From contig NZ_NZMB01000018.1 of assembly GCF_002694385.1 (NCBI RefSeq), positions 156,255 to 204,793 of the forward strand: DNA of 48,539 bases. The letters run 5' to 3'. Numbering within the stretch: position 1 is the stretch's first letter; each line of letters begins with the position of its first letter. Below the pieces are notes generated by a model. The model saw nothing but the letters and a program-made list of their open reading frames with translations. It was not told where the DNA came from and did not search any database. Shown here piece after piece: positions 1 to 48,539 of this stretch. Source of the DNA: Sneathiella sp. Its GTDB lineage: Bacteria > Pseudomonadota > Alphaproteobacteria > Sneathiellales > Sneathiellaceae. The translations under genes were made by a program, and so were the position numbers.

Positions 1-840
1 ACATGGCTCGGCCATGCGGCCTTTATCATCCGCAGCGGCGGCAAGGTCATTCTGACCGACCCTTACCTGACCGAGGTCGCTGGCCCCGGCCGCGTCGGAC
101 CAAAGCGCTATGTCCCGGCAGCGCTTGGCGTTCATGAACTTCCGCGCGCCGATGTGATGCTGGTCAGCCATAACCATTACGATCATCTGGATGCCCGCGT
201 CATCCGCGCCTATCCCTATAAAGACAGTACGCAGGTTATTGTTCCGCTCGGGCTGAAAAAATTTTTCACACGACGCGGCTTTAAAAAGGTCATTGAAATG
301 GACTGGTGGGATAGCTGGACCGAAGACGGCCTCGCCATTACCACGCTCCCCGCTGTGCATTCCTCCGGACGGGGTGTCCATGATCAGAAGAAAACCCTGT
401 GGGCCAGTTTCGGGATTCGCACCGCGGAAGAAAATATCTGGTTCTCCGGTGATACCGCAAATGGCGGCATTTTCGAGGAAATCGGCCAACGCGAGGGACC
501 GTTCGATCTCGCCATTGTCGGCATTGGCGCGTATGAGCCGCGCGAGATCATGAAGATGGTCCATGCCAGCCCGGAAGATGCGGTGGAGATTGTCCGCGCT
601 CTCCGCGCCCAACGTGCTGTCGGTATGCATTGGGGGACAATCCTGCTTACCGCCGAAGATCCGTTCGAAGCGCCGGAGCGGTTCAGGCAGGCAGCGGAAA
701 AGCAGGGCTTTGGCGCCGAGAACGCCCTGACTTTACGGATCGGGGAGACCCTGCCGCTCAACGCCGCGTCAGCAGCAGGTAAATTTCGTGGTGGCCCAGC
801 AGGTAAATCCCGCTCAACGGCTGGGCAACCACCTTCGTAA
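1..840 (+). CDS. MBL-fold metallo-hydrolase (5' partial)
   Basis: The frame is open from base 1, so the N-terminus lies outside the window; 279 codons are present. Residues 2-14 read as the family's opening WLGHAAF-type strand, as in UlaG/NAPE-PLD-like hydrolases. The metal-binding H-x-H-x-D-H motif is H57, H59, D61, H62, and later metal ligands are a GDT motif (near residue 152) and an MHWGT motif (near residue 209). Members are cytoplasmic metal-dependent hydrolases; the substrate cannot be read from sequence. The last roughly 25 residues are a Gly/Ala/Ser/Arg-rich tail that overlaps the convergent gene by 83 bases and looks like a read-through extension, not a domain. Confidence 0.85.
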   Translation, partial: TWLGHAAFIIRSGGKVILTDPYLTEVAGPGRVGPKRYVPAALGVHELPRADVMLVSHNHYDHLDARVIRAYPYKDSTQVIVPLGLKKFFTRRGFKKVIEMDWWDSWTEDGLAITTLPAVHSSGRGVHDQKKTLWASFGIRTAEENIWFSGDTANGGIFEEIGQREGPFDLAIVGIGAYEPREIMKMVHASPEDAVEIVRALRAQRAVGMHWGTILLTAEDPFEAPERFRQAAEKQGFGAENALTLRIGETLPLNAASAAGKFRGGPAGKSRSTAGQPPS

Positions 841-1231
841 ACGGTGCCTCGCAGTCCAGTTCCGTCATAAGGACGGCATACTCCCGCCGGTCATTGCCTG
901 GCTGCAAGCCGAGTTCCGACCAGGACCCGCCGGAGGAGCCAAAAGTCTCCATGTCATCCTTAAGGATCACGGGTTTTAATGGGGGTATGTTGCAATCTGG
1001 AGCGAACTCTGAGGAGAGGACACCGTTCCGGATGATCACCTCACGCCCGACGAGTGCTTGCGCCGTTTCGATCGATTCCCCATAGATACCAGCCGCACGC
1101 ATTTCAGAGAGGATCCACTCCCCACTGAGGTCATCCTTCGCCGACGGCTCCTGTTGCAAGGCATCCCATAGGCCTTTTGCCCCAAACAACAGGGCCAACA
1201 GTATGGCAACTATCAACAGCTTCCTGATCAT
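758..1231 (-). CDS. Small membrane-anchored protein of unknown function
   Basis: A 157-residue protein starting MIRKLL, chosen because AGAGGAGA sits just upstream of this ATG; an open frame continues further upstream but has no comparable ribosome binding site and runs into rpsI. Residues 4-20 form one hydrophobic segment (uncleaved signal or anchor), so the rest is probably periplasmic. The soluble part begins with an LSGEW motif and has two cysteines that could pair. LSGxW openings occur in META and lipocalin-like folds, but the resemblance is too short to name a family. It lies downstream of rpsI but is separated from it by a strong terminator, and it overlaps the 3' end of the convergent MBL hydrolase. 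Confidence 0.65.
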   Translation of the reverse strand: MIRKLLIVAILLALLFGAKGLWDALQQEPSAKDDLSGEWILSEMRAAGIYGESIETAQALVGREVIIRNGVLSSEFAPDCNIPPLKPVILKDDMETFGSSGGSWSELGLQPGNDRREYAVLMTELDCEAPFTKVVAQPLSGIYLLGHHEIYLLLTRR

Positions 1232-1274
1232 CCGCTGTCTCCTCTGCTTGCTGATACTGGCGGATATCATAGCA

Positions 1275-1308
1275 ACAAAAAAAGGCCGCCCGAAGGCGAC
1301 CTTTTTTC
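1275..1308 (-). terminator. Rho-independent terminator of rplM-rpsI
   Basis: Ten-base arms (1281-1290 and 1295-1304) close a UUCG-type tetraloop when read on the minus strand, with one G-U pair, followed by a run of T. It sits about 20 bases past the rpsI stop. Confidence 0.9.
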
Positions 1309-1328
1309 TGTTTCTGTTTTCCGCGTGA

Positions 1329-1859
1329 TTAACGCTTGGAGAACTGGAAGCTGCGGCGGGCTTTCGCACGGCCGTATTTCTTACGTTCAACGGCCCGGCT
1401 GTCGCGGGTGAGGAAGCCTTCGCCCTTGAGGGCCGAGCGCAGAGCCGGCTCATAGTAGGTCAGCGCTTTTGAAATACCATGGCGAACCGCCCCGGCCTGA
1501 CCGGAGAGACCCCCGCCCTTCACCGTGCAGACAACGTCGAACTGACCGACGCGATCAGTCACTTCAAACGGCTGCAACAGGATCATGCGGAGCACGGGAC
1601 GCGCGAAGTAAATTTCCTGGTCCCGGCCATTGACGGTAACCTTGCCGCTGCCCGGCTTGATCCAGACGCGGGCGATGGCGTTTTTCCGCTTGCCTGTGGC
1701 GTAGGAACGGCCCTGGCTGTCGATCACCGGCTCGGCGGTGACCGTTTCAATGACTTCGGCAGCGTGAATGACTTCCGCGCCCGCTTCACCGCCCGCGGCG
1801 CCCTTGCCGCCTTCGGTCAGCTCTTTCAAATCCTCAAGGGAGTTTGCTTCATCAGCCAT
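1329..1859 (-). CDS. rpsI: 30S ribosomal protein uS9
   Basis: uS9 of the small ribosomal subunit, whose C-terminal tail reaches the tRNA sites near the decoding centre. The core starts near residue 51 ([17 protein letters not shown]) and ends with the typical basic tail RSFQFSKR. The protein is 176 residues, longer than the roughly 130 of E. coli, because of an acidic Ala/Glu-rich N-terminal extension of about 45 residues, common in alphaproteobacteria. The start has TAAGGAG upstream, which overlaps the end of rplM; the two genes are separated by two bases and are surely co-transcribed. Confidence 0.98.
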
Positions 1860-1861
1860 GC

Positions 1862-2326
1862 TCAGGCGCTCCTTACATTCTTGGTGTTCATGGATGCGAC
1901 ATCCAGCACTTCCGGGTTCTGGGCTTCATGCGGATGCGAGGAACCGGCATAGACGCGCAGGTTCTTGAACTGCTTGCGTCCCAGCGGGCCGCGCGGAATC
2001 ATCCGTTCAACCGCCTTTTCGATCAGCCGTTCCGGATGCGCGCCGCCAAGCGTTTTTCCTGCCGTACGGCTCTTGATGCCGCCCGGATAACCGGTATGCC
2101 AGTAGAACAGCTTGTCCGACAGCTTCTTGCCGGTCAGAGCGACTTTCTCCGCATTGATGATGATGACATTATCGCCACAGTCGATATGCGGCGTATACAT
2201 GGGTTTGTGCTTGCCGCGCAGGCGGTTTGCAACAATCGCGGCGAGACGGCCGAGAACGATGCCTTCCGCATCGATCAGCAGCCACTTCTTCTCCACCTCG
2301 GATGGTTTCGCAGAATAGGTTTTCAT
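1862..2326 (-). CDS. rplM: 50S ribosomal protein uL13
   Basis: uL13, an early-assembling large-subunit protein, 154 residues. The start MKTYSAKP is the usual alphaproteobacterial one and has a GAAGG/GGA ribosome binding site; upstream in-frame codons are ignored. The sequence shows the family blocks [15 protein letters not shown] near residue 15 and a [15 protein letters not shown]-type block in the middle. First gene of the two-gene rplM-rpsI operon. Because ribosomal operons in this position are strongly expressed, the sigma70 promoter at 2399-2427 is the likely driver. Confidence 0.98.
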
Positions 2327-2398
2327 TATTTCCAGCCTTCGCATCAAGCGTGCCAAAACAAAAGAAAGGGAGCAACAGGCTCCCCGATATGATGGGCG

Positions 2399-2427
2399 GG
2401 TATAAACGCAGTTTGTTGCGACGTCAA
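2399..2427 (-). promoter_or_regulatory. sigma70 promoter of rplM-rpsI
   Basis: On the minus strand: -35 TTGACG (2422-2427), 17-base spacer, -10 TATACC (2399-2404), about 70 bases upstream of the rplM start. No competing promoter of similar quality is seen in the gap. Confidence 0.75.
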
Positions 2428-2493
2428 CCGAAATAAGGCTGTTATTTCACTTCTTTAGGATTGAGGTGTTATAATACCTTATATTTTGACAAC

Positions 2494-2922
2494 TCACGCC
2501 CCATCCCGTTTCGGCGGAATTGAATAGGTTGCCGTGACATGAGCGACCGGATCATCGGAAGCCTCTGAAAAGAGGCCGAATTCCCCGACGGCCAGCGCCT
2601 TGCCGAGCTTCAGCAGTCGCCCCTTTGCAGTCATCTTGCCCGGCACGGGCTTGCGCAGGAAATTGATATTGAGGCTGGTGGTGACGGCTAGGGCCACAGG
2701 CCCGATCTGCGCCAGCAACAGCATATACATGGCCGCATCGGCCAGTTCCATCATCGTCGGGCCCGACACGGTACCGCCCGGCCGCAGGTGTCGATCCGCC
2801 GTCCGCATAGAGATGATGATGCTGTCATCATCCACATGCTCCACTTTCAAATTCATATGGCCGATTTGCGGAAAAGTATCCCGGTTGAATTGCTCAAGCA
2901 TCTCGGCGGTCATGATGGGCAC
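2494..2922 (-). CDS. PaaI-family hotdog thioesterase
   Basis: A 142-residue single hotdog-fold protein of the PaaI/acyl-CoA thioesterase family, which hydrolyses acyl-CoA thioesters in the cytoplasm. The motif RPGGTVSGPTMMELADAA (near residues 47-64) carries the helix and Asp/Glu region of the active site. I choose the GTG at 2922 over the ATG at 2913 because AAGGAGA lies at ideal distance from the GTG and too far from the ATG. It is divergent from the crotonase/CoA-binding/metY genes; a thioesterase, a crotonase and a CoA-binding protein together suggest acyl-CoA housekeeping. The true substrate is unknown. Confidence 0.9.
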   Translation of the reverse strand: MPIMTAEMLEQFNRDTFPQIGHMNLKVEHVDDDSIIISMRTADRHLRPGGTVSGPTMMELADAAMYMLLLAQIGPVALAVTTSLNINFLRKPVPGKMTAKGRLLKLGKALAVGEFGLFSEASDDPVAHVTATYSIPPKRDGA

Positions 2923-3098
2923 GGGTGGTTTCTCCTTCTTTAATATCGTTGAGAGAGGATAACCACCCCCAATTCACCCGGCAAGAGAAAGCACCCGGGC
3001 GACATGCCTTTTCATTGGAAAATCACAGATACCCGTTGATCCGGGCCGAGAAAGGATTAAGCTGTTGACAGATTATCAACAAGCAGCAGGGAACAGGC

Positions 3099-3905
3099 AT
3101 GCCAGCGAAGGAAGCGTCGCGGGGGAACAATCACAGGATCATCGATATGACCGTCAGAGATCATGTCGCGACCCTGACGCTGAATGATCCGGCGAGCCGC
3201 AATTCTCTCTCCCGCGAAATGATGACGCAGCTACAGGAAAATCTCGACGCCATCGCGGCGGACAAAAATATCCATGTGTTAATCCTCCGCGCCGAAGGGC
3301 CGGTCTTTTCCTCCGGGCATAACCTCCGTGAAGTACAGGGCATGGCGCGGGATGAAACACTCGCTGAACTGTTTGATCAGTGCAGCAAGATGATGCAGGC
3401 GATTGTTCATCTGCCGCAGCCGGTGATTGCCCGCATAGACGGCATGGTGACAGCGGCCGGCACACAGCTGGTCGCCTCCTGCGACCTGGCCTATGCTTCT
3501 GAAAATTCGAAATTCGCCACATCAGGGATCAATTTCGGATTATTCTGTTCAACGCCCGGCGTCGCGCTTGGCCGCAATGTTTCCCCTAAGCATGCCATGG
3601 AAATGCTGCTCTCCGGTGACTTCATCAATGCCAACCGCGCAAGGGAGATTGGACTGATCAACGTCGCCCTGCCCGCCGACAAGCTGGATGCGCATATCCA
3701 TACCATGGCGCAAAATATCGCCGCGAAATCGCCGGTGGTCGTAAAAATGGGCAAAGCCGCCTTCTATCAACAGCTTTCCCTCCCCCTCGATGAGGCCTAT
3801 TCACTTACCTCCGGGGTGATGGTTGAGAATATGCGCACCCATGACGCCGCCGAAGGGCTGACCGCGTTTTTTGAAAAGCGCACGCCAGAGTGGCGGGGAG
3901 AATAA
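3099..3905 (+). CDS. Crotonase-family protein, ECHDC3-like
   Basis: A 268-residue crotonase-fold protein. The oxyanion-hole regions are visible (SSGHNLRE near residue 72 and the MVTAAGTQLVASCD block near residues 116-129), but the two glutamates used by true enoyl-CoA hydratases are replaced by Gln and Gly. The VTAAG, FATSGINFGLFCSTPGVAL pattern matches the ECHDC3 subgroup rather than classical hydratase, so hydratase activity should not be assumed. The start follows CAGGGA; an internal ATG at 3147 (MTVRDHV) is also possible. It ends three bases before the CoA-binding protein gene, so they form one operon. Confidence 0.88.
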   Translation: MPAKEASRGNNHRIIDMTVRDHVATLTLNDPASRNSLSREMMTQLQENLDAIAADKNIHVLILRAEGPVFSSGHNLREVQGMARDETLAELFDQCSKMMQAIVHLPQPVIARIDGMVTAAGTQLVASCDLAYASENSKFATSGINFGLFCSTPGVALGRNVSPKHAMEMLLSGDFINANRAREIGLINVALPADKLDAHIHTMAQNIAAKSPVVVKMGKAAFYQQLSLPLDEAYSLTSGVMVENMRTHDAAEGLTAFFEKRTPEWRGE

Positions 3906-3908
3906 TAT

Positions 3909-4349
3909 ATGAACCATGACAGCTACACCGACGATTATATCGTCGGCATTTTCAATGACGTCAAAAGCATTGCCGTTGTCGGCATGAGTGCGGACCCGAC
4001 ACGGGCCAGCCATTATGTCGCGGTGTTTCTGAAATCTCAGGGCTATCGGATCATTCCGGTCAACCCGGGACTTGCGGGGGAAAAACTCATCGGTGAGGCG
4101 GTTTACGCCTCTCTCCGGGACATCCCGGAGCCTGTCGATATGGTGGATTGTTTCCGGGTGTCGGAGGACATCCCACCCATCGTCGAGGATGCCATTGCCA
4201 TCAATGCCAAAGTTGTCTGGATGCAGATCGGCATTCGCAACGATGCCGCGGCTGCCGCGGCGGAAGCGGCGGGGATGAAAGTGGTGATGAACCGATGTCC
4301 GAAGGTAGAAATCGGCCGGCTTGGCCACCGGATCACCGTCCGGAGCTGA
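3909..4349 (+). CDS. CoA-binding domain protein (YccU-like)
   Basis: A 146-residue stand-alone CoA-binding domain with a Rossmann-like fold. The nucleotide-binding strand-turn is SIAVVGMSADPTRASHYVA (from about residue 20), followed by YRIIPVNPG and the conserved C-terminal NRCPK motif with a cysteine. Proteins of this family bind CoA or acyl-CoA in the cytoplasm; no reaction is established. GGGGAG precedes the start and only three bases separate it from the crotonase gene. The next gene, metY, follows after 50 bases and may be in the same transcript. Confidence 0.9.
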   Translation: MNHDSYTDDYIVGIFNDVKSIAVVGMSADPTRASHYVAVFLKSQGYRIIPVNPGLAGEKLIGEAVYASLRDIPEPVDMVDCFRVSEDIPPIVEDAIAINAKVVWMQIGIRNDAAAAAAEAAGMKVVMNRCPKVEIGRLGHRITVRS

Positions 4350-4399
4350 CGGCCAGCAACAATAACAACCAACATTATCATCCAGAGTAGGGAATAATC

Positions 4400-5677
4400 A
4401 TGAGCAACCAGAAATTCGAAACGCTTGCCGTCCATGCCGGCGCCGTGCCGGACCCGACCACCAAGGCGCGGGTCACCCCCATCTATCAAACCGCCTCTTA
4501 CGTGTTTGATGACGCGGATCACGCCGCATCCCTATTTAACCTTCAGGCCTTCGGCAATATCTATTCGCGCCTGACCAACCCGACCAATGGCGTCCTGGAA
4601 GAGCGGATCACGGCCCTTGAAGGCGGCGCGACCAGCCTCGCAGTCGCCTCCGGCCATGCGGCGCAGATGATTGCGCTGCATACGCTGATGGACAATGGCG
4701 ATGAATTTCTCGCCTCCACCAAGCTCTATGGCGGCTCCATCAACCAGTTCAGCCATTCCTTCAAGAAGTTCGGCTGGAATGCCATTTTTGTCGATCCGAC
4801 AGACCCGCAGGATTTCAAAAAGGCACTAACGCCGAAATGCAAGGCGATCTTTATCGAAAGCCTCGCCAATCCGGGCGGCATCGTGACGGATATTGAGGCA
4901 ATCGCCAAAATTGCCCATGAGGCAGGCATTCCGCTTATCGTCGATAACACGCTGGCGACGCCATATCATTGCCGTCCGATCGAGTTCGGCGCCGACATCG
5001 TTGTGCATTCAGCGACAAAATTCCTCGGCGGGCATGGCAATTCCATCGGCGGACTGATCGTCGATGGTGGCAAATTTGACTGGAGCGCCTCTGACAAATT
5101 CCCGACGCTCAGCAAGCCGAACCCGTCCTATCACGACATGGTTTTTCATGAGGCGTTCGGCAATATCGCTTTCGGCATCGCTTGCCGGGCGCTGGGCCTG
5201 CGCGACCTTGGGCCCGCCCTCTCCCCTTTCAATGCTTTCATGATCCTGACCGGCATCGAGACGCTGGCACTGCGCATGGAGCGGCACAGCGCCAACACCC
5301 TTGCCGTCGCCAAACATCTGAAGGGCCATGACAAGGTATCCTGGGTGTCCTATGCAGGGCTTGAGGGTGACGCCTATTACAAGCTCGGCCAAAAATACCT
5401 CTCCGGCGGGGCCGGGGCAGTCCTGACCTTCGGTGTCAAGGGCGGCTATGAAGCAGGCAAGAAGATTGTGGAGAGCGTCGAGCTGTTCTCCCACCTCGCC
5501 AATATCGGCGACACCCGCAGCCTAATCATCCATCCGAGCTCGACCACCCACCGCCAGCTCAGCGAAGATCAGCAGAAAGCGGCCGGCGCCGGCCCCGATG
5601 TGGTGCGCCTCTCCGTCGGGATCGAAAATGTCGCCGATATTATCGCCGATCTAGATCAGGCCCTGGCCAAGCTCTGA
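4400..5677 (+). CDS. metY: O-acetylhomoserine aminocarboxypropyltransferase (sulfhydrylase)
   Basis: A PLP enzyme of the Cys/Met metabolism family, 425 residues, that makes homocysteine from O-acetylhomoserine and sulfide in direct-sulfhydrylation methionine synthesis. The PLP lysine is K207 in the motif HSATKFLGG; the YSRLTNPT motif (near residue 55) and the EGGATSLAVASG block are typical. The length fits MetY (about 425-430) better than MetB or MetZ (about 380-400). TAGGGA lies upstream of the start. Third gene of the crotonase/CoA-binding/metY run; its end is followed by a 13-bp inverted repeat shared with the convergent VOC gene. Confidence 0.93.
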   Translation: MSNQKFETLAVHAGAVPDPTTKARVTPIYQTASYVFDDADHAASLFNLQAFGNIYSRLTNPTNGVLEERITALEGGATSLAVASGHAAQMIALHTLMDNGDEFLASTKLYGGSINQFSHSFKKFGWNAIFVDPTDPQDFKKALTPKCKAIFIESLANPGGIVTDIEAIAKIAHEAGIPLIVDNTLATPYHCRPIEFGADIVVHSATKFLGGHGNSIGGLIVDGGKFDWSASDKFPTLSKPNPSYHDMVFHEAFGNIAFGIACRALGLRDLGPALSPFNAFMILTGIETLALRMERHSANTLAVAKHLKGHDKVSWVSYAGLEGDAYYKLGQKYLSGGAGAVLTFGVKGGYEAGKKIVESVELFSHLANIGDTRSLIIHPSSTTHRQLSEDQQKAAGAGPDVVRLSVGIENVADIIADLDQALAKL

Positions 5678-5697
5678 CCAGTCCTGCCATACGATGA

Positions 5698-5727
5698 AAC
5701 TGTCCGTCTATTCGTAGACGGACAGTT
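5698..5727. repeat. 13-bp inverted repeat between metY and the VOC gene
   Basis: Perfect arms 5698-5710 and 5715-5727 around the loop TTCG. The VOC stop codon lies in the left arm, so half of the hairpin is coding. There is no T-run on either strand, so it is either a hairpin for transcript 3' ends on both sides or a weak bidirectional terminator. Confidence 0.6.
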
Positions 5728-6085
5728 CGATCAGATTGAGATCAGGATCACGCACATAGATTGACGTGATCGGCCCTCTCGCGCCCGTGCGGACAACCGG
5801 GCCCATCAGGATAGACACCCCGGCAGCCTCAAGCCGGGCCGCCATCGTCTCCAGCTCTCCCTCGATAATGAAGCACAGATCCGCCGTCCCTGGCCGGGCA
5901 AGATGCGCTTTCGGCTCAAACTCATGCCCGGCCAGATGCAGATTGATCTTCGACGCACCGAAGTGAAGCGCACGCCGTCCCTTTCCCGGCTCCTGATACG
6001 TCATCCCAAGTAATGAACAGTAAAACTGCTTCGTTTTGTCAATATCCACAACAGTCAAAACAAAATGATCGAGATTTTTAATCAT
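5708..6085 (-). CDS. VOC (glyoxalase/dioxygenase superfamily) protein
   Basis: A 125-residue single VOC module. It opens with the family pattern LDHFVLTVVDIDKTKQFY and closes with DPDLNLIELSVYE. Candidate metal ligands are H7 and E120, the usual first and last ligand positions. Similar short alphaproteobacterial proteins are annotated as virulence- or lactoylglutathione lyase-related, but the reaction is not known. AAGGGAGA precedes the start. It is divergent from the hfa-like operon with an 87-base gap that contains an 18-base palindromic element. Confidence 0.9.
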   Translation of the reverse strand: MIKNLDHFVLTVVDIDKTKQFYCSLLGMTYQEPGKGRRALHFGASKINLHLAGHEFEPKAHLARPGTADLCFIIEGELETMAARLEAAGVSILMGPVVRTGARGPITSIYVRDPDLNLIELSVYE

Positions 6086-6099
6086 TTTTCTTGTCTCCC

Positions 6100-6117
6100 T
6101 TCAATATTTAAATTGAA
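6100..6117. promoter_or_regulatory. Palindrome in the VOC/hfa divergent promoter region
   Basis: TTCAAT and ATTGAA arms around a 6-base A/T centre form an operator-like element between two divergent genes. Being A/T only, it could also be chance or a promoter part; a TTGAAT (6113-6118) followed by CTTATA (6137-6142) at 18 bases could serve the hfa-like operon. Confidence 0.35.
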
Positions 6118-6172
6118 TATATTATTCTAATTACTACTTATACGGGACATTAACTAAGCCGGGAAGCAGAAT

Positions 6173-6604
6173 ATGAATAAAATCACTCTTGCAGCAGCCG
6201 CCATCTTCCTTGCCCTGCCGCTTCTGGCGCAGGCCAAGGATGGCACCGTGACTGCCGCCGTCGGCTGGAATAACAGCGCCGGTTTCCAGACTTCCTATGA
6301 CATCAGTTCCAAAGCGGCAATCGCCGACCTTATCGAGAAGAAGGAGAATGGATATTACGACCAGTGGAAACGCCCGATCAACTATAATACCTATATCGGC
6401 GCACAGGTGACCACCATTGGCGCGCAGACGATCTTTCAGGACAGCAACCTCGACAACGTCATCGTCACCACGACCAACTGCGGCGAGGTAGTTAGCGCCA
6501 CCTCTGTCAAATCCGCTGACAGCAATCAAATCAACGTCACAGGCAGCGGCTGCAACGTCACCACCAACAATATGAGCAATCCAAATGAATACTACCCTTA
6601 TTAA
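6173..6604 (+). CDS. hfaA: Exported HfaA-like holdfast/curli-type protein
   Basis: A 143-residue protein with a signal peptide (residues 1-21, cleavage after AQA). The mature part is rich in Asn, Thr, Gly and Val, with blocks such as TIGAQTIFQDSNLDNVIV, and has two cysteines (C103, C127) likely to pair outside the cytoplasm. In Caulobacter, HfaA is a small secreted protein that, with HfaB and HfaD, fixes the holdfast adhesin to the cell surface. The assignment rests on composition, size, export signal and above all on the overlapping CsgG-type gene downstream; it could instead be another curli-like subunit. GGGA lies upstream of the ATG. Confidence 0.6.
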   Translation: MNKITLAAAAIFLALPLLAQAKDGTVTAAVGWNNSAGFQTSYDISSKAAIADLIEKKENGYYDQWKRPINYNTYIGAQVTTIGAQTIFQDSNLDNVIVTTTNCGEVVSATSVKSADSNQINVTGSGCNVTTNNMSNPNEYYPY

Positions 6605-7364
6605 GGTCGTCCTTGCACCGCTTTTTATTTCCGGTTGCATCGCGACCAGCGGTGAGAATGTGACATTGATCAAGGGACCACCGGTGGAGACCGTGCAAAC
6701 GCCCTATGATCGTCTGGTTGGCTGTATCGCGGCGGCTCATCCGATGCGGGGCGTCTGGGCCGTTGGCGATATCGTCGATGCCACCGGAAAATTCAGCGCC
6801 GAATATGCCGGGACCGGAAAATATATCACGCAAGGGGCAGGCGACATGATGCAGACGACTTTGTTGCAGGCAAAGGCGGAAACCATCGTCAACCGCCGTG
6901 ATCCCCGCCCGCTTCTCGCGGAAATCAACCTCGGCATTCGCAATCCGAAAAATTTGATGGTGATGGATTACTATATTACCGGCTCCATCAATACCCTCGA
7001 TTTCATTCCCGGGGCCGCTGCGGAGGTGACGGTTGCGGGTATCGGCCCGCGCTATCGCCAGAACCGCGCCGTGGTCGGGCTGGATCTGCATCTGACCGAG
7101 GCGGGAACCTCCCGCGTGCTGGCGGCGACGCAGATCTCGAAGCAGATCTACGCCGATGAGGCAGGCTTCGGCATTGGCCGCTTCTTTGGCGATACGCTAG
7201 TCAATCTCGACATATCGGGTCAGAACCGCGAACCGCTCCAGCTCTCGCTTCGCGCCATGCTGCAATTCGGTCTGTATGAGATGCTGGCGCAGCTTAATCC
7301 CGGACTGCGCCCTCAGTGCCAGCCCATCGTCGAGGCGATTGAGGGGGTTGAAGATAATTCATAA
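6585..7364 (+). CDS. hfaB: CsgG/HfaB-family outer-membrane secretion lipoprotein
   Basis: A 259-residue lipoprotein of the CsgG/HfaB family: lipobox ISGC with the lipidated cysteine at residue 18. The core follows the CsgG order: a VGDIVDATGKF-like strand (near 66), a long helix region with repeated Gln/Leu, an ITGSI block (near 131), an AGIGPRYRQN segment (near 150) and the closing SLRAMLQFGLYEML helix. CsgG forms an oligomeric outer-membrane pore for curli subunits; HfaB is needed for holdfast anchoring. The start overlaps the hfaA stop by 20 bases, with no separate ribosome binding site, which points to translational coupling. Well supported as CsgG-like; the holdfast role is inference. 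Confidence 0.82.
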   Translation: MNTTLIKVVLAPLFISGCIATSGENVTLIKGPPVETVQTPYDRLVGCIAAAHPMRGVWAVGDIVDATGKFSAEYAGTGKYITQGAGDMMQTTLLQAKAETIVNRRDPRPLLAEINLGIRNPKNLMVMDYYITGSINTLDFIPGAAAEVTVAGIGPRYRQNRAVVGLDLHLTEAGTSRVLAATQISKQIYADEAGFGIGRFFGDTLVNLDISGQNREPLQLSLRAMLQFGLYEMLAQLNPGLRPQCQPIVEAIEGVEDNS

Positions 7365-7425
7365 CAAGAAGCAACCGGACAGGTTGCCTGTCATAACGTT
7401 AGCTCATTTCATGAAGGAATATTGA

Positions 7426-7851
7426 ATGAAGAAGATGATTATCGGCGCATTCGCGCTTTCTCTGATGGCGGCTCCGGCTCTTGCCGACAGCACGATCGAC
7501 ACTGGTTCCATTACCTCCGGTGACGGTCATGTCGGTTTTAACTATTCGGAAGTCAGCGTCTCCGGTGGCAATCATATCATCACGACAAATGGCAACTATT
7601 CCGCCAATTTCGGATCGATCAACGCCGGGCATGTGGTTAACATCACCAGCTATACCAACTCCGATATCGGCGCGCCGTCGCTAACCTTGCCGGCAGCGAG
7701 TGAGGCCTTCGAGATGCCGGAAATCAGCCTGTACACCACAGGCACCACGGCCGTTGGCGCGACCACCTATTACGAATCCGGCTTCAGCCCGGTGATCACG
7801 CTCGGTAATGGCATTGTCGAACCGTTACTTGAGGAAGAAGTCAGCTTCTGA
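7426..7851 (+). CDS. Exported protein of unknown function, third gene of hfa-like operon
   Basis: A 141-residue protein with a clear signal peptide (residues 1-20, PALA). The mature chain is Gly/Ser/Thr/Asn-rich with little charge until an acidic tail (PLLEEEVSF), has no cysteine, and has aromatic residues spaced through beta-like stretches. AAGGA precedes the ATG, 61 bases after hfaB. Caulobacter has HfaD in this place, but HfaD is much larger, so this is not a simple HfaD. It may be a substrate or partner of the CsgG-type pore. No family is recognised. Confidence 0.7.
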   Translation: MKKMIIGAFALSLMAAPALADSTIDTGSITSGDGHVGFNYSEVSVSGGNHIITTNGNYSANFGSINAGHVVNITSYTNSDIGAPSLTLPAASEAFEMPEISLYTTGTTAVGATTYYESGFSPVITLGNGIVEPLLEEEVSF

Positions 7852-7863
7852 TCCATAAGTGCC

Positions 7864-7892
7864 TCCGCCGTCCGATATCTGCGGGCGGCGGA
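7864..7892. terminator. GC-rich hairpin between convergent genes
   Basis: Ten-base arms (7864-7873, 7883-7892, one G-U pair) with a 9-base loop, between the hfa-like operon end and the heme A synthase end. No T-run follows on either strand, so termination is only suggested by position. Confidence 0.35.
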
Positions 7893-7908
7893 TCAACCTG
7901 CGCACCGT

Positions 7909-9027
7909 TCACCCGGCGAGCACGCCGCCAGCGGATTCCGACTGCCGTCCCCTCGCCCGCACCATATGCAACACATAGACGGCGGCGGCCAGCACCAGCA
8001 TACCCCCCGCCTGATGCTTCGCCCCCAGATGCACCGGCACAACATAGAGCAGTGTCAGAATACCGATAGCAACCTGCAACAGGATCAGCACGAGCAGGAG
8101 CGTGACGCCCCGACGAAGGGGCGCGTCCGTATCCTCGCCCCGGCTGATGAGATACAGCCAGATACCGGCGATCAGGATGGCATAGCCCAACATACGATGG
8201 ACGAACTGGATCGTTGCCGGATTTTCCAGGAAATTATGGAACCACGGCTGCAACTCCATGCCGCCCGGTGGGAAAAACTGCCCGCCCATCATCGGCCAGT
8301 CGGTATAGATAAAGCCCGCATTCAGCCCCGCGACAAAGCCGCCAACAAGGATTTGCAGAATAATCAGGCCCATCAGAAAATAGCTTGTCTGCCGCACCCG
8401 CGCACTCACCATGGCAGGCGCTTGCGTGCGATCCGACAGATCGAAAATGGTCCAGAGCAGCGCGGCGAAAATCAGGCTCGCCAGCCCCAGATGCGCCGTC
8501 AGGCGATAATGGCTGACATCGGGATGATCGACAAGGCCGCTCATCACCATGAACCAGCCCATACCACCCTGCGCCGCGCCGAGCAGGAAAAGAAACGCCA
8601 GCCGCGGGATGAGCCCGCGCGGGATTTTCCGAAACAGCAGCAGCAGCACAAAAGGCACGAAGAAGGCCAGGCCGATCACACGCCCCAGCACCCGATGCGC
8701 ATATTCAAAGGCGTAGATGCCCTTAAAATCATCGAGGCTCATGCCCTTGTTGATCTTCTGATATTCGGGGAAGCTCTTGTAGCGCTCGAACTCCGCTGTC
8801 CAGGCCTCCTGCGTCAGGGGCGGCAGCCAGCCCGTCACCGGCTTCCATTCCGTCATGGAGAGGCCGGAATTGGTGAGCCGCGTGACGCCGCCGAGCACGA
8901 TCATGGCAAAGACCAGCACGGCCACCACCGTCAGCCAGACAATCACCAGCTTGCGCCCGTCACGGCTTTTCCGGCCCTGATCCAGCGCCGCGCCCGGAAC
9001 GACGCCCTTTTCCATATCCATTGTCAT
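7909..9027 (-). CDS. ctaA: Heme A synthase, COX15/CtaA type
   Basis: An eight-helix inner-membrane enzyme that oxidises heme O to heme A for aa3-type cytochrome oxidases. About 372 residues from the ATG at 9027; ATG codons at 9021 and 9015 are alternatives, and none has a good ribosome binding site. Heme-ligand histidines sit in AHRVLGR (about residue 111), SHYRLTAH, VHRMLGY and AKHQAGG. The GGVTRLTNSGLSMTEWKP motif after the first helix marks the long COX15 class of alphaproteobacteria and mitochondria. It stands alone between convergent and divergent genes. Confidence 0.95.
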   Translation of the reverse strand: MTMDMEKGVVPGAALDQGRKSRDGRKLVIVWLTVVAVLVFAMIVLGGVTRLTNSGLSMTEWKPVTGWLPPLTQEAWTAEFERYKSFPEYQKINKGMSLDDFKGIYAFEYAHRVLGRVIGLAFFVPFVLLLLFRKIPRGLIPRLAFLFLLGAAQGGMGWFMVMSGLVDHPDVSHYRLTAHLGLASLIFAALLWTIFDLSDRTQAPAMVSARVRQTSYFLMGLIILQILVGGFVAGLNAGFIYTDWPMMGGQFFPPGGMELQPWFHNFLENPATIQFVHRMLGYAILIAGIWLYLISRGEDTDAPLRRGVTLLLVLILLQVAIGILTLLYVVPVHLGAKHQAGGMLVLAAAVYVLHMVRARGRQSESAGGVLAG

Positions 9028-9167
9028 GGCCCGCAAAATAGCCGAATTTCCCGCGATGGCAATATCCGACGGCCAAATGCGGCACTCCGTCGCAGGGGTG
9101 ACGGTGGATAGCTTGCCAAACCAGTAGATACTTGCATTGCGGGAATAATTGCCAGATATTTTAGGGC

Positions 9168-9938
9168 ATGGATCATCTTAGAAAATGGTTTGCAAGACCG
9201 CTGGACGAGGGCGTCACCGCATTTGGCTGGCTCGCCTTGATAGTTGGCGGAGGGCTGGCTTTATCTTTTTTCGTCCCATGGATTTGGTCAGAAGTAGACG
9301 GCAACGAAGGCAAAGGCGCTTTCCTTGGCGCATTAATTGGCTTTTCAGGTCTTATTTATGTTGCACACATTACGGGACGGCAAAATAGTAACGCTTTGGT
9401 CGAGCAGGCGGAAATAGACAGAAAAAACAAAGAAGTAGCTGAAGCAGAAAAAAAGGAACAACAGCTAGCCTACGTCATTGGTGCAATTAAAATAACATAT
9501 GCCGAGGAGAAGATATTAATTGGCCGGCTCACCCATGCGTATGGCCTAATACTCAAGGGAGAAGCTTTACCATTAAGTCTGTTGGCAGATGCGTTAGATA
9601 ATGAAAACTTTGGTCATATACATCTATCAGACTACAAATTGTTATTCGGACTTGATAGTAAGATCATACAGTTAGCGTTACACACAGCTCTAGTGTTTTC
9701 TGAACAAAAAACAACAATGAGCAAATATCGCGAAAATATTGAATTTGACAGACTCGTATTTCGCAATTTCCTTGAAAATACACTAATTTCTGTACAGTCA
9801 CTCTATCTATTACTGAAAGAGATAGCGGGAGTTCAGGACGACTCTGAATTCCTAAATGACACACTAAATGAGATAGAAGAATCCGCAAGAACTATACAGC
9901 TTATGTTGCAAAAATATCAGCCGCCTCCAACCCACTAA
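9168..9938 (+). CDS. A+T-rich orphan membrane/coiled-coil protein
   Basis: A 256-residue protein without recognised family. Two hydrophobic segments (about residues 17-38 and 50-66) are followed by a charged, probably coiled-coil stretch (about 72-100, Glu/Lys/Ala-rich) and a helical C-terminal domain. The gene is much more A+T-rich than its neighbours, with codons such as ATA and TTA that are rare around it, and it sits against the 3' end of tRNA-Pro, a usual integration point. This suggests horizontal acquisition, although no integrase or flanking repeat is visible. The architecture resembles small two-helix sensor or defence proteins, but that is only inference. The start has weak TTAGGGC upstream. 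Confidence 0.65.
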   Translation: MDHLRKWFARPLDEGVTAFGWLALIVGGGLALSFFVPWIWSEVDGNEGKGAFLGALIGFSGLIYVAHITGRQNSNALVEQAEIDRKNKEVAEAEKKEQQLAYVIGAIKITYAEEKILIGRLTHAYGLILKGEALPLSLLADALDNENFGHIHLSDYKLLFGLDSKIIQLALHTALVFSEQKTTMSKYRENIEFDRLVFRNFLENTLISVQSLYLLLKEIAGVQDDSEFLNDTLNEIEESARTIQLMLQKYQPPPTH

Positions 9939-9975
9939 AAAAGCCCCGAAACTGCATGGTTTCGAGGCTTTTTAC
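9937..9975. terminator. Bidirectional terminator between orphan gene and tRNA-Pro
   Basis: Arms AAAAAGCC(C/T)CGAAAC and complement flank a short TGCAT-type loop, with A-runs on one side and T-runs on the other. It ends tRNA-Pro on the minus strand and begins at the stop of the orphan gene on the plus strand. Confidence 0.85.
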
Positions 9976-9977
9976 AT

Positions 9978-10054
9978 TGGTCGGGCAGGCCGGATTTGAA
10001 CCGACGACCCCTTCACCCCCAGTGAAGTGCGCTACCAGGCTGCGCTACTGCCCG
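9978..10054 (-). tRNA. tRNA-Pro (anticodon GGG)
   Basis: Read on the minus strand: perfect 7-bp acceptor stem (CGGGCAG/CTGCCCG), D arm with 4-bp GCGC stem, anticodon stem CTTCA/TGAAG with loop CTGGGGG giving anticodon GGG, T arm with TTCAAAT loop, discriminator A and an encoded CCA end. It decodes CCC/CCU proline codons. It lies downstream of ihfA and the MerR gene, its usual alphaproteobacterial position. Confidence 0.97.
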
Positions 10055-10093
10055 TCATGTCCTGATGGGGCCATTCCGGCCCAAGGCTGGCGC

Positions 10094-10122
10094 ACTATAC
10101 TGAGCGCCGCAGGGAATGGCAA
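10094..10122 (-). promoter_or_regulatory. sigma70 promoter of tRNA-Pro
   Basis: Minus strand -35 TTGCCA (10117-10122), exactly 17 bases, -10 TATAGT (10094-10099), about 40 bases upstream of the tRNA 5' end. A GC-rich G/C stretch follows the -10, as in stable-RNA discriminators. Confidence 0.75.
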
Positions 10123-10152
10123 CGCCCGTTATGCCGATCGGGCGTTATTTTT
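10121..10152 (+). terminator. Terminator-like hairpin over the tRNA-Pro -35 region
   Basis: Perfect 8-bp arms AACGCCCG/CGGGCGTT (10121-10128, 10139-10146) followed on the plus strand by ATTTTTT. It points opposite to every gene around it and its left arm covers two bases of the tRNA promoter -35. It may stop antisense transcription. Confidence 0.45.
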
Positions 10153-10220
10153 TAAAGGAGATGAAAGACACGCAAATCCGGGCGGAAACCGCCATCTGCA
10201 TCGTGCTCCCGCCTCCTCTG

Positions 10221-10673
10221 TCAGGCCAGCATTTCCTTCAGCGCCTTGAGATCTGCGAGCACGCCGCGGAGCTGGGCCTTCGCGTCATCGGAAAGCGGCC
10301 CCTCGGTCGTTGCCGCCGGGTCATTGGCTGCGCGGACAAGCGCCGGATTCCCCTCCGACCGGGTGGCGGAAATGAGCGCGTCCACATTGTCGATGCGCCC
10401 GCCCTGCTCTTTCAGCAGTTTCTGCGCCCCGCGAATGGTGAAGCCATGCTTGTAGAGAAGGTCGCGAATACCGCGGATCAGCTCGACATCGGAGGGACGA
10501 TAATACCGCCGCCCGCCGCCGCGCTTGAGCGGTTTGACGACCTTGAATTTCGTCTCCCAGAAACGCAGGACATGCTGCGGCACGTCGAGCTCTTCCGACA
10601 CCTCGCTGATGGTGCGGAACGCCTCTGCCGACTTTTCCCGTTTTTCCGCCTCTCTCGCCACCTTATGCGCCAC
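10221..10673 (-). CDS. MerR-family transcriptional regulator
   Basis: A 150-residue regulator with an N-terminal MerR winged helix: [22 protein letters not shown] (about residues 19-40, in part) then the [20 protein letters not shown] region. The C-terminal part is a short helix and lacks the cysteines of metal sensors. The protein is the one found directly downstream of ihfA in most alphaproteobacteria; its target is unknown. GTG start at 10673, supported by AAGGG six bases upstream; it overlaps the ihfA end by 11 bases, so the two are co-translated. Confidence 0.92.
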
Positions 10674-10968
10674 CGTTACCCTTGTTGATCTTGTCCTTCA
10701 GGACATGGGAGGCACGGAAGACAAGAACCCGGCGCGGATTGATCGGCACTTCTTCTCCGGTCTTCGGATTACGACCCACGCGGCCCGTCTTCTGACGGAC
10801 CTGAAGGCTCCCGAAGGAGGAAATCTTTACTGTTTCACCGGCCACCAGCCGGTCTGCGATTTCGGACAGGACTGCTTCGACATGTTCAGCGGATTCGTTG
10901 CGTGACAACCCCACTTCCTGATAAACAGCCTCCGCCAAATTCGCTCTGGTCAATGTATTTTTCGTCAT
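10663..10968 (-). CDS. ihfA: Integration host factor alpha subunit
   Basis: A 101-residue DNA-bending protein of the HU/IHF family that forms a heterodimer with IhfB and acts in recombination, replication and promoter architecture. Seen: the helical N-terminus ([20 protein letters not shown]), the beta arm with the [11 protein letters not shown] motif whose proline intercalates into DNA, and [12 protein letters not shown] at the end. A possible promoter upstream is TTGACG followed 16 bases later by TAATCC. The coding end overlaps the MerR gene. Confidence 0.96.
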
Positions 10969-11160
10969 GATGATACCCCGTTAGTCTCTACAGGATTATC
11001 AAAGCAAGGGGACGCGTCAATCAGAAAGCGGCGATTTGGGCCTGCAAGCTGAAGAAAAGCCGGTTTTTTGGCAAAAACGGTCGATAACCGATTGAAATTG
11101 ATCAGGGAATTAGCAATGGAAAAGCCTTCGCGCCAGAGAGATTCGCGATTCCTCCCGCCC

Positions 11161-12132
11161 TTACCAGCGAACCAGCGCCGAGCCCCAGGTAAATCCGCCG
11201 CCCATCGCCTCCAGCAACAGAAGCTGCCCCCGCTTTATCCGTCCGTCGCGCACGGCTTCATCCAGCGCGAGCGGCACAGATGCAGCCGAAGTATTGCCAT
11301 GTTTTTCAACGGTTAGAACTACTTTCTCAGGATCGAGTTTAAGTTTCTTACCGGTTCCATCGATGATCCGCTTATTGGCCTGATGGGGAATTAGCCAGTC
11401 AATGTCAGAGGTTTCGAGCCCCGTCGCCTCGAGCGCCTCATGGACCACGCTGGCGAGGTTGGTGACGGCATGGCGGAAGACTTCACGCCCCTCCATCCGC
11501 AGATAACCGGTCGTCCGCGTCGAGGACGGGCCACCGTCCACATAAAGGAGGTCATGCTTTTCCCCGTCTGAATGCAGATGGGTGGTGAGGATGCCGCGAT
11601 CATCGGACGTTCCAGCCCCGTCCATCGCCTCCAACACAATGGCGCCCGCGCCATCGCCGAAGAGGACGCAGGTGGTGCGATCCTCCCAGTCGAGAATGCG
11701 CGAAAAGGTTTCCGCCCCGATGACGAGCGCGCGTTTCGCCTGACCGGCCTTGATGAAATTATCCGCCGTCGCCAGCGCGAACAGAAAGCCGCTACACACT
11801 GCCTGCACATCGAAGGCGTAGCCGCGCGACATGCCGAGGTTCTTTTGCACGACCGTCGCACTGGCCGGGAAGGTTTCATCCGGCGTTGCAGTGGCAAGCA
11901 CAATCAAGTCGATGTCATCGGCCTTGAGGCCGCCCATTTCCAGCGCCGCCCGCGCCGCATGGGTCGCAAGATCGGAGGTCAACTCCCCCTCAGCCGCGAT
12001 ATGACGTTGGCGAATGCCGGAGCGGGCGACGATCCACTCATCGGATGTATCGACCATTTTGGCCAGCTCATCATTGGTCAGGATGCGTTTGGGGAGATAC
12101 GATCCGGTGGCGGTAATAACTGAACGACGCAT
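11161..12132 (-). CDS. fabH: 3-oxoacyl-ACP synthase III
   Basis: KAS III, which condenses acetyl-CoA with malonyl-ACP to begin type II fatty-acid synthesis in the cytoplasm. It has 323 residues. The catalytic triad is complete: C113 in QAVCSGF, H250 in IPHQANKRI, and N280 in [19 protein letters not shown] (about 158) is the usual thiolase-fold loop. It follows plsX by 12 bases, so lipid initiation and phospholipid acyl transfer are co-expressed, as in many bacteria. Confidence 0.98.
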
Positions 12133-12144
12133 GGGTTTCCTGTT

Positions 12145-13290
12145 CTAACCGGCATCCTTGACGGTGTCTGTGGCTTCAACGGACGTGGCTAACTTTTTCG
12201 AAGACGGGACAGCGCCCTCACGCTGATTTTCCCCGCTATCAAAACTGGAAGCATTATTGCTCATTTTCTCCGCCATATCAAAGGTCTCGAAATTTGAGCG
12301 CATTTTCTCGATCATATCATCGGATACCATTTCAATGGCAACCCCGATGGCGTTGGCGAAGCCGGTTTCATCCGTGCCGCCATGGCTTTTCACGCAGAGG
12401 CCGTTCAGACCCAGCAATACGCCGCCATTATAGGCGCGCGGGTCCAGCCTTTCCTTCAGGATGTTCAGACCGCCGCGGGCAAAAAGATAGCCGATCTTTG
12501 ACATCAGGGAGCTGCGGAAACCGGCCCGTAGAAAATCAGTGAACAGCCGGACCACCCCTTCGGCAGTCTTGAGTGCGACATTGCCGGTAAAGCCGTCCGT
12601 CACAATCACATCGACAACGCCGCGGGTGATATCGTCCCCCTCGACAAAGCCATGATAATCAAAGGGCGGGTTTTCAATGGCCTTCAGCCGCTCCCCCGCC
12701 TCGCGGATGGTATCGTTGCCTTTCAGGTCCTCGATCCCGACATTGAGCAGCGCAACCCGCGGCGGCACACGGCCCAGAACGGCGCGGGCAAAATCGGCCC
12801 CCATGAAGGCGAACTGTACAAGATTGTCGGCATCGCACTCCACATTGGCGCCCAGATCGAGCATAACCGTCTCACCGCGCGGCGAGGGCAGCACGGAGGC
12901 AATGGCCGGGCGGTCAATGCCCGCCATCATACGCAGGGAAATCTTCGCCATTGCCATCAGCGCGCCGGTATTCCCGGCCGAGACAATGGCCCCCGCCTCT
13001 CCATTGCGCACAGCGTCAATGGCAAGGCGCATACTGCTCTTGCGGCCCTTGCGAAGCGCCTGGCTGGGCTTGTCCTCGGATTTGACAGCCTCATCGGTGT
13101 GGCGAAGCTCACAAAGCGCGCGAACAGATGGATACGCCCGCAGGAGTGGTTCCAGCCGCGCCTGATCGCCGAACAAAAGATACCGGGCCTTGGGAAACTG
13201 CACACGCACAATATCAATGCCCTTAATAACGATGTCAGGAGCGTGATCTCCTCCCATCGCATCAAGGGCAATGACAATATTATCGGGCAT
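12145..13290 (-). CDS. plsX: Phosphate acyltransferase PlsX
   Basis: PlsX converts acyl-ACP to acyl-phosphate, the donor for PlsY in phosphatidic acid synthesis; it is a peripheral membrane enzyme. It has 381 residues, longer than the usual 330-350 because of a Ser/Asn/Thr-rich C-terminal tail of about 45 residues. The start IALDAMGGDHAP is the family signature; other blocks are ALRKGRKSSMRLAIDAV, GAIVSAGNTGALMA and TDGFTGNVALKT. It lies between rpmF and fabH in the conserved order. Confidence 0.97.
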   Translation of the reverse strand: MPDNIVIALDAMGGDHAPDIVIKGIDIVRVQFPKARYLLFGDQARLEPLLRAYPSVRALCELRHTDEAVKSEDKPSQALRKGRKSSMRLAIDAVRNGEAGAIVSAGNTGALMAMAKISLRMMAGIDRPAIASVLPSPRGETVMLDLGANVECDADNLVQFAFMGADFARAVLGRVPPRVALLNVGIEDLKGNDTIREAGERLKAIENPPFDYHGFVEGDDITRGVVDVIVTDGFTGNVALKTAEGVVRLFTDFLRAGFRSSLMSKIGYLFARGGLNILKERLDPRAYNGGVLLGLNGLCVKSHGGTDETGFANAIGVAIEMVSDDMIEKMRSNFETFDMAEKMSNNASSFDSGENQREGAVPSSKKLATSVEATDTVKDAG

Positions 13291-13331
13291 ATTTATATCC
13301 GGGTCCGGCTGTCCTGGTCAGCAGACGCCGA

Positions 13332-13517
13332 TCAGAGGATTTCGCTCGTTTCCAGGACCTCACGGTCACCATAATGACCGCAGGAGGAGCAGATATGGTG
13401 TGAACGCTTCATTTCGCCGCAGTTCGGGCATTCCTGAACCTGCGTGCCAACCAGCGCATCATGAGCCCGGCGCATGTTGCGCTTGGATTTGGTGGTTTTC
13501 CTTTTTGGTACTGCCAT
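13332..13517 (-). CDS. rpmF: 50S ribosomal protein bL32 (zinc form)
   Basis: A 61-residue large-subunit protein. It begins [20 protein letters not shown] and carries four cysteines (C30, C33, C43, C46) in two CxxC pairs that bind zinc, so this is the zinc-containing C+ paralogue type. It sits upstream of plsX and downstream of the DUF177 gene, the standard arrangement. Confidence 0.97.
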
Positions 13518-13601
13518 TTTCCTAGTCTTTCACTTCAGTGCCCTGCCGCGGCGGGGCGGTATCAAAATCCACAGTGAGATGAAACGCCTCTACTCTTCAT
13601 A

Positions 13602-14156
13602 TCACTTCTTGTTCATCAAGTCCTTCAAATTTGCAAAGGGTTTGTGCACCCCCTGCTCTTGTTTGGCCCTCTCCAGGGTTTCTTCGTTATCCATCAGCTC
13701 TGGCGCGTCCGCGCTACGCGGATAGGGGTCAAGCGCAAGCGCGATCTGTTCCGTTATCATATCCGCCAGATTCAGGCGACTGCCCACAATCAGCTCCGGC
13801 AAATCCGGCTCTTCCATGCCAACGACTTTTTCCGCCTCCTCGATCACGAGGTCACCGGGGTCGAAGGTGTAGAACACCGTAAATTCCACGTCAATCGCCT
13901 GCGAGACCGGTTCTAACGTCACCACACAGGCCTGGGTCGCCGTTGCCGTCAAACGTCCCGTCAGCTCGATCTGCCCGCTGGCGCCGCGCCGGGACAGCGA
14001 TCCGCGCGCATGGACATCAGAAACCCCTTCAATATCAAGGGACTTAGCCAGCGCCGCGTTTTCCGATTCTGTCGCAACGACATCGAAAGTCATGGGCTCT
14101 CTCCCCAGACGTTCGACATTAATCCACCGCGCGAAATCTCCGCCGGTCTCCTGCAT
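13602..14156 (-). CDS. YceD/DUF177 family protein
   Basis: A 184-residue member of the DUF177 family, whose bacterial members (YceD) accompany rpmF and have been linked to 23S rRNA accumulation. The core has the typical TATATQACVVTLEPVSQAIDVEF block with a single cysteine, an acidic DPGDLVIEEAE patch, and EPLIVGSRLNLADMITEQIALALDPYPR-like residues near the C-terminus (given here only approximately). I use the ATG at 14156 because AAAGGA lies eight bases upstream; longer in-frame starts are not supported. Co-directional with rpmF. Confidence 0.88.
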   Translation of the reverse strand: MQETGGDFARWINVERLGREPMTFDVVATESENAALAKSLDIEGVSDVHARGSLSRRGASGQIELTGRLTATATQACVVTLEPVSQAIDVEFTVFYTFDPGDLVIEEAEKVVGMEEPDLPELIVGSRLNLADMITEQIALALDPYPRSADAPELMDNEETLERAKQEQGVHKPFANLKDLMNKK

Positions 14157-14335
14157 TGCGACAATTCCTTTCAAAACCCGCACCCGTTTGGCCCGCAGGA
14201 GCGATCCGGCGGGCAGGCGATTCGAAGGCGCGAAAATACTGGTTTCGCCGTCTGCGGTCAATGTTTTTGTCGCCCGGCTAAAATCCCGCAGCGGAAGCGG
14301 CCTTTTCCATCCTTCGGATCATCAGATTGTGCGCC

Positions 14336-14878
14336 TCACTCCTCCGGTACCGGGCCGAAATCAGCCCGCCCGGCCAGCAGCGGCGCAGCACCGACGGCCG
14401 TCATATATGCATCCGCCGACCGCACATAATCGGCCAACAGCCTGACAGCCGCATCCGGCACTTCCTCCGCCGTGCCGTAGTGATTGCGCCGCAGCGCATC
14501 TTCCAGCGGCTCCGCCCCGCCATCCAGCGCCGCGTCATATGCCGCCACCCGGCCATAGAAGGCTTTGGCCATCTTCTTGATATGCTTGCCGACACTGAGA
14601 TCGCCAATTCCGATTTCGCGCAGGCTCTGATCCATATCGGCGAACATCTGATCAAACAACGTCTGAGAAAGTTTCTGCGCCTGCTCTCCGCCCCGGCGAA
14701 GGTGGCGCATGACAAGAAAGGCATGCAGCGTGATCATTTCGAACCGGCCATCGACCGTATCGGGCACGCCCGCCTGCTCATAAAAGACCGGCGTTCGCGC
14801 GCGGCGCACGATATCGCCATAAAGCGCGGCCGCCGGTTTTTCCAACGAATGACGGCGAAACAGTCTTGAAAGGATCAT
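14336..14878 (-). CDS. Ubiquinol-cytochrome c chaperone family protein (CBP3-like)
   Basis: A 180-residue protein of the CBP3/UPF0174 family, related to the mitochondrial factor that helps cytochrome b assembly in the bc1 complex. Seen: short amphipathic N-terminus (MILSRLFRR), a Y-G-D-I-V-R-R-A-R-x-P-x-F-Y block from residue 20, FEMITLHAFLVMRHLR (about 46-61), and SQTLFDQMFADMDQSLREIG. AGGGGAG precedes the ATG. It is divergent from bamE and upstream of the DUF177 gene, the common alphaproteobacterial order. A 179-base gap to the DUF177 gene holds nothing I can name. Confidence 0.9.
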   Translation of the reverse strand: MILSRLFRRHSLEKPAAALYGDIVRRARTPVFYEQAGVPDTVDGRFEMITLHAFLVMRHLRRGGEQAQKLSQTLFDQMFADMDQSLREIGIGDLSVGKHIKKMAKAFYGRVAAYDAALDGGAEPLEDALRRNHYGTAEEVPDAAVRLLADYVRSADAYMTAVGAAPLLAGRADFGPVPEE

Positions 14879-15030
14879 ACGACTCCCCTGCCCTTGCGGC
14901 GCATATCCGGGCGGTGTTCAAAATCTGCCTGCATTTATCAGAAAATTTGACATTTCCCAAGCGTCAGGCCATTTATATGCCTGAATTACGCATTACCGGG
15001 TAGATAGTCAACCGAAAGCCGCGCCGATCC

Positions 15031-15489
15031 ATGAACACAGGGAAACTGACGACAGGATTCTGCATTGCCGCCCTCGGGCTTGCCCTCGCGGCCTGCGAAC
15101 CCATCAAGTCCGATCAGGGCTATCATTTTGATGCGGAACAGGTGGCGCAGCTTCAGGCGGGCGTCACCACCAAGGATATGGTACAGGAGATCATGGGCTC
15201 ACCCTCCGCCATCACCACCTTTCAAACTGAAGGCGATTCCTGGTATTACATCAGCAGCAAAACAGAACATCTCGCCTTCTTTGCAAAGGAAGTGACGGAG
15301 CGGGAGATTCTCGTCGTCAAGTTCGATCTCAATGATGTGGTATCAGAGCTTGAAGGTCTTGATCTCACGGCCGGAGAGGAAGTCCAGATTGTCGAGCGGG
15401 AAACTCCGACCGGCGGCCGCAAGCTCGGCCTTCTGGAGCAGCTTTTCGGCAACCTCGGCCGCTTCAACCAGGGCGGCGAGGGCCAGTAG
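15031..15489 (+). CDS. bamE: Outer membrane assembly lipoprotein BamE (SmpA/OmlA)
   Basis: A 152-residue lipoprotein of the beta-barrel assembly machinery. The signal ends at lipobox LAAC with Cys22. The SmpA/OmlA domain runs from about residue 35: QLQAGVTTKDMVQEIMGSPS, then WYYISSK, then VVKFDLND. It stabilises BamA-BamD in other bacteria. The C-terminal 40 residues are charged and variable. The start has only a weak ribosome binding site. It is convergent with hppA. Confidence 0.93.
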   Translation: MNTGKLTTGFCIAALGLALAACEPIKSDQGYHFDAEQVAQLQAGVTTKDMVQEIMGSPSAITTFQTEGDSWYYISSKTEHLAFFAKEVTEREILVVKFDLNDVVSELEGLDLTAGEEVQIVERETPTGGRKLGLLEQLFGNLGRFNQGGEGQ

Positions 15490-15559
15490 TAGCGCTGCTC
15501 TCTCACATCGGGCAGGCTCAAGCAAAGCCGCCTTCCCGCGTCAGCATATATTCAGAAGT

Positions 15560-15592
15560 AAAAACCCCCGGCCCAAAAGCCGGGGGTCGTTT
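15560..15592 (-). terminator. Terminator of hppA (also covering bamE)
   Basis: Perfect 8-bp arms CCCCCGGC/GCCGGGGG (15565-15572, 15579-15586) with six-base loop. Read on the minus strand the hairpin is followed by five T. A TCGTTTT on the plus side may let it stop bamE transcripts as well. Confidence 0.88.
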
Positions 15593-15612
15593 TATCCGCT
15601 CTGCTCTGCTGC

Positions 15613-17718
15613 TTAATGGGCCAGAGAGGCCAGCAACAGCAGTGCGATGATGTTGGTGATCTTGATCATCGGATTGACAGCGGGACCCGCTGTATCCTTG
15701 TAAGGATCGCCGACGGTATCGCCGGTGACCGCCGCCGCATGGGCATCCGTGCCCTTGCCGCCATGATGGCCATCCTCGATATACTTCTTGGCGTTATCCC
15801 AGGCACCGCCGCCCGCCGTCATGGAGACGGCAACGAACAGCCCCGTGATGATCACACCGAGCAGCATGGCCCCCACTGTCGCGAAGGCCGCCGATTTGTC
15901 GGCAATGAACATCATGACAAAGAACACCACGATGGGCGCCAGCAGCGGCAGGAGGGACGGAATGATCATCTCCTTGATCGCGGCCCGCGTCAGCATATCC
16001 ACCGCGCGGCCATAATCGGGCTTGCCCGTGCCTTCCATGATGCCGGGGATTTCCTTGAACTGGCGCCGCACTTCGCGCACGACGGAACCCGCCGCGCGAC
16101 CGACCGCCATCATGCCCATGGCCCCGAACAGATAGGGCAGCAGCCCGCCCAGGATCAGCCCGACCACGATGTACGGATTTTTCAGACTGAAATCGAGGGT
16201 CACGCCCTGGAAGAAGCTGAACTGATCCGCCGTTGCGTTGGCAATGAAGTAAGTCAGATCCTCCGTATACGCAGCGAACAGCACCAGCGCGCCGAGACCG
16301 GCGGAGCCGATGGCATAACCCTTGGTCACCGCCTTGGTGGTATTGCCAACGGCATCGAGCGCATCGGTGGTCTTGCGCACCTCATCGTCCATCTCCGCCA
16401 TTTCGGCGATACCGCCGGCGTTATCGGTGACGGGCCCGTAAGCGTCGAGTGCAACGATCATTCCGGCCAGCGCCAGCATGGTCGTCACCGCAATGGCAAT
16501 GCCGAACAGCGCCGCGAGGTTATAGGAAACGATGATCCCGGCCACGATGATGATCGCGGGAACTGCCGTTGCCTCCATCGACACGGCGAGGCCCTGGATC
16601 ACATTGGTGCCATGCCCGGTTTCGGACGCGGCCGCAATGCTGCGCACGGGGCGATATTCTGTCGAGGTATAATATTCGGTAATCCAGATCAAAAGCCCGG
16701 TCACCACCAACCCGACAATACCGCAGAAAAACAGGCTCCATCCCGTAAACTGAGTAGCGCCGATGTTATAGACAGTGTTCATCCCCACGGTGAACTGGGT
16801 AATCGGCCAGAGCGCAAGGGCGGACAGAACCGTCGTGACGATAAAGCCCTTGTAGAGCGCGCCCATGATATTGTTGCTCGCCCCCAGCTTGACAAAGAAG
16901 GTGCCGATGATGGAAGTGATAATGCACACCCCGCCAATCATCAGCGGATAGGCCATCATCGCCGCATCGCCCGTGAAATAGATGGACGCCAGAACCATGG
17001 TGGCCACAACCGTCACGGCATAGGTTTCGAACAAATCGGCGGCCATACCGGCGCAGTCGCCGACATTGTCCCCCACGTTGTCGGCAATCACAGCCGGGTT
17101 GCGGGGGTCATCTTCGGGGATACCCGCCTCGACCTTGCCAACCAGATCGGCGCCCACATCGGCGCCCTTGGTGAAGATGCCACCGCCCAGACGGGCGAAG
17201 ATGGAGATCAGCGATGCACCCAGGCTGAGAGCCACAAGACTGTCAACGATGCCGCGCCCCGTCACGCCGGAGGCCAGCAGATACCCATAGTAGCCCGCCA
17301 CCGCAAGCAGGGCGAGACCAACCACCAGAAGCCCGGTAACGGCGCCTGCCATGAAAGAAACACTAAGGCCTTCTTTCAGGCTTTTCGCCGCCGCCGCCGC
17401 CGTCCGCACATTGGCGCGCACCGACACATTCATCCCGATAAAGCCCGCCGCGCCAGAAAGAACGGCGCCAATGGCAAAGCCGATGGCCACATTCAGATCC
17501 ATGAGAAAGAAGAGAAGGACAAAAATCACGACCCCGACAAGACCGATGGTCAGATACTGCCGGTTCAGATAGGCAGATGCCCCTTCCTGAATGGCGGCGG
17601 CAATGTCCTGCATCTTCTGCGTGCCCGCATCATGCGAGATCACTGCGCGCGCCGCATAGGCACCATAGCCGAGCGCAATCAGCCCGCAAATGATCGGAAT
17701 CCAAATTACTACTGACAT
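15613..17718 (-). CDS. hppA: H+-translocating membrane pyrophosphatase, K+-independent type
   Basis: An inner-membrane pump of about 16 helices, 701 residues, that couples PPi hydrolysis to proton transport. The substrate motif [11 protein letters not shown] is residues 187-197 and a GDNVGD motif follows at 216-221. The discriminating motif GNTTKA is at 458-463: Lys462 instead of Ala marks the K+-independent class, as in Rhodospirillum rubrum. AGGGGG lies upstream of the ATG, and a TATAAT at 17775-17780 on the minus strand may be the -10. It is divergent from the soluble pyrophosphatase gene, so both PPi-consuming enzymes share one intergenic region. Confidence 0.97.
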
Positions 17719-17985
17719 TATTCTAAAACCCCCTGATTGTTACGAACCCGCCATGACGCGCATGGCCCTTTTTTATTATAGGCCTTTGGGGCATCCCGGA
17801 CCGGTCTGTTCTTACCCCCTTAATATCGGTCGGAAAGCCGGATGCCGGATAAGCCCGCAGGCGGCAGAATATAGTATCCAACTAATTTAGTATATTATAT
17901 TTCAACATTTTTTTTCGATTAGCAGGTGCAAAAATTTGTGGAACATGGTATCGCAACGCCAGAATTTTCAGGAGACAACAAAGCA

Positions 17986-18510
17986 ATGGATGTTTCAAAA
18001 ATCCCGGCTGGCAAAAATGTCCCGTGGGACGTGAATGTGATCATCGAAATTCCGATTGGTGGCGTGCCCGTTAAATATGAAGTGGACAAGGATAGCGGCG
18101 CGATGTTCGTCGACCGTTTTCTGCATACGGCCATGTTCTATCCGTGCAACTACGGCTTCATTCCGCAGACCCTCGCCGATGACGGCGATCCGGTCGATGT
18201 ACTGGTTGCCGGGCCGATCCCGGTCATGCCGGGCGCCATCATTCGCGCCCGCCCGGTCGGCGTCCTGATCATGGAGGACGAAGCCGGTCAGGATGAAAAG
18301 ATTCTGAGCGTGCCCGTTGATGCGCTGCACCCCTACTATTCCAACATCAATAACTATACCGATCTGCGCGGCATTCTACTCGACCAGATTTCGCATTTCT
18401 TCGAACATTACAAAGATCTGGAAACCGACAAATGGGTCCGTATCAAGCGTTGGGGTGATGCCGAGGAAGCAGCGGAAATCATCCGCAAGTCTCTTATCAG
18501 CAAGGGCTGA
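17986..18510 (+). CDS. ppa: Inorganic pyrophosphatase, family I
   Basis: Soluble Mg-dependent enzyme that hydrolyses PPi to phosphate and drives biosynthetic reactions. It has 174 residues, almost the E. coli length, from ATG 17986 preceded by AGGAGA; a GTG at 17926 would add 20 unsupported residues. Catalytic aspartates D66, D68 and D71 lie in DGDPVDVLV; the KYEVDK motif (30-35) and YPCNYGFIP (52-60) are also present. Ends at a strong terminator. Confidence 0.97.
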   Translation: MDVSKIPAGKNVPWDVNVIIEIPIGGVPVKYEVDKDSGAMFVDRFLHTAMFYPCNYGFIPQTLADDGDPVDVLVAGPIPVMPGAIIRARPVGVLIMEDEAGQDEKILSVPVDALHPYYSNINNYTDLRGILLDQISHFFEHYKDLETDKWVRIKRWGDAEEAAEIIRKSLISKG

Positions 18511-18536
18511 CCACAACCGTCTGCCAGCACAAATTC

Positions 18537-18569
18537 GGCGGGCCTGTCCATGCGAAGGCCCGCCTTTTT
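18537..18569 (+). terminator. Terminator of ppa
   Basis: Perfect 8-bp arms GGCGGGCC/GGCCCGCC (18537-18544, 18557-18564), 12-base loop, five T. Confidence 0.92.
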
Positions 18570-18575
18570 CATGCC

Positions 18576-19772
18576 TTATTCCGCCGCCGCAATCTGCCGT
18601 CTGCCGCCGCGCATGTTAAGCAGTGCCATCAGGATCACCAGCGCGAACATCGGCAGGGCGAAGTAATTCACCATTTCCCAGCCAAAGCGCTCTTGCAGTT
18701 GACCGCTGAGCAGCGATGCCGTCGCCACCGTGCCGAAGACGAGAAAATCATTCATCCCCTGGACCTTGGCGGCTTCCGACGGGCGATAGGTGGTGGTCAC
18801 CAGCGTCGTACCGCCGATGAACATGAAATTCCAGGACACCCCGAGCAGGATCAGGGCAGTGTAGAAATTGACCAGTTCCAGTCCCAGAAGGGAAATGGCG
18901 ACACAGACAATTCCGAGCAGCGCGCCGGTAATGATGATGCGATATTCGCCAAAACGTGCGATCAGCGAACCGGTAAAGAAACTCGGCCCGAACATGGCCA
19001 CCACATGCCAGCTGATGACATTGAATGAATCGGACGCATCATGACCGCAGCCAACCATCGCAAGCGGCGTCGCCGTCATGATCAGGTTCATGGCGCCATA
19101 ACCGATCATGGCGCTGAGCGCGGCGATAATGAAGGTCGGCTGGCGGATAATCTCCAGCATCGGACGCTGCGGCTCGTCCGAGACAGCCGCCTTCATCTTC
19201 GGAATACGCACAAGGCTGATCAGCAAAATGGCGAGAAACCCGAGCAAGATCACCGAAAGATAGGTACCGAGATAAAGGAAGGGCACGAACAGCTCGCGGC
19301 TATGGCTCGCGATCTGCGGACCGAGAAACCCGGCGATCAGCCCGCCCGCCATCACATAGGAAACCGCTTTGGACCGATTGGCCTGTCCGGCGACATCAAC
19401 GGCCGCAAAACGGTAATAATTGCCGAATGCCGTGTACATACCGACAAACATGGCGCCAATCGTGAAAATCCAGAAATTGCCGACCCAAACCGCATAGCTA
19501 CAGATGGCGGCGCCGAAAATACCGAGCCCGGCACCAAAGATAAAGCCAGACTGCCGACCAACCCGCCGCATGAAAAGCGAGGCCGGAAGCGTGGCAAGGG
19601 CCGTCCCCGTCACCACCGCCGTCACCGGCAGCGTCGCCAGTGACTTGTCCGGCCCCAGCAGAATCAACGCCACCAGCGCCGCCGAGGAAATCATGATGGC
19701 CGTGGTGCTGTTGAGCAGCGCCTGGCAGCCGGACATCAAAAGAATGCTTATCTTGGTCCGGCGATCCATCAT
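18576..19772 (-). CDS. MFS transporter
   Basis: A 398-residue major facilitator with about 12 hydrophobic segments. The loop between helices 2 and 3 reads FMRRVGRQSGF (about 67-77), the G-x-x-x-D/R-x-G-R-R type signature of the superfamily, and a central charged loop separates the two halves (RIPKMKAAVSDEPQRP). Substrate is unknown. Two adjacent ATG codons (19772, 19769) follow AGGAAA. It is convergent with ppa and 47 bases downstream of the DUF4865 gene on the same strand, so they may form an operon under the palindromic promoter. Confidence 0.9.
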   Translation of the reverse strand: MMDRRTKISILLMSGCQALLNSTTAIMISSAALVALILLGPDKSLATLPVTAVVTGTALATLPASLFMRRVGRQSGFIFGAGLGIFGAAICSYAVWVGNFWIFTIGAMFVGMYTAFGNYYRFAAVDVAGQANRSKAVSYVMAGGLIAGFLGPQIASHSRELFVPFLYLGTYLSVILLGFLAILLISLVRIPKMKAAVSDEPQRPMLEIIRQPTFIIAALSAMIGYGAMNLIMTATPLAMVGCGHDASDSFNVISWHVVAMFGPSFFTGSLIARFGEYRIIITGALLGIVCVAISLLGLELVNFYTALILLGVSWNFMFIGGTTLVTTTYRPSEAAKVQGMNDFLVFGTVATASLLSGQLQERFGWEMVNYFALPMFALVILMALLNMRGGRRQIAAAE

Positions 19773-19819
19773 GCCGATATTTCCTGTTGTTACGGATTAA
19801 ATTGAGAAAACCAGCGCCC

Positions 19820-20380
19820 TCAAGCGGCCCCTTCAAGATGGCGATAGCTTTTCAGGACCGTATATTCATCAATGCAGTCGGCATTGACGGGGCTTGCCTG
19901 TGTCCGGCTGCCCCAGAGGCTGAAATGCCCGACTTCCCAGCGGTCGGGATCGAGCAGCACCATATGCGCATAAAGACCCGCCGCATTAAGTAACTTGTCG
20001 TGACGCGCCTTTTCCCGGTCCATCTGCGTACCCACCGACTGCCGGGCGGACACCTTGTCAATGGCGCTGCGCATATATCCCGGATCTTCCTTCAGGTTGC
20101 CATAGTCAAACGCCACAACCTGCCAGCTACGAACACGCGGGCGGCCAAATTTCTGCGAAACCCCATTGAACAGATTATCGAGCAGAAACTCCTGCGCATA
20201 CTGCGCATTTTCCCAGATATAAAAGGGGGCATAGACTTTTTCTTCAGAATCATACAGGTAGAATTTATGCCTTAGCCCCGGAAAGCCGTTAAACAACGGG
20301 CTGCGTATCGCCACATGCTTGCGGATCTGGGTTTCGTCGAATTCCTGCGGCAAGCGAACCGAATATTGCATCGCCAGCAT
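19820..20380 (-). CDS. DUF4865 family protein
   Basis: A 186-residue protein with the DUF4865 opening (MQYSVRLP, then RSPLFNGFPGLRHKFYLYD). The family is a dimeric alpha/beta-barrel-like group often placed beside LysR regulators, tautomerases or transporters; no reaction is known. GGGAG precedes the ATG. The promoter contains a perfect palindrome between -10 and -35. It lies upstream of the MFS gene on the same strand, which suggests uptake or efflux of a substrate that this protein handles; that link is inference. Confidence 0.88.
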   Translation of the reverse strand: MLAMQYSVRLPQEFDETQIRKHVAIRSPLFNGFPGLRHKFYLYDSEEKVYAPFYIWENAQYAQEFLLDNLFNGVSQKFGRPRVRSWQVVAFDYGNLKEDPGYMRSAIDKVSARQSVGTQMDREKARHDKLLNAAGLYAHMVLLDPDRWEVGHFSLWGSRTQASPVNADCIDEYTVLKSYRHLEGAA

Positions 20381-20393
20381 ATATGTCTCCCGT

Positions 20394-20423
20394 TATACAC
20401 GAAATTTTCGTGGAATATGTCAA
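20394..20423 (-). promoter_or_regulatory. Promoter of the DUF4865-MFS unit with embedded operator
   Basis: Minus strand: -35 TTGACA (20418-20423), 18 bases, -10 TGTATA (20394-20399). Inside the spacer is the perfect palindrome CACGAAATTTTCGTG (20398-20412, 7-bp arms and a single central base), a typical repressor site position. Confidence 0.65.
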
Positions 20424-20483
20424 GAATGTGACGAAAAAACAACCCACACATATGCATAGCTAATATGCAGATGGCGCCGCATC

Positions 20484-21494
20484 CTAAAAATGTCGCCACC
20501 CGGCGGTCGCCAATGGCAGTTCATGACCATCCGGTCCGCGTACCGTGACACCGCTGCCGCCCGTCATTTCCCCGACAATGGCCAGCGGCACCCCCGCCTT
20601 GCCGGAGATCGCAGCCAGCGCCTCCGCCTTGGCGCGCGGGAAAGTAAAGGCCAACTCATAATCATCCCCGCCGGTCAGCAATGCCGAGAACAGCCCTTCA
20701 TCCGCCGCAAGAGCTTCACGCGCCGCTTCGGAAAAGGGGACCGTCTGCCAGTCAATAATTGCGGCCAGGGAAGATTGATCTGCAATATGGCCGATATCGG
20801 CGATCAGCCCGTCAGAGATATCAAGACAGGCGTGGGCAAAACCGGTTATCTGTTGCCCCAGCGCAAGACGCGGCTTTGGTAAATGATAGCGGGCGATCAG
20901 ATAGTCGCGTGCCGCCGCCGAAAGGTCAGGAAGCTTTCCGCCCTGCAAGATCATCAGCCCCAGCGCCGCATCGCCGATACTGCCCGAAACCGCGATCAGA
21001 TCCCCCGCCTCCGCCCCGTTGCGGCGAAGCGCCCGACCACTATCCACCTCGCCAACAGCAGTGAGCGAAAGGCACAGCGGACCCGGCGTGCGCACCGTAT
21101 CACCGCCCAGCAGCCCGATATCAAATTCCGCCTGATCGGTGGCCAGACCGGCGACAAAGCCCTCTATCCAGCCGCGGGCGATTCCCTCCGGCCAAAAGGT
21201 CGCGAGCAGATAACCGACCGGAACCGCTCCCATCGCGGCAAGATCGGACAGGTTGACCCTGAGCAGCTTGCGAGCCACATCGGCGGGATCATCATTGCTC
21301 AGAAAATGCACCCCTTCGACCATGGCATCCTTGGTGAAGACAAGATCCCGGCCCGGACGGGGCGTCAGGACCGCCGCATCATCGCCAAGGCCAAGGGCGG
21401 CGGGAGTGGCAGCGGCAAGCGGTTTGAACAGCGTCTCGATCAGGGCGAATTCGCCCATATCCTCGCGGCCCGTATCGCCCGGTCCCGCCATCAT
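20484..21494 (-). CDS. thiL: Thiamine-monophosphate kinase
   Basis: ThiL phosphorylates thiamine monophosphate to thiamine diphosphate. It has 336 residues from ATG 21494, one base after the nusB stop; an inner start MGEFALIETLF (21458) is the more usual family N-terminus. GLGDDAAVL (about 35-43) binds Mg-ATP; other family blocks are VNLSDLAAMGA (about 80) and DISDGLIADIGHI. It is the last gene of the riboflavin-nusB-thiL operon, as in many alphaproteobacteria. Confidence 0.95.
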   Translation of the reverse strand: MMAGPGDTGREDMGEFALIETLFKPLAAATPAALGLGDDAAVLTPRPGRDLVFTKDAMVEGVHFLSNDDPADVARKLLRVNLSDLAAMGAVPVGYLLATFWPEGIARGWIEGFVAGLATDQAEFDIGLLGGDTVRTPGPLCLSLTAVGEVDSGRALRRNGAEAGDLIAVSGSIGDAALGLMILQGGKLPDLSAAARDYLIARYHLPKPRLALGQQITGFAHACLDISDGLIADIGHIADQSSLAAIIDWQTVPFSEAAREALAADEGLFSALLTGGDDYELAFTFPRAKAEALAAISGKAGVPLAIVGEMTGGSGVTVRGPDGHELPLATAGWRHF

Positions 21495-21495
21495 C

Positions 21496-21975
21496 TCACC
21501 CGAATTCGCCGGGGCGCAGCTCTTTCGCGATCTTGTCGAGAACCCCGTTGACCAGCGCCGGTTCCTTGCCCGTGAAGAAACTCCGGGCGATGCCGATATA
21601 TTCCTTGATCAGGACCTTCGCCGGACTGTCGATACGAGCGAGAAACTCATATGTCGCGGCGCGCAGCAGGCACAGCAGTACAACCTCCAGCCGGTCCGTC
21701 GTCCGATCCTTTTCCAGCCGGTCGGCAATCAGCGCGTCAATTTCCGCCTGCCGTTCCCGCGTATGTATGACGATATCGCGAAACAGCGGCTTATCACTGT
21801 CTTTGAACTGGTCGCCGTCCAACTCCGCCCCGACGCGATGCAGCAGGAATTCCTCCACCACCTCTTCGGCGGGACGCGGATCATGCTCAAGCTGATACAG
21901 CGCCTGCACTGCATTGAGCCGGGCCAGTGTGCGGCGGCTGTGCTTGTCGCCCCGTTTTTCGCTACGCGCATTCAT
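21496..21975 (-). CDS. nusB: Transcription antitermination factor NusB
   Basis: A 159-residue RNA-binding helical protein that acts with NusE (uS10) on rRNA boxA. Seen: [17 protein letters not shown] (about 14-30), a Dxx[15 protein letters not shown] block, and [13 protein letters not shown] at the end. Its ATG overlaps the ribH stop in ATGA, so the two are coupled. Confidence 0.96.
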
Positions 21976-22436
21976 CGCGGGTACATTCCGAATTTTGCTT
22001 TGAGTCTCAGCATCTGAAGCGCCGCCACCGCCGCCCCGCCGCCCTTGTTCTTCTCACCCTTGCGGGCCCGCGCCCAGGCTTGCGCCTCATTCTCGCAGGT
22101 GATGATCCCGTTTCCAAGAGCAACGCAATAATCGGTGGAAATATCCATCAGCGCACGGGCGCTTTCCTCCGACACCGTATCGTAATGGGAGGTTTCGCCG
22201 CGGATCACGCAGCCGAGCGCGACATAGGCATCATACCGCCGCCGTCCGCCCGTAAACTCCATCGATTTGATGGCGAAGCGAATGGCCGCCGGAATTTCGA
22301 GACAACCCGGCACCTGTATCACATCGTAACTGGCCCCGGCAGCGTCCAGCGCCTCTTTCGCTCCGTCCAGCAACGCATCGGAAATATCGCGGTAGAAATC
22401 CGCCTCAACGACCAGCACATGGATATCGCTGTTCAT
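21972..22436 (-). CDS. ribH: 6,7-dimethyl-8-ribityllumazine synthase
   Basis: Lumazine synthase, 154 residues, which condenses 5-amino-6-ribitylaminouracil with dihydroxybutanone phosphate. Seen: [14 protein letters not shown] (about 42-55), [14 protein letters not shown] (73-86) with the catalytic histidine, and an [14 protein letters not shown] block. It forms capsid-like assemblies in other bacteria. Fourth of the riboflavin genes, three bases after ribBA. Confidence 0.97.
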
Positions 22437-22439
22437 GGA

Positions 22440-23552
22440 TCAACCCTTTTTGGTGATGGCCCGGGTTTCGGCAATGGTCAGGCCATAGCCGTCCAGCCCC
22501 ACCACGGTGCGTTTGTTATTGGAAAGCAGGATCATATTGCGGACCCCGAGATCCAGAAGAATCTGCGCGCCGATGCCATAGTCGCGCAGCTCCTGCGGTT
22601 CTTTCAGCGGCTTGCCGAGCTTGCGGCGCACCCGATCGGACATGGCCATCGGACGCGGCTCACGTATGAGGACAACGACACCCTGACCCGCTTCATCAAT
22701 CTGCGCCATGGCGTCATGCAGGATATCGGGGCTTTCATCGACCTCGCCCAGCACATCGCCGAGCAGATTGAGCGCATGCATCCGCACCATCACCGGCTCC
22801 TCACCGGAAACATTGCCCTTCACCAGCGCCACATGCTCCGCATATTCGGGCTTGTTGGAGAAGACAATCATCCGCCAATCGCCGCCATATTTACTGCTGA
22901 TATCCGCTTCCACCTCGCGCGTAATCAGGCTGTCATGACGGCGGCGATAAGCGATCAGATCGGCGATCGTGCCGACTTTGAGGCCATGGAACTGGGCGAA
23001 CTTCACCAGATCGGGCAGCCGGGCCATGGTGCCGTCGTCATTCATGATCTCGCAGATCACCCCCGCCGGGTTAAGGCCGGCAAGGCGGGAGATATCAACC
23101 GCCGCCTCCGTATGGCCAGCGCGGCGCAGTACCCCGCCTTCGCGCGCCACAAGCGGAAACACATGCCCCGGCGAGACAATATCGACGGCGCCCTTGGTCG
23201 GATCAACCGCGACGGCAATCGTATGGGCGCGATCCGCCGCCGAAATGCCGGTGGTGACGCCTTCCCTCGCCTCGATCGAGACCGTGAAGTTGGTGGTCAG
23301 GCGGGACGCGTTATCCTGCGCCATCAAGGGCAGACCCAGGGTATTGACCCGCGCCTCCGTCATGGACAGGCAGATCAACCCGCGGCCATGCTTGGCCATG
23401 AAGTTGATGGCATCCGGCGTTGCGAACTGGGCCGGAATGACAAGATCGCCCTCATTCTCGCGGTCTTCCGCATCGACCAGCACGAACATCTTGCCGTTAC
23501 GGGCGTCTTCAATAATTTCCTCTGCCGAGGCGAGGTATTCCTTATAGCTCAT
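22440..23552 (-). CDS. ribBA: DHBP synthase with degenerate GTP cyclohydrolase II domain (RibBA/RibBX-like)
   Basis: A 370-residue two-domain protein. The N-terminal RibB domain is intact: VDAEDRENEGDLVIPAQ (about 26-42) with the acidic metal site, then GHVFPLVAREGG and GHTEAAVDISRL. It makes 3,4-dihydroxy-2-butanone 4-phosphate. The C-terminal domain, from about residue 205, has the GTP cyclohydrolase II fold (SSKYGGDW, GIGAQILLDLGVRNMILL) but lacks all three zinc cysteines and the catalytic QEGRGIG motif: the region expected to read CLTGDVFGSLRCDC reads LNLLGDVLGEVDES. This half is probably not catalytic, so RibA activity must come from another gene. The ATGA overlap with ribE indicates coupling. 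Confidence 0.93.
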   Translation of the reverse strand: MSYKEYLASAEEIIEDARNGKMFVLVDAEDRENEGDLVIPAQFATPDAINFMAKHGRGLICLSMTEARVNTLGLPLMAQDNASRLTTNFTVSIEAREGVTTGISAADRAHTIAVAVDPTKGAVDIVSPGHVFPLVAREGGVLRRAGHTEAAVDISRLAGLNPAGVICEIMNDDGTMARLPDLVKFAQFHGLKVGTIADLIAYRRRHDSLITREVEADISSKYGGDWRMIVFSNKPEYAEHVALVKGNVSGEEPVMVRMHALNLLGDVLGEVDESPDILHDAMAQIDEAGQGVVVLIREPRPMAMSDRVRRKLGKPLKEPQELRDYGIGAQILLDLGVRNMILLSNNKRTVVGLDGYGLTIAETRAITKKG

Positions 23553-24145
23553 TTTTTGTTATTTACCTCAGTCATGCGCGCGACGTAACGCGCCAGCACA
23601 TCTATTTCCATATTGACGCGGCGGCCGATGGTAAAACCGCCGAAAGTGGTATGATCCTGCGTATGGGGGATGATATTGACGGTGAAGTGATCGTCCGTCG
23701 CCTCGTTGACGGTTAAGGAAACCCCGTCCAGCGCGACTGAACCCTTGGCCGCGACAAACGGCGCATATTTCGGCGGCAGGGAGAAAACCAGCTTGGTGGA
23801 ATCGCCAATCTGCTCCTGCATCAGGAGATTGACCACGGTATCCACATGGCCGCTGACCATATGGCCGCCAAGCTCGTCACCAACCTTTAACGCCCGCTCC
23901 AGATTGACAGTCGTTCCGACGATCCAATCGCCGACATTGGTGCAGGACAGGGTTTCATCGGACGCTTCGACGGCGAACCAGCCCTCCCCTTTCTCAATTA
24001 CCGTAAGGCAAGGCCCCGAACAGGCAATAGAGGCGCCGATATCGACAGTCTCCAGATCATAAACAGTCTCGATCTCGATCCGGGTATCGCCTGCTTTTTC
24101 GATGGCGCGCACCCGCCCGACATCGGTGATAATGCCTGTAAACAT
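23549..24145 (-). CDS. ribE: Riboflavin synthase
   Basis: Riboflavin synthase alpha chain, 198 residues, two lumazine-binding repeats that dismutate two lumazine molecules to riboflavin. Both repeats begin with the family pattern: MFTGIITDVG at the start, and the second near residue 95 after GGHMVSGHVDTV. I use ATG 24145, the usual family start, rather than the TTG three codons upstream. It overlaps ribBA and follows ribD closely. Confidence 0.95.
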   Translation of the reverse strand: MFTGIITDVGRVRAIEKAGDTRIEIETVYDLETVDIGASIACSGPCLTVIEKGEGWFAVEASDETLSCTNVGDWIVGTTVNLERALKVGDELGGHMVSGHVDTVVNLLMQEQIGDSTKLVFSLPPKYAPFVAAKGSVALDGVSLTVNEATDDHFTVNIIPHTQDHTTFGGFTIGRRVNMEIDVLARYVARMTEVNNKK

Positions 24146-24150
24146 AATGC

Positions 24151-25266
24151 TCAATTCCGAAGAAAATAACTTTCCAACAAATCTCTTCCCAACCGGCGTT
24201 CCCCGATCAGGTCAAGTTCCGGCGCGTCGCTGATCCGTTCAAGCCCGATGGATTGCAGCGCCGGGATACCGTCACCGCCAATGATCGAACTTGCCCGAAA
24301 CCATTCCAGCCGATCCGCCAATCCCTCTTTTATCAAGCTTGCCTGAAGATGGGAACCTCCCTCGACAAGTATTCGCGTCATTCCCCGTTCGGCCAGAGCG
24401 GAAAGCGCCTCCGTCATTTCCGGCAAGCCCGAGGCATTGGCTGTCACTTCAATAATAGTGACGCCGATATCTTCCAGCGCCTTCAGGCGGTCACGGTCAT
24501 TGTCCGGCACTGTGATAATCCAGAGCGGCGTCTCTCCCGCACTCGCCACCAGCTTCGAGGTGAGTGGCAGTCTAAGTCGCGAATCCGCAACGATACGCAC
24601 CGGTGAATGCTGCGTGAGGCCATCAATACGACAGGTTAATTCGGGATTGTCCACAAGCACCGTATTCACCCCGACCATGATGGCATCATTCTGCGCCCGC
24701 AGGAGATGCCCGAAACGGCGCGCTGCCGGAGAGGTGATCCATTTGCTGTCGCCGCTGGCCGTTGCGATGCGTCCATCCAGGCTGGTTGCCATTTTCAGCG
24801 TGACCAGCGGCCGACCCTGCCGCCGTGTCATGATGAAACCAGCGTTCAGCTCCGCTGCCGCTTCCGCGCAGATACTTTCCGTAACCCGGACACCTGCCTT
24901 TTGCAGCATCTCGATGCCAAGGCCATTGACCCGTTCATCCGGATCACGCAACGCAATCACCACACGCGCCAGACCGGCCTTGATCAACGCCTCTGCGCAG
25001 GGGGGTGTTTTCCCGTGATGCGCACAGGGCTCCAGCGTGACATAGGCCGTGGCGCCACGTGCCTCCTCCCCCGCCCTTTGCAGGGCCACCGTCTCCGCAT
25101 GGGGACGGCCGCCATCCTGTGTCCAGCCCCGGCCGATAACCTGACCAGCCTTGACAATAACGCAACCGACCGCCGGATTGGGCGCGACCCGGCCCAGCCC
25201 GCGCCCCGCCAGGCGAAGCGCATTTCGCATATGTCGTTCGTCACGTGATTTTTCTTCAGGATTCAT
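24151..25266 (-). CDS. ribD: Bifunctional riboflavin deaminase/reductase
   Basis: RibD, 371 residues, does the second and third steps of riboflavin synthesis. The N-terminal deaminase has the zinc motif HAE (about 56) and PCAHHGKTPPC (about 81-91); the reductase half starts near 150 (RPLVTLKMATSLDGRIA) and ends with ILVEGGSHLQASLIKEGLADR. First riboflavin gene, 27 bases after nrdR; there is no FMN riboswitch in that gap or upstream of nrdR. Confidence 0.97.
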   Translation of the reverse strand: MNPEEKSRDERHMRNALRLAGRGLGRVAPNPAVGCVIVKAGQVIGRGWTQDGGRPHAETVALQRAGEEARGATAYVTLEPCAHHGKTPPCAEALIKAGLARVVIALRDPDERVNGLGIEMLQKAGVRVTESICAEAAAELNAGFIMTRRQGRPLVTLKMATSLDGRIATASGDSKWITSPAARRFGHLLRAQNDAIMVGVNTVLVDNPELTCRIDGLTQHSPVRIVADSRLRLPLTSKLVASAGETPLWIITVPDNDRDRLKALEDIGVTIIEVTANASGLPEMTEALSALAERGMTRILVEGGSHLQASLIKEGLADRLEWFRASSIIGGDGIPALQSIGLERISDAPELDLIGERRLGRDLLESYFLRN

Positions 25267-25293
25267 AATGATTCAGGCTTTCAGACGCCGCGT

Positions 25294-25755
25294 TCAGCTT
25301 GAAACGTTGCCGGATAGCTCGCCGATAAATTCTTCAAAATCCTTCGCTTCGCGGAAATCCTTATAGACGGAGGCGAAGCGTACATAAGACACACTGTCGA
25401 GCGCCGCCAGCCCTTCCATCACCAGCTCGCCGATGCGTTCCGATGGCACTTCCTGGTCACCGCTGCTTTCAAGCTGACGAACGATGCCGTTGATCATGCG
25501 GTCGATCCGGTCCGGATCAACGGGGCGTTTACGTGTCGCGATGCTGATGGACCGTTCCAGCTTCTCCCGCTCGAACGGGGTGCGCTGGCCATCTTTCTTG
25601 ACGACAGTCAGCTCACGAAGCTGCACCCGCTCGAACGTGGTGAAGCGGGCCCCGCAGGTGGCACAGGCGCGCCGCCTGCGAATGGCCGTATTATCCTCTG
25701 TCGGACGGCTGTCCTTAACTTGCGTTTCTTCACTACTGCAAAATGGACAACGCAT
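25294..25755 (-). CDS. nrdR: Transcriptional repressor NrdR
   Basis: A 153-residue repressor of ribonucleotide reductase genes that senses ATP/dATP. The zinc ribbon uses C3, C6, C31 and C34; the ATP-cone follows ([19 protein letters not shown], about 54-72). It sits between glyA and ribD, the standard alphaproteobacterial place. Confidence 0.98.
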
Positions 25756-25810
25756 TCCGATCGCTCCTTATTCGCTTGTCAAAACCGCTGTACCGTCCGG
25801 CATGGCCGAC

Positions 25811-27106
25811 CTAGAGGCCCGGATAGATCGGGAAAGCGTCACACAGCGCCTTCACCTCTTCACGAACCCGTGCCTCGACAGCCCCGTTATCCTCCGGATT
25901 TGCGGCCAGTCCGTCAAGCACTTCGGCAATCAGATCGCCGACTTTCGTAAATTCAGCAACGCCAAAGCCGCGCGTTGTCGCCGCCGGGGTGCCAAGGCGC
26001 ACACCAGATGTCACCATCGGCTTTTCCGGATCGAACGGAATACCGTTCTTGTTGCAGGTGATATGAGCATTCTCGAGCGCCCGTTCGGCGATGTTGCCGG
26101 TCAGCTTCTTGGGCCGGAGATCAACCAGCATCACATGAGTGTCTGTACCGCCGGACACGATATCGAGGCCGTGGCCGACCAGCGTCGCCGCCAGCGTCTT
26201 TGCATTTTCAACAACCGATGCGGAATAAGCCTTGAAGGCTGGGGTCAGCGCTTCGCCAAAGGCAACCGCCTTGCCCGCGATAACATGCATCAGCGGGCCG
26301 CCCTGCATACCCGGGAAAATGGCTGAATTGACTTTCTTGGCAATTGCCTCGTCATTGGTGAGGATCATCCCGCCGCGGGGCCCGCGCAGCGTCTTGTGGG
26401 TGGTGGTGGTGACGATATGTGCATGGGGGAACGGGCTCGGATGTACGCCGGCGGCGACAAGGCCGGCGAAATGCGCCATATCGACCATCAGATACGCACC
26501 GACTTCATCAGCAATCTGACGGAAGGTCGCAAAGTCCAGATGCCGCGGGTAGGCGGACCCACCTGCGATGATCATCTGCGGACGATGCTCTTTCGCAAGG
26601 GCGCGGACCTGATCAAAGTCGATCTGGTGGGTTGTCTTGTCAACGCCGTAATGAATGGCGTTAAACCATTTGCCCGACTGGTTCGGCGCCGCGCCATGGG
26701 TCAGGTGCCCCCCGGCGGCGAGCGACAGGCCGAGAATGGTGTCGCCCGGCTTGATTAGCGCCATGAAAGCGCCTTGATTGGCCTGCGAACCGGAATTGGG
26801 CTGGACATTGGCGAAGTCGCAACCAAACAGTTCTTTCGCCCGGGAAATCGCCAGCTCCTCGACAATATCGACAAATTCACAGCCGCCATAGTAACGACGT
26901 CCCGGATAGCCTTCGGCATATTTGTTGGTGAGTACCGAGCCCTGCGCGGCCATCACCGCCGGGCTGACGATATTTTCCGAGGCGATCAGCTCGATCTGGT
27001 CGCGCTGACGGCCCAGTTCCAGCCCGATCGCCTTGAAAACATCCGGGTCGTCCCGCTCAATATCCGCTTTGAAGAATTTTACAGTTTCAGCAGTCTGCTT
27101 CGTCAT
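25811..27106 (-). CDS. glyA: Serine hydroxymethyltransferase
   Basis: A PLP enzyme of 431 residues interconverting serine and glycine while charging tetrahydrofolate with a one-carbon unit. The PLP lysine is K238 in [28 protein letters not shown] near residue 40 and [13 protein letters not shown] near 63 are family blocks. ATG 27106 is chosen because AAGGAG lies eight bases upstream; the GTG at 27115 would touch this site. First gene of the glyA-nrdR-rib-nusB-thiL run. Confidence 0.98.
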
Positions 27107-27526
27107 CTGTCGCACTCCTTATAGGACCGCCCTGCCTCAAACGGCAGGCCGGCGTCGCCAATCATCCGTGTCCCGGTCCGCCCGCCGGCATCCCCGCCCG
27201 GCACCCGCATCAATTGCCTCCCGCGCTTCGTTGCCGACAGCGCGCCTGCCCCAGAAGGCCACTCATTTTCAGGCCAGCGAAATCCGCGCCGGATGGATAG
27301 CACAGGACGTTCAGGGTGCATAGAAAAACCCGGCGCCCGTATCGGTTTTTTTCACAATCCGGAGGCTGGCAATTTCCGTCCGCCTCCCTATATGGACAAA
27401 CAGAAGGCATTTGTGCGCGATTACTTGAAAAAAAACAGATAAAATGCAAAGGAACGGTTGAACTAAAGGCAGAAGCACCTTAGATTAGCCGCCGTTTCCG
27501 GAGAAAATAGAGAGACATCCATTTAC

Positions 27527-27542
27527 GGATAACCAGTTATCC
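27527..27542. promoter_or_regulatory. 16-base palindrome in the glyA/mucR gap
   Basis: GGATAAC-CA-GTTATCC, 7-bp perfect arms with a two-base centre, of the size and symmetry of a dimeric repressor site. No promoter of good quality is visible beside it. Confidence 0.4.
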
Positions 27543-27680
27543 CGGAACCGTTTTCTATTCAGTAGTTTTTTTGTCATATATTATCGCAGCACCACGACAA
27601 AATAGCGCCATAATTTGCAATAATACTGACACTCCGGTGCCATTGGCGGGTTTTATGTCCGGTTTTTCGCAAGCCCGATG

Positions 27681-27700
27681 AATATAATAGAAATTATATT
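27681..27700. promoter_or_regulatory. A+T inverted repeat upstream of mucR
   Basis: AATATAAT-AGAA-ATTATATT, perfect 8-bp arms. MucR/Ros proteins prefer A+T-rich DNA with TpA steps and often repress their own gene, so this may be an autoregulatory region; the composition also makes chance plausible. Confidence 0.35.
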
Positions 27701-27884
27701 GATCTATTCTGACAATGAAGACTAATGATTGGAATCGGATAAGTTTCTGTTAAGTATCAGGAATGTAGTTTTTAAGAAAATTTTATGTAATTCGGAAGCC
27801 AATGTATTGACATATACAGTCAATCGTTGCATGTATTCACGCCGATTGGCACCTAAACAACCCAAAAGCGAACGAAATATAAAA

Positions 27885-28328
27885 ATGACACAGAACTTCT
27901 TAAAGGAGGGAGGTCCCTCACCCCTCACAGAACGTGAGGAGTTGCTGCGCATGACTGCGGACATCACTGCGGCCTATGTCAGTAACAACCAGATCGAAAA
28001 CTCGGAAATCGTTGATGTCATCAAGGCTGTCTACAGCTCTCTCGCTTCTCTGGAAACGGAAGCAGTGACGGACCAGCCATCGGAACCGAAGCCCGCTGTC
28101 CCGATCAAGCGGTCGGTTCAGAATGATTACCTAGTGTGCCTGGAAGACGGCAAGCAGCTTAAAATGCTGAAACGCTATCTGCGCTCCAACTATGATATGA
28201 CGCCGGAAGAATACCGGGCGAAATGGAATCTACCGCCCGATTATCCGATGGTCGCCCCGGCCTATGCAAAACGCAGATCGCAGTTTGCCAAGGAATTCGG
28301 ATTGGGCCGCAAAAGAAAAAGCGCCTGA
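27885..28328 (+). CDS. mucR: MucR/Ros family zinc-finger regulator
   Basis: A 147-residue DNA-binding regulator. The N-terminal part has LRMTADITAAYVSNNQIE (from about 21), the oligomerisation helix of MucR; the Ros-type zinc finger region is DYLVCLEDGKQLKMLKRYLR then MTPEEYRAKWNLPPDYPMVAPAYAKRRS. Like many MucR proteins it keeps one of the two first cysteines, so zinc binding may be altered. MucR acts as an H-NS-like silencer of A+T-rich and surface-structure genes in alphaproteobacteria. ATG 27885 has a poor ribosome binding site; ATG 27951 with GAGGAG is an alternative. An open frame upstream is not supported. Confidence 0.9.
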   Translation: MTQNFLKEGGPSPLTEREELLRMTADITAAYVSNNQIENSEIVDVIKAVYSSLASLETEAVTDQPSEPKPAVPIKRSVQNDYLVCLEDGKQLKMLKRYLRSNYDMTPEEYRAKWNLPPDYPMVAPAYAKRRSQFAKEFGLGRKRKSA

Positions 28329-28391
28329 ACGCCGTTCTGGCCATCCCCGACTTCCAGACACAGGCCCTCCCTGTCCAATCGCCTGTATGAT

Positions 28392-28422
28392 CCCGGCTAG
28401 ACTATGATGCCGGGTTTTTTTT
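28392..28422 (+). terminator. Terminator of mucR, overlapping the end of the convergent gene
   Basis: Arms CCCGGC/GCCGGG (28392-28397, 28409-28414), 11-base loop, eight T. The right part codes for the last residues and stop of the convergent small gene. Confidence 0.88.
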
Positions 28423-28654
28423 GCGCCGTCTGCCCGCGTTTCTCATCGGCGTCCGCAGTCTCCCCCGCCTCCCGTTTCAGCACATAAGCAAGCCTGGCGA
28501 TGACCGCCCGCTCCAGTTCCGCCCGCGAAGCGCTGGCCGCGCCAACGATTGACACCTCCGTCATCGTCGCCGGATCGAACAGCGACACCTTTACCGAAAC
28601 CCCGTGCGCCTGATATTCGATAATATAGCCTTCCATATCCCGATCCGCCGTCAT
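28397..28654 (-). CDS. Small DUF6898-like protein
   Basis: An 85-residue protein starting MTADRDMEGY, with GGAGAGG upstream. The block VKVSLFDPATMTEVSIVG (about 21-38) and the AxASRAELERAVIARLAYVLKR helix match the small alphaproteobacterial DUF6898 family, which is of unknown function. A Lys/Gln/Glu-rich tail follows. A much longer open frame runs upstream on this strand through gcdH antisense and is not real. Convergent with mucR. Confidence 0.78.
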   Translation of the reverse strand: MTADRDMEGYIIEYQAHGVSVKVSLFDPATMTEVSIVGAASASRAELERAVIARLAYVLKREAGETADADEKRGQTAQKKPGIIV

Positions 28655-28807
28655 TCGCCTCTCCGGCCCGCATAAAACTGGCATAGAACATACCATATTA
28701 TGGCGACAGCACCATGAAGCATATTGATGTCGTCTCGTAAAGCGGTTAAACAGACGGACTTGAATTACCTCTTTGCCGTGCAAACAGATATCTAACCGGA
28801 GAATAAG

Positions 28808-30001
28808 ATGAGCAGCGCCGCTTCCAGACCCGCCTTTAATCCCGTCGATCCCTTTCTGCTCAATGATCAGCTGACGGAAGAAGAACGTCTGGTGAGTGAA
28901 ACGGCGCGGGAATATTGCCAGGAAAAGCTGATGTCCCGCGTTCTGGAAGCCAATCGTCATGAAACCTTTGATCGGGAAATATTCACCGAAATGGGCGCAC
29001 TCGGCCTGCTTGGCACCACGATTGAAGGCTATGGCTGCGCCGGGCTCGGCTATGTGTCCTACGGCCTTGTCGCGCGGGAGGTGGAGCGGGTGGACAGCGG
29101 CTATCGCTCCATGATGAGTGTGCAGTCCAGCCTTGTCATGCATCCCATCTATACTTATGGATCGGAAGATCAGCGCCAGAAATACCTGCCCAAGCTGGCG
29201 ACCGGCGAATGGATCGGCTGCTTCGGCCTGACCGAGCCCGATCACGGCTCCGACCCCGGCAGTATGGTGACCCGCGCCCGCTCTGTAGATGGGGGATATC
29301 GTGTCAGCGGCGCCAAGATGTGGATCACTAACTCCCCCGTCGCCGATGTCTTCGTCGTCTGGGCCAAGACCGACGACGGCGTGATCCGCGGCTTCATCCT
29401 TGAAAAGGGCATGGAAGGCCTCAGCGCGCCGAAGATTGAAGGAAAGTTCAGCCTGCGCGCCTCCATCACCGGTGAGATCGTCATGGACAATGTATTCGTG
29501 CCGGAAGAAAATCTGCTGCCGAATGTGCAGGGCTTAAGCGGCCCGTTCGGCTGCCTGAACAGTGCCCGTTTCGGTATTGCCTGGGGGGCGCTTGGCGCCG
29601 CAGAATTCTGCTGGCAGGCCGCGCTCAACTACACGCTGGAGCGTAAGCAGTTCGGCCGCCCCCTCGCCGCCAACCAGCTCATCCAGAAAAAGCTCGCCGA
29701 TATGCAGACGGAAATTACGCTCGGACTGCAGGCCTGCCTCCGCGTCGGCCACCTGCGCGATCAGGGGAACGCCGCGCCGGAAATGATTTCTCTCATCAAA
29801 CGCAATAGCTGCGGCAAGGCCCTCGATATTGCCCGGACGGCACGCGATATGCATGGCGGCAACGGTATTTCCGACGAATATCACGTCATCCGCCATGTCA
29901 TGAATCTGGAGGCCGTCAATACATATGAAGGCACCCATGACGTGCATGCGCTGATCCTTGGCCGCGCCCAGACCGGCATTCAGGCCTTTACGGGGGCCTG
30001 A
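28808..30001 (+). CDS. gcdH: Glutaryl-CoA dehydrogenase
   Basis: An FAD acyl-CoA dehydrogenase, 397 residues, that oxidises and decarboxylates glutaryl-CoA to crotonyl-CoA in lysine/tryptophan and aromatic breakdown. The catalytic base is E374 in [17 protein letters not shown], a string typical of GCDH rather than other family members; [17 protein letters not shown] (about 98-114) holds the substrate arginine and serine. CCGGAG precedes the ATG. An SDR gene follows after 68 bases, probably in one operon. Confidence 0.93.
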
Positions 30002-30069
30002 AGACACGCCACAATCGCCTGCACATCAATAACAAAAATCGAGACGGCGCCACGCCGCGGGAGGATAAA

Positions 30070-30837
30070 ATGAAGATTGCGGGCAAGAATATTGTGATTA
30101 CGGGCGGGGCGAGCGGCATCGGCAAGGCGCTGGCGCTCCGCTTTCATCAGGAAGGCGCGAAATCCATCACCGTCGCCGACCTGCAGGAAGGTCCGCTCAA
30201 CGAGGTGGCTAAGTCAGTGGGCGGCCTCGCCGTTCCCTGCAATGTCGCAAAAGAGTCGGATATCCAGAATCTGGTGGCAAAGGCCGAAGCGGCCTATGGC
30301 CCGATTGATATTTTCGTCTCCAACGCCGGGATTGCCCGCTACGGTTTCGAGGAAACGCCGGACGATATCTGGCAGCAGAACTGGGATATCCATGTGATGG
30401 CCCATGTCTATGCCGCCCGCGCCGTGGTTGACAAGATGCTCGCCAATGGTGGCGGCTATCTCGTCAACACCGCCTCTGCCGCCGGGCTGCTGACCCAGAT
30501 CAACAGCTCCACCTATTCCACCACCAAGCATGCCGCCATCGCCTTCGCCGAAACCCTGCATATCCGCTACAGCGACAAGGGCATTCGCGTTTCTGTCCTC
30601 TGCCCGCAATCGGTGCGGACGGCCATGACAGCGAACAATATTGATGGCGTCGCGTCCGTTGACGGGGTGATGGAGCCGGAACAGCTCGCCGATTGTGTGG
30701 TTGAGACGATGGACAAGGAAGAATTTCTTATCCTGCCGCATCCGCAGGTGCTCGAATATATGCGCCGCAAGACCAGCGACTATGACCGCTGGCTGAAAGG
30801 CATGCGCAAACTCCGCGATATCTACGACAAGCAGTAA
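30070..30837 (+). CDS. SDR-family oxidoreductase
   Basis: A 255-residue classical short-chain dehydrogenase. NAD(P) motif TGGASGIG at 11-18, NAG at 85-87, catalytic S136, Y149 and K153. D37 after the second strand suggests NAD over NADP. The substrate is unknown; its place after gcdH points to acyl-CoA or alcohol catabolism. GGGAGG lies upstream of the ATG. It ends at the terminator inside the next convergent gene. Confidence 0.92.
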   Translation: MKIAGKNIVITGGASGIGKALALRFHQEGAKSITVADLQEGPLNEVAKSVGGLAVPCNVAKESDIQNLVAKAEAAYGPIDIFVSNAGIARYGFEETPDDIWQQNWDIHVMAHVYAARAVVDKMLANGGGYLVNTASAAGLLTQINSSTYSTTKHAAIAFAETLHIRYSDKGIRVSVLCPQSVRTAMTANNIDGVASVDGVMEPEQLADCVVETMDKEEFLILPHPQVLEYMRRKTSDYDRWLKGMRKLRDIYDKQ

Positions 30838-30880
30838 CCCTGCCCCGCCGCCCGCAGATCGTTGCGGTAGTAGAAGATAA

Positions 30881-31714
30881 TCAGCTATCGCCGTCCGATA
30901 CCGTTCGGGCGGCGTTTTTCTTGTGGAAAAAGGTTCTCACCATCTTCATGTCGCCATACTGCCCGAGATCATTATGCCCGGCCTCGTCGATCTTGATAAA
31001 CGCCGTCCCCTTCGGGGCGAGGGTGGCGAGCTTTTCCCCCTGCCGGAAGGGCACCACCTTATCCTCACTGCCATGGATGATCAGGATCGGCGCCTTGACC
31101 GCGCTGATGCGCCGGTCGGAATGGAAAGGATATTTCATCATGAAATCAAACGGCACCCAGCCGACGCGATAACGCGTCACCTCAAGAAGAGAGAGGAAGG
31201 GCGATTCCAGCACCACCGCAAACGGATCGCGCGCCGCAGCGACAGGCACAGCGATGGCCGCCCCCATCGAATGGGCGAGGAGGCCGATCGGCCCGCCCGC
31301 CTTCGCCGCCAGGAAATCATAGGCAGCGATGCCGTCCGTGATCACCCCTTCTTCGCTCGGGCTGCCCGAACTGCCGCCATAGCCGCGATATTCCGCGATC
31401 AGCACGCCATAGCCCGCCGCGGCGAGGGTTCGCCCGCGGTCAAGCTGATCGGCCGCGATTTCGGCGCTGCCATGAAAGACGAGGATACTGGCTGCCGCCG
31501 CTCCTTCCGGATGGTAGAGCATATTCAGCCGCTCCCCGTCCGGGGTCTCGACAACAACAGGCGCAAAGCCGCCTCCCGGTTCCGCCGGACCGGCATGCTC
31601 GGGGATAGGAAAAACGATGGCCCGCTGGATAATGTAAATCCCCGCAAAGGGGATCACCACAAAGATCATCAGCGCGGCAAACAGGGCAATATATATTTTA
31701 TGTCGCAGGGTCAT
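30881..31714 (-). CDS. Membrane-anchored alpha/beta hydrolase
   Basis: A 277-residue serine hydrolase. An N-terminal hydrophobic segment (about 6-29) anchors it, so the domain is probably periplasmic. The nucleophile is S149 in AHSMGA; HGS at 81-83 supplies the oxyanion region; the acid and base are likely in HGSEDKVVP and EAGHNDLG. This pattern is that of the FSH1/BEM46-like prolyl-peptidase-type hydrolases of unknown substrate. The start at 31714 lacks a good ribosome binding site; an upstream continuation is not supported. Confidence 0.88.
   Translation of the reverse strand: MTLRHKIYIALFAALMIFVVIPFAGIYIIQRAIVFPIPEHAGPAEPGGGFAPVVVETPDGERLNMLYHPEGAAAASILVFHGSAEIAADQLDRGRTLAAAGYGVLIAEYRGYGGSSGSPSEEGVITDGIAAYDFLAAKAGGPIGLLAHSMGAAIAVPVAAARDPFAVVLESPFLSLLEVTRYRVGWVPFDFMMKYPFHSDRRISAVKAPILIIHGSEDKVVPFRQGEKLATLAPKGTAFIKIDEAGHNDLGQYGDMKMVRTFFHKKNAARTVSDGDS
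30889..30919 (+). terminator. Terminator of gcdH-SDR inside the end of the hydrolase gene
   Basis: Ten-bp arms (30889-30898, 30905-30914, one G-U pair), six-base loop and five T on the plus strand. All of it is coding sequence for the C-terminus of the convergent hydrolase. Confidence 0.85.
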
Positions 31715-31845
31715 CCGCGCTTTATACAAGAGAATGATGTGGGGGGATAGAGTGCCCGCTGCACATAAATAAGCTGGATAGACAGCCGATAAATTGGCAA
31801 GATCGCCATATATTCCGTCAAACAACAAAAACAACAGGTGGACCG

Positions 31846-32622
31846 ATGAAAAGCTACGCAGATGGAAAAATCAAAGTTGAAAACAGGGGCGCCGTCACCA
31901 TCGTGACCATCGACCGCCCGGCGCAGCGCAATGCCTGCACCGTGGAAATGGTGAAGGCCCTGCATGATGCCTTTTTGGCGTTCGAGCAGGACGCGACATC
32001 CCGCGTCGCCATCCTGACCGGCGCGGGCGGCTATTTCTCGGCGGGCGCCGATCTTGAGGAAATTTCCAGCGGCAGCGCCATCGGCTATAGCTGGGCGGGG
32101 AAGGATAAAGGCGCGACGCGACGCCGCCTCTCAAAACCCGTAATTGCAGCGGTGGAAGGGCATGCGGTCGCCGCGGGCCTCGCCCTCGCCGTCTGGTGCG
32201 ACATGCGCGTTGCCAGCAAAAGCGCGGTGTTCGGCGTGTTCTGCCGCCGCTTTGGCGGACCGATGCCGAACGGCGCGACCGTCCGCCTGCCGCGCATTAT
32301 TGGGGAGAGCCGCGCGCTCGACATGCTGATGACCGGCCGCCCCGTCAAGGCGGAGGAGGCCTATCATATCGGCCTCGCCGACCGGCTGGCGGAGACGGGC
32401 GAGGCACTCGCCGCCGCCCTCACACTCGCGGAGCAGCTCGCCGCCTTCCCGCAATCGGCCCTGCTGTGCGACCGCAAGTCAGCCATCGAGCAATGGGACT
32501 ACCCGGAGGAAGAAGCCATCGACCGCGAGATCGAAGGGGCGAAATTCGCCTTCCGCGACGCCTTCCAGTCCGGCGCCGGAACCTTTGTCAAAGGCATCGG
32601 CCGACATGGGGAGTTTTCTTGA
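31846..32622 (+). CDS. Crotonase-family protein lacking hydratase glutamates
   Basis: A 258-residue crotonase fold: GGYFSAGADLEE (about 62-73) and GHAVAAGLALAVWCD (about 105-119) form the oxyanion hole. At the two positions of the catalytic glutamates it has Ala and Cys (FGVFCRRFGG), so it is unlikely to be a normal enoyl-CoA hydratase; the RRFGGPMPNGATVRLP pattern is shared with many EchA-like proteins of unknown activity. AGGTGGA precedes the ATG. It is divergent from the hydrolase. Confidence 0.88.
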   Translation: MKSYADGKIKVENRGAVTIVTIDRPAQRNACTVEMVKALHDAFLAFEQDATSRVAILTGAGGYFSAGADLEEISSGSAIGYSWAGKDKGATRRRLSKPVIAAVEGHAVAAGLALAVWCDMRVASKSAVFGVFCRRFGGPMPNGATVRLPRIIGESRALDMLMTGRPVKAEEAYHIGLADRLAETGEALAAALTLAEQLAAFPQSALLCDRKSAIEQWDYPEEEAIDREIEGAKFAFRDAFQSGAGTFVKGIGRHGEFS

Positions 32623-32889
32623 TAAGTTAGTTAGCGACCAAACCCGGCGGGGCGGCAGACAACCGTCACGCTGGGATTTCTTAGCATTTGGAGAGAGTGA
32701 TTTTACGGCATGAGGTCATTGAGAATAAAGGAAAATGATTGGAAATATAACATTTCAAATAAACCTTTACAATAAAATCACACTTTCAAGGTGATAAAAT
32801 TAACCGCATTTTTCTCCTATGCTGGTACTCAAGACCAACATCTAGTAAGATATTTCTTAAGGACAAGCGTTTATCCAAAAGGTTATGCT

Positions 32890-33723
32890 ATGGATGATAA
32901 CGAAACCAAACCCTCTAAAATAAAAGATGCGACGGAAGCAGTAGCCGCGATAGCAAAAGCAGTTCCAGTATATCAAGATGCAATACAACCCGGAGCTAGG
33001 GAGCTTGGCAAAAGTTTAGAGACAATCGGTAAGTCGGTAAATTTAGCACTTGCTCCTCTTAAGGCGGTAGTTTGGGGCTACGAGCAGATCGAGGTTTTCT
33101 TGACTAAAGAAGTGGCAAAAAAGCTCCAAAATATACCCGAAGAAGATATTATTACTCCAAAAATTAATGTTGCAGGCCCACTTCTTGATGCACTGCGATA
33201 TTCAGCAAAAGAGGAAGAACTGCGAGAAATGTTTGGTAATCTTTTAGCAAATGCAATGGATAAGTCTACTGCACACAGTGCCCACCCATCATTTGTTGAA
33301 ATACTTAAACAGATAACATCTGATGAAGCCAAAATTATGCAGCATTTCAATTCAGTAAAAGTACTTCCCAAAATTGACATCGTTTCGAAACAAAAAAATC
33401 AGCCACATTATGACATATATATGAAAAACTACTCCTTAGTTAATATTAAATCATTAGAAATAAAATCGGGAATGGCTCCAATATATGTCGACAATTTATG
33501 CAGGTTTGGTTTGTTGACAACTTATGACGGAGTAAAAATGATAAATCAAACAGTATACCAGCCTCTTTTGGAGCATAAGATGTTTACCGAAGCTGCGGAC
33601 AAAATTAGCGACTGGGGCCACGAATGCCATATTTCAAAAGGATTCATAAGCAGAACCAATTATGGAACTTTGTTTTGCAATATATGTATAGACGACAAGA
33701 GCTTAAATACTACCGCCCCCTAA
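32890..33723 (+). CDS. Abi-alpha (DUF4393) family protein
   Basis: A 277-residue protein from ATG 32890 (AAAAGG upstream); a GTG at 32791 would extend it by 33 residues. The conserved part is clear: LAPLKAVVWGYEQIEVFL, KKLQNIPEEDIITPKINVAGP, LREMFGNLLANAMDK and HPSFVEILKQITSDEAKIM. This is the pattern of DUF4393, named Abi-alpha for its abortive-infection member; the molecular action is not established. The gene and the 260 bases before it are strongly A+T-rich against a GC-rich neighbourhood, and it lies between two crotonase genes, overlapping the convergent one by 14 bases. It looks like a single-gene horizontal acquisition. Confidence 0.88.
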   Translation: MDDNETKPSKIKDATEAVAAIAKAVPVYQDAIQPGARELGKSLETIGKSVNLALAPLKAVVWGYEQIEVFLTKEVAKKLQNIPEEDIITPKINVAGPLLDALRYSAKEEELREMFGNLLANAMDKSTAHSAHPSFVEILKQITSDEAKIMQHFNSVKVLPKIDIVSKQKNQPHYDIYMKNYSLVNIKSLEIKSGMAPIYVDNLCRFGLLTTYDGVKMINQTVYQPLLEHKMFTEAADKISDWGHECHISKGFISRTNYGTLFCNICIDDKSLNTTAP

Positions 33724-34504
33724 ACTCAGGCTCCCGTTTTTCCATAAAGGCATTGATGCCCTCGGCGTAGTCTTCGCTTGAAAGGGTGACGGCGTATTGG
33801 TCGAGGTCCATATAGCTCACGGCATGGTTGAGGGCGTTCGCCGCGACGCTCGCGCCCTGTTTGATCATGCGGACGGGGAGTGGCGGCTGGGCCGCAATCT
33901 TGCGGGCATAGTCGAGGGCGAGATCATAGGCCTTGCCGGGCTCGGCCAGTTCCTCGATGAGGCCCCAGCGTTCCGCCCGCTCCGCGCTGATCTTGTCGGC
34001 GACGATGCAGAGCTGCTTGGTGCGCGCCGGGCCCATCAGATTGACCATCCGCGGGATCGACTGCCAGCTCATATTCATGCCGTTGCGGATTTCCGGCACC
34101 CAGAAGACGGCGTCCTTTGAGGCGATGCGCATATCGCAGGCGACCGAGAGCGCGACGCCGCCGCCGATGCAGTAGCCATCAATGGCGACGAGGGTCATGG
34201 GGGCGAGTTCCTCCCACGCGCGGCTCATCTTCGGCCCGACGGCGAGCATCTCCCGCCGCTCCATAATGCCCGCCTCGCCCCGCGCCTTCACCGCCGGGTC
34301 TTTCAGATCGAAGCCGACGGTGAAGTTTTTACCATTGCCGGTCAGGATGATGGCACTTATCTCCGTGTCGCCCTCAAAACTGCGGGCGACGTCGGTCAGC
34401 TCCTGCATGGTTTCCACAGAAAGCGGATTGAAGTCGATGCCGCGATCGATGCGGACCGTAACGATACGGTGATCACGCGTGACTGTCAGATTCTTGTATC
34501 CCAT
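33710..34504 (-). CDS. Enoyl-CoA hydratase/isomerase family protein
   Basis: A 264-residue crotonase. TVGFDLKD and GYCIGGGVALSVACDMR (about 109-125) form the oxyanion hole; the first catalytic glutamate position is Ala but the second is kept (VPEIRNGMN). One-glutamate members include isomerases and dienoyl-type enzymes, so the exact reaction is open. AGGGAG precedes the ATG. In a valine or fatty-acid degradation context it might provide methacrylyl-CoA hydration, but the missing glutamate argues against it. Confidence 0.88.
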   Translation of the reverse strand: MGYKNLTVTRDHRIVTVRIDRGIDFNPLSVETMQELTDVARSFEGDTEISAIILTGNGKNFTVGFDLKDPAVKARGEAGIMERREMLAVGPKMSRAWEELAPMTLVAIDGYCIGGGVALSVACDMRIASKDAVFWVPEIRNGMNMSWQSIPRMVNLMGPARTKQLCIVADKISAERAERWGLIEELAEPGKAYDLALDYARKIAAQPPLPVRMIKQGASVAANALNHAVSYMDLDQYAVTLSSEDYAEGINAFMEKREPEFRGR

Positions 34505-34554
34505 GCGGGTTCTCCCTATTGTTATTATCGTTCACGTCTGGCAAAGGAGCCGTT

Positions 34555-34857
34555 ATGCCTGCCTACATCATCGCCCGGATCCGCGTCACCGATCCCGACC
34601 AGTATGAAGTCTATAAATCCCTCGCCCCGATCGCCATCAAAAAATATGGCGGCAAATATCTGACGCGCGGCGGGGCCATGGAAACGGTGGAAGGAGACGC
34701 GGAGACACGCCGCGTCGTGCTGCTGGAATTTCCCGATATGGCGGCGGCGCGGGCGTTTTACAAAAGCCCGGAATACGCCAAGGCGAAGGCCGCCCGCGAG
34801 AGGGCGGCAACCGGCGAATTTCTCATATTGGAAGGGCTGGAAACACCGCTCTGGTAA
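34555..34857 (+). CDS. DUF1330 family protein
   Basis: A 100-residue ferredoxin-like dimeric alpha/beta-barrel protein. Seen: AYIIARIRVTDPDQYEVYKS at the start, GGKYLTRGG (about 31-39), and LLEFPDMAAARAFYKSPEYA. Function unknown. The ATG at 34555 is fixed by AAAGGAG eight bases upstream. It is divergent from the crotonase and convergent with the HIBCH gene. Confidence 0.92.
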   Translation: MPAYIIARIRVTDPDQYEVYKSLAPIAIKKYGGKYLTRGGAMETVEGDAETRRVVLLEFPDMAAARAFYKSPEYAKAKAARERAATGEFLILEGLETPLW

Positions 34858-34880
34858 GGCGCGGGATTTCCAGTGCCGTG

Positions 34881-35933
34881 TCAGTACAGCTCTTTTTCAA
34901 GCGGCGCGAAATAGGCCTCAACATCCGCCGCGCTCACCTGCTCCAGCGTGGGCGGGTTCCAGTTGGGGGACTGGTCCTTGTCGATGACGGTGGCGCGGGT
35001 GCCCTCGTAGAAATCGACGCCCTTTACAATGCGGCTGACCATGCGAAACTCCATCCGCATGCAGTTGTTGAAATCGAGCGCCGCGCCGCGGCGAAGCTGC
35101 TGATAGGTGAGTTTGAGGCTGGTAGGTGATTTCGTGAGCAACGTCGCCGCCGTTTTCTGCGCGAACTCATCCGCATCCGATTGCAGGCTTTTGACGATTT
35201 CCTCCACGGTATCTTTTGCAAAATGCCGGTCGATCAGGGCGCGATGGGCGGCGAGCGGCATCTCCGGCGCGGGGGCGGCATGATCGCGGATGATCGCGTC
35301 AATCTCCGCCGCCGCATCCTCGCCAAAGCGGTGCGACGTCAGACTATCGGTCAATGCCGCCAGCCGGTCCGCTTCCACAAGGACCTGCGCTATACCGGCA
35401 AAGACCGAATCGCCTGCTTTCAGCCGCGCGCCGGTCAGCCCGAGATACATCCCGAGCTGCCCCTCAAGCCGCGGCAGAAAATAAGACCCGCCCACATCGG
35501 GGAAGAGACCGATCCCCGTTTCCGGCATGGCGAACAGCGTCCGCTCCGTCGCGATGCGGTGGCTGCCATGCACCGACACGCCGACGCCGCCGCCCATGAC
35601 GATCCCGTCGATCAGGGCGATATAGGGTTTCGGGAAGTGTTTGATCCGGGTATTGAGGTAATATTCGTCACGATAGAAACTCAGCGGATAATCGCTGCCC
35701 GCCCGGCCTTCGTTATAAAGCTTGACGATATCCCCGCCCGCGCAAAAGGCCTTCTCCCCCGCCGCACGCACCAGCACGGCGCGGACCGTCGCATCCGTCT
35801 CCCACTCTTTCAGCCTGGCATCGAAGGCGAGACACATTTCATGGGTCAGCGCATTCAGCGCCTTCGGCCGGTTGAGGGTGACAAGCCCGATCTCGCCCGC
35901 CCGTTCGAACAGGATTTCTCCTTCCATACTCAT
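34881..35933 (-). CDS. 3-hydroxyisobutyryl-CoA hydrolase (HIBCH-like)
   Basis: About 350 residues, the longer crotonase class that hydrolyses 3-hydroxyisobutyryl-CoA in valine degradation. KAFCAGGDIVKLY (about 61-73) and DGIVMGGGVGVS (about 109-120) form the oxyanion hole; the acidic pair lies in AMPETGIGLFPDVGG (E138, D146), a string specific to HIBCH-type proteins. It overlaps the end of the acyl-CoA dehydrogenase upstream by a few bases, so the two valine enzymes are coupled. ATG 35933 is used; a GTG directly before it is also possible. Confidence 0.93.
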   Translation of the reverse strand: MSMEGEILFERAGEIGLVTLNRPKALNALTHEMCLAFDARLKEWETDATVRAVLVRAAGEKAFCAGGDIVKLYNEGRAGSDYPLSFYRDEYYLNTRIKHFPKPYIALIDGIVMGGGVGVSVHGSHRIATERTLFAMPETGIGLFPDVGGSYFLPRLEGQLGMYLGLTGARLKAGDSVFAGIAQVLVEADRLAALTDSLTSHRFGEDAAAEIDAIIRDHAAPAPEMPLAAHRALIDRHFAKDTVEEIVKSLQSDADEFAQKTAATLLTKSPTSLKLTYQQLRRGAALDFNNCMRMEFRMVSRIVKGVDFYEGTRATVIDKDQSPNWNPPTLEQVSAADVEAYFAPLEKELY

Positions 35934-35935
35934 CA

Positions 35936-38262
<2,327 letters not shown>

Positions 38263-38288
38263 GGTTGAGCGTATGCGATATGGGTTCG

Positions 38289-39044
38289 CTACCGCCCGCC
38301 GGAAACATCAATCAATGATCCGGTGACATAGCTCGACTGCGGCGACATCAGCCAGAGGACGACATCGGCCACCTCCTCCGCCTCGCCGCCGCGGCGCATC
38401 GGCACCATGGCTTTCACACGGTCAACGCGGTCCGGCTGCCCGCCGCTGGCGTGGATTTCCGTGCGAATGACCCCGGGACGGACGGCGTTGACGCGAATTC
38501 CTTCCTCCGCTACCTCCATCGCCAGGCCTTTCGTCAGGGTATCAATGGCCGCCTTCGACGCCGCGTAATCCACATATTCATTCGCACTACCGAGCTTCGC
38601 CGCGACGGAGGACAGATTGACAATCACCCCGCCCGCGCCGCCATATTTGGTGGAAAGACGCTTCACCGCCTCCCGCGCACAAAGAAAAGGGCCCGTGATA
38701 TTGGTCGTGAACATCCGCTCCAGCCGCGCATGATCCATCTGGTCAACACGGGCGGGCGGCGCGACAATCCCCGCATTATTGATCAGCGCGCCCAGCGGCG
38801 GCAGCTCCCGGTCCGCCGCCTCGAAAAGACGCAGGATATCGGCCTCCCGGCTGACATCCGCCTGCACGGCGCGGGCATGTCCGCCCGCCCGCTCTATCGC
38901 CGCCACCACATCGGCGGCGGCGGCCTCATTGCGGGCATAGTTGACGCAGATATGATATCCCGCGGCGGCGGCTTTCAGCGCAATGGCGCGGCCGATCCCC
39001 CGGCTCGCGCCGGTGACAATGGCAGTCTGATGTTGCGAAGGCAT
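38289..39044 (-). CDS. SDR-family oxidoreductase (FabG-like)
   Basis: A 251-residue classical SDR with TGASRGIG at 11-18, NNAG at 89-92, S145, Y160 and K164. The closing SSYVTGSLIDVSGGR is that of FabG/glucose-dehydrogenase-like members. The Arg in the glycine motif and the N36-Y-A-R segment after the second strand suggest NADP. Substrate unknown. AGGGAG precedes the ATG. Convergent with hemB. Confidence 0.93.
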   Translation of the reverse strand: MPSQHQTAIVTGASRGIGRAIALKAAAAGYHICVNYARNEAAAADVVAAIERAGGHARAVQADVSREADILRLFEAADRELPPLGALINNAGIVAPPARVDQMDHARLERMFTTNITGPFLCAREAVKRLSTKYGGAGGVIVNLSSVAAKLGSANEYVDYAASKAAIDTLTKGLAMEVAEEGIRVNAVRPGVIRTEIHASGGQPDRVDRVKAMVPMRRGGEAEEVADVVLWLMSPQSSYVTGSLIDVSGGR

Positions 39045-39224
39045 GGCGGTCTCCCTGAAGAGTGGATTATGAATTATGCGCGCCCCGTCCCAGATTGAGG
39101 ATTGCAGAATTGCGCCCGCCGATCAAGCACTAGCCCATCAGGATGATTTTCTCACAACGCCGTCGCCCGAACGTCCTGTATCAGAGATAAAAGCATCGAC
39201 AACGGCCCTGAAGGGAGGCCGAAA

Positions 39225-39632
39225 ATGATATCCGACGTTCTTGACCAGCTCAACAAGGCGCGCGCAGAGGCGGGATGCACACCACTATCCCTCGATACCC
39301 GGCTGATGCAGGCCGCCGGGGCCCATGCCGATTTTATGGCGCGACGCGGACTGCTTTCTCACGAGGGAGAGAACGGATCAACCTTTGATCAGCGGATCCG
39401 CGCCGCCGGATATGAATTCACAAGCGCGGCCGAGAATGTCGCTTTCGGCGCATCGGATGCGGCAGGCGTCGTAACCCTCTGGATGAACAGCCCGCCGCAC
39501 CGCGCCAATATCCTGAATGCGGATTTCACCGATGTCGGCATTGGCATCGCCAACTCGGCAGACAAGACGGCGCCGCTTTACTGGTCCCTCTCCCTCGCCA
39601 CACCTACAGGCCCGGCAGAGGAGACAGCATAA
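39225..39632 (+). CDS. CAP-domain (SCP/PR1-like) protein without signal peptide
   Basis: A 135-residue CAP domain: LNKARAEAGCTPLSLDTRLMQAAGAHADFM at the start (in parts), GLLSHEG (about 42-48), the AENVAFG block (about 68-74), and WMNSPPHRANILNADFTDVGIG. The histidines and glutamate of the CAP cavity are present. Bacterial CAP proteins are usually exported, but no signal peptide is visible, and the frame upstream has no start codon before a stop; GGGAGG fixes this ATG. It may be cytoplasmic or leave by another route. Function unknown. Confidence 0.88.
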   Translation: MISDVLDQLNKARAEAGCTPLSLDTRLMQAAGAHADFMARRGLLSHEGENGSTFDQRIRAAGYEFTSAAENVAFGASDAAGVVTLWMNSPPHRANILNADFTDVGIGIANSADKTAPLYWSLSLATPTGPAEETA

Positions 39633-39635
39633 CGG

Positions 39636-40514
39636 CTATTTCGCCAGCTTGCGTAAGCGCTCAATCAGGCTCGACGTGTCCCAGCGATTGCCGCCCATAT
39701 TCTGCACATCGCCATAATATTGGTCGACAAGCGCGGTGTTCGGCAGGCTCGCGCCGATCTGATCGCCGGTCTTGAGGCAAATGCCGAGATCCTTGCGCAT
39801 CCAATCCACCGCGAAGCCATAATTGAATTCGCCCGCGATCATGGTTTTGTAGCGGTTTTCCATCTGCCAGCTCTGCGCCGCGCCCTTGGAAATCACCTCG
39901 ATCACCTTTTCCGCATCGAGACCCGCCTTTTCGGCAAAATGAATACCTTCGGAAAGCCCCTGCACCACACCGGCGATACAGATCTGGTTGACCATCTTGG
40001 TAAGCTGCCCCGCGCCCACATCGCCCATCCGCATACAGGCGCGGGCATAGGCATCAATCGGTGTTTTCGCGCGCTCGAAATCGGCCTCCGCCCCGCCGCA
40101 CATGACGGTGAGCACACCGTTTTCCGCGCCCGCCTGTCCGCCGGAGACTGGCGCATCGACAAAGCCGATGCCTTTTTCCTTTGCGATTGCGCCCAGCTCC
40201 CGCGCAACATCCGAAGAGGCTGTCGTGTGGTCGACGAAAATCGAACCCGGTTTCATCGTCGCGAGAATGCCGTCATCGCCGAGCACGACGCTGCGAAGGT
40301 CATCGTCATTGCCGACACAGACCATGACGAAATCGGCCCCTGCCGCCGCTTTGGCCGGAGTGTCGGCAGAGGAACCGCCATATTCCGCCGCCCATTTTTG
40401 CGCCTTGGCGGCAGTGCGGTTATAAACGGTCGTCGCATAGCCCGCCTTTTGCAGGAACCCTGCCATGGGATACCCCATGACGCCAAGTCCGATAAATGCT
40501 GCCTTTTCCGCCAT
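39636..40514 (-). CDS. mmsB: 3-hydroxyisobutyrate dehydrogenase-like NAD(P) oxidoreductase
   Basis: A 292-residue beta-hydroxyacid dehydrogenase. Rossmann motif FIGLGVMGYPMAG at 7-19, DAPVSGGQAGA (about 120-130), and the catalytic K173 in GAGQLTKMVNQ. 3-Hydroxyisobutyrate, formed by the nearby HIBCH-like hydrolase, is an attractive substrate, but the family also covers tartronate semialdehyde and similar reductases. The ATG at 40514 is fixed by AGGAGG. It ends four bases from the convergent CAP gene. Confidence 0.88.
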   Translation of the reverse strand: MAEKAAFIGLGVMGYPMAGFLQKAGYATTVYNRTAAKAQKWAAEYGGSSADTPAKAAAGADFVMVCVGNDDDLRSVVLGDDGILATMKPGSIFVDHTTASSDVARELGAIAKEKGIGFVDAPVSGGQAGAENGVLTVMCGGAEADFERAKTPIDAYARACMRMGDVGAGQLTKMVNQICIAGVVQGLSEGIHFAEKAGLDAEKVIEVISKGAAQSWQMENRYKTMIAGEFNYGFAVDWMRKDLGICLKTGDQIGASLPNTALVDQYYGDVQNMGGNRWDTSSLIERLRKLAK

Positions 40515-40581
40515 TTTCCACCTCCTGTTGGCTCTCTTCTGTCGCGATGTGCGATGCGCGATGCGCGCGCCTCTCCCGCCC

Positions 40582-41100
40582 CTAAAGCTTGTGATATTGT
40601 CCCCGGTGAAAGAGTAGCGCATTCTCCTCCTCGCCGAGATGAACTTTCGTCACCCGGCAGATAAAGACGGCATGATCTCCGGCCTCATGCACCGCGAAGG
40701 TCTCGCATTCAAATACGGCAAGGCTGTCCTGAAAAACCGGACTGCCATTTTCGCCGATGTCATGCGCAATGCCTTCAAAGCGATTATCCCGCGGCATGGA
40801 AAATCGGTCCGACAGAGGCCGCTGATCGGGGGTGAGGATATTGACGGCGAAATATCCGCTCGCCAGAAATTCCTGGCAATGCCCGCCGACATGGGCGAGG
40901 CTGAACAAAATCAGCGGCGGATCGAGGGAGACAGAGCTGAAGGAGTTGACCGTCACCCCAAGCGGTTCGTCGCTGGCACTGCGTGACGTGACGACGGTGA
41001 TCCCTGTGGCGAAGCATCCCATCGCATTTCTGAATTCTCTGACGTCAAAGCTCATCTGTTCGTGATACCTGTCCTGCGGATGCGGCCCACCAAAACGCAT
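40582..41100 (-). CDS. Flavin reductase family protein
   Basis: An FMN-binding split-barrel flavin reductase of about 172 residues, which supplies reduced flavin to a partner monooxygenase. Seen: FRNAMGCFATGITVVT (about 24-39), VTVNSFSSVSLDPPLILFS (about 49-67) and the final HLGEEENALLFHRGQYHKL-type strand pair. The usual family start MSFDVREFRNAMG is at 41055, but the ATG at 41100 has the better ribosome binding site (GAGAG). No monooxygenase gene is adjacent. Confidence 0.88.
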   Translation of the reverse strand: MRFGGPHPQDRYHEQMSFDVREFRNAMGCFATGITVVTSRSASDEPLGVTVNSFSSVSLDPPLILFSLAHVGGHCQEFLASGYFAVNILTPDQRPLSDRFSMPRDNRFEGIAHDIGENGSPVFQDSLAVFECETFAVHEAGDHAVFICRVTKVHLGEEENALLFHRGQYHKL

Positions 41101-41207
41101 CGGTTCTCTCAATTGCGGGCACTTTCCCATATCAGCACGGCAAAATCACCCTTTTTCTTGACCCGCCCGCAACGCCACCTTGCGCCGATCATCCCGCAAG
41201 GCAGTCT

Positions 41208-41222
41208 TTAAAATGTTCCTAA
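41208..41222 (+). promoter_or_regulatory. CtrA-like box upstream of motA
   Basis: TTAA, seven bases, CTAA: one mismatch to the CtrA consensus TTAA-N7-TTAA, about 85 bases before motA. CtrA controls motility genes in many alphaproteobacteria. A short degenerate motif in A+T-rich DNA, so chance is possible. Confidence 0.3.
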
Positions 41223-41307
41223 AATTCCACACGCTTTATTAACCATTTTCGCGGCACAATCGGCGCTCAATTCCGTTTCGCTCGATTTGGGGACATCTGG
41301 ATAAAGA

Positions 41308-42165
41308 ATGTTTTGGATTATTGGTATCGTCGTGACATTCGGCTCCGTTGCCGGTGGCTACGCCCCGCACGGCAGCTTCGCTGTCCTTTTTCAGCCGCTT
41401 GAATTCCTGATCATTCTGGGCGCTGCGGCGGGCGCATACCTGCAGGCCAACCCGAAATGGGTTATCCTTGGATATCTCAAATCTTTCGGCAAGCTGATCA
41501 AGGGCACGCCCTATAATAAACAATCCTATACCGAACTGCTGACTCTGATGTATGCGATTTTCAAGCTGTCCAAGACAAAGGGCATGATCGCCCTGGAGCC
41601 GCATATTGAAAATCCTCATGAAAGCGAACTGTTCCAGCATTTTCCGAGCTTTATCAAAAATCACCATGCGGTGGATTTCATCTGCGACTATCTGCGGCTG
41701 ATGACTATGGGGAGTGAAAACCCCCATGAGCTGGAAGCCCTGATGGATCAGGACATCGAAACCCACCATAACGAGGGACACGCCATCTCCGCCTCTGTCA
41801 CCTCCCTTGGGGAGGCGTTGCCCGCTTTCGGTATTGTCGCCGCGGTTTTGGGCGTGATTGTCACCATGGGCTCCATCGCCGAGCCCCCGGAAATTCTGGG
41901 CGGGCTGATCGCCGCCGCGCTGGTCGGCACCTTCTTCGGCATTTTTGTCGCCTATGGCGTCTTTTCCCCCATGGGCCGCAGCCTGGAACAGTTCGCCGAT
42001 GCGGACACCAAATATTTCGAATGCATGAAGCTGGGGCTGCTCGCCCATCTGCAGGGCTATGCGCCTGCCGTCTCCGTCGAATTCGCCCGCAAGACCCTTT
42101 ATAATCACGAACGGCCGTCCTTCATCGAGGTGGAGGAAGCCTGCGCCGAGGCGCCGACCGTCTGA
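41308..42165 (+). CDS. motA: Flagellar motor stator protein MotA
   Basis: A 285-residue inner-membrane stator subunit that with MotB conducts protons and drives the flagellar rotor. Four hydrophobic segments: two at the N-terminus (about 1-20 and 28-48), two after residue 165 (PAFGIVAAVLGVIVTMGS and the GGLIAAALVGTFFGIFVAYGV helix, in parts). The cytoplasmic loop between has the charged residues that contact FliG. It is followed by motB after 38 bases. The rest of the flagellar genes lie outside this window. Confidence 0.96.
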   Translation: MFWIIGIVVTFGSVAGGYAPHGSFAVLFQPLEFLIILGAAAGAYLQANPKWVILGYLKSFGKLIKGTPYNKQSYTELLTLMYAIFKLSKTKGMIALEPHIENPHESELFQHFPSFIKNHHAVDFICDYLRLMTMGSENPHELEALMDQDIETHHNEGHAISASVTSLGEALPAFGIVAAVLGVIVTMGSIAEPPEILGGLIAAALVGTFFGIFVAYGVFSPMGRSLEQFADADTKYFECMKLGLLAHLQGYAPAVSVEFARKTLYNHERPSFIEVEEACAEAPTV

Positions 42166-42203
42166 TGATATACCGGGCAAACAGCAAAGCGAAAGGATGA
42201 TCC

Positions 42204-43097
42204 ATGGCGGATGAGATCGCCCCGATCATCGTCAAAAAGGTCAAGAAAGGCGGCCATGGTCATCATGGCGGCGCCTGGAAAGTGGCCTATGCCGATTTTG
42301 TGACGGCGATGATGGCGTTTTTCCTGCTGCTCTGGCTGCTCAATGTGACCACGACGGAACAGAAGGAAGGTCTCGCCGATTATTTCGCGCCCACCACCGC
42401 CAGCCTCAACCAGTCCGGCGCCGACGGAATGCTGGGCGGGCGCAGCCTGCAAACGGATGGCGCGCAAATCTCCAATCTCGGCGTTCCCTCCGCCGTGTCA
42501 AGCATCGCGCCGCCAGACAGCGGCCGCAAGAATGAAAGTGCCGACGCCCGGAAAACCCGCGAAATGGAAGAGGCAGAGCTGCTTGAAAGGCTTCGCCAGA
42601 TCGAGGAAGCGAGCTTCGAACAGGCGCGCGAACAGATCCGTCAGGCGATCAATACAGATCCCAATCTGTCGGGCCTCAAAGACCATATTATCATCGACAT
42701 GACACCGGACGGGCTGCGCATCCAGATCGTTGATCAATTCAATGAAAGTATGTTCGAAAGCGGCAGCGCCAATATCACCGCGCGCATCCGGTCCCTGATC
42801 GAAATGATCGCCAAATCCATCAAGGAACTGCCTAACGGCCTTTCCATCAGCGGTCATACGGACAGCGATAATTTCAGCACTGCGGGCTACAGCAACTGGG
42901 AACTGTCTTCGGACCGGGCCAATGCAAGCCGCCGGGCGCTCATCGAGGCGGGGCTGGATGCCGAACGGATCGAGCGGGTCACCGGCCTTGCCGATACCGA
43001 CCCGCTGATTACCGACGATCCGTCGAACCCTGGTAACCGCCGCATCAGCATCATCCTGCTGCGGGAGACGCCGGTGCTGCCGCCCAATCTGAAATAA
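42204..43097 (+). CDS. motB: Flagellar motor stator protein MotB
   Basis: A 297-residue stator subunit. A single transmembrane helix (about 28-48) carries the proton-accepting D31 in WKVAYADFVTAMMAF. The periplasmic C-terminal OmpA-like domain binds peptidoglycan: GHTDSDNFSTAGYSNWELSS (about 218-237, in part) and the NRRISIILL end. Between them is a plug/linker rich in Glu and Arg. AAAGGA precedes the ATG. Confidence 0.97.
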   Translation: MADEIAPIIVKKVKKGGHGHHGGAWKVAYADFVTAMMAFFLLLWLLNVTTTEQKEGLADYFAPTTASLNQSGADGMLGGRSLQTDGAQISNLGVPSAVSSIAPPDSGRKNESADARKTREMEEAELLERLRQIEEASFEQAREQIRQAINTDPNLSGLKDHIIIDMTPDGLRIQIVDQFNESMFESGSANITARIRSLIEMIAKSIKELPNGLSISGHTDSDNFSTAGYSNWELSSDRANASRRALIEAGLDAERIERVTGLADTDPLITDDPSNPGNRRISIILLRETPVLPPNLK

Positions 43098-43111
43098 ATC
43101 CTCCGCCCGGC

Positions 43112-43885
43112 CTACATCCGCCAGACAAGAAGCTTTGTCCGCCGCCGGTCCATGACCTCCACCACCTCGTCCGGCTGATGATCGGGCACGGTGAAGCTGT
43201 TGCTGATAAACAGGCTGCCAGGCTTCATCTCGGCGCGCGCCTTCTCAAAAAGGGCAGGCATCGGCACGGGGGAAAGGAAACAGTAAACAACGTCATATTG
43301 CGACAAATCTTCGCGGAAAATATCGCGGTAGCGCATCTCAAGATTGTCCGACCCGGAAAATTTGCCCATCAGCCAGGACAGAGCGAAGGGCAGCGGCGCC
43401 GTCTCCAGCCCGGAAAAACGCGCGTCCGGCCGTCGTGTCGCCAGATAGCGCAGAATTCCGCCAAGCCCGCTGCCCAGGTCGACGAAATGCAGAGGCCGGT
43501 CCGGCAGCACTTCCTCTATCGCCCGATATGTCAGGCGGTTGGTGAGGAACAGCGGCACCCGGTTTCCCGCCACATTCCAGAACAGCAGCACCAGCAGCAG
43601 CAGGACAAGTGGAAAGACCCAGCTCGGGATATCGAGCGCCAGCGCCAGCACCAGAAGCGGCGGCGCCCCCACCTGCCCGATGACCCAGGGGGCGGAAAAG
43701 CCAAAGCCACGGGTAACAATCCCCGCAAGCAGTCCCCCCGCCAGCGCGACCCAGAGGAGCGGCGGCATGTAGCCGAGCAGCTCCCCGGCCAGCGGACGCA
43801 GCAGCCACAGAGGAATGAAAATCACAAGCTGGATGGCCAGTGCGGCGAAAACCGGCGATTTTTGCCGCCCCGCTCCCGCGCTCAT
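43112..43885 (-). CDS. Membrane-anchored class I SAM-dependent methyltransferase
   Basis: About 257 residues from ATG 43885, for which the ribosome binding site is weak; the frame stays open upstream. The first 115 residues hold three to four hydrophobic helices and the rest is a Rossmann methyltransferase: FVDLGSGLGGILRYLA (about 134-149) is the SAM motif, FSGLETAPLPFALSW the acidic second strand. The substrate is unknown. Convergent with motB by position only. Confidence 0.82.
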   Translation of the reverse strand: MSAGAGRQKSPVFAALAIQLVIFIPLWLLRPLAGELLGYMPPLLWVALAGGLLAGIVTRGFGFSAPWVIGQVGAPPLLVLALALDIPSWVFPLVLLLLVLLFWNVAGNRVPLFLTNRLTYRAIEEVLPDRPLHFVDLGSGLGGILRYLATRRPDARFSGLETAPLPFALSWLMGKFSGSDNLEMRYRDIFREDLSQYDVVYCFLSPVPMPALFEKARAEMKPGSLFISNSFTVPDHQPDEVVEVMDRRRTKLLVWRM

Positions 43886-44067
43886 GCCGCGCGCCGTCCG
43901 GACGACAGAGCGATGGAGGAAACAACGCAGAACGGCATGATCTTTTCCGGCGGTTTTGCCGTCAGAAACCCACAAAAGACGGCCTGTTATTGCAATGATA
44001 GGCCACAACTACCATCTATTATCCCAATGCGATAGCAAATGTTGAGATGTGAAAGGCGTGATCCTGT

Positions 44068-44580
44068 ATGAACAACTCCAACGGCCCCCTTGTTGATCTT
44101 TCCCCGCTGGACCGTGGTCGCAAGACAAGAGGCATGTCGAGTGACAGCTTCAATCCTGATGATTTTGAGGCAATCCGCCTGCGCCGGATTTTCGCCTATG
44201 CGATTGATGTTGTCTGCATTGCCATCATCACCTTTATCGCGACTGTGGTTGCAACGCTGCTGGGGGTGATCAGCTTCGGCCTGCTGTCGCCCCTCCTCGT
44301 CCTGATTCTGGCGCTGATCCCGCTCAGCTACCATACCCTGCTGGTCGGGGGACCGGGCAGTGCCACCCTCGGCATGCGTTTCATGAATGTGCGGATGGAG
44401 CGGATGAATGGCGACAAACCGGACTATCTTGTCGCGTTTATCCATGCGGTGCTGTTTTACCTCTCCGTCGGTGTCACATCATCGCTGATCCTGCTGGTCT
44501 CGCTGTTCAACCCGCGTGGTCGCCTGCTGCATGACTATCTGCTGGATACCGTGGTGCGGCGCATTCCGCTGCGTTCATAG
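44068..44580 (+). CDS. RDD family membrane protein
   Basis: A 170-residue protein with a polar N-terminus of 35 residues, then the RDD domain: RLRRIFAYAIDVVCIAII starts with the conserved Arg and Asp of the first helix, a second helix pair follows, and GSATLGMRFMNVRM (about 97-110) is the usual middle motif. About three transmembrane helices. Function of the family is unclear; some members take part in transport. Convergent overlap of six bases with the PuuB-like gene. Confidence 0.9.
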   Translation: MNNSNGPLVDLSPLDRGRKTRGMSSDSFNPDDFEAIRLRRIFAYAIDVVCIAIITFIATVVATLLGVISFGLLSPLLVLILALIPLSYHTLLVGGPGSATLGMRFMNVRMERMNGDKPDYLVAFIHAVLFYLSVGVTSSLILLVSLFNPRGRLLHDYLLDTVVRRIPLRS

Positions 44581-45834
44581 GGCGTCGCGTATTTCATAAT
44601 ATAGCCGGGCGAGGGACAATAGCGGCAGGCGCAGCGCCGTGCCGCCCGGAAAGCGCTTGTGCGGAATGCGGGCGAAAATATCAAACCGCTCCGCCTGGCC
44701 CTGTACCGCCTCCGCCAGCAGACGACCGACGATGGCCGACAGCGGCACCCCCTGCCCGGAATAGCCCTGTGCATAATAGATATTGCTGCCGATCCGCCCG
44801 ACATCGGGCAACAGGTTGCGGGTGATGGCCACCTTGCCACCCCAGACATAATCAACGGCCACATCGGCCAGTTCGGGAAAGGTCGCCAGCATATTGCCGC
44901 GCAATGCCTCTTCCGGCGCGGCGCGACCGATCAGCTTGTCCCGCCCGCCATAGAGCAACCGGTTATCCGCGGACATCCGGAAATAATCGAGATTATAATT
45001 CATGTCGGAGACGCAGGCCGCCGTCTTCATCAAGGCCTGCGCGCGCGCTTCGCCGAGTGGTTCGGTCGCGATGATATAGGCATCGACGGGGATGAAGCGG
45101 GCGGCAAGCTGCGGCTTGAGATCGCCAAGATAGGCATTCCCCGCCAGGATCACAAAATCCGCCGTCACGCGGCCCGCCGCAGTGGTCACGACGGGGGTGC
45201 TCCCCTCCGCCACACCCTTCGCCTCTGACCCCTCATAGATATCAACCCCCGCCAAAGCCGCCGCGCGGCCAAGGCCCAGCAGATAGTTAAGCGGATGCAG
45301 GTGCCCGCCCGCCGCATCATAGAGCGCGCCGCAAAACCGCTCGGAAGCCACCTGCCCGCGAAACGCGGCGGTATCCAGCCAGCGATACTGCTCATAGCCA
45401 TAAACGCGCTCGCAATGCGCCTGCTCCTGCAACAGCCAGTCGCGATGGCGCGGTTTGATGGCGGCATAGAACTCTCCGGGGCGCAAATCGCAGTCAATCG
45501 CGTAATCCTGGATTCGTTCTTTCAGCAGATTGCTCGCCTCGATAGAGAACTGCCACAGGCGGCGGCCCTCCTCGCGCCCGACCAGACGCTCCGTCTCGAT
45601 CATACCGGGGGTGTATCCGGTCGCAATCTGTCCGCCATTACGGCCCGAGGCGCCGTGGCCGATCCGCGCGGCCTCCAGCAGGGTGACGGAAAAGCCCGCC
45701 GCCCGCAGATCCAGCGCCGCCGAAAGCCCCGTATAGCCGCCGCCGATAATGCAGACATCGGTCCGGATATCCCCCTCAAGGCGCGGAAATGCATCACGGG
45801 CACGGGCCGAGGCGTCATAATAGGAACTGTGCAT
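44575..45834 (-). CDS. puuB: Gamma-glutamylputrescine oxidase-like FAD oxidoreductase
   Basis: About 419 residues from ATG 45834 (MHSSYYDASA); an upstream ATG at 45906 would add 24. The N-terminal FAD motif is CIIGGGYTGLSAALDLRAAG (about 29-48). It runs closely parallel to E. coli PuuB: GHGASGRNGGQ, CDLRPGEFYAA, GGHLHPLN, AGNAYLGD, DYFRMSADNRLLYGG, YYAQGYSGQGV and FPGGTALRLP all have counterparts. PuuB oxidises gamma-glutamylputrescine in putrescine use. No other puu gene is adjacent, so a related amine substrate is possible. Divergent from the SLC13 permease. Confidence 0.88.
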   Translation of the reverse strand: MHSSYYDASARARDAFPRLEGDIRTDVCIIGGGYTGLSAALDLRAAGFSVTLLEAARIGHGASGRNGGQIATGYTPGMIETERLVGREEGRRLWQFSIEASNLLKERIQDYAIDCDLRPGEFYAAIKPRHRDWLLQEQAHCERVYGYEQYRWLDTAAFRGQVASERFCGALYDAAGGHLHPLNYLLGLGRAAALAGVDIYEGSEAKGVAEGSTPVVTTAAGRVTADFVILAGNAYLGDLKPQLAARFIPVDAYIIATEPLGEARAQALMKTAACVSDMNYNLDYFRMSADNRLLYGGRDKLIGRAAPEEALRGNMLATFPELADVAVDYVWGGKVAITRNLLPDVGRIGSNIYYAQGYSGQGVPLSAIVGRLLAEAVQGQAERFDIFARIPHKRFPGGTALRLPLLSLARLYYEIRDAL

Positions 45835-45984
45835 CCTGTTTTTCTTCAATGGTTTATGGCTATCGGGCAATAATATCGGGCTTGCAAGATCGCAGACTTT
45901 GCTCATGATAGAGAAGTCAGTATAGTGCCGCTCGCGACGCTTTTACTCCGAGTGGTTAAAACAGCAAGGATTTTTTTGTTACCA

Positions 45985-47841
45985 ATGGAAGTTGCCGGCT
46001 CCCTTTTTCATATCTGGACCGTGTTCGCCCTGATCATAGCGGCAATCCTGCTGTTTGCGAATGAGCGGATCGAACTCGAAATCTCTTCCACTCTGATCCT
46101 TGCGGCCTTGCTGCTGTTTTTCTTTCTCTTCCCGGTCGAGGGGCCGTCTGGCGAGAATCTGCTGCCTGTCTCGAAAATCCTTGCCGGAATTGCCGATCCG
46201 GCGCTGATCACCGTTCTCGCCCTGCTGGTGGTCGGACAGGGGATTGTGCGCACCGGCGCACTGGAACAGCCGATCCGCCTGCTGGTGACGCTGCGCCGTC
46301 ATCATCCGATGCTGGCCATCGTCGTTGTTCTGGCAACGGTCATGGTGATCAGCGCCTTTCTCAACAACACGCCGGTTGTCGTCATTTTCATCCCGCTGAT
46401 GACCGCGCTGGCCGAACGGCTGCATCGCTCCGCGTCCAGCCTGATGATCCCGCTCAGCTATGTCTCCATTCTCGGCGGGATGACGACGCTGATCGGCTCC
46501 TCCACCAACCTGCTGGTTTCCGGCGCCGCCGTGCAGGCGGGCGAAGCGCCGCTTTCCTTCTTCGACTTCACCTTGCCCGGCAGCGTCCTCGCCCTTGCCG
46601 GACTGATCTTCGCCATATTGGTGATCCCCCGCATCCTGCCCGACCGCGCCTCCCTGAAAGGCTCGGTGATGGATGTGTCGGGCAAGCAGTTCATTGTCCA
46701 GATGGAAGTCGCCGCCGACAGCCCGCTGGTTGGCGAGGCGGCCGTTGCCGGACAGTTCCCGAGCCTGCGCAACATCACCATCCGCTTTATCCAGCGCGGC
46801 GAGCATATCCTGCTGCCGCCCTTCGATAACATCACCCTGCGTCCCGCCGATGAGGTGGTGTTCGCCGGAACGCGCAAATCCATCGCCGAGGCGGTCGCCG
46901 ACAACCCGCAGATTTTGCAGGGATTTCTGGAGACCGAAGGCGCCGATGCGGAGGCGGGGGCGGAATTGACATCGACGCAGGACCAGATGCTGGCCGAGGC
47001 GGTCGTCGCCCCCGCCTCGCGCATGATCGGCCGCGCGCTTTACCAGATCAGCTTCCATTACCGCACGCGCTGCGTCGTTGTCGGCATTCAGCGCCGCTCG
47101 CGCATGATCCGCACCAGCCGCATGACGGATATCCGCCTCGAAGCGGGTGACGTGCTGCTGCTGCTTGGCAAGCGGCCCGATATCATGCGGCTGCGCAGCA
47201 ATCCGGACGTCCTGCTGCTGGAATGGTCGGCCCGCGAGTTGCCGGCGACCAGCCTTGCCTGGCGTGCCCGCATCATCTTTGGCGCCGTTGTCCTGCTCGC
47301 CGCCACCAATCTGCTGCCCATCCTGATTGCCGCCATCTGCGGCGCGGCCGCCATGGTGCTGAGCGGCTGCCTCAATGTTTTTCAGGCCGGGCGGGCCATT
47401 GACCGGAAGATTATCTATCTGATCGGCGCGTCCCTGGGGCTCGGCGCCGCGTTGCAGGCGACAGGCGGCGCCGCCTATCTGGCGCAAGGGACGCTCGCCC
47501 TGATGGAAGGCGCGCCAAACGCCGTCATCCTCTCCGCCTTTTTCCTGCTGGTCGCGATTTTCACCAATATCCTCAGTAACAATGCGACTGCGGTCCTGTT
47601 CACCCCGATTGGCATCGGCATCGCTCGCGAGCTGGGTATTGACCCGATGATCTTTGTCTATACGGTGATTTTCGCGGCCAACTGTTCCTTCGCCACGCCC
47701 ATCGGCTATCAGACGAATCTTCTCGTCATGGGGCCCGGACATTATAAATTCACGGATTTTCTGAAGGCGGGCACCCCTCTTGTCCTGCTGTTGTGGTTGC
47801 TGTTTTCCTTTTTGGCGCCGATTTATTTCGATTTGGGATAG
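45985..47841 (+). CDS. SLC13 (DASS) permease with two TrkA-C domains
   Basis: About 618 residues from ATG 45985; a GTG at 45925 is the other candidate. Two groups of transmembrane helices flank a cytoplasmic region with two TrkA-C/RCK-C modules (about 225-310 and 340-420). The membrane halves carry the family's inverted repeats SAFLNNTPVVVIF (about 122-134) and LSNNATAVLFTP (about 530-541), and TLIGSSTNLLVSG. Such proteins carry sulfate, dicarboxylates or other anions; the substrate cannot be read. It is divergent from the PuuB-like gene. Confidence 0.92.
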   Translation: MEVAGSLFHIWTVFALIIAAILLFANERIELEISSTLILAALLLFFFLFPVEGPSGENLLPVSKILAGIADPALITVLALLVVGQGIVRTGALEQPIRLLVTLRRHHPMLAIVVVLATVMVISAFLNNTPVVVIFIPLMTALAERLHRSASSLMIPLSYVSILGGMTTLIGSSTNLLVSGAAVQAGEAPLSFFDFTLPGSVLALAGLIFAILVIPRILPDRASLKGSVMDVSGKQFIVQMEVAADSPLVGEAAVAGQFPSLRNITIRFIQRGEHILLPPFDNITLRPADEVVFAGTRKSIAEAVADNPQILQGFLETEGADAEAGAELTSTQDQMLAEAVVAPASRMIGRALYQISFHYRTRCVVVGIQRRSRMIRTSRMTDIRLEAGDVLLLLGKRPDIMRLRSNPDVLLLEWSARELPATSLAWRARIIFGAVVLLAATNLLPILIAAICGAAAMVLSGCLNVFQAGRAIDRKIIYLIGASLGLGAALQATGGAAYLAQGTLALMEGAPNAVILSAFFLLVAIFTNILSNNATAVLFTPIGIGIARELGIDPMIFVYTVIFAANCSFATPIGYQTNLLVMGPGHYKFTDFLKAGTPLVLLLWLLFSFLAPIYFDLG

Positions 47842-47844
47842 CTT

Positions 47845-47863
47845 GGCGAAAATTATTTTCGCC
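47845..47863 (+). terminator. Short hairpin after the SLC13 gene
   Basis: Perfect 8-bp arms GGCGAAAA/TTTTCGCC with a three-base loop, right after the stop codon. No T-run follows, so terminator function is uncertain. Confidence 0.4.
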
Positions 47864-47931
47864 CCCTATTTGCGAAACCCGCGTTTAGCGTTACCTTTAA
47901 GGAATGCAAAGCAAACAGGATTAACGGCCAG

Positions 47932-48539
47932 GTGAAACGAGTGGAAATCCCCTCACGCTTCTTCTTCTCAACGCCGCCTGCGCCCTGCCCCTATCTTGAA
48001 AACAGGCTGGAGCGCAAGGTGGTAACGCTGCTCGCCGGTGAAGATCCGGACAGGCTGCATAACACCCTCAGCCTCGCCGGTTTTCGCCGCAGCCAGGACC
48101 TGGCCTATCGTCCGGCCTGTGACGGATGCAGCGCCTGCATCCCCATCCGTGTGCGGGCAGGGGAATTTCGCCCCGGCAAGTCCTTCCGCCGGGTGCTTCG
48201 CACAAATGCGGATATCAGCGGGCGCATCCTTCCCTCGCGGGCGACAGCGGAACATTATGAGCTGTTTCACCGCTATCTGCTGTCCCGCCATTCCGACGGC
48301 GGCATGGTGGATATGGATTTCGGCGATTATCGCGCCATGGTCGAGGAAAGCCCCGTCCGCTCCAATCTGGCGGAATTCCGAAAAGCCGACGGCAGCCTGT
48401 TCGCCGTGTGCCTGATTGATGTGATGGAAGATGGCTTCTCTCTCGTCTACAGCTTCTTCGATCCCGATGATGCGGACCGCAGCCCGGGCAGCTTTCTCAT
48501 CCTGTGGCATATTCTGGAAGCGCAGCGGCGCGGCCTTGC
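47932..48539 (+). CDS. bpt: Aspartate/glutamate leucyltransferase Bpt (3' partial)
   Basis: The first 202 codons of an N-end-rule transferase that attaches leucine from tRNA to proteins with N-terminal Asp or Glu, marking them for ClpS-ClpAP. Seen: RFFFSTPPAPCPYLENRLERK at the start (in part), the cysteine-rich YRPACDGCSACIPIRV block (about 61-76), RHSDGGMVDM, and FDPDDADRSPGSFLILWHI near the window end. Starts are two GTG codons, 47932 and 47941, both with weak ribosome binding sites. The gene runs off the window. Confidence 0.93.
   Translation, partial: MKRVEIPSRFFFSTPPAPCPYLENRLERKVVTLLAGEDPDRLHNTLSLAGFRRSQDLAYRPACDGCSACIPIRVRAGEFRPGKSFRRVLRTNADISGRILPSRATAEHYELFHRYLLSRHSDGGMVDMDFGDYRAMVEESPVRSNLAEFRKADGSLFAVCLIDVMEDGFSLVYSFFDPDDADRSPGSFLILWHILEAQRRGL

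Follow-up and report, generated by a model that had tools for sequence, protein, structure and literature searches.

A three-gene cassette of Sneathiella sp. probably encodes a self-contained CsgG-type export module, HfaAB-like with a third subunit and on a branch of its own, in which protein 1 would act as the docking and anchoring subunit and protein 3 would be a variable surface protein. The cassette lies in a stretch of 48,539 nucleotides, which is referred to here as the window. An earlier reading made from the sequence only had proposed a minimal CsgG/HfaB-type module with a subunit set unlike that of hfaABD, and the analysis described below supports this part of the earlier reading.

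The Cassette and Its Linkage Across Sneathiella Genomes

The cassette consists of gene 1 (P0001, 143 aa; 6173..6604, + strand), which encodes a protein with a signal-peptide-like start and a docking-like N-terminal signature, gene 2 (P0002, 259 aa; 6585..7364, + strand), which encodes a CsgG-family lipoprotein and presumed outer-membrane pore, and gene 3 (P0003, 141 aa; 7426..7851, + strand), which encodes a fast-evolving exported protein and candidate surface substrate. The open reading frame (ORF) coordinates confirm the co-directional arrangement described in the sequence-only reading, with an overlap of 20 bases between genes 1 and 2 (6585..6604, + strand), and the signal-peptide-like N-termini of proteins 1 and 3, read from the sequence alone, agree with its description of two small exported proteins. 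The edges of the cassette are set by two genes outside the module, a VOC/glyoxalase gene on the left (5708..6085, − strand) and a ctaA/COX15 gene on the right (7909..9036, − strand), and a family scan of the neighbors identified a Cys/Met-metabolism PLP enzyme, a VOC/glyoxalase protein and CtaA. Promoter and terminator scans of the cassette returned nothing useful, and the sole tandem repeat detected (7126-7149) is inside gene 2, with none in genes 1 and 3.

Relatives assign the window to Sneathiella or to a genus grouped with it. Across the genus, the pore gene was found in 17 of 24 genomes, counting that of the window, and in 14 of the 17 genomes that are 90% or more complete with no more than 5% contamination. 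Gene 3 follows the pore gene in all 17 pore-bearing Sneathiella genomes, including locus L027, and gene 1 precedes it in 16/16 testable genomes (15 as listed ORFs, the 16th being L019), a count that leaves out L031 (genome G020), where the sequence stops just upstream of the pore; the three-gene linkage expected from the window alone is thus consistent throughout. In L008 and L019, the gene 1 frame is unbroken and has no ATG, GTG or TTG start, indicating that the start codon is either rare or mutated. Of the seven genus genomes that do not have the pore, four are 56-70% complete, and the three that were examined (G004, G005, and G007) are 99-100% complete. All three cassette genes are jointly missing from these three genomes, in which the VOC and ctaA genes adjoin, tblastn placing them 7 or 26 bases apart or overlapping by 9, and the order metY-VOC-ctaA is kept. 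In the cassette-bearing relatives that were compared, the cassette adjoins ctaA and, in all but L011, also VOC; no VOC match was found beside the cassette of L011. Because the genes are linked in the pore-bearing Sneathiella genomes (17/17 and 16/16) and are jointly absent from the same site in three genomes, they form one unit: the three ORFs are real genes and a single genetic unit.

The CsgG-Family Protein, a Presumed Pore

P0002 matches the CsgG family PF03783 (E 1.6e-12, 47.6 bits against a Pfam gathering threshold of 20.8) and is the only CsgG match in a search of the whole 3.6 Mb genome. A profile of its relatives finds a solved CsgG structure (E 1.2e-8), the CsgG alignment reaches residue 233, and the profile match spans positions 4-227. 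The best-conserved part of the protein, residues 128-210 (mean pairwise identity 0.84 vs. 0.70 overall), is the region that we take to hold the barrel hairpins. On the strength of this homology, the gene 2 product is likely an outer-membrane channel.

The sequence-only reading had called P0002 a CsgG/HfaB-type lipoprotein, and the first part of that label holds: in addition to the family match, the protein has a lipobox-like FISGC whose cysteine, Cys18, is invariant in 13/13 alignment rows (read from the sequence). The HfaB part does not, as P0002 reaches 69.3 bits against the HfaB equivalog NF037935, a partial match below the cut-off of 300. In a tree of 40 pores, the 16 Sneathiella pores form their own clade (support 100/98), separate from a clade of 12 HfaB-labeled rows (100/98) that were named by locus type, with the first protein checked in L041 only. 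The low score and the position outside this clade set P0002 apart from HfaB. Seven group-3 pores (79/99) and two group-2 pores (99/99), from CsgG loci discussed below, are each apart from the Sneathiella clade, and the rows for CsgG and L047 are on very long branches. One genome of the survey, G039, has five CsgG-family matches.

A Pore-Linked Signature in Protein 1

Mature protein 1 is 38% N+Q+S+T, in keeping with its earlier description as Asn/Thr-rich. Neither P0001 itself (no convincing match) nor the 12 members of its family (no model matching more than two of them) could be assigned to a Pfam or NCBIfam family, and a match to DUF1190 (E 0.0013, one member only) was set aside as isolated. 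Similarly, a search of the protein 1 profile against solved structures gave three matches, all to unrelated molecules (best E 0.5), and an AlphaFold model built from 12 aligned sequences has a mean pLDDT of 43.6 and provides no usable structure; the helix that it places in the signature region (residues 41-59) is at pLDDT below 60 and carries no evidential weight.

The N-terminal region of the mature protein (residues 22-66; 6236..6370, + strand) carries the signature GWNNSAGFQTSYDISSKAAIADLIEKKENGYYDQW, identified with hhalign and genome searches and approximated by the pattern F-x-[TS]-x(3)-K-x(5)-A-D-L-[IR]-E-K-[KR]-x-[GN]-G-[FY]-Y-D. These approximately 40 residues are common to the first gene of a second set of CsgG loci (group 2: L059, L061, L062, L085, L098, and L099). 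The comparison with six group-2 sequences gave E 1.4e-12 with 49% identity over 37 columns, a value that is partly circular because L085, L098, and L099 were found by the signature itself, while a comparison resting on L045 and L046, both found by their pore, gave E 8e-12 with approximately 50% identity over 40 columns; reversed controls gave E 0.47-0.61. All hhalign E-values reported here are those of single pairwise comparisons, with 36 group pairs compared (15+6+5+10) in addition to the reversed controls.

To survey the signature, a model of 76 positions was searched against a class set of 385 genomes and a phylum sample of 398 genomes. In the class set, eight genomes matched and a CsgG homologue adjoins the match in 8/8, an association that is partly built in, as the rows of the model had been found by their pore and six of the eight genomes (that of the window, G001, G014, G018, G102, and G190) fed the model or near-copy its rows. 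The finds outside the model, G063 and G362 in the class and G602 and G620 in the phylum, have a CsgG homologue directly adjacent in 4/4 cases. A further match, in G749, covers 25 residues of an 822-residue frame at E 0.0079; with no CsgG homologue in the 3 kb of sequence examined, it was rejected as chance. The signature is not general among CsgG loci; six of the 30 pore-matching class genomes are also among the signature matches.

All 16 protein 1 sequences compared have exactly two cysteines, one of them in a constant Cys-Gly, and two are also present in 6/6 group-2 first proteins. In P0001 these residues delimit the segment from Cys103 to Cys127 (6479..6553, + strand), and their conservation suggests that they form a disulfide. 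Mean pairwise identity in protein 1 is 0.43 in the signature region and 0.22 in the last third. A short duplication (IGAQVTTIGAQ) is found at 6395-6427 of the window, and the longer form also occurs in some relatives.

No direct match connects protein 1 to known partners of CsgG-family pores. The HfaA model NF037934 finds neither P0001 (at E 1) nor any of 12 family members, and as a control it recovers the HfaA of L041 (90 bits, cut-off 50); direct comparison of the protein 1 and HfaA profiles gave E 0.11, and there was no similarity signal between protein 1 and the single CsgF compared, from L057. A chain of intermediate families nevertheless leads from protein 1 to HfaA. It begins with the group-2 comparison described above (E 1.4e-12), continues with the match of group 2 to small proteins encoded at a third set of CsgG loci (group 3; E 4e-4, probability 35%, reversed 0.56) and ends with the step from these to HfaA (E 2.9e-7, 93%, reversed 0.13-0.14). 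The middle link weakens to E 0.0045 with three group-2 sequences, and its alignment crosses low-complexity sequence. Column shuffles around this link reached the observed score in 2 or 3 of 200 cases in each of five tests, which is suggestive, and in two of the five tests one shuffle each scored an outlying 130.9. Taken together, these comparisons make a distant kinship between protein 1 and HfaA likely, through a chain with one weak link.

A Fast-Evolving Third Protein

Protein 3 is the fastest-changing part of the cassette, yet it is under constraint. Identity to the window's copies is 10-40% for protein 3 (13 relatives), 21-57% for protein 1 (11 relatives) and 48-78% for the pore (12 relatives), while the neighboring metY is 79-84% identical in relatives. 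In the L003-L005 pair, the only one with a gene 3 dS well below saturation (the other six being at least 1.4 or not computable), gene 3 has a dN of 0.23 and a dS of 0.54 (dN/dS 0.43), and the corresponding dN and dS are 0.09 and 0.68 for gene 1 and 0.07 and 0.39 for the pore.

The composition of protein 3 is in keeping with its earlier description as low in charge: the mature form of P0003, taken by hand to start after residue 21, lacks C and W and has 0 K/R in its 120 residues, and the lowest K+R fraction among the 88 mechanically listed window ORFs of at least 150 aa is 5%. Of 18 family members, P0003 included, 16 have no Cys, and the number of K+R varies from 0 to 16.

Searches for the origin of protein 3 gave no convincing relatives outside its own family. 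P0003 has no convincing Pfam or NCBIfam family, no such family is found in more than two of 14 members, and a TrAA12-like match (E 9.8e-5) in one member only was set aside as isolated. The five matches of its profile to solved structures are to unrelated molecules (best E 0.067). The AlphaFold model from 14 aligned sequences has a mean pLDDT of 46.3 and gives no usable structure; as both small proteins have means below 47, the beta-solenoid models that the sequence-only reading anticipated did not materialize. No signal of descent from HfaD was seen: protein 3 has no profile similarity to four HfaD-position proteins, which were chosen by position and remained after one near-copy was dropped; the one HfaD-position protein that was scanned matched no HfaD model. 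There is also no detectable relation to the repeat proteins of other CsgG loci. In the class-wide profile search, 48 of 385 genomes matched, four of them Sneathiella genomes with known loci. The other 44 were not counted: the best of them reaches E 6.6e-6, which is weak, and almost all start at profile position 1, in the signal peptide.

A Gly-Asn rung motif derived from other loci is enriched in both small proteins at the family level (Fisher statistics of 64.3 with 32 df for protein 1 and 67.9 with 36 df for protein 3), although these values are overstated since family members are related, and it is not enriched in P0001 and P0003 taken singly (p 0.36 and 0.68).

Proposed Mechanism and Alternatives

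In the export module that we favor, proteins 1 and 3 would cross the inner membrane by means of the signal peptides seen in their sequences and would then exit through the gene 2 pore. Protein 1 would dock in the pore via its conserved N-terminal signature, in the manner of CsgF with CsgG, and its Asn/Thr-rich tail, presumably held by the disulfide, would remain outside as an anchor. Protein 3 would be displayed at the surface, attached to or polymerized on protein 1, and may vary fast because it faces the environment. This reading draws on the CsgG homology, the linkage of the genes as one unit, the pore-linked signature, the chain to HfaA, the precedents of CsgF and HfaB, and the gradient of identity across the cassette. 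Against it we count the lack of direct similarity to HfaA or CsgF, the weak middle link, the G749 match, the limited occurrence of the signature, the lack of relation between protein 3 and the HfaD-position or repeat proteins, the rung-motif result for P0003 (p 0.68) and the uninformative AlphaFold models. Conserved cysteines would moreover be unexpected in a substrate that crosses a narrow pore unfolded, which counts against export of protein 1. A broader and more tentative interpretation, which we consider possible and somewhat doubtful, is that the signature marks a class of CsgG docking proteins that replace CsgE and CsgF, combining pore plug and surface anchor in one chain, with a hypervariable partner as cargo. 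Such a class would be present in several alphaproteobacterial families and is unnamed in the scanned libraries, the cargo being protein 3 here and much longer exported proteins elsewhere.

The cassette could instead assemble a curli-like amyloid, with protein 3 as the main fiber subunit and protein 1 as the nucleator, both exported by the pore. The presence of a CsgG-family pore beside small exported proteins with a high content of Asn, Ser, Thr, and Gly, the lack of basic residues in mature P0003 and the family-level rung enrichment (overstated by kinship) are consistent with this, as is the high variability reported for CsgA homologues in PMC3521004; however, the genome has no curlin repeat, P0001 and P0003 are themselves not rung-enriched (p 0.36 and 0.68), genes 1 and 3 have no tandem repeat and the AlphaFold models give no support, and we regard an amyloid as rather unlikely. 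If only protein 3 were exported, protein 1 might remain in the periplasm and serve the pore as a gate or chaperone, in place of CsgE or CsgH. The two cysteines in 16/16 sequences would suit a disulfide-bonded periplasmic fold, and the association of the signature with CsgG homologues also favors this role, but a poorly conserved tail (0.22 vs. 0.43) is unlike a folded chaperone and the signature proteins of other loci bear longer Ser/Asn/Gly-rich tails (read from the sequences), making a gate or chaperone unlikely.

Two further explanations have less in their favor. A true holdfast anchor, that is, an HfaABD orthologue tethering a polar polysaccharide, would account for a gene order like that of hfaA-hfaB-hfaD and for the partial pore match to the HfaB model, but it is very unlikely given 69 of 300 bits for HfaB, no HfaA match, a pore outside the HfaB-labeled clade and no similarity to the HfaD-position proteins; the same results do not support membership in HfaABD. 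Alternatively, the CsgG-like protein may be a periplasmic lipoprotein that forms no pore, with the two small proteins being unrelated envelope proteins. The CsgG Pfam family is broad, with 171 curli proteins among 601 hits (Dueholm et al., PMC3521004), yet the CsgG alignment runs to residue 233 (profile positions 4-227), the presumed hairpin region 128-210 is the most conserved (0.84 vs. 0.70) and the three genes are gained or lost together, and we consider this explanation highly improbable. Collectively, the export module with a docking subunit and a variable surface protein remains our preferred reading.

Relevance and Comparison With Known and Related Systems

The cassette is among the smallest CsgG-type systems compared here, and the docking function that is missing in Alphaproteobacteria has a concrete candidate in its pore-linked signature. 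Comprising three genes at a single site, and present in some related species but absent from others, the cassette offers a small and genetically clean test case; S. chungangensis (L006) and S. litorea (L003) are among the cultured species that carry it. CsgG-type pores serve as nanopores, a field to which a new docking segment could be of interest. In the literature searched, no paper combined Sneathiella with curli, and, judged by titles, none of the papers found on the Hfa proteins (HfaA/HfaB/HfaD), on CsgG families or on alphaproteobacterial CsgG and CsgF describes the module.

In curli systems, the separate accessory factors CsgE and CsgF surround the pore. The cassette shares with curli a CsgG-family pore and, by inference, a CsgF-like N-terminal docking segment in protein 1. 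In contrast to curli, no CsgE (PF10627), CsgF (PF10614) or curlin repeat (PF07012) was detected in the whole genome, with the E. coli control positive each time, and protein 1 is dissimilar to the one CsgF compared; the sequence-only reading had noted the same absence for the surroundings of the cassette. In E. coli, CsgF is described as lining the channel of CsgG with its N-terminal residues, which form a loop and then a helix, and as depending on CsgG for its own export (PMC7304575), while CsgF is reported to regulate CsgA secretion and to take up the nucleator CsgB (PMC10133297). Moreover, Alphaproteobacteria are reported to be without csgE, and approximately half of the genera also without csgF, so that other proteins must substitute (Dueholm et al., PMC3521004).

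In Caulobacter, HfaA and HfaD are reported to reach the outer membrane or surface only with HfaB, and HfaA multimers to depend on HfaD (PMC6707917). The Sneathiella cassette is like HfaA-HfaB-HfaD in its order of a small exported protein, a CsgG-family pore and a third exported protein. It is unlike HfaABD in that its pore is in a separate clade and under the HfaB cut-off, protein 1 is unmatched by the HfaA model, mature P0003 is 120 aa long and without detectable similarity to HfaD-position proteins of 195-285 aa (one of them cut by the locus end), and there is no known holdfast context.

Other arrangements around CsgG-family proteins were observed in the survey. Group-3 loci (L060 and L063-L068) combine CsgG with a large exported protein, which often begins FDxxNW and in which an Ala-Thr-Ala-Val-Gly-Asn-Asn element recurs, and with a small protein that is HfaA-like; SEL1/TPR-like repeat genes, recognized by eye, follow in L060, L064, and L065, and Pfam had no match for the large protein of L060 or the small proteins of L060 and L067. 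A very divergent version, with a small exported protein, a CsgG-like protein (pore match E 2e-20) and an exported protein, is found at L047/L070 in G220, a genome of 1.5 Mb. In the group-2 loci, a CsgG homologue was scored in 6/6 cases and a long exported protein, in place of the short protein 3, lies downstream in the same direction in 5/6 (not L062), either immediately or after up to approximately 1.4 kb. Their first proteins have longer tails than protein 1, and the two group-2 pores in the tree are in another clade; like the cassette, they have the protein 1 signature beside the pore and two cysteines.
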